DNA of 43,180 bases from contig CALBVY010000014.1 of NCBI GenBank assembly GCA_937969495.1, forward strand, positions 1 through 43,180. Direction: 5' to 3'. Below are positions 1 to 43,180 of this stretch, in pieces. Position 1 is the first letter of the stretch; the number at the start of each line of letters is the position of its first letter. The notes below the pieces were generated by a model, which did no database searches, was not told where the DNA came from, and worked only from the letters and a program-made list of their open reading frames with translations. The position numbers were made by a program, and so were the translations under genes. This DNA is from an uncultured Verrucomicrobiales bacterium. Its GTDB lineage: Bacteria > Verrucomicrobiota > Verrucomicrobiia > Verrucomicrobiales > Akkermansiaceae.

Positions 1-19
1 CGATTTTTGTATTTTTCAT
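1..19 (-). CDS. Start of a B12-riboswitch-controlled gene (cut by window edge)
   Basis: An ATG at 19..17 on the minus strand opens a frame reading M-K-N-T-K-I before the window ends. It lies about 43 bases downstream of a cobalamin riboswitch aptamer, and a possible Shine-Dalgarno (AGGGA at 36..32) sits 12 bases upstream. Genes under such riboswitches are usually cobalamin transporters of the BtuB/TonB-dependent type, cobalamin biosynthesis enzymes, or B12-independent isozymes. Which of these applies cannot be told from six codons. Confidence 0.5.
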
Positions 20-31
20 GGTATTGAGTGG

Positions 32-50
32 TCCCTGTTTAACGCAGGAA
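32..50 (-). promoter_or_regulatory. Expression-platform hairpin masking a Shine-Dalgarno
   Basis: On the minus strand TTCCTG (50..45), loop CGTTAAA (44..38) and CAGGGA (37..32) form a 6-bp stem with one G-U pair. The 3' arm contains AGGGA, the only Shine-Dalgarno-like sequence before the ATG at 19. The hairpin follows the B12 box directly and has no T-tract. Translational control is therefore more likely than termination. The pairing is seen in the sequence; its regulatory role is inferred. Confidence 0.5.
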
Positions 51-61
51 GTTTCTCATAC

Positions 62-240
62 CCTTCAGGCTGGTAGTCTGGCTTGCTTTGGCTGTTTTTT
101 TGAAAAACCTATCCTTGGCTTACAGTGGCGTAACCGCTCCGGAATGATCGTTACCTCATGGCATTGATTTCACCGGATTCCCCATCGATTTCCTGCCCGT
201 GCTACGGGCCTCCCGAAAGGTGCCGTAGCAGAACTGCGGC
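62..240 (-). promoter_or_regulatory. Cobalamin (B12) riboswitch aptamer
   Basis: Read on the minus strand, this stretch carries the hallmark blocks of a cobalamin riboswitch in the right order. A 7-bp stem-loop GCTACGG/CCGTAGC pairs 229..223 with 207..201. The core GAATCCGGTGAAA is at 180..168, and CGCCACTGTA is at 130..121. The 3' B12 box AAGCCAGACTACCAGCC is at 84..68, close to the family consensus. The segment between the core and CGCCACTGTA contains TTCCGGAGCGG, which pairs with the TCCGG of the core. The element starts about 55 bases downstream of the stop of the LolA-like gene, so it probably has its own promoter. It is expected to bind adenosyl- or methylcobalamin and repress the gene starting at 19. 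The outer ends of the aptamer are approximate. Confidence 0.9.
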
Positions 241-295
241 GGGCGGAGACTGGGGTAGGAGAGGGATGATGACAACCCCAAAGTGGATCATACCT

Positions 296-1018
296 CTAAC
301 GCAGTCCTTTTTTGATAGGTTTGGGTTTTTCAAATTCCATGTAGGTGATCCCTGTGACCTTTTGCGTGCCTGTCTTATAGGTTTCTACATTCATCTTCTC
401 AAGTGTTTGCACGTCACCTACTTTCATGGTGTTGGTGACATGGAAGCGCTTCATGAGCTGTCCCTCGCGGTTATAGCCAGAGACCTGCATGAGAGCGCCG
501 AATTTCTGGTGCACCCAGATATAGACAATGCCGTAGCTGCCACCTTTGCTGGGGTTAGTCAGGCGAATTTTGTGGCACTTTTGTGTTTTGATCGTCTCCG
601 TGCCTTCGATCTTGGGGTTAGGCCAGTAGAGGAAGCGAAAGGCGAGATCCTCATAGGTGAGATCGGTATTCATGATAGGCTGAGAGAGCTTGTTATCGGG
701 AAATCTAATGGTCTTTCCGTTGACGATTTCAAAGAGGTCAAAATTGTTTTTTTTCAGTCGCATGTGGAATTTCTGCCACTCTTTCTTTTTATAAAATTGA
801 AACTGAATGTTCTCACCGCGGAGAAAGAGACCGATCGGTATACGCTCGCCTTTTTTCCGTAGATTCCCCGTTAGGCTGTTTTGTTGCAGGGTGGCAGAGA
901 GCCGGACTCCTTCGAGGATTTTTTCTGCCGCTTTATCTGCCTTGGCTGGAGTTGAAAAGATGGCGGTGTAGGCAAAGGCTACGGCGGCAAAAATAGGAAG
1001 GTGAGTTCGGGTTGTCAT
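296..1018 (-). CDS. LolA-like outer membrane lipoprotein-sorting family protein
   Basis: A 240-residue secreted protein. The chosen ATG at 1018 gives a clean signal peptide (residues 1-26: basic start, hydrophobic core, A-K-A site). Longer in-frame starts at 1039 or 1132 only add unrelated sequence, and none has a convincing Shine-Dalgarno. The mature part is beta-rich and has the pattern L-T-Y-E-D-L-A-F-R-F-L-Y-W followed by a C-x-K-I-R-L strand and W-V-H-x-K-F-G-A-L. I associate this with the LolA-like family (the TP0789-type 'lipoprotein-sorting protein' group) common in Verrucomicrobiota. Such proteins probably bind lipid or lipoprotein in the periplasm, but their role is not established. 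It runs head-to-head with the next gene across 158 bases. The family call is from recognition, not from a search. Confidence 0.6.
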   Translation of the reverse strand: MTTRTHLPIFAAVAFAYTAIFSTPAKADKAAEKILEGVRLSATLQQNSLTGNLRKKGERIPIGLFLRGENIQFQFYKKKEWQKFHMRLKKNNFDLFEIVNGKTIRFPDNKLSQPIMNTDLTYEDLAFRFLYWPNPKIEGTETIKTQKCHKIRLTNPSKGGSYGIVYIWVHQKFGALMQVSGYNREGQLMKRFHVTNTMKVGDVQTLEKMNVETYKTGTQKVTGITYMEFEKPKPIKKGLR

Positions 1019-1176
1019 GCTGGAAAAATAACACTTCATCCCTTTATAGACGACAAGGATAAAATAGTTATTCACAAAATGATGTTTTTCTTTCGAAATT
1101 TTAAAAATGATGCTTGAGGGTTGCTGGTTCAAGGCATTGTATTGGGAGAGATCTTTGACCCCTTTTTCTATCCATT

Positions 1177-2151
1177 ATGAGCTTACGCAAGCAACTCTCC
1201 GAAGCACTCCCGGAATATCTTCCTGCTAATCCTAAAGAAGCGATTAAGGGGACCGAGCTTATTCGCTTGATTCGGATGAAACTGGAGGGGAATTATTCAG
1301 ATGCTTCTCTCCGCTATCACTTCTCGATTATGTCGTGTGATCCTACCTCACCCATTGCCAAGGTGGAAAAAGGCCAGGGTTATTATCGCCGTACATCACC
1401 GGTGCCAGCGCTCTCAAGTGCCCAGGAGATCTATTCTCAGTATCAAGGACGGCTAGATGATATCCAGGGGCATCATTCTGAGGTAGATCATGCGATGATG
1501 CGCATCCGTAAGTTCCGCGCGATTGTGAACAAGTGGTGTGATGTAAATGGGCGTTTTCCCTTTGCGTTCCGTGAGCCCTTTAGTGCTGATGCTCCCTTGG
1601 GTAACTTATGGAAATTCCCTGAGATGATCTTGGTAGATGGTGAGAGTGGGGAGGATGATGAGCAAGCTTCAGCGTTGCTTAAATTAAAGTCACAGTTGGG
1701 ACTTCCACCGTTTCGGGTACATGCGGCACGGCTGCGTATTCTTCCAGCGCACCACTCGTTCCGTGAGGATTTTTTCCAGACTCTGAGTGCCTCTGTATGG
1801 GCGCAGGGTGGGGAGCTGATTTATGCAGCACCTATTGAGGATGAGGCTCTTTCTGATGCTATCCGGCGTCTAAGTACTACCTTTGGTATTGGGGTCACTA
1901 CATTTGGTCTCACTGCGGAAATTTTAGATGATTTACCCCGTCCAGCTAATATTTTGAATGCCCACCCTCGTGAGACTGAGGCTTTGATGGAGCGGCTGGA
2001 TGTAACAAAGATATCTGCTGTTAAATCACGCCCGCATATTGATTGGGCTGCATTAGAGTCCATCCGTGGTGATAGCGGAGAAGTTGATAAACTTCTTGCG
2101 TGGCTATCAGAAAGTGCGGAATCAGGCCGCATCTTATCTTACGAGGAGTGA
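1177..2151 (+). CDS. Conserved hypothetical protein with N-terminal winged-helix-like region
   Basis: A soluble 324-residue protein with no signal peptide or membrane span. Residues about 1-70 look like a small winged-helix domain: a helical start, L-I-R-L-I-R-M-K-L-E, then a short basic strand ending K-G-Q-G-Y-Y-R-R. Residues about 95-260 resemble the C-terminal domain of HARE-HTH/COG2958-type proteins, with F-P-E-M-I-L-V-D-G, a long L-K-L-K-S-Q-L-G-L-P-P segment and S-A-S-V-W-A-Q-G-G-E-L-I-Y-A-A. Those relatives are linked to DNA binding or nuclease-like folds, but I cannot point to catalytic residues here. It stands alone: divergent from the LolA-like gene, with its stop 14 bases from the convergent TIGR03790 gene. 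A cytoplasmic DNA-associated role is a guess. Confidence 0.65.
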   Translation: MSLRKQLSEALPEYLPANPKEAIKGTELIRLIRMKLEGNYSDASLRYHFSIMSCDPTSPIAKVEKGQGYYRRTSPVPALSSAQEIYSQYQGRLDDIQGHHSEVDHAMMRIRKFRAIVNKWCDVNGRFPFAFREPFSADAPLGNLWKFPEMILVDGESGEDDEQASALLKLKSQLGLPPFRVHAARLRILPAHHSFREDFFQTLSASVWAQGGELIYAAPIEDEALSDAIRRLSTTFGIGVTTFGLTAEILDDLPRPANILNAHPRETEALMERLDVTKISAVKSRPHIDWAALESIRGDSGEVDKLLAWLSESAESGRILSYEE

Positions 2152-2165
2152 TCCAGTATCCACGC

Positions 2166-3731
2166 TTACTTGGCCTTACCGCCATTTTTCTTTGCTGGTG
2201 GTGGCGCTGGGGGATCTAGAATATTGAGTAAGCCTACTACGGACTTCACCTCGGGTATTTCTCCAAACATGCTACGTGCTTCTTTGAGTGTGGCCACGGC
2301 GAGTTTTTTCTCACCGGAGCTGCGCTGAATGTCTGCTTGGTAGAGCCATTGACGGAGGCGGTCTGCTTCTTTGAGGTGTTTTTTACTGGCGGTCTGAAAG
2401 AATGCGGTGGCGATTTCATGTTGCTTACGCGCTCTATACCAGAGACCAAGGTATTCATAAAATCTGGCATTACCCTTATCGGCTGCTGTGGTGCGTAGCT
2501 TTTTGACCATGGTTTCAGGTTCGTTGCCCCAGCGTTGGTTAGCCACACGGATAGCGCGGAAGTCTTTGTCATCATAGGCTACTGTGCCAGTGCCATTGAG
2601 ATGTAAAAATGGACGATAAAGAGGGTCTCCTAACACTACATTTTGCCATGATAGATAGGGGATGGCCATATAAGCAGCTTCCACGAGAGTGTGTCCCTTC
2701 AGCAAGCTATCGTGGAAAATATCAAGGTGGTGCGTTAATTGAAGGTAAGGTTCATAGACGTTGCCCAGTGTGGCGGTAGCACCATGAGCGAGGATGGCAC
2801 CGGTCCAATTTTTTTTCGAGTCGCGGAGTTTGCTGGCACTAAAGGAGTGCAGATGCACTGCTACAGCACCACGGCGGAATTTGAATGCTGGGTTAAGGAG
2901 GGGGCCGTTTTTATGTTTTGTATACCAGCCGAAATAGAGTGCCGCATCATGCATGGGGTAGTTGGTGGTAAAGGTCTGTTTATTAGCATCTACTACGGTG
3001 GGGATACCTGCTGCGTCATTGCGCCGTGCGATATGATCCAGCCACTGGTCGCCAGTTTTATAGCGGCTGCCTTTGAGCGCTTTATCCAGATAACACATTC
3101 CCCAGAGCCCTTGTTGTTCTGTAGCGATAGCATCATCGATCATTTGTTTGCAGATGGGGTAGCTTGGGCCATCAATCCTGCCGACTAACATCATGTGTGC
3201 GATCTCTGCTTTGCTAATACTCTGGTTCTTTTTAAAATACGGATTATTCAGTGGTCCCACGGTAAGTATTCCGTAGACGCCGGATAGTGCTAGTTCCGAG
3301 TCCACACTGGCTTCAGTGGCCTTAGCAAAGTGTGCAGGTAGCTGCTGCGTAGATGTTTGAGTAACAGGGCTGCGCTTAATTTTAAAAGGTACGCCACGCA
3401 TGCAGACAAGTGTGCTTACCTTGCTACGAATAGGGAGTGAGAATCCCTGAGCATTTTTCCCCATCTTCCAGAAGCCCTGCGTGATGAGTGCTTGCCGTAG
3501 AGGATCACGCAGGCTGGTGTCATAGTCTGCTCGACTTATTTCGTCTTTGTTAGGAAGCTTGAGTCCGATCAAATTTGCCTGAGGAATCTCTCTCGCTTTG
3601 GCGTAATACTCTGCTAGTTCCTTGGATTCGGCGATCGCGCTGTTATAGAGCACCACCACACGCTCAGGAGATATCGGCGCGGCACTGAGGAGTGGTGTGA
3701 GTAAACAGAGAATGGTTAGAATTTTATTCAT
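2166..3731 (-). CDS. TIGR03790 family secreted protein
   Basis: A 521-residue exported protein of unknown function. Residues 1-18 form a signal peptide. The next part has features typical of TIGR03790 proteins: a V-V-V-L-Y-N-S-A strand, S-x-E-L-A-E-Y-Y-A-K-A-R-x-I-P, N-L-I-G-L, and E-I-S-R-x-x-Y. Later come L-V-G-R-I-D-G-P and, near residue 365, V-L-G-D-P-L-Y-R-P, which recalls caspase/gingipain-like folds. The C-terminal 130 residues are helical and TPR-like and end in a P/A/K-rich tail. The start is fixed by a 4-base overlap (3728..3731) with the upstream metallo-hydrolase gene, so the two are almost certainly co-transcribed. Substrate and activity are unknown. Confidence 0.8.
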   Translation of the reverse strand: MNKILTILCLLTPLLSAAPISPERVVVLYNSAIAESKELAEYYAKAREIPQANLIGLKLPNKDEISRADYDTSLRDPLRQALITQGFWKMGKNAQGFSLPIRSKVSTLVCMRGVPFKIKRSPVTQTSTQQLPAHFAKATEASVDSELALSGVYGILTVGPLNNPYFKKNQSISKAEIAHMMLVGRIDGPSYPICKQMIDDAIATEQQGLWGMCYLDKALKGSRYKTGDQWLDHIARRNDAAGIPTVVDANKQTFTTNYPMHDAALYFGWYTKHKNGPLLNPAFKFRRGAVAVHLHSFSASKLRDSKKNWTGAILAHGATATLGNVYEPYLQLTHHLDIFHDSLLKGHTLVEAAYMAIPYLSWQNVVLGDPLYRPFLHLNGTGTVAYDDKDFRAIRVANQRWGNEPETMVKKLRTTAADKGNARFYEYLGLWYRARKQHEIATAFFQTASKKHLKEADRLRQWLYQADIQRSSGEKKLAVATLKEARSMFGEIPEVKSVVGLLNILDPPAPPPAKKNGGKAK

Positions 3732-4525
3732 GATTGATACGTAAGGGGGAAGGTCAGTTTAAGCCCATCATGGGCGAAGCGACAGCGCGGTGGAAGCTGG
3801 ACGTTAGGGACGTCAAGCTCATGGGAGATATGGGTGAAGTAAGTTTGCTCGGCATCTATTCTTTTAGCTGCGGCGAGGGCTTCGGCTAAGCTCATGTGGG
3901 TAGGGTGGTGCCGCTCGTGGAGGCAGTCGAGAATGAGGATCTGAATATTTTCTAGCAGGTGCATGCTTTCCTCCGGGATGATCTTTACATCGGGAAGGTA
4001 GGCGATGCTTGGTATGTCTGGAGCATCAAACCGATAGCCGTGAGTCTCTACCGCACCGTGAATCACTGGGACTGGTGTAATGGTGAGTTTTTCCAGCTGC
4101 ACGGGAGCGGTGATCTCGATTGGGTCTGGCTTGATGTAGCCTTTGTAGGTGTTTGTTGGGAGGAAAGCCCACTCGAAGATACGCTGAAGCTCAGCTAGGC
4201 AGGAGGGGGAGCCATAGAGTGGGAGTGGATCTTGGCGATGCCAGCAGAATGCACGAAGCTCATCAAAGCCGGTGATATGATCAAGGTGTGCGTGGGTGTA
4301 AAAAACAGCATCCACTCTAGCTAATCCTTCACGTAGTGCTTGCTCACGCAGGTCTGGGCCACTATCTACCAAGATCGATAAGTCATTAATCTGCAGATGA
4401 ATAGAAGATCGGGTGCGTGTAAGCAGTGGATCGTCTGAGCTGCATATTTTACAGGTACAGCCGATTACAGGCACACCAGTGGATGTGCTGGTGCCCAGAA
4501 ATGTGAGTGAAATTTCAGGTTTCAA
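3728..4525 (-). CDS. MBL-fold metallo-hydrolase, PhnP-like
   Basis: A 265-residue cytoplasmic metallo-beta-lactamase-fold hydrolase. The N-terminal L-G-T-S-T-S-T-G-V-P motif is followed by the Cys cluster C23-x-C25-x-x-C28, the zinc site of the PhnP branch. The metal-binding motif T-H-A-H-L-D-H is at 77-83. Further ligands appear as D-C-L-H-E-R-H-H around 200 and T-H-I-S-H-E-L near the C-terminus. PhnP is a phosphodiesterase acting on cyclic phosphate products of phosphonate breakdown, but no phn genes are nearby. The true substrate may be another cyclic phosphate or phosphodiester. It overlaps the downstream TIGR03790 gene by 4 bases and diverges from recN across 55 bases. Confidence 0.85.
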   Translation of the reverse strand: MKPEISLTFLGTSTSTGVPVIGCTCKICSSDDPLLTRTRSSIHLQINDLSILVDSGPDLREQALREGLARVDAVFYTHAHLDHITGFDELRAFCWHRQDPLPLYGSPSCLAELQRIFEWAFLPTNTYKGYIKPDPIEITAPVQLEKLTITPVPVIHGAVETHGYRFDAPDIPSIAYLPDVKIIPEESMHLLENIQILILDCLHERHHPTHMSLAEALAAAKRIDAEQTYFTHISHELDVPNVQLPPRCRFAHDGLKLTFPLTYQS

Positions 4526-4580
4526 CTTGGCGATAGCTTGGCATAATTACCCGCGTCTCAAAAGAGCATAAAAACACAGC

Positions 4581-6230
4581 ATGCTAAGTTTACTTAAAAT
4601 CAATCATCTCGCCCTAGTGGATAAGCTTATCTGGCATCTGGATACAGGGCTAGTGGGCGTGACCGGAGAGACGGGCGCGGGGAAATCTGTGATCGTAGGT
4701 GCACTCAAGCTCATTCTTGGTGAGCGTGCCGATAAATCGTTGATCCGCACTGGCGAGGATACTTGCACGGTAGAGGCTGTGTTTGATCTTACTGATGCGC
4801 CAGCAGTGAATGCCATCTTGGAAGATAGTGGGCTGGATACTTGTGATGATGGTCAGCTGATTATAAAACGCGTTATTGGTCAATCGTCTAACAAACAATT
4901 TATTAATAACTCACCAGCTACATTGGGGGTGCTGAAGCGGATGGGTAGCTATCTAGTAGATCTTCACGGGCCACATGATCATCAGGGGCTGCTGTCTACG
5001 GAGCGTCAGCTTTCTATGTTAGATGCTTATGCTGGTGCGGCGAAGGATCGTCAGGGGTATTACCAAGCGTGGCAGCAGTGGCGCACCGCTGAGGATAGCT
5101 TACGTGACTTTCAGTCTTCAGGAATTACCGAAGAGCGGGAGCTGGATTTACTGCGGCACCAGCTTACCGAGATTGATGAAGCTCAGCCTGATCCTGCTGA
5201 AGAGGAGGATCTTGAGGGGAAGTTTCAGCGGGCTGCTAATAGCTCTCGTCTCGTTGAACTGGCTGCTGGTGCTACACAGCTTATTTCCCAAGGTGAAGAT
5301 GCACTGATGGATAGATTAGGTCAGCTGCAGAAGATCTGCCGAGATCTAGAAAGCTTAGATCCTGAGCTGCGAGAGTCCTTGGAAGGCCTTGATCGGGCTG
5401 TGATGGAACTGCAGGAAATTGATAGTAGTCTAACCGTTTACCTCGATAGTCTGAGCACAGATCCTGGTGAACTGGCAGCTCTGGAGCAGCGTATTAATAC
5501 GCTTGAGAGTCTTAAACGTAAATACGGCCCTAGTCTGAGTGATGTGCTAGCACGCCGTGCAGAAGTGGCTGGAAAGTTAGACTCGGTGGAAAATCATGAG
5601 GAGCGACTAGAGGAGCTGGAAAATGCAGTGGCGCAGTCCCTTGAGCGAGTAAATGCTGCGGGGCGGCAATTGAGTGATCAACGGAGGAAAGCGGCACCTA
5701 AGCTGGCGAAGGAGATTTCTCGTCACCTTAAAGAGCTTGGCTTTAAGCAAGCTGCATTTGAAGTGAGTTTACTGCCGCATACTACACCTGACTCCGGTGG
5801 TCTGGAGGGGGTGGAGTTTGAATTTGGGCCTAATCCTGGTGAGCCTCTTAAGCCGTTACGAAAGATTGCTTCTAGTGGTGAGATTTCCAGAGTGATGCTC
5901 TCAGTGAAGAGTGCACTTGCGGAGCAGGATGCCACACCGTTGATGGTTTTTGATGAAATTGATGCCAATGTTGGAGGCGAAATAGCTAGGGCGGTGGGTG
6001 AGAAAATGGCGCACTTAGGGGAGCGTCACCAGGTGGTAGCGATTACCCATTTTCCTCAAGTGGCAGCTGTCGCTGCACATCACTTTGTGGTGAGTAAAGA
6101 AGTCCGAGATGGGCGCACTTGTTCCCAGCTGGAGCAGGTTGAGGGTGAGGCGCGGATCGGTGAGCTTATCAGGATGCTCGGTGGAGGTGGAGAGCAGGTA
6201 CGTGCGATGGCAGAAAGCCTGTTAGCCTAA
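4581..6230 (+). CDS. recN: DNA repair protein RecN
   Basis: A 549-residue SMC-like ATPase that acts early in double-strand break repair by recombination. The Walker A motif G-E-T-G-A-G-K-S is at residues 29-36. A charged coiled-coil region spans about 150-380. The ABC-type signature A-S-S-G-E-I-S-R-V-M-L-S begins near 430, followed by Walker B P-L-M-V-F-D-E-I-D-A at about 453-462 and an A-I-T-H-F-P-Q-V-A switch. Length and order match full-length RecN. The 55-base gap to the divergent hydrolase gene must hold both promoters; I see no obvious LexA-type palindrome there. The stop lies 13 bases from the convergent membrane-protein gene. Confidence 0.95.
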   Translation: MLSLLKINHLALVDKLIWHLDTGLVGVTGETGAGKSVIVGALKLILGERADKSLIRTGEDTCTVEAVFDLTDAPAVNAILEDSGLDTCDDGQLIIKRVIGQSSNKQFINNSPATLGVLKRMGSYLVDLHGPHDHQGLLSTERQLSMLDAYAGAAKDRQGYYQAWQQWRTAEDSLRDFQSSGITEERELDLLRHQLTEIDEAQPDPAEEEDLEGKFQRAANSSRLVELAAGATQLISQGEDALMDRLGQLQKICRDLESLDPELRESLEGLDRAVMELQEIDSSLTVYLDSLSTDPGELAALEQRINTLESLKRKYGPSLSDVLARRAEVAGKLDSVENHEERLEELENAVAQSLERVNAAGRQLSDQRRKAAPKLAKEISRHLKELGFKQAAFEVSLLPHTTPDSGGLEGVEFEFGPNPGEPLKPLRKIASSGEISRVMLSVKSALAEQDATPLMVFDEIDANVGGEIARAVGEKMAHLGERHQVVAITHFPQVAAVAAHHFVVSKEVRDGRTCSQLEQVEGEARIGELIRMLGGGGEQVRAMAESLLA

Positions 6231-6243
6231 TTTTTCCGCCCTC

Positions 6244-7080
6244 TTACTTGCGATCAGGAGATATCATGGTGTTGATGATGGGTTCGAACTCAGAACCCGA
6301 GGAGTTCTGTGTGGGAGCTTCTAGGATCTCGATCCGCCATGCGAGTGCGCGGTCTAGGGCGTAGGCATTAAAGTCGCCCGCTTGGTGGAAGCCATCGGTC
6401 GCTGTGATTTCAATGTTTTTATCACCATTGTTAAACTCTCCGTTGCTAAAATAGATGGTGATTGGATCTCCGACGCTGGTTTTCTCTGCATTGCGGAAAT
6501 AAACACGCAGGGCACCAGAGCCACTGTTGTCTTCAGCGAGTGTGATACTTGCGGCAGGGATGATTTGTGCGCCAAGCTTGATACCTGTCATACCTTCTGG
6601 ATTTTTCCAGAAAGTTTTGAAGTCACTTATGGTGATGTATTTCCCTTCAATGGGAAACTTTAGTGTCTCTGCTGCTTTTCCTAGATGATTTTTCTCATAG
6701 AGAAATAGATACCCCCAAGTAGCAAGGCCAAGAAATAGTATGGCTAAGGCGCTTAGGGTAACTTTTTCGATGATGCTGAGCCTTGTTCTTTGAATGGTAT
6801 TGGTAGTGGTGCTAGAGGGGGTGTTTTCTGGGGTTTCTGGTTGATTCTTGAGTTCGCTTTTGGATGTCACTTCTTTGGCTGAATCAGCAGGAGGGGGTGT
6901 GGGTGCTATTTTTTGCTCTGTAGTAGCTTCTACAGGTGGCATTGGCTGAGGAGTGGGTGCCTCAGTAGTATTGATCTCGCTATCGGGCAGATCATTTGCG
7001 AGATCCCAGAGATCGTCTTCTTCCAGTTGGCCTGTGAGCTCATGTGCTTTGCGCGCTGTTCTATGTTTACCGTTATCCAT
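6244..7080 (-). CDS. Hypothetical single-span membrane protein
   Basis: A 278-residue protein I do not recognise. It has three parts: a cytoplasmic N-terminus of about 105 residues, acidic then rich in Pro, Thr and Glu; one membrane helix at about 109-127 flanked by charged residues; and a folded domain of about 145 residues, presumably periplasmic. The C-terminal domain contains strands such as I-T-I-Y-F-S-N-G-E-F and L-A-W-R-I-E-I-L-E-A. The acidic, Pro-rich head followed by one helix is a common design for envelope-anchored proteins. It is convergent with recN and divergent from the ferredoxin gene across 153 bases. Confidence 0.7.
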   Translation of the reverse strand: MDNGKHRTARKAHELTGQLEEDDLWDLANDLPDSEINTTEAPTPQPMPPVEATTEQKIAPTPPPADSAKEVTSKSELKNQPETPENTPSSTTTNTIQRTRLSIIEKVTLSALAILFLGLATWGYLFLYEKNHLGKAAETLKFPIEGKYITISDFKTFWKNPEGMTGIKLGAQIIPAASITLAEDNSGSGALRVYFRNAEKTSVGDPITIYFSNGEFNNGDKNIEITATDGFHQAGDFNAYALDRALAWRIEILEAPTQNSSGSEFEPIINTMISPDRK

Positions 7081-7150
7081 GTTGTTGCGTTACGGTGTGC
7101 AAGGTGTATAAATAGGCAGTTTGCTGCAAGGTGATTTTTTAGTTGGCGAT

Positions 7151-7235
7151 ATGGTATAGGATTTCTGACTTGCGTACTCGGCGTTCTTAGGCGAAGGAAC
7201 TGTCGTTCGAAGTATTTCAACTCCACCTATACCAT
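7151..7235 (+). repeat. 10-bp inverted repeat spanning ferredoxin 5' leader and start codon
   Basis: ATGGTATAGG at 7151..7160 is the exact reverse complement of CCTATACCAT at 7226..7235, which includes the first two bases of the ferredoxin ATG. If both arms are transcribed they could close a 65-base loop and hide the start codon. The match is seen directly; the function is inferred. A 10-bp inverted pair at this range is expected a few times by chance in 43 kb, so its placement is the only reason to record it. Confidence 0.4.
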
Positions 7236-7470
7236 GGCAGACAAAGAAGACAAAAATCCGGAAAACGTGAAGGGCATTTTTTACGTAGACAGTCAGTGCA
7301 TTGATTGTGATCTATGCCGTGAGACTGCGCCAAATAATTTCACCCGTGAAGAGGACGAGGGTTATTCCTACGTTTATAAGCAGCCGGAGACCGATGAAGA
7401 GCGTGAGCAATGCATCGAGGCCATGGATGGCTGCCCAGTGGAAGCCATTGGCGATGATGGCGGAGCGTAG
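7234..7470 (+). CDS. Small 4Fe-4S ferredoxin
   Basis: A 78-residue acidic electron carrier. The Cys pattern C-I-D-C-D-L-C at 23-29 and a later C-P (residue 67) match a single [4Fe-4S] cluster of the bacterial ferredoxin type. A further Cys lies at residue 60 in E-Q-C-I-E-A-M-D-G-C-P. The P-V-E-A-I tail after the last cysteine is typical. There is no second cluster motif, so it probably carries one cluster in the cytoplasm. The partner enzyme is unknown. The 3' end overlaps the DciA-like gene by 14 bases in another frame, suggesting coupled translation. Confidence 0.9.
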   Translation: MADKEDKNPENVKGIFYVDSQCIDCDLCRETAPNNFTREEDEGYSYVYKQPETDEEREQCIEAMDGCPVEAIGDDGGA

Positions 7471-7858
7471 GCCAAGATCGAGAAAGGCATCTGCCAGAAA
7501 AGGCATGAGCCGTGTCCGTGCGAAGCTTCTCACGGAGTGGCGTGGGGGCATTGATCCGCCGCACCCTGCTCGGAATATTCATCAACCTTCTGAGTATTTA
7601 GATGATTTACTGAGGGCTGTGGGTCTCTCGGATGGCGTTGATGAAGAGCGCTTAAAAACAGTCTGGAATCAGGTGGCTGGTGCATTTGTTTCTAAGCACA
7701 CCGTGCCAGATTCTATTCGTGATGGGGTGCTTGTGCTCAGAGTGGTGCAGCCTGCCATGAAATTTCATCTCCAGCAGATGAGTGGGAAACTCTTAGAAAA
7801 CCTCCACCAAGAGTTAGGGAAAGATACGGTAAAGAAGGTGGTTTTTAAAATTGGTTAA
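7457..7858 (+). CDS. dciA: DciA-like (DUF721) replicative helicase loader
   Basis: A 133-residue basic protein of the DUF721/DciA family. DciA loads or assists the replicative helicase DnaB in bacteria that lack DnaC or DnaI. Visible family features are the V-W-N-Q-V-A-G segment, then a strand pair D-G-V-L-V-L-R-V and a helix with H-L-Q-Q-M-S-G-K-L-L, ending in V-x-K-V-V-F-K-I-G. The N-terminal 20 residues are strongly basic and fit DNA contact. I chose the ATG at 7457, inside the ferredoxin gene. ATGs at 7454 and 7505 are alternatives, and the latter gives a 117-residue protein that drops the basic stretch. Confidence 0.75.
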   Translation: MAERRPRSRKASARKGMSRVRAKLLTEWRGGIDPPHPARNIHQPSEYLDDLLRAVGLSDGVDEERLKTVWNQVAGAFVSKHTVPDSIRDGVLVLRVVQPAMKFHLQQMSGKLLENLHQELGKDTVKKVVFKIG

Positions 7859-7925
7859 GCCATTTCTTCAAGCACAAACTCGTTTGTTAATTGTTCAATT
7901 CATCGATAGGGTGACATCGGGTTTA

Positions 7926-8002
7926 TCGAAAAATAAGTAATGAGAGCTTGTGTTGATTGACCTGACAACATTGCCTTCAAAATCTAATACATCATCTGGG
8001 TT
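7926..8002 (+). repeat. Dispersed 77-bp intergenic element, copy A
   Basis: Aligned by hand without gaps to 38630..38706, this stretch is identical at 62 of 77 positions. Shared blocks include TCGAAAAATA, TGAGAGCT, ATTGACCTG and CCTTCAAAATC. It lies 68 bases after the DciA-like gene and 41 bases before the HAD phosphatase start. In both copies one frame after a TGA reads E-L-V-x-I-D-L-x-x-x-P-S-K-S-N-T, but substitutions fall at all codon positions and no normal start is present. It may be a dispersed repeat, a conserved leader or a decayed small gene. The similarity is clear; the function is unknown. Confidence 0.75.
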
Positions 8003-8042
8003 TGAAGAGGATTTCGCTTTTTTGCTGGAATGAAATGGTCTA

Positions 8043-8723
8043 ATGACACTCTCTCATATGCGGGAAGAAAAACTCCACAGTTACCAGAACTGGATCTTTG
8101 ATTGGTCCGGCACTCTTGTTGATGATCTTGCGATGGTGCTGGATGCTACGAATCATGTGTTAGGGGTCTATGGTAAGCCCTTGCTAACAAAAAAAGAATT
8201 CCAGGCGAGATTCCGCCTTCCATACACGGGGTTCTATGAAGAAGTGTTACCAGATGTTCCTCTGTCTGAACTGGAGGATCATTTTCGTGCTGGCTTTGCA
8301 AGTTCAGCGGCCTCTGGTGTGGAATCTCCGCTGCTGCCACATGCGCAGGATTTTCTCAAGTTTCTTAGCCAGCGCGGGGTGCGGATGTTTATCCTGAGTT
8401 CCATGGATGCACGTGCTTTTGATGAGCATGCAAAGGATCTTGGGGTGAAGCATTACTTTGAAGCATGCTACGCGGGAGTTTTGGATAAGCGGGAGCAAAT
8501 CCACAGAGTGCTGGAGGAGCATCATCTAGCGGTGGACAAAACGGTATTCTTAGGTGACATGACTCATGATGTGGAGACAGCACAGCATGGAGGGATCGGC
8601 TCCATTGCTTTACTGACTGGCTATCAAAGCCGTGAGCAGTTACTCTCCGTGACTCCTGATTATTTGATAAAAGATTTATCAGAACTGCGTCAGATTCTCG
8701 ATACAACCCCAACCTCTCAGTGA
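8043..8723 (+). CDS. HAD-superfamily hydrolase with DWSGT motif
   Basis: A 226-residue cytoplasmic HAD hydrolase of the phosphoglycolate-phosphatase-like type. Motif I is F-D-W-S-G-T-L-V-D-D with the nucleophile Asp20. The usual acid/base Asp two residues later is Ser22. Motif II is F-I-L-S-S-M-D near 115. A Lys in V-L-D-K-R-E-Q-I fits motif III, and motif IV is F-L-G-D-M-T-H-D-V-E. The helical cap lies between residues 30 and 100. Substitution at Asp+2 is known in phosphonatase (Ala) and phosphomutase-like branches, so the chemistry may not be simple phosphatase activity. The gene directly precedes folB, which might hint at dephosphorylation in folate synthesis, but that is speculation. Confidence 0.85.
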   Translation: MTLSHMREEKLHSYQNWIFDWSGTLVDDLAMVLDATNHVLGVYGKPLLTKKEFQARFRLPYTGFYEEVLPDVPLSELEDHFRAGFASSAASGVESPLLPHAQDFLKFLSQRGVRMFILSSMDARAFDEHAKDLGVKHYFEACYAGVLDKREQIHRVLEEHHLAVDKTVFLGDMTHDVETAQHGGIGSIALLTGYQSREQLLSVTPDYLIKDLSELRQILDTTPTSQ

Positions 8724-8731
8724 TAGACCTC

Positions 8732-9103
8732 ATGTGCCCATCAGATAGTAATGATCAGATTTTTATCCGTGGTCTGAAGGTGGCCTGCCACATTGGTGTG
8801 CCAGATGAAGAGCGGGCGCAGAGCCAAGAGCTGTTGATTCATATTACGATGGCGCCTGTCATCTGTGCTGATGCGCCTCCGCTCAATGACGATATCGCCC
8901 GGACCATTGATTACCATGCGGTGGCTGTGAGGGTAGAGGCCATTGCTGTGGAGCGCCCGCGTAAGCTGATCGAGACTCTGTCTGAGGATATTGCCACGGC
9001 TGTCTTGGCGGAATTTCCCCTTGCTGCTATCACTGTGGAAATTGAGAAATTCATCCTGCCAAATACCCGTTGTGTGGGAGTAGTTACCACGCGGACAGCT
9101 TAA
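8732..9103 (+). CDS. folB: Dihydroneopterin aldolase FolB
   Basis: A 123-residue enzyme of tetrahydrofolate synthesis that cleaves 7,8-dihydroneopterin to 6-hydroxymethyl-dihydropterin and glycolaldehyde. Family marks are I-R-G-L-K-V-A-C-H-I-G-V-P-D-E-E-R near the start, D-D-I-A-R-T-I-D-Y in the middle, and R-K-L-I-E-T-L-S-E-D-I-A in the helix carrying the conserved Glu. The usual K-P near the end is replaced by E-K-F. I chose the ATG at 8732. A GTG at 8720 overlaps the HAD stop by four bases and would add M-I-D-L. It is almost certainly co-transcribed with the HAD gene. Confidence 0.9.
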   Translation: MCPSDSNDQIFIRGLKVACHIGVPDEERAQSQELLIHITMAPVICADAPPLNDDIARTIDYHAVAVRVEAIAVERPRKLIETLSEDIATAVLAEFPLAAITVEIEKFILPNTRCVGVVTTRTA

Positions 9104-9215
9104 TATTACCGATTGATTTTAAGGTAGGGTTTTTATCTCGTTTCTTTGGATGTTTCCTCTTGCCTCAAAAGAGCCTGGTCGCAAGGATGGTATCTAGTAA
9201 ATCAGTTACCCAATT

Positions 9216-10097
9216 ATGACTATCATCTCCTTCCTTAAAGTTTCTTTTCTTGGATTACTTGCGCTTTCTCAGCTGCAAGCTCAGACCATTGATTTTGCAG
9301 CACTCAAAACAACAGGAGGTGAAAAATCTTCCTCTTCCTTTGTGATGCTTGATCAGCAAGGCACCATTGCGACGGTGGTAGAGCTAGGCTCTGATGTTAA
9401 CCAAGCCACTCTTGTGGTGGGAGAAAAAAAAGTCCCCCTCGCATTTGTCACCAATGATAGCGATAGCCGAGTGGCTATTTATAAACTCCCTGTTCAAGTG
9501 TGGGATGAGGTAGGTCAAGTTGCTGAATTAGGATCATCTACGGGGCTGACGCCATCTATGGATGTTTACTCATCGGCTACGGAGCGCAATGAGACAGCAC
9601 GCGTTGTGGGTAAAATTCATCGTTTTCAAGGTAAGGTTCTGCCGTTGGCTGTTCTGCGGTTGAATCATAAGAAGGCTGCACCTCAGCCAGGTAGTGGAGT
9701 GTATGATCGTAAAGGAAAGCTCATCGGTCTAGTGCGCCAAGCGGTATTTGATGATTCCAAGAGTAGCTACTGTTTACCGATTGAGGTGGTGCAGCGTATC
9801 CTTATGGATAAGAAGCGTAACGAGCATGTTAGTCGCTGCTGGATTGGTATTATTATGGATGAGCTGGTAGCTGCGCCTATTATCGAAAGTGTGCGTCCAG
9901 ATTCTCCGGCAAAAAAAGCAGGCCTCCAGAATGGAGATGTGATTCTTAGTATCGGAGGAGCAGAGGTGCGTGAATATGCGGAGGTAGTAGATGCCTTTTA
10001 TTACCTGATCGCTGGTGAGCAGAAGAAATTTAAGGTGCTTCGCGGCACTGAGATTAAGGAGTTTATCATCACGCCAGAGGTTAGCCCTGGGAGGTAA
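9216..10097 (+). CDS. Degenerate HtrA/DegQ-like secreted protein with PDZ domain
   Basis: A 293-residue exported protein with a signal peptide (residues 1-22), a trypsin-like domain (about 25-200) and one PDZ domain (about 206-285, with A-G-L-Q-N-G-D-V-I-L-S-I-G-G). The layout is that of HtrA/DegQ proteases, but the active site is largely lost by my alignment. The histidine position (usual T-x-x-H-V) reads T-V-V-E-L at 53-57. The Asp position (usual S-D-I-A) is S-R-V-A at 84-87. The G-N-S-G-G-P loop is P-G-S-G-V at 158-162, with Ser160 kept. It is probably a non-proteolytic PDZ adaptor or chaperone in the envelope. It stands alone, with 112 bases upstream and 107 downstream to the helicase. 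Confidence 0.8.
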   Translation: MTIISFLKVSFLGLLALSQLQAQTIDFAALKTTGGEKSSSSFVMLDQQGTIATVVELGSDVNQATLVVGEKKVPLAFVTNDSDSRVAIYKLPVQVWDEVGQVAELGSSTGLTPSMDVYSSATERNETARVVGKIHRFQGKVLPLAVLRLNHKKAAPQPGSGVYDRKGKLIGLVRQAVFDDSKSSYCLPIEVVQRILMDKKRNEHVSRCWIGIIMDELVAAPIIESVRPDSPAKKAGLQNGDVILSIGGAEVREYAEVVDAFYYLIAGEQKKFKVLRGTEIKEFIITPEVSPGR

Positions 10098-10204
10098 ATA
10101 GATGGGAAGAGAAAACTTGAGCAGGCGCACGGTGAGTTGTGTCTTTTTCTTCGTATTTGAAGTTTGGCATTTACGTCTTAGTAGATACATCTGCGTTTGC
10201 ACCC

Positions 10205-12187
10205 ATGTCATTTGAGTTCTCCAGTCTGAATCCTGCTCAATCCGATGCTGTTAATGCCTTAGACGGGCCTGTCCTCATCCTTGCTGGAGCGGGTACGGGT
10301 AAAACGCGCACTGTCACCTGCCGCATTTCTCATATGGTAGATCGCGGTATCCCTCCTGAGCAAATCCTTGCTGTGACCTTTACCAATAAGGCGGCTAGTG
10401 AGATGCGTGAGCGCGTGGGGGATATGGTGAGTAAGGCTGCGGCGAAGGAGATTACCGTCTGCACTTTTCACTCGCTCTGTGTGCGTATTCTCCGCACAGG
10501 GATTGATCGTTTAGGCTACAAAGACAACTTCACCATCTACTCAGGAAATGATCAAACAGGACTGATTAAACAAATTATTGTTAGGAAAGGTGGGGCTCAG
10601 GAAAAGATAGAACCTAGTCAGGTGATTTCCATGATTTCCAAGGCCAAGAATGCAGGGCTGGCATTTTCTGAGATGGATGATCCTTTTATTGCTGATGTCG
10701 CTCAGGCTTATAGCAATGAGCTGCGTGCTCAGAATGCGGTTGATTTTGATGATCTTCTTCTGTTAGCTGAACGGCTTCTCCGCGAGTTTCCTGATGTGAG
10801 AGACATCTGCCAGAAACGCTGGACACGCGTGACGGTGGACGAATTTCAGGATACAAATGGGCTCCAGATGCGGCTTCTTCAGCAGTTAGTAGGGGAGCCG
10901 TATCATGTCTGCGTTGTTGGGGATGATGATCAGAGCATCTATGGCTGGCGTGGTGCAGAAGTCGCTAATATTCTCCAGTTTGAGAAATTTTTCCCTAATC
11001 CCAAGGTGATCCGGCTGGAGTATAATTACCGGAGTTCGGATGCGATCATTCACACCGCGAACTCACTCATCGTGCATAACGCAGGCCGGCGCGAGAAGCA
11101 GCTGCGCTCTGTAAAACCTGGGGGTGAAAGTGTCAGGATTATTTCCATGCCTGGTGATGAGGAAGAGGCTGAGTTTATCGCACATGAAATTACCGATTTA
11201 CATCGGGTAGAAAAAAAACCTCTCGAGGAAATAGCGATTCTCTTCCGGACGAACTCACAATGCCGTCACCTAGAAATGGCGCTCAGAGAGGAGCAGATTC
11301 CTTATCGGATGATCGGTGCGCAGAGTTTTTACGATAAACGTGAGGTGCGTGATATTTTAGCCTATCTACAGGTGCTGGCAAATCCAAGTGCTGATGTGCC
11401 ACTGCTGAGGATTATGAATGCTCCACCACGAGGGATTGGGCAGGCAGCCGCTGTTATACTAACTGACTCTTCGCGCGAGCGTGGCGGAAGTGTCTGGGAA
11501 TCAATGGGAGTGCCCGCTGAGGCTCTGTCTTCACGAGCGGGTAAATCGATCGCTGAATTTACGGAGTTGATCTTAAAATACCGCGAGCGAATGACTAATG
11601 GCTTGGAGGATATGGGTGAGGTGCTCCTTAGTCTGCTTGAAGAAATCGGCTATATTGAGTGGGTTAAGCGCAATAGTAAAAATGAGCAGGAAATGGACAT
11701 GCGCCGAAGCAGCATTGATGATGTGGTGCAGCAGCTCAAAGATGCCTCGAAAAAAGGGCTAACCCTGCAAAAATTCCTCGATAAATCCGCTTTAGCACGT
11801 GATCGTGATGATGATCAAGACATTGACAAACAGCGCGGTGTCACCCTGATCACCCTGCATGCTTCCAAAGGCTTGGAATATCCCGTTGTCTATCTCGTAG
11901 GCCTTGAAGAAGGTATTCTGCCGCATAAAAGAAGTATTGAGGAAGGAACTACGGATGAGGAACGCCGTCTTCTCTACGTAGGGATTACCCGTGCACAGGA
12001 TAAGCTCACGCTCACTTGGTGCTCAGTACGCACGAAGTGGGGGCAGGAACATGCCGGCGAGGCTAGTAAGTTTCTCATGGAGTTAGATGATAAATACGTC
12101 GAGCACATGGACTACGATGATATCATGGGCGAGGAGGCATCTGAGGAAGACCTCTCGAATTTCTTTGCCAATATGCGTGGGGAGTAA
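10205..12187 (+). CDS. UvrD/PcrA/Rep-family ATP-dependent DNA helicase
   Basis: A 660-residue superfamily 1A 3'-5' DNA helicase. Motifs appear in order: Q motif L-N-P-A-Q-S-D-A-V, Walker A A-G-A-G-T-G-K-T at 27-34, Walker B V-T-V-D-E-F-Q-D-T-N near 213, motif III G-D-D-D-Q-S-I-Y-G-W-R-G, motif IV Y-N-Y-R-S-S, motif V T-L-H-A-S-K-G-L-E-Y-P-V-V, and motif VI R-L-L-Y-V-G-I-T-R-A-Q. The short acidic C-terminus and length resemble Rep more than PcrA/UvrD. It likely works in repair or replication restart. The ATG at 10205 starts four residues before the Q motif. An upstream GTG at 10139 would add 22 unrelated residues. Confidence 0.92.
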   Translation: MSFEFSSLNPAQSDAVNALDGPVLILAGAGTGKTRTVTCRISHMVDRGIPPEQILAVTFTNKAASEMRERVGDMVSKAAAKEITVCTFHSLCVRILRTGIDRLGYKDNFTIYSGNDQTGLIKQIIVRKGGAQEKIEPSQVISMISKAKNAGLAFSEMDDPFIADVAQAYSNELRAQNAVDFDDLLLLAERLLREFPDVRDICQKRWTRVTVDEFQDTNGLQMRLLQQLVGEPYHVCVVGDDDQSIYGWRGAEVANILQFEKFFPNPKVIRLEYNYRSSDAIIHTANSLIVHNAGRREKQLRSVKPGGESVRIISMPGDEEEAEFIAHEITDLHRVEKKPLEEIAILFRTNSQCRHLEMALREEQIPYRMIGAQSFYDKREVRDILAYLQVLANPSADVPLLRIMNAPPRGIGQAAAVILTDSSRERGGSVWESMGVPAEALSSRAGKSIAEFTELILKYRERMTNGLEDMGEVLLSLLEEIGYIEWVKRNSKNEQEMDMRRSSIDDVVQQLKDASKKGLTLQKFLDKSALARDRDDDQDIDKQRGVTLITLHASKGLEYPVVYLVGLEEGILPHKRSIEEGTTDEERRLLYVGITRAQDKLTLTWCSVRTKWGQEHAGEASKFLMELDDKYVEHMDYDDIMGEEASEEDLSNFFANMRGE

Positions 12188-12227
12188 AGTGCTTGAAAAA
12201 TACGTCTTCGCTCCTTACATCGGTGCT

Positions 12228-12734
12228 ATGGATTCTTTTACGATTAAGATTTTCCTCTACGAAGTGGAGCCTCTGATTTGGCGCCGCTGCACCGTTCCGG
12301 CTGCCACCACCTTTGCGGAATTACACCAGATCATTCAGAAGGCGATGGGCTGGAATGATGAACAGGCACATCAGTTCCGCTGGGGGAAAGGGAAGCGGCT
12401 CACTCATGTGATTGCGGATACTCAAGAGCAGGTCGCGCCTCAAGATGATTTTCAAGATGAAAACGAAGTTACCCTTGCTGGCTTTGTAGGCCGACGAAAG
12501 TTACCGCTGCGCTTGATGTATCGGTATGACTTTTTTGATGACTGGACACACGAGCTAGTTATCGAAGAAAAAACTGACACTGAAGCGCCAAAAATGTTAG
12601 CTGGTGAACGTGCCTGTCCACCAGAAGATTGTGGAGGCTCCTTTGGCTACAAAGAATGTTTAGAGGGCTTTGCTGAGTGGATGGATGATGACTATGATCC
12701 TGAAGCTTTTGACCCAAGTGATATCGAGCTATGA
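12228..12734 (+). CDS. Plasmid pRiA4b ORF-3-like family protein
   Basis: A 168-residue cytoplasmic protein. Its first half fits the PRiA4_ORF3 family: F-T-I-K-I-F-L-Y-E-V-E-P-L-I-W-R-R, then T-T-F-A-E-L-H-Q-I-I-Q-K-A-M-G-W and H-Q-F-R-W. The second half has Y-D-F-F-D-D-W-T-H-E-L, then A-C-P-P-E-D-C-G-G and a helix ending in F-A-E-W-M-D-D-D-Y-D-P-E-A-F-D, all typical of the family. The biochemical role is unknown; members occur on plasmids and chromosomes. The start at 12228 is the ATG that gives the family N-terminus; upstream in-frame codons lie within the helicase gene. The stop overlaps the MmcQ/YjbR start (ATGA). Confidence 0.88.
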   Translation: MDSFTIKIFLYEVEPLIWRRCTVPAATTFAELHQIIQKAMGWNDEQAHQFRWGKGKRLTHVIADTQEQVAPQDDFQDENEVTLAGFVGRRKLPLRLMYRYDFFDDWTHELVIEEKTDTEAPKMLAGERACPPEDCGGSFGYKECLEGFAEWMDDDYDPEAFDPSDIEL

Positions 12735-13081
12735 CTCCAGCAGATGTCATTGACTACTGCCTAGCTAAAAAGGGAGTGGAGGAATCCAGTCCCTTCGGGC
12801 CAGAAGTCCTAGTTTACAAGGTGATGGGGAAAATGTTTGCCCTCATAGATCCCGATGAATACCCAGCTTTTGTTAATTTAAAATGTGATCCTGATCGCGC
12901 TCTTGAGCTGCGTGATGAACATGAAGCAGTCCGTCCTGGCTATCACATGAGTAAAAAGCACTGGAACAGCGTTTACTTGGACGGCACGCTATCTGATATC
13001 CTTATCCATGAGCTGATCGATCATTCTTATGATCTCGTGGTCAAAGCTTTGAAGAAATCAGACCGTGAGAAGTTAGTCTGA
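12731..13081 (+). CDS. MmcQ/YjbR family protein
   Basis: A 116-residue protein of the MmcQ/YjbR family, a CyaY-like fold. The N-terminal helix ends in K-K-G-V-E-E-S-S-P-F-G. It is followed by V-Y-K-V-M-G-K-M-F-A-L-I, a strand reading V-N-L-K-C-D-P-D-R-A, the conserved P-G-Y-H-M-S-K-K-H-W-N-S-V, and a C-terminal helix D-L-V-V-K-A-L-K-K. The fold suggests DNA binding, but the cellular role is not known. It overlaps the PRiA4-like gene by four bases, so the two form a small operon. It ends 13 bases from the convergent lipoprotein gene. Confidence 0.88.
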   Translation: MTPADVIDYCLAKKGVEESSPFGPEVLVYKVMGKMFALIDPDEYPAFVNLKCDPDRALELRDEHEAVRPGYHMSKKHWNSVYLDGTLSDILIHELIDHSYDLVVKALKKSDREKLV

Positions 13082-13094
13082 TAGAAAACTCTAG

Positions 13095-13889
13095 TTACTT
13101 CACCTTAAGAAGTCTTTTTTGAGCTGCTGTTTGTTTTTCAGCGATTTTCTGAATTCTGATGGCTTGTTGGTTATAGTTCTCAAGAGCGATATTGTCTTCA
13201 AAGTCGAGCGCTCCAGCGGTTGCGTTCCACTGCCACTTACCAAGGTGTTTTTTAAGAATCGCGTGTTGTTTGAAAATGGCATCGCATAGCTGGTCATCCA
13301 TTTGACGAACAAGGAGTAAATCCGCTTTGTTTGCACCTATGCTGCTTTGTGCTCCTCGGATGAATTCGTTAATATAGGATTCTTTGAGCCCTTCTTTTTC
13401 TAAATTGATACGCAGTTGGGCTATCCAACCAGATTTGATTTTAGCAGTGAGTTCGGCGTTTGCTTCTTGGTAGTTCTTCACCTTGACTGATTGTTCGTCA
13501 ATGTCTTCAGGTGTTTTGATGGTTGCGTAATTGGTGGCTTGTTCCAGCCCTTGTTGTAGAGAGCTCAACTTAGCCATGTCTTGTTGTAGGCCTTCCATGA
13601 ATACGCGCATGACCTTGGCTCCCTTTGCTTCATCACCTGTGGACGCGGCTTCAAGTTTTCTAGTAGCTTCAATCGTGCTATTCATGACGGAAGGGTTATT
13701 GCTGATTCCTCCTGTTGATTCCAGCTCCTTGGCTTGCTGTCTGTTCATTTCCTCCGCAGCTTTTTGGAGATCCTCTATGGCATTTTTCTCTTGTTCCTTT
13801 TGCTTGATAGACTTGGTGTCTTTACAGCTAGTAGAAACAAGTAGTGAAAAAATAATTGTGGGAATGGATAATAGTAGTGAGTGTTTCAT
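13095..13889 (-). CDS. Hypothetical helical lipoprotein
   Basis: A 264-residue protein I cannot assign. The ATG at 13889 gives a lipoprotein signal with the lipobox V-S-T-S-C ending at Cys22; an earlier in-frame codon at 13952 would place the signal internally. The rest is highly charged and almost all helix, with long K/E/Q-rich stretches and probable coiled coils around residues 30-60 and 95-170. No domain family is evident. It is the last gene of a minus-strand run (leuS, SNF2 helicase, VOC protein, lipoprotein) and starts 16 bases after the VOC stop. A periplasmic, membrane-anchored position is inferred from the lipobox. Confidence 0.7.
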   Translation of the reverse strand: MKHSLLLSIPTIIFSLLVSTSCKDTKSIKQKEQEKNAIEDLQKAAEEMNRQQAKELESTGGISNNPSVMNSTIEATRKLEAASTGDEAKGAKVMRVFMEGLQQDMAKLSSLQQGLEQATNYATIKTPEDIDEQSVKVKNYQEANAELTAKIKSGWIAQLRINLEKEGLKESYINEFIRGAQSSIGANKADLLLVRQMDDQLCDAIFKQHAILKKHLGKWQWNATAGALDFEDNIALENYNQQAIRIQKIAEKQTAAQKRLLKVK

Positions 13890-13905
13890 AACGTGAAAAG
13901 ATTGG

Positions 13906-14253
13906 TTAATCCCTGCGGCGAGTGACCATAAATTCATTGCCGTCAGGATCAATGCACATGGCGAGGTGAAGTGGGTCTTCGGGGGTGTCAGTAGGCTCGC
14001 GTGTTAGGCTGCCACCGTGTTCTTTGAGTTTGCTGATCGCTGTGTGGATATCATCGACTTGGAAGCTGAGCCCTGTCCAGGTGCGTTTACCTTCGCCGCC
14101 ACCGTGAATACCGATGGTAGCTCCAGCGATGACGATTTCGCTCCATACCTCAGATGCGAAGCTGATTTCGCCGCCAAAGAGATCACGGTAGAAGTGGAGG
14201 CAGCGTTCCCAATCAGCTGCCCAGAGAGCGTATTTTACTTTTTGAACTTTCAT
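13906..14253 (-). CDS. VOC-superfamily (glyoxalase/bleomycin-resistance-like) protein
   Basis: A 115-residue single-module VOC protein. The first beta-alpha-beta unit has W-A-A-D-W-E-R-C-L-H-F-Y-R-D-L-F-G. The second has the F-Q-V-D-D-I-H-T-A-I strand-helix and the closing C-I-D-P-D-G-N-E-F-M-V strand with the Glu that usually binds metal. A His in the I-G-I-H-G-G-G loop may be another ligand. Substrate is unknown; relatives include glyoxalase I, dioxygenases and fosfomycin/bleomycin resistance proteins. It lies nine bases after the SNF2 helicase stop and is probably co-transcribed with it. Confidence 0.88.
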   Translation of the reverse strand: MKVQKVKYALWAADWERCLHFYRDLFGGEISFASEVWSEIVIAGATIGIHGGGEGKRTWTGLSFQVDDIHTAISKLKEHGGSLTREPTDTPEDPLHLAMCIDPDGNEFMVTRRRD

Positions 14254-14262
14254 ATTTTATGG

Positions 14263-17200
14263 TTAGATTGGGGCGAGTAGATTGCCGAGTGTTTCTTGAT
14301 CAATTTTGAGTTGGTTAGTCTTTTCACTCAGGAGAGCATCTACAAGCTGGGCTTTTTGCTGTTGGAGTTCAAGGATACGTTCTTCGATGGAGCCTTCTGT
14401 AATCAGTTTGTGGACAAAAACGGGTTTATCTTGACCGATTCTGTAGGCTCGATCGGTAGCTTGATTTTCTGCCGCTGGGTTCCACCATGGATCGTAGTGA
14501 ATGACGGTGTCTGCAGCGGTGAGATTGAGTCCTGTGCCACCTGCTTTGAGTGAGATCAGAAAGATCTCTGTCTCACCATGCTGGAATGTATCGACTTCTT
14601 GTTGCCTGTTTTTTGTTTTACCAGTGATTTTTGAAAAAGGGATATTTTGGGAGCGGATGTGGTCCTCGATGAGGCCGAGCATGGTGGTGAAACTTGAAAA
14701 AATAAGGATGCGTCGGCCTTCTGATAGGAGAGTAGGGAGAAGGTCTTTGGTGAGGAAATTGAGCTTGGCCGATTCTTTAATCCCTTGTGCTGCGGAGAGC
14801 TTGAGAAGCTGAGGGTGGCAGCAGATTTGGCGGAGCTTGAGCAGGGCATCGAGGACAATGATCTGTGATTTAGCGAGGCCTTTGGTGGCGATGGCATCTC
14901 TAATGCGGCTGTCCATGGCAGCGCGGACAGTTTCGTAAATATCTACTTGGGCTGGGAGAAGAGGGATTTTATGAAGGATTTCTGTTTTTGGTGGGAGTTC
15001 CGTAGCGACTGCCTCTTTTGTTCGTCGCAGGATGAGGGGGGCGATGCGTGAGTTGAGGTTAAGCTGGGCGGTTGTGTCCTGGTGTTTTTCAATTGGGGTA
15101 CGGAAATGTTTACGGAATGCATCTGATGAGCCGAGTAGGCCGGGCATGAGAAAGCGCATTTGTGACCAGAGTTCACCAAGGTGGTTTTCCATGGGGGTTC
15201 CTGAGAGGGCGATGCGGTGGTTGGCCTTAATTTGGCAGACGTGTTGCGAGATCTTGGCAGCGGGGTTTTTTATATATTGGGCTTCATCGAGGATACAGAG
15301 GTGGTAGTCGTGTTCGAGGAGTTCTTTGTGATCGCGATTGAAGAGTGCGTATGATGTAACGATGAGTCCGTGATCAGGGATGGAGGGGAATTTTTCTTTC
15401 CGCTCTGGTCCGTGTAGCAACAATGTTGTTAGCTTGGGGGTAAATTTTTTGGCCTCGTTGATCCAGTTATTGGTAACGGAGGTGGGTGCGAGGACGAGAG
15501 TGGGTTTCTTTTTTGCGTAGCGGTTACTTACTTCTGCTTGGATGTGGGCGAGTGCTTGCACTGTTTTTCCAAGGCCCATATCATCTGCTAAAATACCATG
15601 GAGTGAGTGGCGTGCGAGGAACTGCATCCAGTGAAAGCCCTCCATCTGGTAGTCACGGAGGTTGGCTTTAAAGGTTTTGGGTAGGCTGGGCTTAGGCAGG
15701 CTGGTGATATTCTTGAGATTATTACCGAGCTTTTTGAGATCACGGATGGTTTTGGTTCCATCCATTTCGAGCGAATCTGCTAGGGTGGCTGCTTGGATGG
15801 TATGGAGGGGCTCGGAGGGGGCTTTATCACCAAAGAGCTGGTGGATGGATTGTGCGAGGGTGAGGAGCTTGAGAGTGGGGAAGGAAAGGTAGATGTTGGG
15901 ATTTTCAGGATCAGCTAAGATGGTCTGATCGCTAGGGGTGGTGTTTTCTATGAGGGTGTCAATTTTTTCAAAATCGAGAGTTTGGATGTAGTTTGAAAGT
16001 AAGGGTAGGAGGGGTTGTCTATCGCCTGTAGGTGTTAGGTAAGAGGCGGAGAACTCAAACCAATCTATACCGTGATCTGGTGATTCTGTTAGTCCTGTTT
16101 CGAGATGGCTATCAGCTATGGTATGGATTTCTACCTTGGCAGATTCTGCAATGGTGATTTCCCAGCCTTGCTCAGATAGTATGGGAGCGATCTGGGTGAT
16201 GAAGAGAGCGGTTTGTTGATCTCTGATTTCGGTAGGTGTATTGGGTAGGTAGTGATGCTGATGTGAGCGCGGAGTATTCGGGAGAATGTGGCTGGCTTTT
16301 ACGAATTTATGCTGGTTGGTGAGCTCTTCGGTATATTGAAGCTCTGCGGTGAGGTTGCGCGGGATTTCGTAAATTGTATTATCTTTTGTCGCGAAAAATG
16401 AGCTATCCTCCTGAGTTGGTTCTGCCGTGGTGATGGGCTTGGTGCTGTGGCTGTGATAACGGAATGTGAGTGCAGCGGAGATGGGGTTTTCAGAAATGTC
16501 ATCCACAGAGAGGTTGACGCGCTCAAGGCGGAGCTGTGGTATGGGGGCTGTGGGGTCTAACGAGATAGTTTCTGTCGGTTTGAGCGTGGGTAGAGAACTT
16601 TTTTTCTGAAGAGTGATCGCTGATTGGGTAATTTTTTCTGCTGGTATACTGGGGCCTTCTTTCCAGAGTGTTAGGAATTCAGTTGAGTAAGAGGAGGTCT
16701 CTAAAGGGTGTAGGCTGCATCTTGCTTCATCTGAGTGAGGGATAGCTACGTAGGATGGCTCTGTGGGGCAGATGAGGTGCTGGCCGTGGAGTGGTGGTGC
16801 GAAGGATGGGAATGTAGACCCGTCTTCGGATTTTTCCCAGATGGGCTGCGGATGAATAGGATCTTTGAGCTCAATGGGGAGGGGGGGATGGTCAGAGCTG
16901 ATGTAATAGAGACGGTTGGTGGGGATGATTTGCGTGAGTAGAGATGTTGCCTGAGTTCCTTCAAGTTTGATGGCGCCATATGTGTACTGGAGGCGAACGA
17001 GTTGGTGGTAAATCATGCAGATGGGTATATCATCTTTATGCATATATTGCGGAGGCCTGTAGGGGTCTGCAGTAGCAATTTTATGATGATCGATACGCAG
17101 TTCACCGTTCTTTAATTGTCTAGCGGTGTGTAAGCTGAGCTTTGGTGTTGGATCGTATAATGCCTGAGAGGGCTGGATGCAGTAGGCGAGAAAATTAGTG

Positions 17201-17655
17201 GGGGATTGAGTCGTTTTTTTCGCCTCTGTGTGGCTTTTCTTTTCTGATCGTTGTAGCTGATTTAGCCAGTGGTCAAAGTGTGATTGATCGAAATGTGGTG
17301 AGTTTTTTTGGTCAGCACTTGAGAGTGCTGTTTCAAGTATTTGGAGGGCTGCGGCAGAATGTTTGCACTCGTATCCCACTGGGCATGTACACTCTTCCTC
17401 AAAGAACCACTCACCTGAGGGAGTTTTATCAAAAACGATATTTACATGGTAGGTTTCGCTATAGCTACCTAGGAATTTTGCGTTGATTTCGAAGACTCCC
17501 TGAGAGTTGGCTATTTCTCCAAAAATATAGGCAGGGGGAGCAAGATACTTTTTTGACCGATGAAGCGTTTTTTTTGAAAAAGCATTACGCCAAACTGAAC
17601 GCGTGAATTTGCCAGTGAAATCTGGGTAGATTTGAAGTTGTTCAGTATTTATCAT
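14263..17655 (-). CDS. SNF2-family helicase with N-terminal SWIM zinc finger
   Basis: A large 1130-residue SWI/SNF-type ATPase. A SWIM finger C89-x-C91-x5-C97-x-H99 near the N-terminus likely binds DNA or protein. A long beta-rich middle region (about 130-640) follows, as in bacterial SNF2 proteins. The motor starts with L-R-D-Y-Q-M-E-G-F-H-W near 665, then Walker A D-D-M-G-L-G-K-T near 690, D-E-A-Q near 789, an S-G-T-P-M-E-N motif, and motif VI Q-A-T-D-R-A-Y-R-I-G-Q near 1065. It probably remodels DNA-protein or transcription complexes. It lies 62 bases after leuS on the same strand and is closely followed by the VOC gene. Confidence 0.93.
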   Translation of the reverse strand: MINTEQLQIYPDFTGKFTRSVWRNAFSKKTLHRSKKYLAPPAYIFGEIANSQGVFEINAKFLGSYSETYHVNIVFDKTPSGEWFFEEECTCPVGYECKHSAAALQILETALSSADQKNSPHFDQSHFDHWLNQLQRSEKKSHTEAKKTTQSPTNFLAYCIQPSQALYDPTPKLSLHTARQLKNGELRIDHHKIATADPYRPPQYMHKDDIPICMIYHQLVRLQYTYGAIKLEGTQATSLLTQIIPTNRLYYISSDHPPLPIELKDPIHPQPIWEKSEDGSTFPSFAPPLHGQHLICPTEPSYVAIPHSDEARCSLHPLETSSYSTEFLTLWKEGPSIPAEKITQSAITLQKKSSLPTLKPTETISLDPTAPIPQLRLERVNLSVDDISENPISAALTFRYHSHSTKPITTAEPTQEDSSFFATKDNTIYEIPRNLTAELQYTEELTNQHKFVKASHILPNTPRSHQHHYLPNTPTEIRDQQTALFITQIAPILSEQGWEITIAESAKVEIHTIADSHLETGLTESPDHGIDWFEFSASYLTPTGDRQPLLPLLSNYIQTLDFEKIDTLIENTTPSDQTILADPENPNIYLSFPTLKLLTLAQSIHQLFGDKAPSEPLHTIQAATLADSLEMDGTKTIRDLKKLGNNLKNITSLPKPSLPKTFKANLRDYQMEGFHWMQFLARHSLHGILADDMGLGKTVQALAHIQAEVSNRYAKKKPTLVLAPTSVTNNWINEAKKFTPKLTTLLLHGPERKEKFPSIPDHGLIVTSYALFNRDHKELLEHDYHLCILDEAQYIKNPAAKISQHVCQIKANHRIALSGTPMENHLGELWSQMRFLMPGLLGSSDAFRKHFRTPIEKHQDTTAQLNLNSRIAPLILRRTKEAVATELPPKTEILHKIPLLPAQVDIYETVRAAMDSRIRDAIATKGLAKSQIIVLDALLKLRQICCHPQLLKLSAAQGIKESAKLNFLTKDLLPTLLSEGRRILIFSSFTTMLGLIEDHIRSQNIPFSKITGKTKNRQQEVDTFQHGETEIFLISLKAGGTGLNLTAADTVIHYDPWWNPAAENQATDRAYRIGQDKPVFVHKLITEGSIEERILELQQQKAQLVDALLSEKTNQLKIDQETLGNLLAPI

Positions 17656-17717
17656 ACCTAAATAGAATGTAAACTAGATGGGGTGGGATTTAGCTTCTTT
17701 CTAACGTCCATAGATTT

Positions 17718-20285
<2,568 letters not shown>

Positions 20286-20448
20286 CAGGGTAGTGGGTGG
20301 TAATAGTTGGAAAGGAGCGCAAACTGGGCGTGGGGGCTGGAGATAAGGGATTTTCTTAGGAAAGAAAAGCAAAACCCCGGGGCTATGGATTCTCTTCAAT
20401 CTGTGACGAGTGATGTAGATTTCAGCTGTATTCAAAAGTGAGGCTTAA

Positions 20449-20640
20449 AACTTTGACCTCACTGGTAAAAACAACGCCACGCTCTACACCTTGATAGAGA
20501 ACGGCAAAGCAGAAGATCTTAATTCACGGGAATACCTAGAATATGTTCTAGCACACCTCGGCAGCTCCACCGCCACCGAGCTAACACCCCGCAAAGTAGC
20601 CCAACTTTGGGGGAATCCAAGCAAGCAGCATAGTCCTCTT
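20449..20640 (+). pseudogene. IS66-family transposase C-terminal fragment
   Basis: Directly after an in-frame TAA at 20446, one frame reads the typical C-terminal end of an IS66 transposase: G-K-N-N-A-T-L-Y-T-L-I-E-N-G-K-A, then S-R-E-Y-L-E-Y-V-L-A-H-L and E-L-T-P-R-K-V-A-Q-L-W. No catalytic domain, other IS66 genes or inverted repeats are visible nearby, so this is a fossil. The frame stays open beyond 20640, but that part runs antisense into the kinase gene and is not family-like. It lies in the only long gap of the window (20286..20760). The rest of that gap, 20286..20448 and 20641..20706, shows nothing I can name. Confidence 0.75.
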
Positions 20641-20706
20641 TTAAGAAACTTACGGATATGCCTAGCTATGAAGATCTATTTTTTTCCCGAGTCAGGAGGT
20701 GAAAAT

Positions 20707-20734
20707 ACCCGCTCTTGGGGATGCAAAAGCGGGT
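20707..20734 (-). terminator. Rho-independent-like hairpin after the kinase gene
   Basis: On the minus strand, ACCCGCTTTTG, loop CATCCC and CAAGAGCGGGT form an 11-bp stem with one G-U pair, followed by ATTTTC. It starts 27 bases after the stop of the serine/threonine kinase gene. The stem is strong but the T-tract is short, so termination may be partial. On the plus strand the same hairpin lacks a T-tract. Confidence 0.6.
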
Positions 20735-20760
20735 GGGGGAATAAGGGATGCCGTCTGCCT

Positions 20761-23145
20761 TTATTTGATGTTCTTTTTCAGATAGTTTTTGGCTTGGTTA
20801 GCTTTTTTAGCTACTTCCTTATCTTTATCTTTTAGGTAGGGCTCAAGTATATTTAAAGCCCATTTATTTTTTTGCTGCGCCATGCCATTGATGACTTTAG
20901 TTTTTTCATACTGAGTGGTTGCGATTTTTGATAGAGATTCCCAAAGTTGGTTAATGTCGCGTAGCTTGTTTGGGCGCGGTTTGATGAGGAATGAATAAGC
21001 TGCATCAAATGCTCTTTTGCGAAGTTTGTCGTCCTGGGTGCTATCAACGAAGTTGGTGAGGGTTTCAAACTCGGAAGCATCTGCCCATTGCCCAAGGGCG
21101 GTGATGGCAGCATTCTGGAGTGCTGCATCATTAGAGGCTACGGCTGACCTGACAACTTCGGCTGCTTCGGGGCCTCCCGCGGTGCCTGCTAGACGTAACA
21201 TGGTGTATTTGGTGTCGTTATTCAGCGCTGTCTCGTAGGCTCCTACAATAGGGGTGGTGAATTGGCTTTTGTTCTCAGCCTGGTTGATAAGCTCGGCAGC
21301 AGCTCTCTCAGCAGCATTACGGATAGAGGATGAGTCTGTATCCTTAATGAGGCTTAAAAAATCATCAATAAACTCATTTGCAGGTGCACCAGTGGCTGAT
21401 GCTCTGGCGGCATCAATGGCAGCGGCAGCGGCGGTCCCTTCCGAGGATGACTTGGCAAACGCTAGCAAAGGTTCGATATTTGAAACATCTTTACGGCGTG
21501 TTATGACGGCAGTAAATATATCTTTACGAATATTTTCAGAGCATTTAGCTGTCGTAACATGATCGATGATGACTGAGTTAGCATCATAGCCTCCTTCAGC
21601 TTTGGCATAGGCGAGAACCTTTAGGACGAGAGGGCGTTGCTGATTTTTTTCTACACTGGTGGCACGATTCAAAATGCCCTTGAGCTCATCTTCGGTGAGG
21701 TGAATCCCATCACGAAGGGTGCCTTGGTCATCCAAAGCTTTAGCTTCCACCATCACGGCATTAATGCGTTTGATTTTTTTCCTATCGCTCATAATGCTCG
21801 TTCCTACAAAGCCAATGATTAAGAGTACTGCTAGAAGTACAGCGATGATTGCTATCTTGGCTCCTTGTGGTAGACTTTTTTTACTCTTAGGAGTGATAGC
21901 TGGTTGGGGCGCCTCTTGTGTTGTAGCATCAGCCTGTTCTGTAGTTGTGGCTGTTGCTGTGGAAGCCACAGGGGCAGGGGTAGTTACAGGGGTAGGGGCG
22001 GTTACAGGGGCAGTGGTGGTTACAGGTTGTGCAGGAATGGTTGCGGTCTGTAGGCTAGTGTTTGTTTGGGAGAGTTGTTGCACTTGAGTGTGCGGGCTGA
22101 CTTTACCGTCCTGTGGTGGGGCGATTGGCTGCGGTGCAGTTTGGGGGTTGACGGTATTGACTGTCTGAGCGGCAGTGGCAACGTTCTGAGCTGATGGTGT
22201 TACCTCCGTTACTGGCTGGGTGGCAGGAGTTGGAGTATTACCAGGGAAAATAAGTTTGGGGGCTCCTGGATCAGGCTGTTGTGCCCCAGGGGCGCTCAGG
22301 TTGATAGGTTGCGTGGATTGTTTATCGAGGAGAAGGAACCGTTCTAATGCTGTGCGTGCATCGGCAGGTCTGTCATCCATATTACGTTCAATGTGCCACA
22401 TGATCCAGTCCGCTCCCCACTGAGGGATGTCTGGGCGTAATTCGTGAAGTGGTGTGACATGGTGTTGCAGATGGCTAGCCATGACTGCGGCAGCTGTTTC
22501 GCCATTAAACGGATAGACACCAGTGAGTGCGAAATAGAAGAGGCAGCCGAGAGCATACATATCTGTACACTTATCCAATGGTATACGCTCAAACTGCTCT
22601 GGTGCCATAAAGAAAATAGAGCCAAAGACGGCATCGCCATGATCAATGGTCTGGAGCGATGGTGTGGCAGAAAATTTCGCTAATCCAAAGTCCACAATCT
22701 TCACTTGGAATTTCCCTGAGGGCAACCAGCAGACCATCAAATTACTGGGCTTTAAATCGCGGTGCACGAGATCGAGGTCTTGGGCAGCAATGAGAGCCTC
22801 TTGGCTCTGGAGGGCGATTTCACGAAGGTCATCCCACGTTAAGGTGCCTCGCTCCACCATTTCATCGAGAGTTTTACCATGAATGAGCTCCATGACAACG
22901 TATGGGCCATCATTGTCCACGCCAGCATCATATACGGTAACAATATGTGGATGCTGTACGGACGAGAGGGCCGTGGCCTCTTTAAGCAGCTGGGTAGTAG
23001 CCTCATCTTGACTTTCATAGCCGCCGTCTGCAAGCACACGCTTGATGGCCACTTCACGATTTAGTTGAGTGTCTAGTGCTTTGTAAACAACACCTACTCC
23101 ACCTTGTCCTAGTTTTTCTCTGATCTCGTAGCGTTCGTCGCTCAT
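20761..23145 (-). CDS. Membrane-anchored Hanks-type serine/threonine protein kinase
   Basis: A 794-residue bacterial Ser/Thr kinase. The kinase domain covers about 6-272: glycine loop L-G-Q-G-G-V-G-V-V-Y at 12-21, V-A-I-K with Lys35, catalytic H-R-D-L-K-P-S-N at 128-135, D-F-G at 152-154, and A-P-E-Q at 181-184. A Pro/Thr/Gln-rich linker (about 280-425) contains hexapeptide repeats, then one membrane helix lies at about 429-449. The outer part (about 460-794) is helical with HEAT-like repeats, ending Lys-rich. It probably senses envelope signals and phosphorylates cytoplasmic targets, though those are unknown. The ATG at 23145 begins five residues before the kinase fold. A hairpin terminator follows, and it diverges from the ClpX-like gene. 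Confidence 0.92.
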   Translation of the reverse strand: MSDERYEIREKLGQGGVGVVYKALDTQLNREVAIKRVLADGGYESQDEATTQLLKEATALSSVQHPHIVTVYDAGVDNDGPYVVMELIHGKTLDEMVERGTLTWDDLREIALQSQEALIAAQDLDLVHRDLKPSNLMVCWLPSGKFQVKIVDFGLAKFSATPSLQTIDHGDAVFGSIFFMAPEQFERIPLDKCTDMYALGCLFYFALTGVYPFNGETAAAVMASHLQHHVTPLHELRPDIPQWGADWIMWHIERNMDDRPADARTALERFLLLDKQSTQPINLSAPGAQQPDPGAPKLIFPGNTPTPATQPVTEVTPSAQNVATAAQTVNTVNPQTAPQPIAPPQDGKVSPHTQVQQLSQTNTSLQTATIPAQPVTTTAPVTAPTPVTTPAPVASTATATTTEQADATTQEAPQPAITPKSKKSLPQGAKIAIIAVLLAVLLIIGFVGTSIMSDRKKIKRINAVMVEAKALDDQGTLRDGIHLTEDELKGILNRATSVEKNQQRPLVLKVLAYAKAEGGYDANSVIIDHVTTAKCSENIRKDIFTAVITRRKDVSNIEPLLAFAKSSSEGTAAAAAIDAARASATGAPANEFIDDFLSLIKDTDSSSIRNAAERAAAELINQAENKSQFTTPIVGAYETALNNDTKYTMLRLAGTAGGPEAAEVVRSAVASNDAALQNAAITALGQWADASEFETLTNFVDSTQDDKLRKRAFDAAYSFLIKPRPNKLRDINQLWESLSKIATTQYEKTKVINGMAQQKNKWALNILEPYLKDKDKEVAKKANQAKNYLKKNIK
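21971..22024. repeat. Three 18-bp tandem units inside the kinase gene
   Basis: The units 21971..21988, 21989..22006 and 22007..22024 share the pattern GGGG-A/T-nn-GG-n-GGTTACA, with small changes. On the minus strand they encode P/T/V-rich hexapeptides (V-T-T-T-A-P, V-T-A-P-T-P, V-T-T-P-A-P) in the linker before the membrane helix. Such in-frame repeats can expand or contract without breaking the protein. Confidence 0.8.
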
Positions 23146-23310
23146 AATATAAAAATATAGGAGCGAAGTATCGGCGAAATTAGTTTTGGTGCAATGATCA
23201 AATTTGTTAATTACTATCAATTGGACGCTCGGGCGGAATTACCATTTTAGCATGTGTCTCATTCAAGTTTCAGTTGCGCACAGAGGAAGGCTGGGAGATA
23301 GTTCGCCGTA
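23146..23310. promoter_or_regulatory. Shared upstream region of kinase and ClpX-like genes
   Basis: This 165-base gap separates two genes transcribed away from each other, so it must hold both promoters. The half nearest the kinase is A/T-rich (around 23146..23220). I see no convincing -35/-10 pair or operator palindrome, and only a distant GGGAGA before the ClpX-like start. The regulatory role follows from gene layout alone. Confidence 0.4.
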
Positions 23311-24966
23311 ATGAGCGACAAGAAAGATAAAGAGATTCCTGATCCAGATGATCTTCAGAAGATGATTCAAGATATGTTTGGGAAGTTTGGTGGTGGTGCG
23401 GCAATGTCATTTCCTGATTTTGCCCAGCATGGTGCTGCCACAGATGAGGAAGGCTCTGAAGATACGCCGATGGATATAGACCGTGCGGATGCCATTTTTG
23501 ATTTTAGCTATAAACCACGTGATATTAAATCCTACCTAGATCGTTTTGTGATCCGTCAGGATGAGGCGAAAAAGGCGTTATCCATCGCAGTGTGTGATCA
23601 TTACAATCATGCTAAATACATGCGTGGGCTAGAGCAGGAGCATGGGAAAATTCCTGAGGGTATTGAGTATCAAAAGCAGAATGTCATTGTGGTAGGTCCC
23701 ACTGGAGTTGGTAAGACGTATCTTATTAAACACATTGCAGAAATGATTGGGGTTCCTTTTGTTAAGGCAGATGCTACGAAGTTCTCTGAAACTGGGTATG
23801 TGGGAGGAGACGTGGATGATCTTGTTAGGGAGCTAGTGCAGAAGGCAGATGGTAATGTTGATCTGGCGGAGTATGGGATCGTTTACATCGATGAAATTGA
23901 TAAGCTAGCTGGTTCTGGCGGAAACATGGGGCGTGATGTGAGTGGCCGTGGTGTGCAGACCACTCTCCTTAAGCTGATGGAAGAAACGGAGGTGGCTGCT
24001 AGAAATCCTAATGATATGAAAGGCCAGATGATGGCGATGATGGATTTTCAAAATGGTAAAGGTGCGGGGAAAGAGACCATAAATACGCGCCATATTTTAT
24101 TTATTGTGAGTGGGGCATTTTCTGGGTTGGAGAAGGTTATTCAGCGCCGTCTCCGCAGCGGCCAAATTGGCTTTGGTGCCGAGGTGGTGGATCCTAATGA
24201 TAGTGAACTGTTCAGTGAAGCGAGTACGCAGGATTATATTGATTTTGGTTTTGAAGCAGAGTTCATTGGCCGCCTGCCAGTGCGCGTGGTGTGTGATAAG
24301 TTAGAAGCAAAAGACTTTGTTGATATTATGAAAAACTCTGAGGGCAGCTTGCTAAGGCAATATGAGCGAGAGTTTTCTGCATATGGTATTCAAGCAAAAT
24401 TTGAGGATTCAGCGATCGAGCGTATTGCCGCGCGTGCGGAGTCTGAGAATACAGGAGCACGCGCCCTGATGACGGTGTGTGAGAGTATGCTGAGAGATTT
24501 CAAATTTGAGCTTCCTGGTACCGCAGTGAGTGAGCTGAGTATCGATGCTGAACTTATTGATAACCGTGAGCAGGTATTGACCAAATACCGTGAGCTTGGG
24601 CAGCGAGTGAATGTAGCGAAGGCGCGTGAGGAGGCAGATATTTACTGTCGTGAATTTAATGATCGGCATCAGATCCAGATTGATCTCACCGATGACGCTG
24701 TGAACAAGTTAGCGGAAGAGGCTCTATCACAGGGGAGAAGTGTGCTGCAAATCAGTCAGCAAAGGTTTAAGGATCTGCAGTTTGGGTTAAAGTTGATTCA
24801 GAAAAATACTGGGCAGGGAGAATTTGAGCTTGGGGTGGATGCTGTGGAAGATGCAGACAAGTTCTTGAGTGATCGCGTAGTTCAGTCTTATAGTGACGCC
24901 GCAGCAGTGAAGCAAGCTGCACGGGCTAAGTGCGATAGTGATTCCGATGATGATCTATCTAAATAA
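23311..24966 (+). CDS. ClpX-like AAA+ unfoldase lacking the zinc-binding domain
   Basis: A 551-residue AAA+ ATPase of the ClpX branch. Walker A G-P-T-G-V-G-K-T is at 129-136, pore loop G-Y-V-G near 162-165, Walker B I-V-Y-I-D-E-I-D-K near 190, and a sensor-2 G-A-R follows in the small domain. The ClpP-docking I-G-F tripeptide is present near 286 (G-Q-I-G-F-G-A-E), so it may dock a ClpP-type peptidase. The first 60 residues are acidic with no cysteines, so the usual C4 zinc domain that binds adaptors is missing. A charged C-terminal extension of about 120 residues follows the small domain. No clpP is nearby. It is probably a second, specialised ClpX paralogue rather than the housekeeping one. 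Confidence 0.85.
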   Translation: MSDKKDKEIPDPDDLQKMIQDMFGKFGGGAAMSFPDFAQHGAATDEEGSEDTPMDIDRADAIFDFSYKPRDIKSYLDRFVIRQDEAKKALSIAVCDHYNHAKYMRGLEQEHGKIPEGIEYQKQNVIVVGPTGVGKTYLIKHIAEMIGVPFVKADATKFSETGYVGGDVDDLVRELVQKADGNVDLAEYGIVYIDEIDKLAGSGGNMGRDVSGRGVQTTLLKLMEETEVAARNPNDMKGQMMAMMDFQNGKGAGKETINTRHILFIVSGAFSGLEKVIQRRLRSGQIGFGAEVVDPNDSELFSEASTQDYIDFGFEAEFIGRLPVRVVCDKLEAKDFVDIMKNSEGSLLRQYEREFSAYGIQAKFEDSAIERIAARAESENTGARALMTVCESMLRDFKFELPGTAVSELSIDAELIDNREQVLTKYRELGQRVNVAKAREEADIYCREFNDRHQIQIDLTDDAVNKLAEEALSQGRSVLQISQQRFKDLQFGLKLIQKNTGQGEFELGVDAVEDADKFLSDRVVQSYSDAAAVKQAARAKCDSDSDDDLSK

Positions 24967-25006
24967 TAGATTCAAAGTGGTCTTGTAGTCTGGGTTTTTG
25001 CTGTCT

Positions 25007-25618
25007 ATGCAATCTACACCTATGGCTCTAAATCGTCACAAACACTCTACTACAGCGGGCAGCTTGGAAGTTTCCACGTTACTGTGCGGCACACTTGGTC
25101 TGCTGGTCTCTGGGGTGTTGTATTGGATTGGTTTATTAGGAAAAGGGGACCTTGGAGTATTTCACTTACTAAGTCAGCCAGTGTTCCAAGGGGCTGTGCC
25201 TAGCCAGCTGAGTGCGCCGATCCTTTTTTTATTAACTGCTGTGTTTTGTTTTGGCTTGGCCTTTGCTGTGTTGGATTCCCCGGGTGCTTGGCGCAGGGTA
25301 GTGCTTGGTTTGACATTGCTCGTGCTGGTGATTGCGATGGTTCCTACGCTTGCTGTTTGGGATATTTATTTCCCCCCGATGATGTGTCTGGTAGGTGTTT
25401 TCTGGACTTGGTTTGTGGGTATGATTTATGCCGGTCATCATTCAATGCCGTGTGATCAGGTATCATCGTTAGAGCCGCTTGCCGAGACGGGGATACCAAT
25501 CCAGGATTCTAACATCGAAGTAGTGGAGAGGAAAGCTGACGAAGAACCAGAAAAGACACAGGTGGATTTGGAAGCAAAGTATCAACCTAATCCCTCATCA
25601 AACAATGGCCAGAGCTGA
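25007..25618 (+). CDS. Hypothetical integral membrane protein
   Basis: A 203-residue protein with four likely membrane helices between residues 20 and 145: one near 20-42, a pair around 68-110, and one near 115-140. It has a charged, Glu/Lys-rich cytoplasmic tail of about 55 residues. I recognise no family. The ATG at 25007 is preferred; a TTG at 24998 would add three residues. It follows the ClpX-like gene by 40 bases and overlaps recR by 14 bases. Co-transcription with recR is likely, but a functional link is not implied. Confidence 0.75.
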   Translation: MQSTPMALNRHKHSTTAGSLEVSTLLCGTLGLLVSGVLYWIGLLGKGDLGVFHLLSQPVFQGAVPSQLSAPILFLLTAVFCFGLAFAVLDSPGAWRRVVLGLTLLVLVIAMVPTLAVWDIYFPPMMCLVGVFWTWFVGMIYAGHHSMPCDQVSSLEPLAETGIPIQDSNIEVVERKADEEPEKTQVDLEAKYQPNPSSNNGQS

Positions 25619-26204
25619 CTATCCTCAACCAGTGGTGGAACTCATCGCCGAGCTTAAGAGGCTGCCTGGGATTGGGCCGCGGAGTGCTGAGCGTATTGCT
25701 GTATGGCTTTTGCAGAACGAGAAGGCGAATCCTCAAGAGCTTTCCGAAAGTTTATTGAGCGCTAAAGAACAGGTGACTTCCTGTGAAGTCTGCGGATTTT
25801 TTGCAAGTGATCATGGCTGTAGTGTCTGTGATGACTCTAGCCGGGACGTACAGAAGCTATGTGTGGTAGAGCAAGCTACTGATGTCTTACCACTTGAGCG
25901 ATCTGGTTCCTTTGGTGGGTTCTATCATTGCCTAGGAGGTAAACTATCACCACTGGATCACATTGGCCCAGAAGAGCTACGTATTACCCCTTTATTACGC
26001 AGGGTAGAAAAGTCGCCAGGTATGGAGGTCATTCTTGCGCTTGGTGCAGATGTTGAAGGAGAGGCTACGGCGAATTATCTAGCGGAAGCACTGGCATCAC
26101 GTGATTGCCGGATCACGCGGATTGCACAGGGTCTCCCTGCTGGTGGAGGGTTAGATCATGCTGATGAGCTTACGCTGATGCGTGCGATGCAGGGGAGGAG
26201 GTGA
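25605..26204 (+). CDS. recR: Recombination protein RecR
   Basis: A 199-residue protein of the RecFOR pathway, which loads RecA at gaps. The helix-hairpin-helix region R-L-P-G-I-G-P-R-S-A-E-R-I-A is at 19-32. A C4 zinc finger uses Cys60, 63, 72 and 75. The Toprim domain begins with L-C-V-V-E-Q-A-T-D and carries L-G-G-K-L-S-P-L-D-H-I-G-P-E, a RecR signature. The C-terminus has the A-Q-G-L-P-A-G-G-G-L-D-H-A-D-E motif. The ATG lies 14 bases inside the end of the upstream membrane-protein gene, a layout that suggests translational coupling. Length is normal. Confidence 0.96.
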   Translation: MARADYPQPVVELIAELKRLPGIGPRSAERIAVWLLQNEKANPQELSESLLSAKEQVTSCEVCGFFASDHGCSVCDDSSRDVQKLCVVEQATDVLPLERSGSFGGFYHCLGGKLSPLDHIGPEELRITPLLRRVEKSPGMEVILALGADVEGEATANYLAEALASRDCRITRIAQGLPAGGGLDHADELTLMRAMQGRR

Positions 26205-26214
26205 CTTTTTGACG

Positions 26215-26237
26215 TCTATTTGCGGTTTACAAATAGA
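26215..26237. repeat. Perfect 8-bp inverted repeat before the sodium channel gene
   Basis: TCTATTTG (26215..26222) and CAAATAGA (26230..26237) are perfect reverse complements separated by CGGTTTA. The repeat sits between the recR stop and the channel ATG, 26 bases upstream of the latter. No T-tract follows, so a terminator is unlikely. An operator or an mRNA hairpin is possible. The symmetry is seen; the role is unknown. Confidence 0.5.
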
Positions 26238-26263
26238 GAAAGCGTGGTTGATTTCATCACCGT

Positions 26264-27052
26264 ATGCCGCAGCAAGAAATTAATTTCAGGAGTAGATTGG
26301 CCGCTTGGATTAATAGCGGCAAGGTGCAGTGGTTTATTATTAGCGTCATCATTCTTAATGGCGTCATTCTAGGTCTTGAGACGAGTGCCACGCTTATGGC
26401 TAGCTATGGAGGGTTACTTCTCGCTCTGGATAAAATTTGTCTGATTATTTTTATTATTGAGATTGCACTTAAGTTCTATGCTCTTCGTCTATCGTTCTGG
26501 CGTGATTGGTGGAATATTTTTGATCTATTGGTAGTGGGTGTAGCCCTAGTTCCAGGTTCTGGGGCACTTGCGGTGTTGCGTTCGTTACGTGTTTTGCGGG
26601 TACTGCGTCTGATGACTGTGGTGCCCAGCTTGCGTAAGGTGGTGGAAGCATTTCTGCACTCCATTCCAGGGTTGGTTAGTGTGGTGGCGGTGATGGCGGT
26701 CTTTTTCTATACCTCAGCGGTATTGGCTACTAAGCTCTTTGGCGGGACGCACCCTCAGTGGTTTGGTAGTGTGGGAGAAAGTCTCTACACACTTTTTCAA
26801 ATCATGACGCTAGAGAGCTGGTCGATGGGAATTGTGCGTCCTGTTATGGAGGTGCACTCAATGGCGTGGTTGTTTTTTGTGCCTTTTATCATGATCGCTA
26901 CCTTTACGATCTTGAACCTTTTTATTGGTATCATCGTTTCTACGATGACCGAGCTCTCATTGGTGCCGGATGTGGAAAAAGAAAACCAGGAGACCTTGGA
27001 ATTACTCTCTCGTATTGAAGAAGACCTTTCCGAGCTTAAAAGAAGGCTCTGA
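26264..27052 (+). CDS. Bacterial voltage-gated sodium channel (NaChBac/NavAb type)
   Basis: A 262-residue six-helix channel subunit that should assemble as a tetramer in the inner membrane. S1-S3 lie at about 22-40, 51-71 and 83-97. S4 carries four gating arginines at 106, 109, 112 and 115, spaced every three residues. S5 covers about 132-158. The pore helix leads into the selectivity filter T-L-E-S-W-S-M at 182-188, which matches the filter of NavAb and differs slightly from NaChBac. S6 is at about 200-228, and a C-terminal coiled coil (about 240-262) fits the tetramer-forming helix of the family. Na+ selectivity is inferred from the filter. In bacteria such channels often support pH or Na+ homeostasis and motility in saline habitats. 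Confidence 0.95.
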   Translation: MPQQEINFRSRLAAWINSGKVQWFIISVIILNGVILGLETSATLMASYGGLLLALDKICLIIFIIEIALKFYALRLSFWRDWWNIFDLLVVGVALVPGSGALAVLRSLRVLRVLRLMTVVPSLRKVVEAFLHSIPGLVSVVAVMAVFFYTSAVLATKLFGGTHPQWFGSVGESLYTLFQIMTLESWSMGIVRPVMEVHSMAWLFFVPFIMIATFTILNLFIGIIVSTMTELSLVPDVEKENQETLELLSRIEEDLSELKRRL

Positions 27053-27058
27053 AATCTA

Positions 27059-28060
27059 TTAGTCTTTTGCTGCTTTTGGATCGAGAGCATCTCGTAGTCC
27101 GTCGCCAAGGAAGTTTAGAGCGAGGAGAGTGAGAGAGAAAAGAACGGAAGGTACGATCAGTAGCCTAGGTTGTGTTTCCATGTAATTAGAACCTTCTTGG
27201 AGTAAGATGCCCCATGAGCTGTTAGGTGATTGGACACCGAGTCCGAGGTAGGAAAGGGTGGCTTCAGCAAGGATGAAACCTGGTACGGTGAGGGTGGCGT
27301 AAACAATAATAGGCCCAAGCATATTGGGTAAGATATGGCGTAGCATAATGATGCGGTGTGGTAGTCCAAGGGAGCGGGCAGCTTCGATAAACTCGAGCTT
27401 TTTGATCGAGAGTGCTTGTGCTCGGGTGATGCGTGCCATGGTCAGCCAGCCGATGGTGCCGATAGCGACGAATAGGGGGACGAGATTGGCATACTTAGCA
27501 ACGAACTCGGAGTCCCAGCCCCAGTCTTGAATAAGAAATACGGAGGCTTCCTTGGCGTAAGCTGAGAAGAGTAACGAGATGAGGATGACGATGACCAAGA
27601 AGGGAAGGCCGTAGAGAATATCAACGGTACGCATCATCAGGCTATCTGTGCGCCCACCGATGTATCCAGAGAGAGCTCCGTATGTGATGCCTATCATGCC
27701 GGCTATCGTGGTAGAAACAAGACCCACGAGGATTGAAATTTGGCCTCCGTAGAGGAGACGTGCTAGCAGATCGCGGCCAACTTGATCTGTGCCTAATAGG
27801 TGACTACCGGATGGGGCGCTGAATTTATTTTCCAGATTTTGATAGTTGGGCGGCTTAAACCAGTGATCGTTATATTGTAGTGTGCGGTTTTCCGTTTCAC
27901 TCAAGTTCGGATCATCTGGAGCAGTTAGCTGTCCAACGAATGGAATGAGAAAGCAGGAGGCGATGACTAGCAAAACAAAAAAGAGCGAGGCAGTAGCCAT
28001 GCTATTTTTGCGTAAGCGCATCCATGCGTCATGCCAGAGTGATGATCCTTTGCTTGCCAT
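27059..28060 (-). CDS. oppC: Oligopeptide ABC transporter permease (OppC/DppC type)
   Basis: A 333-residue inner-membrane permease. After a first helix at about 25-45, a periplasmic loop of about 50 residues precedes the core H-L-L-G-T-D-Q-V-G-R-D-L-L-A-R-L-L-Y-G, a hallmark of OppC/DppC. Five more helices follow. The cytoplasmic EAA loop E-A-A-R-S-L-G-L-P-H-R-I-I-M-L-R-H-I-L-P-N contacts the ATPase. It ends with G-D-G-L-R-D-A-L-D-P-K. It is the last of three minus-strand genes (oppA, oppB, oppC) and starts 37 bases after oppB. No ATPase gene lies on this strand, so it may use the OppD/F pair encoded on the plus strand. Confidence 0.9.
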   Translation of the reverse strand: MASKGSSLWHDAWMRLRKNSMATASLFFVLLVIASCFLIPFVGQLTAPDDPNLSETENRTLQYNDHWFKPPNYQNLENKFSAPSGSHLLGTDQVGRDLLARLLYGGQISILVGLVSTTIAGMIGITYGALSGYIGGRTDSLMMRTVDILYGLPFLVIVILISLLFSAYAKEASVFLIQDWGWDSEFVAKYANLVPLFVAIGTIGWLTMARITRAQALSIKKLEFIEAARSLGLPHRIIMLRHILPNMLGPIIVYATLTVPGFILAEATLSYLGLGVQSPNSSWGILLQEGSNYMETQPRLLIVPSVLFSLTLLALNFLGDGLRDALDPKAAKD

Positions 28061-28097
28061 TATGAGAGAGAGTTAGAATGTTGAGGGTGAAATTAGG

Positions 28098-29015
28098 TTA
28101 GCTGGTTTCGCGGAGGCGAGGGTTGATCGCTACGAGGGCGATATCAGCAGCTATGTTGCCAATAACAATGAGGACGCCGAGGACGATGACTACTCCTTGG
28201 AGGAGGAAGAAGTCACGTTCTTTGGTGGCATTGACGAAGTGCTGTCCCATACCTGGTATTTGGAAGATTGTTTCCACGATGAATGAACCCGTGATGAGCA
28301 TAGCAAAGGCAGGGCCGACGTAAGCAATGGCGGGGATAATGCCGCCACGGAGTGCGTGTTTGAGGATGATTTTTAACGCAGGTACGCCTTTGGCTTTGGC
28401 AGTGCGGATAAAGTCTTGGTTGAGCACATCGAGCATACCTCCACGCGTGATACGTGCAAGATAGGCCGCGGTGGCGAGGCCAAGGGTGAGGGCGGGTAGG
28501 AACCAATCTAGAGCGCCACCCCAGCCAGCTACTTTAAGAAATGGGATATTGCCGGCGATACCTGAGGCTAAGACAGGTGCGAGCACAAAAGAAGGCACGG
28601 AAATACCCAGCATAGCGAGAATCATGGTGCCGTAGTCGATCAGTGAATTTTTCTTGAGTGCGGACAGGATACCCGCGGGTACACCTACGCAGACGGCGAT
28701 GATGATACCGGCGATCCCTAAGATGGCAGAGGCGGGGAAAGAGGACTTGATAATTTTCGTTACTGGCTGCTCGCGGGTGATGGAGATGCCCATTTCACCC
28801 TGAGCTAATGTTTTGAGATACGCGGTGAACTGTACTAGGTTGGATTCATTGAGCTTAAAGCGTTTTTCGTTTTGTTCTTTAATGTGTGGAGGGAGAGCCT
28901 TATCAGAGGTGAAGGGGTCACCAGGCATTAGGCGGATGAGGACAAACGTTAGAGCCAGCAGCAAGAAAACAACAATACAGCCTTGGCCAAGACGAGAAAG
29001 AATAGTGGAGAGCAT
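28098..29015 (-). CDS. oppB: Oligopeptide ABC transporter permease (OppB/DppB type)
   Basis: A 305-residue permease of normal OppB length. The N-terminal helix ends in R-L-M-P-G-D-P-F, the usual OppB/DppB mark. Loop residues around 75-90 include A-Q-G-E-M-G-I-S. The EAA loop reads R-T-A-K-A-K-G-V-P-x-L-K-I-I-L-K-H-A-L-R. The last helices contain G-S-F-I-V-E-T-I-F-Q-I-P-G-M-G and D-I-A-L-V-A-I-N-P-R. It pairs with the OppC-type permease to form the channel for peptides delivered by the OppA-type lipoprotein encoded 62 bases upstream. Confidence 0.92.
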   Translation of the reverse strand: MLSTILSRLGQGCIVVFLLLALTFVLIRLMPGDPFTSDKALPPHIKEQNEKRFKLNESNLVQFTAYLKTLAQGEMGISITREQPVTKIIKSSFPASAILGIAGIIIAVCVGVPAGILSALKKNSLIDYGTMILAMLGISVPSFVLAPVLASGIAGNIPFLKVAGWGGALDWFLPALTLGLATAAYLARITRGGMLDVLNQDFIRTAKAKGVPALKIILKHALRGGIIPAIAYVGPAFAMLITGSFIVETIFQIPGMGQHFVNATKERDFFLLQGVVIVLGVLIVIGNIAADIALVAINPRLRETS

Positions 29016-29077
29016 GATGGGTGCCGGGTATCAAGTTTTTTGTTAGAAATAGGGGATCGTTTCCTGCCGGTGAACAG

Positions 29078-30718
29078 TTAGGGCTTTGGAGAGGAAGTGG
29101 TTTTCTCCAAGGAAATGAATTTATAAGGATGGTTATTAAGGATAAGTGGGTGCCAGCCTTTAACGGATTGATGCTTGAGGTAGCATTGAGTGTACCAGTA
29201 GAGCGGAATGATGGGGGTTTCACTGAGTAATACTTTTTCAGCTTCTTCAAGTGCACGGATTCGCTGCACTGGTTCCTCGGTGAGCTCTGCTGTACCAAGA
29301 AGTTGTTCGTATTGTTCACTGCTCCAGCCTGTGCGGTTATTACCATCGCCTTTTTTCCACATGTCGAGAAAGGTGGTAGGGTCTGGGTAATCACCAATCC
29401 AGCCGCCGGTGCTGATGTCGTAATCCAGATCAGACATGGCCTTTTGGTAGCTTTTCCACTCGGACTGACGGATATTTACGGTGATACCGAGAGTTTTACG
29501 CCACATGTCTTGGAGGGCTTCTGCGATCACTTTGGCGGCTTCTTTATCAGTGGTTAGTAAAGTGAGGCTTAGCTCTGCGGGATTGAGCCCTGATTTTTTC
29601 AGATGTTCCTTAGCAAGATCGGGATCGTAGAACATGACTTTGGCGGCTTTGTATTCGCCCATGTTAGGGACGAGTCCTGTGGCTTGCTCTTGGCCGCCTT
29701 GAAGGATGTTATCGATAATGGATTGGCTATTCACAGCGTGAGCCAGAGCCTTTCGGAGGTGCTCGTTGGATAGCTGAGGGCGGGTGACATTAAGGCGGAG
29801 GAAATTAGAGCCTAGATAAGTTTCGAGTCTGGTGTTCTCTGGGTATTTATCTTTCGAGTAGCTGATGAGCTCTGGAGCTAGTGTGTAGGTGACGTGTAGC
29901 TGGTTATTGTAAAACATCCGCGCCTCGGTGTAGGCATTAGAGATGGGGAGGAAATGAATACCGCTGAGCTTTACTGTGGCAGCATCCCAGTAGGTGGGGC
30001 TGCTTTTGCATTCGATCCGATCGAAGAGCACCCATTGGGAGAGGGTAAAGGGGCCATTGGAGACAAGGTTACCGGCTTTGGTCCATTCACCATTTTTCGC
30101 AAGCATACCTCCGTGTTTTTCGATGGTGTGTTTGGGGACTGGATACCAGGTGTAGTGTTTGGTGAGATCAGGTAGAAATGGGATAGGGGCCCGCATGGTA
30201 ATTTCTAGTGTGTGGCTATCGATCGCGCGCAAACCGACACCTGAGAAATCCTTAGCTTCACCTTTATTAAAAGCCTCTGCGCCCTTGATGTAATAGAGCA
30301 TGGATGCGTATTTGGCACCGAACTCAGGGTGGAGAATCCGCTCGTAGGCATAGAGGAAGTCCGCGGTCGTTACAGGGGTGCCATCAGACCATTTACCGTT
30401 GGGTTGAAGGCTAAATGTCCAAACGGTAAAGTTTTCGTTGTGTGTCCAAGAGGCCGCCGCCCCGGGGAGATGTTTTCCATCGTTTGAGGGGTGTTGTCCA
30501 CAAAGCCCTTCAAATAGTGCGGTGATGATGTTGGACTCGATTACGCCGGTAACAATCTGCGGATCAAGCGCTGCCGGTTCAGCGGAATTCCCTAAGACGA
30601 GAATATTGGCTTCAGTTGCTCTTTCAACGGGTGTTTGGCTATCGCATGAGCCGAGAAGGCCGGCCAGTGCAGCTAGTGAGAGAAGAATGAAGATCGAATG
30701 AATTCGGGTAAAAGACAT
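29078..30718 (-). CDS. oppA: Oligopeptide-binding lipoprotein (OppA type)
   Basis: A 546-residue solute-binding protein of family 5. The N-terminus is a lipoprotein signal with L-G-S-C, so Cys25 should be lipidated. The mature part opens with S-A-E-P-A-A-L-D-P-Q, as in OppA. It contains the W-T-F-S-L-Q-P-N-G-K-W-S-D-G-T-P-V-T block typical of the family, L-R-K-A-L-A-H-A-V-N, and W-I-G-D-Y-P-D-P-T-T-F-L, and ends with P-I-I-P-L-Y-W-Y-T-Q-C. It should bind peptides and deliver them to OppB/C. It is the first gene of the minus-strand transporter run and diverges from the YejB-like gene across 154 bases. Confidence 0.92.
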   Translation of the reverse strand: MSFTRIHSIFILLSLAALAGLLGSCDSQTPVERATEANILVLGNSAEPAALDPQIVTGVIESNIITALFEGLCGQHPSNDGKHLPGAAASWTHNENFTVWTFSLQPNGKWSDGTPVTTADFLYAYERILHPEFGAKYASMLYYIKGAEAFNKGEAKDFSGVGLRAIDSHTLEITMRAPIPFLPDLTKHYTWYPVPKHTIEKHGGMLAKNGEWTKAGNLVSNGPFTLSQWVLFDRIECKSSPTYWDAATVKLSGIHFLPISNAYTEARMFYNNQLHVTYTLAPELISYSKDKYPENTRLETYLGSNFLRLNVTRPQLSNEHLRKALAHAVNSQSIIDNILQGGQEQATGLVPNMGEYKAAKVMFYDPDLAKEHLKKSGLNPAELSLTLLTTDKEAAKVIAEALQDMWRKTLGITVNIRQSEWKSYQKAMSDLDYDISTGGWIGDYPDPTTFLDMWKKGDGNNRTGWSSEQYEQLLGTAELTEEPVQRIRALEEAEKVLLSETPIIPLYWYTQCYLKHQSVKGWHPLILNNHPYKFISLEKTTSSPKP

Positions 30719-30872
30719 CGCAGAGAAGTTGGCGATATTTTATGGAATGTGGAGCCTTTTTTTTAGGTGGCTCAAGAATCTGTCAAAAAACAAAGCAGAG
30801 CTTGCCTCCATGTGATCGATGTCTTAGAAAACCTATGGCCTTTGATAGTGCTCTAAGGTTGCCTCTTTTCCC
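30719..30872. promoter_or_regulatory. Shared upstream region of two divergent peptide transporter operons
   Basis: This 154-base gap lies between the oppA-type gene (minus) and the YejB-like gene (plus) and must contain both promoters. It has a T-tract at about 30757..30764 flanked by GAGCC (30752..30756) and GGCTC (30769..30773), a weak 5-bp symmetry. I cannot identify -35/-10 boxes with confidence. Confidence 0.4.
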
Positions 30873-32195
30873 ATGAAAGCTTATTTTATCCGAAGGTTAC
30901 TACTTGTGCCCCCGACGTTGTTGGGGATCACATTGGTGGTCTTTCTGATCATGCGCCTTGCTCCAGGCAGTCCTTTGGATAAGGAAATGCAAGCTGCGAT
31001 GGCTGCGGGAGCTGAACAGCAGGGCGCTGGAAATGCGAGAGATGAAGATCAAGGCACGATTCAGCCAAGCCAGATTCTCGATGCTGAGGAAAAGTTTGGT
31101 TATGACGTGGGTGTCTTTCATGCTTATTTACGTTGGTTAGGGGTGTTGCCGAAGGAGGCAGTTCGTAGTAAAGCAGAATTTGCCAAGGATGCAGATGAGG
31201 TGAAAGTACTTCTAGCAGGAACAACGCATGAAGTAGCTGTAACCAAAGAGGGGGAAATTAAGTGGCCAGAAGGAGTTCAAATTCCCAATAAAGAAAAATG
31301 GACAGCCCGCATCATTACGGTGGCAGAAATCGAGCGACGTTGGCGTAACCGAACGAAAACAAAAAGTAATCCAAATGGTCTGGATTTCCCCGATAAATCA
31401 GTTCTGCCTCAAGCCGTAGTCTATCAGCCTAAAGTCAGGGGGCTGCTTCAGGGCGACTTACAGCGCTCCATGAAGTATAATGATAGGATCTGGGATATGA
31501 TGAAGGCTCGCTTCCCCATCTCGCTTTTTTATGGAATTTTGAGTATGATCATTATCTACTCGGTTTGCCTTCCATTAGGTATTCTCAAGGCAATTAAGCA
31601 TCGTTCGTTTCTTGATACATTTTCCTCAGTGATTGTTTTCAGTGGTTATGCCGTGCCTGGTTATGTGCTAGGTGCGTTTTTGTTGCTGATTTTTGGATTT
31701 CATCTCGATGTTTTGCCACAGATGGGGTTTGTTAGCGCGAATTTTGATAGTCTTTCGACTTGGGGAAAAGTAACTGACTTAGCAAGGCACGCGGTCATGC
31801 CTCTGGCGTGTTATCTCGTGGGGTCCTTTGCTTTTATGACGTTGATGATGAAAAATAATCTTATGGATAACCTTGCAGCGGATTACGTCCGGACAGCTAC
31901 TGCCAAGGGGGTTCCTTACCGAATGGCGGTTTTTAAACACGCTTTCCGTAATTCACTTATTCCCATTGCTACGACATTTGGGCAAAATATTACCCTTATC
32001 ATCGGTGGTAGCTTTTTGATTGAGAAAATTTTCGATATCAATGGTTTTGGTCTCATGCAGTTCACGGCTGTGTTGGATCGGGATGAGACGGTTATTCTTG
32101 GTGTGCTCGTTGTAGCGGCGACACTCCAACTTATTGGTAATATCCTCTCGGATATTTGTGTCGCCTTGGTAGATCCTAGAATTAGCTATAAATAA
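30873..32195 (+). CDS. YejB-like peptide ABC transporter permease with extra periplasmic insert
   Basis: A 440-residue permease, longer than E. coli YejB (about 364). The N-terminal helix ends in R-L-A-P-G-S-P-L-D-K. The permease core begins near 205 (R-F-P-I-S-L-F-Y-G) and carries the EAA loop V-R-T-A-T-A-K-G-V-P-Y-R-M-A-V-F-K-H-A-F near 340. It ends A-L-V-D-P-R-I-S-Y-K. Between the F-G-Y-D segment and L-L-Q-G-D-L-Q-R-S lies an extra stretch of roughly 90 residues (about 95-185), charged and probably periplasmic. YejABEF in E. coli imports peptide-nucleotide antibiotics such as microcin C and other peptides; the substrate here is unknown. The next gene starts nine bases on. Confidence 0.88.
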   Translation: MKAYFIRRLLLVPPTLLGITLVVFLIMRLAPGSPLDKEMQAAMAAGAEQQGAGNARDEDQGTIQPSQILDAEEKFGYDVGVFHAYLRWLGVLPKEAVRSKAEFAKDADEVKVLLAGTTHEVAVTKEGEIKWPEGVQIPNKEKWTARIITVAEIERRWRNRTKTKSNPNGLDFPDKSVLPQAVVYQPKVRGLLQGDLQRSMKYNDRIWDMMKARFPISLFYGILSMIIIYSVCLPLGILKAIKHRSFLDTFSSVIVFSGYAVPGYVLGAFLLLIFGFHLDVLPQMGFVSANFDSLSTWGKVTDLARHAVMPLACYLVGSFAFMTLMMKNNLMDNLAADYVRTATAKGVPYRMAVFKHAFRNSLIPIATTFGQNITLIIGGSFLIEKIFDINGFGLMQFTAVLDRDETVILGVLVVAATLQLIGNILSDICVALVDPRISYK

Positions 32196-32204
32196 TTTTT
32201 TACT

Positions 32205-33731
32205 ATGCTTCGTAAACTTAGTATCGCGCTTATTCTACTCTCTATCTTGGGAGTGGTCTCTCATATGATGGGCGGAGCTTTGCCGAGTTTACGTTGGTTT
32301 TTTGAGGTGAATGAAATCTTTGGATACATCTCCATGGTGCTTGCCTTCATCTGCGGTGTTGCGCTGTTAGCCACTGGTAAGCGAGATGTGGAATGGAAGC
32401 CGATGACCCTTCGTAAGTTTCAGCGATTTAAGTCTATGCGGAGAGGCTATGTGTCATTTCTCATTCTTGTGGTATTGGTAGTTCTTGCGATGTTAGATCA
32501 AACCTTGGTTGGGAAACGGGCGCTGATAGTGAAGTATGAGGGTGATTATTTTTTCCCCGCGTTTTCACAAAAACAATACCCCGGCAAGACTTTTGGCCTC
32601 GTTGATAATAGTGAGACGAATTATCGTGATCTGAAACTGAAATGGAATGAGCAAGTGGGGGTGAACTGGATGCTCATGCCTGTGATCCCATGGGATCCAG
32701 TGCTCGATTCACAAGACTTACTTCGTAAAGAGCTGATACTACACGATGATGGAATCTATCAACTAGATGGAAGTTCAAAGCCATACTCTGGAATAGCGTA
32801 TACTTATTACCGTGATAAGCCGAGTCAGGTCCACTCGATGATGAAGTTTAGGAAAGGACGACAGTCTCTTAGGATGGAGGGCTTCACGATCGATGGGGAA
32901 CGAGCTGTTGTCCAAGAATGGAAAGATGGTAACCAACTCTCTGAAACATATTATGATGGTGTCGATGAGGAAGCGTTCAAAAGTGCTGCAACTACGCCTT
33001 TGGAAAAAACTCTCTATCCTGCTCTTCCTCCCACGGTTAAGCACAAACACTATCTGGGGACTAATAGCCAAGGGTGGGATATTATAGCTACCCTTTTCGG
33101 AGGATTTCAGGTGGTGCTCAAGGCCGCTACCATTTATCTTTTTGTCAGTTATGCGGTTGGGCTAACAGTGGGGTGTTTGATGGGGTATCTTGGTGGGAAG
33201 TTTGATATTTTTACGCAAAGATTCATCGAGATCCTGGCCAATATTCCTTTTTTGTTTGTAGTAATGATTATCAATAACCGTTTAGAACCTGAAAATAGAA
33301 CGATTGCGGTGATTGTGGGAATTATGTGTATATTCTCATGGATTGGGATGACTTACTACATGCGGACTGCAACCTATAAAGAGAAGTCTCGCGATTATGT
33401 GGCTGCTAGTAGGTTATTAGGCGCAGGGCCAATGCGGATTATCTTTCTTCATATTTTACCCAATACCATTTCAACTATCGTTACGTTAATTCCTTTCAGT
33501 TTCGCTGCGATTGCTACTTCGTTAACGGCTTTGGATTTCATTGGCTTTGGTCTGCCAGAGCATTATCCTAGCTGGGGGCGAACCTTGGGAGATGGAGTAG
33601 AGAATCTTGATAATCCGTGGATTGTTTCCTCAGTGTTTGGGTGTATGGTCATTATTCTTCTATTGATCACATTTATTGGAGAGGCCATCCGAGAAGCATT
33701 TGATCCCAAAAAATTCACTTTCTACAGGTAA
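32205..33731 (+). CDS. YejE-like peptide ABC transporter permease with large periplasmic insert
   Basis: A 508-residue permease, far longer than E. coli YejE (about 341). Two helices occur near residues 1-65 and one near 82-102. The permease core begins with H-K-H-Y-L-G-T-N-S-Q-G-W-D-I near 280 and includes F-I-E-I-L-A-N-I-P-F, the EAA loop A-S-R-L-L-G-A-G-P-M-R-I-I-F-L-H-I-L-P-N, and L-D-F-I-G-F-G-L-P, as in YejE. It ends E-A-I-R-E-A-F-D-P-K-K. The long insert (about 110-275) includes repeats near 180-255 of the type Y-S-G-I-A-Y-T-Y-Y-R-D and L-S-E-T-Y-Y-D-G that resemble MORN/YwqK modules. It overlaps the YejA-like gene by one base. Confidence 0.9.
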   Translation: MLRKLSIALILLSILGVVSHMMGGALPSLRWFFEVNEIFGYISMVLAFICGVALLATGKRDVEWKPMTLRKFQRFKSMRRGYVSFLILVVLVVLAMLDQTLVGKRALIVKYEGDYFFPAFSQKQYPGKTFGLVDNSETNYRDLKLKWNEQVGVNWMLMPVIPWDPVLDSQDLLRKELILHDDGIYQLDGSSKPYSGIAYTYYRDKPSQVHSMMKFRKGRQSLRMEGFTIDGERAVVQEWKDGNQLSETYYDGVDEEAFKSAATTPLEKTLYPALPPTVKHKHYLGTNSQGWDIIATLFGGFQVVLKAATIYLFVSYAVGLTVGCLMGYLGGKFDIFTQRFIEILANIPFLFVVMIINNRLEPENRTIAVIVGIMCIFSWIGMTYYMRTATYKEKSRDYVAASRLLGAGPMRIIFLHILPNTISTIVTLIPFSFAAIATSLTALDFIGFGLPEHYPSWGRTLGDGVENLDNPWIVSSVFGCMVIILLLITFIGEAIREAFDPKKFTFYR

Positions 33732-35782
33732 TGAAAAACAAAGCGAGACACACTCTGCAATTTCTAGCTATGACGCTTTGTGTCATGCTCTTAGGGTGTG
33801 GCGAGGAAGATCAATTTCCGCCGCGTGATAATGCCAATGAGGTGAAGATATTTTTTGAGCGCTACAATGAAAAAAATGCTCAAGATACCCAAGCTGCGAT
33901 CAAAGAAATTGAGGCAGAGCTAACTAAAGGGGGGCTAACTGAAGCTGATCGCAGGGATAAGGAAACCCTGCTCGGGAAGCTTCGTAAGCGAGCCTCTTAT
34001 CCAGAGATGTTTACTTTTGCTACTCTGGATGATCTCCCTGATGATTTACAGTGGGAGAGTAACTGGACCGCACCTGAAATTGGTTCAGAAAAGGCAAAAA
34101 AAGGGGGTGTTTTCAATTTCTATTTTGAAGGCCTGTCATTCCCTCAGACATTACGTGTCGTTGGTCCCAAATCTAATAATTCCTTCCGAGGTGAGCACTA
34201 CGACTATGTGGAGATGCAATGTGTTCACCTTCATCCTGACACTAGTGAGATCATTCCTGGCCTTGCTAAGGAATGGGCCGTTTCCCCAGACCAGCAAACT
34301 GTCTATTTTCGGTTAGATGAGAAGGCTAAATATAATGATGGCGTTACAGTTGAGTCTGATGACTTTTTCATGACGTTTTATGTTCAGCTGTGCCAGTATG
34401 TGGAGAGTCCATTTGGTAAACAGTATTACAAAGAGCAGTTTCTCAATATTACACGTTATGATGCTAAGACATTTTCGGTTACCTTGAGCACCCCCAAGCC
34501 ACTGGCTCCTTATTATGCCGCACTGATTCCTTACCCTCGCCATTTCTATAAAGAGGTAGGTCCAGACTTTGAAATTCGCTATGATTGGCGAGTACGTCCG
34601 ACAGCGGGAGCTTATACTATTTTACCCAAAGACATTGTGAAAGGCAGGTCCATTACTTTCTCTCGTGTGAAGGACTGGTGGGCGAAGGATCGACGCTATA
34701 CTAAGAACATCTGTAATGCCGATAAGATGGTCTACACCCTAGTCCGTGATCCTAACAAGGCGCTGGAATTCTTTAAGAAAGGCCGTATTGATTTCATGCC
34801 TTTAGATCAGCCTAAGTGGTGGTATGAAAAATCTGAATTCGATGGTGTCTTTGATGGTCATGTTGTAAAAACTACCTTTTATAACCAATACCCCCGAGTT
34901 CCGCGTGGATTGTATATTAACTGCTCTCGCCCATTACTTGACCGTAAAAATATCCGTATCGGTCTACAATATGCCACTAATTTCGAGAAAATATGTGAGT
35001 ATGATTTCCGTGGTGATGCGATAAGACAAAATACGTATTCAGATGGGTATGGTCGATTTTCTAATAATGAAATTAAAGCGCGTCAATTTTCAGTGGTCAA
35101 AGCGGCTGAGTATTTTGCCAAGGAGGGTTTTACGCGACGGGATGATAAGGGGGTGCTGATGGATCAGGACGGAGCAAAGCTTTCATTTACGATTACTTAT
35201 AGGCGTTCGCCGCTAGCTACCGCTTTGATGACTCGGCTGAAAGAGGAGGCGATTAAGGCTGGTGTAGAATATAAATTAGATGGTTTAGATGGGAGTGCCA
35301 GCTTCTCTAAGACACAGGAGAAAAAGCATGAGATATGTTTTACTGGCTGGAATGTGAGACCTCCGTTCCCCAGGCATTATGAAAGCTTTCACTCCAAGGG
35401 TGCCTTTGAAAAAGGAACTAAAACACCCAAGCCTAATACTAACAATATTAGTGCGTATGGAGACCCTGAAATGGACGTGCTTTCGCAGGGCGTTCGTGAT
35501 GCTACTACGCTGGAAGAAGTTGAAACGAAGTGCCATAGAATTGAGGAGATTATCCATCGTGATGCACCATGGATACCGGGGTATAATGTGCCTTTTAGGC
35601 GCTGTGGTTATTGGCGATGGGTGCAATGGCCAGATGACTTTAACGTAAAGAAAATCCGTGATCTTTATTCGAGCTATGTGTTCTGGATTGATGAAGAGAT
35701 AAAGAATGAAACGCTCGAAGCGCGTCGCGAAGGTAAAGGATTTCCCGAACAAAACCTTATCTTCGATCAACATCGTGAGTAA
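33731..35782 (+). CDS. YejA-like solute-binding lipoprotein
   Basis: A 683-residue substrate-binding protein. The N-terminal signal ends in L-L-G-C, so Cys23 should be lipidated. Residues about 32-95 form a charged helical linker with K-E-I-E-A-E-L-T-K, unusual for this family. The binding domain starts with A-K-K-G-G-V-F-N-F and has S-P-D-Q-Q-T-V-Y-F-R-L-D, then Y-N-D-G-V-T-V and R-G-L-Y-I-N-C-S-R-P. These are hallmarks of YejA-type family-5 binding proteins. Near the end are P-G-Y-N-V-P-F and W-R-W-V-Q-W-P. It should deliver peptides to the two Yej-like permeases. The start overlaps the upstream stop (TAATG). Confidence 0.9.
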   Translation: MKNKARHTLQFLAMTLCVMLLGCGEEDQFPPRDNANEVKIFFERYNEKNAQDTQAAIKEIEAELTKGGLTEADRRDKETLLGKLRKRASYPEMFTFATLDDLPDDLQWESNWTAPEIGSEKAKKGGVFNFYFEGLSFPQTLRVVGPKSNNSFRGEHYDYVEMQCVHLHPDTSEIIPGLAKEWAVSPDQQTVYFRLDEKAKYNDGVTVESDDFFMTFYVQLCQYVESPFGKQYYKEQFLNITRYDAKTFSVTLSTPKPLAPYYAALIPYPRHFYKEVGPDFEIRYDWRVRPTAGAYTILPKDIVKGRSITFSRVKDWWAKDRRYTKNICNADKMVYTLVRDPNKALEFFKKGRIDFMPLDQPKWWYEKSEFDGVFDGHVVKTTFYNQYPRVPRGLYINCSRPLLDRKNIRIGLQYATNFEKICEYDFRGDAIRQNTYSDGYGRFSNNEIKARQFSVVKAAEYFAKEGFTRRDDKGVLMDQDGAKLSFTITYRRSPLATALMTRLKEEAIKAGVEYKLDGLDGSASFSKTQEKKHEICFTGWNVRPPFPRHYESFHSKGAFEKGTKTPKPNTNNISAYGDPEMDVLSQGVRDATTLEEVETKCHRIEEIIHRDAPWIPGYNVPFRRCGYWRWVQWPDDFNVKKIRDLYSSYVFWIDEEIKNETLEARREGKGFPEQNLIFDQHRE

Positions 35783-35796
35783 CCTGATAACTACCT

Positions 35797-36774
35797 GTGG
35801 CTGAAAATATTCTTCAAATTGAAAATTTAATTACCTCCTTTGAGACGGAGGCTGGTTGGCTGCGTGCTGTTGATAAAGTTAATTTTGAGGTGCCTAAGGG
35901 TGAGACGGTAGGGATTGTTGGCGAATCTGGTTGTGGCAAGAGTGTTACTGCGATGTCGATTGTTAGGCTGCTTCCGCAGCCTATGGGGCAAATTCTAGGG
36001 GGCTCGATTCATTTTGATGGGAAGGAGCTCACGAAGCTTGACCGCAAAGAGATGATCGATATCCGAGGCAATGATATTGGGGTGATTTTTCAGGAACCGA
36101 TGACGGCTCTAAATCCCTCGCATCGTATTGGTAAACAAATCAGTGAAGTTTTTCTACTGCATACTAACATGAGTAAAAAAGAGGCGTGGGAAGCCTCTAT
36201 TGAAATTCTTAGGAAGGTTAAGATCCCCTCACCAGAGCGAAGGGTGGGAGAATACCCTCATCAGCTTTCTGGAGGAATGAGGCAGCGTGTTGTGATTGCT
36301 ATGGCACTGGCCTGTAATCCTAAGCTACTGATCGCAGATGAGCCTACTACCGCTCTTGATGTCACCGTGCAGGCGCAAATTATTGATCTTATCGAAGAGC
36401 TTCAACGTGACATAGGAATGTCTGTTATTTTAATTACCCATGATCTTGGTGTGATTGCACAAGCATGTGACCACGTGGTGGTTATGTATGCAGGGAGAGT
36501 GGTGGAGAAAGCACCTGTAAAAGAGCTATTTGCTAATCCTCAACACGCTTACACTAAGGGCTTGTTGGCTTCCATCCCGACTCTTGATACACCACGGAAA
36601 TCTGAACTGAATACCATACCAGGTAACGTCGCCTCCATCCATGATTTTGTAAAAGGCTGCCGATTCTGTCAGCGTCTGGACGTTCCTGTGGATGAGCTTA
36701 CAGAGCGCCCTGAGTTCCGTGAGATATCCTCCGGGCATTGGGTAGAAATTTGCCCTCGGTGCTTTGAGGTCTAA
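35797..36774 (+). CDS. oppD: Peptide ABC transporter ATP-binding protein (OppD type)
   Basis: A 325-residue ATPase that starts with GTG. Walker A is G-E-S-G-C-G-K-S near 46-53, the signature L-S-G-G-M-R-Q-R near 160, and Walker B L-L-I-A-D-E-P-T-T-A-L-D near 178-189. A switch His lies in L-I-T-H-D-L-G-V-I-A. The C-terminal region has the oligopeptide-transporter extension with P-x-H-A-Y-T-K-G-L-L and cysteines in C-R-F-C-Q and C-P-R-C. It should pair with the next gene, OppF type. Both are the only transporter ATPases in the window, so they may power the YejB/E and the OppB/C permeases alike. Confidence 0.93.
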   Translation: MAENILQIENLITSFETEAGWLRAVDKVNFEVPKGETVGIVGESGCGKSVTAMSIVRLLPQPMGQILGGSIHFDGKELTKLDRKEMIDIRGNDIGVIFQEPMTALNPSHRIGKQISEVFLLHTNMSKKEAWEASIEILRKVKIPSPERRVGEYPHQLSGGMRQRVVIAMALACNPKLLIADEPTTALDVTVQAQIIDLIEELQRDIGMSVILITHDLGVIAQACDHVVVMYAGRVVEKAPVKELFANPQHAYTKGLLASIPTLDTPRKSELNTIPGNVASIHDFVKGCRFCQRLDVPVDELTERPEFREISSGHWVEICPRCFEV

Positions 36775-36788
36775 CCAATCAACCAGTC

Positions 36789-37823
36789 ATGTCTGAAAAC
36801 TTGCTCGAAATTGATCGCCTGAAAATGCACTTCCCAATCACTGGGGGTGTGATGCTTAAGCAGGTGGCATCTGTGAAGGCTGTGGATGACATTTCTTTAT
36901 TTATTCGCCATGGGGAAACATTAGGACTGGTGGGAGAGTCTGGCTGTGGGAAATCCACTCTTGGGAAATGTGCTGTGCGCCTAAATACACCTACTGATGG
37001 TAAAATTATTTTTGATGGTCAGGATATTACTCATGCTAAACCTTCGAAGCTACGAGGTGTTCGTCGTGACATGCAAATGATCTTTCAAGATCCCGCAGAA
37101 TCACTTGATCCCCGTATGAGTGTTCGTGCTATTATTGAGGAAGCATTTGCTATTCAAAAAATAGGAGTTAGAAAAGAACGGTATGATAAGGTGAAATACC
37201 TTCTTGATCGTGTGGGGCTACCGACGAGTGCCATTGATAAATTCCCGTTTGAATTCTCTGGAGGTCAACGGCAGCGTATTGGTATAGCCCGTGCCATCGC
37301 CTTAAATCCCAAGCTGGTTATTGCTGATGAGCCAGTCTCTGCGCTTGATGTATCCGTGCAAAGTCAGGTGTTGAATCTGATGATGGAGCTGCAACGTGAA
37401 ATGAACCTTGCTTACTTATTTATTGCGCATGACCTAGCCGTTGTAAAACACATCTCGGATCGCGTGGCGGTGATGTATTTAGGCAAGATTGTTGAGCTGG
37501 CCGATGCTGATGCTATTTATAAAAACCCTAAGCATGCTTACACCAAGGCGCTTCTCTCAGCGATACCAATTCCTGATCCGTTGATTAAAAAACAGCGGAT
37601 TCTTTTAGAAGGTGATGTGCCTTCACCCATTGATCCGCCGGCTGGTAGTGCCTTTGGGCACCGGATTAGCCACTCACGGTATGAGGAAACTATTGGGATG
37701 GATCTTTCCCTCGTGGAAATTGAAAAAGACCACTGGGTAGCCGCAGATCCTTGTTGCTTAGAAGAGGTTGATTACCAAAAGGCAAGCAGCCTACGCGACC
37801 GTGGCACCGCAGAGGCGTTATAG
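36789..37823 (+). CDS. oppF: Peptide ABC transporter ATP-binding protein (OppF type)
   Basis: A 344-residue ATPase starting 15 bases after the OppD gene. The N-terminus M-H-F-P-I-T-G-G-V is typical of OppF. Walker A is G-E-S-G-C-G-K-S-T, the Q loop I-F-Q-D-P, the signature F-S-G-G-Q-R-Q-R, and Walker B L-V-I-A-D-E-P-V-S-A-L-D. The C-terminal part has P-x-H-A-Y-T-K-A-L-L-S-A-I-P and ends with a Cys-containing W-V-A-A-D-P-C-C-L, somewhat different from the usual OppF tail. It is the last gene of the plus-strand transporter operon. Its final six bases overlap the convergent suhB end. Confidence 0.93.
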   Translation: MSENLLEIDRLKMHFPITGGVMLKQVASVKAVDDISLFIRHGETLGLVGESGCGKSTLGKCAVRLNTPTDGKIIFDGQDITHAKPSKLRGVRRDMQMIFQDPAESLDPRMSVRAIIEEAFAIQKIGVRKERYDKVKYLLDRVGLPTSAIDKFPFEFSGGQRQRIGIARAIALNPKLVIADEPVSALDVSVQSQVLNLMMELQREMNLAYLFIAHDLAVVKHISDRVAVMYLGKIVELADADAIYKNPKHAYTKALLSAIPIPDPLIKKQRILLEGDVPSPIDPPAGSAFGHRISHSRYEETIGMDLSLVEIEKDHWVAADPCCLEEVDYQKASSLRDRGTAEAL

Positions 37824-38567
37824 AATTTCTTCGATTGGAATTTTTCCGTTGGTTGCAACAATCGACCATACGTCTGGCTTTCCTTCTACTGCTGTTAGTG
37901 TGGCTTTGCCGCCAGCGGATTCTAGTAATAATTGCCCGGCAGCAATGTCCCAAAGTGAGATGGTCGATTCCACGTAAGCATCTAACCTGCCGCATGCGAT
38001 ATAGGCCATGCCTAGGGCGGCACTCCCCATCATCCGCATTTTACGTGCTCGAATAGATGCTCTACGGAAGCGTTCTAGGCCTGTTGAGAGGGTTGCTGTA
38101 TCTTTACCACAGCCTACGAAGAGGGCTGATTCTTCGAGTTTGGTGCGTGGGCTTACTGAGATAGGTTTACCATTGAGAAGAGCAGGGGAGCCTTTTTCAA
38201 CTTCCCAGAGTTCATTCATGCTGGGGTCATAAATAACTCCAACAATCAGCTCTTCCTTGTGACGTAGTGCGATGGAGACACAGTAATGGGGGATACCGTA
38301 AAAATAATTTACCGTGCCATCGATGGGGTCAACAATCCACTGATAGTCACTTTCCTGATTCCCTGCGAGGCCTTCTTCACCATACAGAGCATGGTCAGGG
38401 AAAGCGGTCAGTAGTACCCGGGTAATTAAGTCCTGGCTTTCTCGATCAAGTGCTAACTTGATGTCATGATGTTTTGCTTCGTCTACTTCCATCGGGGTGC
38501 CGAAATTTTCCCGGAGAAAAGAACCAGCTTGTTGTGCGGCTTGCTTAGCAACCTCTAGATAAGTCAT
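37818..38567 (-). CDS. suhB: Inositol monophosphatase family protein
   Basis: A 249-residue Mg2+-dependent, lithium-sensitive-type phosphatase. The metal sites are visible: G-E-E-G near 79, D-P-I-D-G-T-V-N-Y near 98, and W-D-I-A-A-G near 205. It should hydrolyse inositol phosphates or related sugar phosphates, and SuhB of E. coli also takes part in rRNA transcription complexes. Length is normal for SuhB. The stop overlaps the convergent oppF end by six bases. The start at 38567 lies 63 bases from copy B of the dispersed intergenic element. Confidence 0.93.
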   Translation of the reverse strand: MTYLEVAKQAAQQAGSFLRENFGTPMEVDEAKHHDIKLALDRESQDLITRVLLTAFPDHALYGEEGLAGNQESDYQWIVDPIDGTVNYFYGIPHYCVSIALRHKEELIVGVIYDPSMNELWEVEKGSPALLNGKPISVSPRTKLEESALFVGCGKDTATLSTGLERFRRASIRARKMRMMGSAALGMAYIACGRLDAYVESTISLWDIAAGQLLLESAGGKATLTAVEGKPDVWSIVATNGKIPIEEIL

Positions 38568-38629
38568 GGGTTCTTGTTACTACATGGAGCAAAAAAAACC
38601 ACATTTAACCCAGAATATGCATTTAGATT

Positions 38630-38706
38630 TCGAAAAATAGGCGCTGAGAGCTGGTGATTATTGACCTGCCAGCATTTCCTTCAAAATCCAATACACAATT
38701 TGAGTT
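38630..38706 (+). repeat. Dispersed 77-bp intergenic element, copy B
   Basis: Second copy of the element at 7926..8002, in the same orientation and without gaps. It lies in the 239-base gap between suhB (minus) and the Verru_Chthon-type gene (plus), 100 bases before the latter. The best shared blocks are TCGAAAAATA, TGAGAGCT, ATTGACCTG and CCTTCAAAATC. Similarity drops on both sides, so the two gaps are otherwise unrelated. The short hairpin possible in copy A (TGTTG/CAACA) is not kept here, which argues against a conserved RNA stem at that place. Confidence 0.75.
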
Positions 38707-38806
38707 GGGGAAATATCTGTGAGCGTGACGAAAACGTACTCACTTTGTGATGGTGATCTTAAACGACAAAGGTGTAGTATGAGAATGAAATTTAAATTAA
38801 CTCCTT

Positions 38807-41800
38807 ATGCACATTGCTTGCCAGAGATCTCGGTCATCGAGAGGACAATCTCCTCAAAAAGGCTTTGCACTAGTGGCTACTCTATTGATCATGGTCTTGA
38901 TGGCGATGGTGGCGTTAGCAATGCTTTCGCTAAGCACTTTAGAGTTGAGAAATGTTCAGTATGAACAGCACCAAGTGCAAGCAAGAGCTAATGCACGTAT
39001 GGCGCTCATGCAGGCTATCGGTGAGCTACAGAGATATGCCGGGCCCGATCAAAGAGTTACGGCACGGGCTGATATCCTTGAAAATGGAGCGGGTATTGCC
39101 AATAAAAATTGGTTCGGTGTCTGGTCTACCACCGTGGAGTCTAGTGGTCGGCATTGGCCAGTGATTGGTAAAGCCACCGCCAGTGGGTCACCATACTCTC
39201 GATCTGGTGCCTATGAAGATCTCAGGCACGTGCAGGCAAATCTTTCAGGAGGTGCTTGGAGATCAGAACTCCATCAAGGGTGGTTGGTGAGTCAACGAGA
39301 TGCTCATGTGGATGTTTCTCAACCACTTAGTGAGAGTGATGACGCAGTGATTGAAATCATAGGTAGGGGGACACTGGGCTCTGGACTGAGTGATGCTGAT
39401 TTTGAGCGGGAACGAGTTCTCGTGCAAAAAGTAGATGTTGGAAAGACAGGGGCATATGCTTGGTATATCGCTGATAATAGCCAAAAAGCATCAATTGATC
39501 CCTTCGGTGAAATCGAGCATGTGGAGGCGGCTTTGGAAGCATCTCCAAGGGGGAACCCTCAACTTCTTAAGCTTGCAGACGGGAGTGATGGCTACGTTGG
39601 TTTTACCGACGCTGCTCTGGAGCATGAGGGGAAGTTAATCAGCTACGAGACGCTGGCGTTGACTCAGTCTAACATGGATAAAGCGAGGCAAGCACTGCAA
39701 GAGAAATACCATCATCTCACAGCTTATGCTCCTGGGCTGTTTGTCGATACAATGTTGGGTGGTTTACGTAAGGATTTGACCCCTCTTCTGCTAGCGGACA
39801 AGTCAGAGCCAACGATTAATTTTTCTGATGCTGTAGGATCGGTGACCAGAAATTTTTCTTCCGATTACCCCATTATCCCTGGGCCAGATCACGGAGTGTT
39901 AGGGCCTTCTTTTGGGGCACTCAGAGATTGGGCGTTACATGCTTATACAACAGGTAACGATGCTGAGACAGCAGCGCCATCGTCAGCTATCAGAATGCGT
40001 CCCACAACGCATTGGCCTCATGCAATTTCTGATGGTGCAGCCCTAGATGCAAGAGAGTGGGCTGAGTCTGCCCCTAAGATTCATCCGGTCATGACAGATG
40101 TCCGCTGGCACTATTATTTTTCCCATCACAACAATCGGATCAGAGCGCATATCATTCCACGCGTCTGTCTATGGAATCCTTATAATAAAGAGTTGGAAAT
40201 ACCCGACATGACGGTGATGATGCCGAATCCGTTTTATAAACCATGGTCAGGGAATGTTGATTTTTTCCCTGAAGAAGAATATGTGAAAGAATTAAAGACA
40301 GATCATCCTAGCATATTTGGCTCTTGGGATGATAGCCAGGTTCACCTTGATGAAAATGGAGTGGCTGTTCGTCTTCATAAGCTTCATGCGGAGCCATTCC
40401 CGAAAACTAGATATTTGGCTTTTACTCTAAAAGCGGGTCGCTTAGTCGCTGGCGAGTGTCAGGTATTTTCACCGGAAGTAGGTTCGACAGGAGTGAGCGT
40501 AAATGGCGCTCGGCTACAGAAATATGACGAAAATAACCCTTCCAATAACATTTTGAGTTCAAGTGCTGAACAGGGTAGGAATCATTTTTACTTCGATCAT
40601 GGGTCAGATGCTATTTATAAAATTAGGCAGTCATCCAATTGGAAAACTCTCACATCATCTCAGATAAATCTCATAGATTTGTCTAGAATTTTTAATTATC
40701 AGCCTTCAGTAATTATGCAGACAACGGGGGAAATAGATACCTTGCCCTTCATTTTGAAGGGCGCTTCATCTGCATCGTTGACCAGTCTGTATTCAAATTC
40801 TGCCTACCCTACTCTGCAGTTAGTTTATGGCGGAAGCGGAGGTGCATCGTCTGGCACGTATTATAGTTTAGAGGGACAATATTTTGGTCATGCGGCTCAA
40901 GAGAGCCCAGGTTCTGGATATCTTCAGAGATTTGAAGATTCAGGATCAAGGTACGTAATACCCACGCATCAGATAGGTGCAAAGCTACTATGGTTGGATG
41001 AATCTGCTACTGAGGGAAATGGGTCACCGCTCCGTGTCGGCCGGTGGACAAACGACCATATGGTTTATAGAGTCTGCCCTGTGGCTAATTGGAATATAAG
41101 GGCTCAATTGACCGCACGCTCACCTGCTAGCCAGTGTGGTGCTAAATGGTATATGACTGGTATGGGGTCGTGGCTGTTGCAGTTTTCTCCGTTATCACCT
41201 CAGGATGCTAATGATCAGCCAAGCTTGAATGCTGATAGCACTGCTTTTGTGAAAAATCCATTTGGAGCGGCAACTAATCTAGAATTTGCTCCTCGGGTGG
41301 TGCTCTTTGATTTGCCTGAGCCTGATTTTGGAGTTATTTCTTTATCAAAACTTCGCCATGCGATGATCAGCCCATATTCATGGAATCCAAGCTACATCAT
41401 TGGTCATTCGCTCAGAGACTTACATTCTCCAGCCGAGAGTACGGCACATGATGTGGCCATAAATGATTATTCAGGTAGTGCTGCTGCAACTCGGTGGGAC
41501 TACCTAAATGGAGGTATGAGAGGTAGTCTCAGCCATGGCCCATATGCCAGGACGATCGACTCTCAGGGGCTTCTTCAAATCGGTAGCCAAGGAGTTTCAA
41601 GAAGCGTAGCAGGCTCGTCACTTTCATCATCTAACGAGATTCTGGCCTATGACATTGCCTTTGAGGTTAATCAAAACCTGTGGGACCGATACTTTATTTC
41701 CGGAATGCCGATGAGTTCCGATACACAGTCATTTGACTGGGATCCCAAAACGGATAAACCACTCTGGAATTCACGTTATCAATTTAATTTTGATGCTAGT

Positions 41801-42748
41801 AAGAGTCTCGATGATGCGGTGGCGGATTTATCATCTGGTGATGCTTCCAATACAGCTTTCTGGGAGAATGCTTCCATTCTCAAGAATAGAGCGGCATTTA
41901 ATGTGAACTCGACCTCTGTCGATGCATGGGTCGCATTTTTATCAGGAACTTTAGGCATCAAACGCCCGACAGAATCAGGGGAGCTTGATGGCTCTCAAGT
42001 CAGTTTTGCTCGTCACCGTAATCCCTTTGCCTCTTCAGACACGGCGGACGCAGATCCAGATCAGGAAGGGGGCTGGACCGGAGCAAGAGAGCTTACCGAC
42101 GGTGAGATCAGGACTCTGGCCACGAACATCGTGGAAGAGGTGAAGAAGCGAGGTCCCTTTGTATCCATTGCAGATTTTGTGAATCGTAGACTGACCGATG
42201 AGCAGGACGATTTGTCGAGTATGGGGACATTAGATGCGGCCATCAAGACGTCTGATTTGAATGCCGAGTTTGAAAATAATCCAGAGTATCAATCAACTGC
42301 TGTTAATGTTGGATCTAGAACAGATGCTCCAGATAATAACCTATCGACTTTCAAGGAAAGTTATCGCTTCCAGAAGGACGGAAGCTACACGACGGTTCAG
42401 CCAGTGAGCCAAGCTTGGGGGATGCCCGGCTATCTCACTCAGGGGGATATTCTTGATTCGATCGCGCCCGCTATCACTGTTAGGGGAGATACTTATACCA
42501 TCAGAGCCTATGGTGAATCTTCTGAGCAAGGACAAGTTAAAGCGAGGGCGTGGATCGAGGCTACCGTCGAACGTACACCAAACTACTTAGACAGCTCATC
42601 AGGAGGTAATGTCGCTACAGATTCTGCGATTGTGATCGATTACGGCACAGGTGCATACTCAGAGGGTAGTCTCACTGAGACGAATCAGAGATTTGGACGT
42701 AAGTTTGTCATCAAGTCGATGAGGTGGTTAGGTCTGGATGAAATTTAA
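38807..42748 (+). CDS. Verru_Chthon cassette protein A-like large prepilin-type protein
   Basis: A 1313-residue exported protein. A short basic leader ends in Q-K-G, followed by F-A-L-V-A-T-L-L-I-M-V-L-M-A-M-V-A. This is a type IV pilin-like cleavage and helix region with the processing site expected after Gly19. The usual Glu at +5 is absent (Ala24). After the helix comes A-R-M-A-L-M-Q-A-I-G-E-L-Q-R-Y-A-G-P-D-Q-R-V-T-A, which I associate with Verru_Chthon cassette protein A (TIGR02600). The body is rich in Ser, Asn, Trp and Tyr with no recognised enzyme domain. Family members occur with several other prepilin-like proteins; those partners are not in this window. Function is unknown, probably an envelope-associated pseudopilus-like system. 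Confidence 0.85.
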   Translation: MHIACQRSRSSRGQSPQKGFALVATLLIMVLMAMVALAMLSLSTLELRNVQYEQHQVQARANARMALMQAIGELQRYAGPDQRVTARADILENGAGIANKNWFGVWSTTVESSGRHWPVIGKATASGSPYSRSGAYEDLRHVQANLSGGAWRSELHQGWLVSQRDAHVDVSQPLSESDDAVIEIIGRGTLGSGLSDADFERERVLVQKVDVGKTGAYAWYIADNSQKASIDPFGEIEHVEAALEASPRGNPQLLKLADGSDGYVGFTDAALEHEGKLISYETLALTQSNMDKARQALQEKYHHLTAYAPGLFVDTMLGGLRKDLTPLLLADKSEPTINFSDAVGSVTRNFSSDYPIIPGPDHGVLGPSFGALRDWALHAYTTGNDAETAAPSSAIRMRPTTHWPHAISDGAALDAREWAESAPKIHPVMTDVRWHYYFSHHNNRIRAHIIPRVCLWNPYNKELEIPDMTVMMPNPFYKPWSGNVDFFPEEEYVKELKTDHPSIFGSWDDSQVHLDENGVAVRLHKLHAEPFPKTRYLAFTLKAGRLVAGECQVFSPEVGSTGVSVNGARLQKYDENNPSNNILSSSAEQGRNHFYFDHGSDAIYKIRQSSNWKTLTSSQINLIDLSRIFNYQPSVIMQTTGEIDTLPFILKGASSASLTSLYSNSAYPTLQLVYGGSGGASSGTYYSLEGQYFGHAAQESPGSGYLQRFEDSGSRYVIPTHQIGAKLLWLDESATEGNGSPLRVGRWTNDHMVYRVCPVANWNIRAQLTARSPASQCGAKWYMTGMGSWLLQFSPLSPQDANDQPSLNADSTAFVKNPFGAATNLEFAPRVVLFDLPEPDFGVISLSKLRHAMISPYSWNPSYIIGHSLRDLHSPAESTAHDVAINDYSGSAAATRWDYLNGGMRGSLSHGPYARTIDSQGLLQIGSQGVSRSVAGSSLSSSNEILAYDIAFEVNQNLWDRYFISGMPMSSDTQSFDWDPKTDKPLWNSRYQFNFDASKSLDDAVADLSSGDASNTAFWENASILKNRAAFNVNSTSVDAWVAFLSGTLGIKRPTESGELDGSQVSFARHRNPFASSDTADADPDQEGGWTGARELTDGEIRTLATNIVEEVKKRGPFVSIADFVNRRLTDEQDDLSSMGTLDAAIKTSDLNAEFENNPEYQSTAVNVGSRTDAPDNNLSTFKESYRFQKDGSYTTVQPVSQAWGMPGYLTQGDILDSIAPAITVRGDTYTIRAYGESSEQGQVKARAWIEATVERTPNYLDSSSGGNVATDSAIVIDYGTGAYSEGSLTETNQRFGRKFVIKSMRWLGLDEI

Positions 42749-42764
42749 CTATGAATCTTTTCTG

Positions 42765-43180
42765 ATGCTATATTATCGAGCCATACTTGCAGTATTTCTA
42801 CTGCTGCCATTCCATTATTTAGCAGCGCAAGGTGCTGAAGATACTTCGGCTGAAAAGACCAAAGAGGCTGAAGCCAAGCCACTGACTCAAATTTTAGTCG
42901 TGGCTGTTGGTCCGAAACCGCCAAGACGGTATAAAGACTCTGGGGGAGATGACCCACCGACCATGCTATTGCCTATGCCTGGAGAGATCCCTCCCTCCAG
43001 ACTTTACTACAAAGCTAAATCTTCTACGGATAAGAAGTTAGATTGGCAGATGTTCAACGTCACTTTCAATAATCCATCTGCTATGCAAAACATCACACCA
43101 GAGAAATCGTTACCTTTGTATCGGAAGGATAAGAAATCTGGTAAGTATGAGCTCTATGTAACGATCCCTGCCGGATCATT
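42765..43180 (+). CDS. Secreted hypothetical protein (cut by window edge)
   Basis: From the ATG at 42765 the frame is open to the window end (138 codons). It starts 16 bases after the Verru_Chthon-type stop, so the two are probably co-transcribed. Residues 1-21 form a signal peptide with a hydrophobic core and an L-A-A-Q end. A Glu/Lys-rich stretch follows, then the strand Q-I-L-V-V-A-V-G-P-K-P-P-R-R and a segment with L-P-M-P-G-E-I-P-P-S-R-L-Y-Y. I do not recognise the family. Location next to a Verru_Chthon gene suggests an accessory envelope protein, but that is inference. An ATG at 42751 runs into a stop after four codons. Confidence 0.75.
   Translation, partial: MLYYRAILAVFLLLPFHYLAAQGAEDTSAEKTKEAEAKPLTQILVVAVGPKPPRRYKDSGGDDPPTMLLPMPGEIPPSRLYYKAKSSTDKKLDWQMFNVTFNNPSAMQNITPEKSLPLYRKDKKSGKYELYVTIPAGS

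Follow-up and report, generated by a model that had tools for sequence, protein, structure and literature searches.

The window analysed here, a stretch of 43,180 nucleotides, is an entire contig (C14) of the genome assembly of an Akkermansiaceae bacterium (G000; 2.47 Mb in 98 contigs), and its base 1 is a contig end. At this end, on the minus strand, lie a cobalamin riboswitch, a hairpin that adjoins it, and the start of the open reading frame (ORF) that the leader would control, with a gene for a LolA-like protein upstream (Table 1). As the window starts at the contig end, the controlled gene cannot be followed leftward in the present assembly; a pattern search of the genome found the ORF start at the contig end only.

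Table 1. Features of the riboswitch locus (window coordinates; sequences read on the minus strand)
Feature	Position	Strand	Sequence	Remarks
Start of controlled ORF	1..19	minus	MKNTKI... (protein)	ATG at 19-17; cut after 19 bases by the contig end
Outer stem, 3' strand	20..28	minus	CUCAAUACC	immediately before the ATG
P13 regulatory hairpin	32..50	minus	UUCCUG-CGUUAAA-CAGGGA	begins at first base after the Rfam match; TTCCTG 50-45, loop CGTTAAA 44-38, CAGGGA 37-32; ATG at 19-17
L5-L13 kissing pairs 1-3	44-42 / 129-131	minus	C44 G43 U42 (L13)	opposite G129 C130 A131 (L5)
Cobalamin riboswitch aptamer	51..231	minus		RF00174, model positions 1-189 of 189, 33.3 bits, E = 7e-5
Outer stem, 5' strand	55..62	minus	GGUAUGAG	pairs with 28-20; first three bases are the last three of P1
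P1, 3' strand	60..69	minus	CCUGAAGGGU	partner of 212-221
B12 box	68..83	minus	AGCCAGACUACCAGCC	CCAGCC in place of Rfam consensus CCuGCC
P5/L5	127..135	minus	GG-UUACG-CC	loop L5 UUACG at 133-129
P1, 5' strand	212..221	minus	ACCUUUCGGG	partner 69-60
P0 hairpin	222..240	minus	GCCG/CGGC	adjoins P1 on its 5' side; not covered by the paired part of the Rfam model
Upstream neighbor, LolA_like protein	299..1018	minus		PF17131, E = 5.2e-20

The earlier note on this DNA had proposed a B12 riboswitch on the minus strand and had suggested a covariance-model search with the cobalamin riboswitch family. The search bears the proposal out: the RF00174 (Cobalamin) match covers the full length of the model, its score of 33.3 bits is 1.8 bits above the gathering score of 31.5, and it is the single match in the genome at an E value of 0.001 or better. 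At the same E value, matches were found in 46 of the 58 genomes searched (its own and those of its genus, family, and order), 38 of them above the cut-off. Scores range from 23.6 to 42.6 bits across the 28 same-family genomes with this type of leader, its own included; the window riboswitch is barely above the threshold, like the lineage in general. The fold of the window leader is not significantly better than those of its shuffles (z = -1.56, 17 of 200). An RNAalifold consensus of 14 same-genus leaders contains 37 pairs, 17 of them with one or more double changes kept, and comprises P1, P2, P4, P5, P13, and five core pairs (the helix names are our own assignment); in P1, 6 of the 9 predicted pairs have a kept double change. 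The consensus of the B12 box is rAGYCMGgAgaCCkGCc. The window retains AGCCAG, ACC, and GCC, carries A at the K position, and deviates in the middle, and the CCAGCC variant recurs in 28 of 30 leaders. Judged by this match and its conservation, the element is a genuine cobalamin riboswitch of the Akkermansiaceae bacterium, predicted to sense B12.

The 30 leaders used for comparison come from the 46 genomes with a match. Five loci were set aside for other aptamer anatomy: G056, in which a hairpin with a CG loop is present, and G014, G019, G024, and G031, in which none of the P13 form lies next to the match. The comparison also omits eleven loci from other families (G036, G037, G040, G043, G045, G046, G047, G051, G054, G055, and G057); other genes lie downstream in most of these, and a TonB receptor in G046. 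The near-identical leaders L022, L031, L032, L035, and L037 were excluded from the Fisher tests on the outer stem and P0, and identical rows were merged for the tests on kissing (24 distinct rows) and on the P13 stem (25 distinct rows). We assigned the start codons of the 30 leaders from the receptor reading frame; that of G028 is GTG.

The hairpin P0 is recurrent in relatives (Fisher p = 7e-13 over 25 loci against mononucleotide shuffles, versus 0.73 for a control stretch further upstream), with a p of only 0.17 in the window itself by mononucleotide shuffles. We rejected the idea that P0 generally terminates the upstream gene, since in G008 and G005 the hairpin occurs although the nearest gene read upstream of it is divergent.

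The pairing of TTCCTG with CAGGGA directly after the B12 box, also claimed in the earlier note, holds up well. All 30 leaders of this type, a set selected by type after a first inspection of the hairpins in 35 loci, have a P13-type hairpin whose loop starts with CG and is closed by G-C. The stem covaries; it is down to three pairs in G022 and G050. Stem positions 2, 4, and 5 hold a standard pair in 25, 23, and 25 of the 25 distinct leaders, respectively, counts that none of 10,000 shuffles reached in a test that ignores the relatedness of the rows. By the same test pair 6 is standard in 13 of the 25 rows (322 of 10,000 shuffles), and pairs 7 and 8, in a fixed register, give no signal. The loop of the hairpin is complementary to L5. 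Kissing pairs 1 and 2 are invariant among the leaders, and pair 3 covaries (U-A, G-C, C-G, and A-U), with 16 of 24 distinct rows forming the pair versus 8.5 expected (4 of 20,000 shuffles, again regardless of relatedness); over all rows it is standard in 22 of 30 leaders and not standard in 8. Kissing pairs 4 and 5 give no covariation signal in these leaders, and a kissing helix longer than three pairs was dropped accordingly. Its recurrence, its covarying stem, and a loop able to kiss L5 identify the hairpin as P13, the standard regulatory hairpin of cobalamin riboswitches.

What the leader controls is best read from the relatives. The ORF that follows it carries a TonB Plug domain in 28 of the 28 relatives in which it can be read, and a barrel domain as well in 25; the two leaders of this type without a readable ORF are those of the window (cut 19 bases in) and of G003 (cut 23 bases in). 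The start codon lies 12 to 23 nt past P13 in the 30 leaders. In the seven same-genus loci whose reading extends far enough (G005, G006, G008, G009, G011, G012, and G013), a binding protein of the BtuF/TroA type follows the receptor, and an ABC ATPase ORF is also found downstream in G013 (both by eye). A scan with NCBIfam models covered the proteins of G013 only. The best curated model for its receptor is the TonB-dependent B12 receptor TIGR01779 (4.6e-51), below the curated cut-off, and siderophore receptors are matched too (9e-42), also below cut-off; the binding protein passes the general TroA-like model alone, with IsdE (heme, 3e-25) ahead of BtuF (2e-20), both below cut-off. These family scans fit B12 uptake without proving B12 as the substrate, for which the riboswitch is the stronger argument. 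A link of the gene to B12 uptake or synthesis had been suggested beforehand, and the receptors in the readable relatives point very probably to uptake. The controlled ORF is thus very probably a btuB-like TonB-dependent receptor gene lost at the contig end, which would place a B12-uptake operon of Akkermansiaceae under cobalamin riboswitch control.

The rest of this gene was sought in G000 with the receptor of a relative, and the search returned one match of 25% identity, in a 782-aa frame on contig C24. The three Plug-domain ORFs of G000 were ruled out as the continuation of the window ORF, as they have their own starts within their own contigs and other N termini. The BtuF-type protein of a relative found no match in G000, in a search run without a positive control, and PF01497 found none there either, a model that detected its domain in 13 of 14 control genomes. 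Because neither a close receptor nor a BtuF-type protein was found in G000, we presume that the operon falls into a gap of the assembly. The B12-binding domain is matched twice in the genome, once inside an open frame of 1287 aa that may be a methionine synthase of the MetH kind, which it resembles.

Upstream of the leader, the LolA_like protein has four named records, all from Akkermansiaceae metagenome-assembled genomes, the nearest 80% identical. In G013, by eye, a LolA-like gene on the same strand and a divergent MSLRxQL gene lie upstream of the riboswitch as they do in the window, at a wider spacing. Two named Akkermansiaceae contigs (L054 and L055) carry a LolA-like gene of 57% identity, and no such leader was seen behind it (by eye, 800 bases each); hence, the LolA-like neighborhood is not fixed.

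Two close relatives combine a shared leader with dissimilar receptors. G005 (L035/L085) and G009 (L037/L086) share 96 to 97% DNA identity over 1.5 kb upstream (two pieces, on two G009 contigs) and, in 40-base bins along the leader as far as the ATG, 93 to 100%; past the ATG the bins drop to 25 to 50%. Their receptors are 31% identical, their binding proteins 77%, and their upstream DksA-like proteins 99%. Either one receptor has taken the place of another, the breakpoint being at the start codon, or one of the contigs is chimeric. No break so sharp was found in the other pairs compared (e.g., G002/G001, with 0.94 for the leader and 0.93 for the receptor). The contigs of G000 and of G003 (C3, L033) both stop some 20 bases past the start of this ORF, which is where an assembler would be expected to halt if strains share the leader and differ behind it; an exchange with its breakpoint at the start codon, if real, would explain why two assemblies break there. 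We tentatively raise the possibility, doubtful as it is, that the conserved leader is a fixed control module, switching independently of a Shine-Dalgarno (SD) sequence through closure of the start region by the kissing hairpin and an outer stem, and that whole receptor genes are swapped behind it between close species at the start codon, as in G005 and G009. If this is true, the regulatory RNA would be a stable docking point for the swapping of surface receptors.

How the hairpin might act on the gene is a separate question. The earlier note described AGGGA as the only one before the ATG, and it concluded that the hairpin buries it; AGGGA is indeed the sole SD-like word between the 3' strand of P13 and the ATG. 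On this reading the ligand would stabilize the hairpin and so hide the SD sequence, in the classical manner of Escherichia coli btuB. AGGGA does lie inside the 3' strand, and AGGA or AGGG is kept inside this strand in 9 of the 14 same-genus leaders and in G018, of another genus; E. coli btuB is described as doing just this in passages of PMC11162775, and single genes of SD-poor genomes may use an SD sequence for regulation, as an excerpt of PMC10783764 indicates for rpsU. The genome of the window is, however, itself SD-poor, with fewer SD cores ahead of genes than within them. Over 12 other contig stretches of G000, 2 of 116 genes (1.7%) have an SD core at -15 to -5, versus 7.5% at internal control positions, and 5 of 116 have one at -22 to -4; among the window genes the counts are 1 of 27 versus 8.3% and, in a wider interval, 2 of 27 versus 17.9%. 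For these counts, a gene was taken to begin at the first ATG of an ORF of 150 aa or more. Errors in this assignment would pull a genuine SD signal down to the level of the controls but scarcely past it. Akkermansia muciniphila is listed as SD-scarce in a published survey (PMC10783764, in the excerpt available).

The leaders point the same way. AGGGA is 12 nt from the ATG in the window. An SD-like word lies inside the 3' strand of P13 in only 10 of the 30 leaders, touches that strand in 12 (11 to 21 nt from the start), and occurs anywhere from the strand to the AUG in 14; it is unburied in G023 and G044, 6 to 7 nt before the start, and there is none from the strand to the AUG in 16. The leaders that have no such word still pair their P13 stem, through other letters, and it is the pairing that compensating changes have kept. 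We infer that the AGG within P13 is mainly a stem constraint. Hiding an SD sequence is therefore probably not the main effect of the hairpin, and SD masking is an unlikely account of this switch: the sequence evidence does not place a functional SD sequence in a ligand-stabilized hairpin here.

A second pairing bears on the start codon more directly. The bases immediately before the AUG are complementary to the linker that precedes P13, and the GGU at the end of the 3' strand of P1 is common to P1 and this outer stem. In the 30 leaders, the own strands reach a mean of -6.8 kcal/mol versus -4.9 when permuted, with 0 of 20,000 permutations as good, in a test that controls neither composition nor relatedness. 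Against dinucleotide shuffles of 25 loci the Fisher p value is 2e-4, versus 0.95, 0.79, and 0.21 for three control pairings, and the signal is borne by part of the loci (p < 0.1 in 9 of 25). When folded without pseudoknots, P13 is formed in all three computed states (paired probability, 0.98 to 1.00). With the aptamer helices enforced in such folds, the 12 nt ahead of the AUG are paired at 0.32 instead of 0.66, as three bases of the outer stem are shared with P1, and four outer-stem pairs survive (in a fold without kissing). The base of the outer stem thus competes with P1, so that its role in the switch may be of either sign; the computed folds do not display a switch.

We consider the best explanation, to which we assign a probability of roughly 0.72, to be that a corrinoid riboswitch leads a B12-uptake operon, in which genes for BtuF-type binding proteins follow a btuB-like receptor gene, and that P13 and the outer stem together would close the start region independently of SD pairing. 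On binding of a corrinoid, L5 would kiss L13 and P13 would be fixed against the aptamer. The fixed P13 and the outer stem, in which the linker before P13 pairs with the bases preceding the AUG, would deny the 30S ribosome access to the start site, and with this site closed, synthesis of the receptor would be shut down. It is the entire start region that would be blocked, rather than an SD sequence, because the genome hardly uses such sequences. The aptamer, P13, the complementary and covarying loops, and the receptor gene of the relatives are seen in the sequences; we infer the chain from ligand through kissing to closed start, and a corrinoid as the ligand, as well as the sign and the level of control, are predictions from the sequences.

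Control at the level of transcription, by premature termination, intrinsic or Rho dependent, in place of blocked ribosome entry, appears quite improbable. Repression of E. coli btuB by AdoCbl is described, in passages of PMC11162775, as acting also via Rho inside the coding region. On the minus strand of window positions 1 to 700, however, no terminator-like site was found, including the intrinsic terminator after the aptamer that characterizes the transcription-terminating class (a single site on the other strand is at shuffle background), and the gap from P13 to the start codon is merely the 12 to 23 nt given above. Since this stretch has no such site, translational control, as first proposed for the window, is the likelier mode.

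It is very unlikely that the outer stem forms in place of P1, such that the ligand frees the start region and switches the gene on. The GGU shared by the 3' strand of P1 and the outer stem would allow this, as would the reduced pairing before the AUG with the aptamer helices enforced. Against it, E. coli btuB is repressed by its ligand (PMC11162775, in the passages available), the four outer pairs persist under the enforced helices in the computation without kissing, and the activating corrinoid riboswitch mentioned in an excerpt of PMC10653944 is one for cobT. A decayed or chance Rfam match without function, which the narrow excess over the gathering score might suggest, is hardly credible given the covariation within genus and family and the receptor gene that adjoins in every readable case.

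Elsewhere in the order, in families other than that of the window, what follows the riboswitch is a small secreted protein whose end is PEP-CTERM-like (L003, L010, L011, L012, L013, and L017); these proteins are alike by eye. Those of L003, L013, and L010 matched no Pfam domain, save for a borderline PEP-CTERM motif in L010. In L005, the riboswitch lies upstream of a DUF4465 protein (E = 1.3e-41), and DUF4465 is reported as a B12-binding domain in an excerpt of PMC13398666. The secreted PEP-CTERM-like proteins behind the riboswitch are candidates for new B12-capture proteins.

By title and opening of the abstract, none of the literature retrieved on cobalamin riboswitches in Verrucomicrobia is on this subject. 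No title on such a leader appears among the matches listed for an Akkermansia cobalamin riboswitch or btuB (best 20 of 104), nor is there a title on an SD-independent riboswitch among those listed for that topic, with cobalamin and Bacteroidetes as terms (best 20 of 49). The leader offers a natural test of a translational riboswitch where ribosomes do not rely on SD pairing.

Among known systems, the E. coli btuB riboswitch, as passages of PMC11162775 describe it, is alike in having a TonB-dependent receptor gene downstream and in engaging P13 in a pseudoknot. A further helix there, P14, governs access to the start site, a role that the outer stem of the window resembles; whereas P14 hides the SD sequence, the outer stem lies in an SD-poor genome and covers the bases directly before the AUG. 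For the Priestia megaterium metE riboswitch, mutagenesis defined just three functional L5-L13 pairs, at the same positions as here, according to excerpts of PMC10653944; this three-pair core is CCG/CGG there and N'CG/CGN here. The metE riboswitch is treated in these excerpts as transcription terminating, in contrast to the window, which has no terminator-like site. The env8HyCbl riboswitch, likened here by its description in the same source, is translational and has an imperfect kissing loop, with a mismatch and a bulge. Compared with RF00174 riboswitches in general, the element is alike in its full-length match, its core helices, the position of its B12 box, and, going by the parts of PMC10653944 available, its L5-L13 kissing with P13 downstream; it is unlike them in the CCAGCC (not CCuGCC) end of its B12 box, its extra P0, and the low bit scores of the whole lineage. 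We conclude that the element belongs to a well-known class of riboswitches, that the B12 box variant and P0 are specific to the lineage, and that this lineage is a divergent one.
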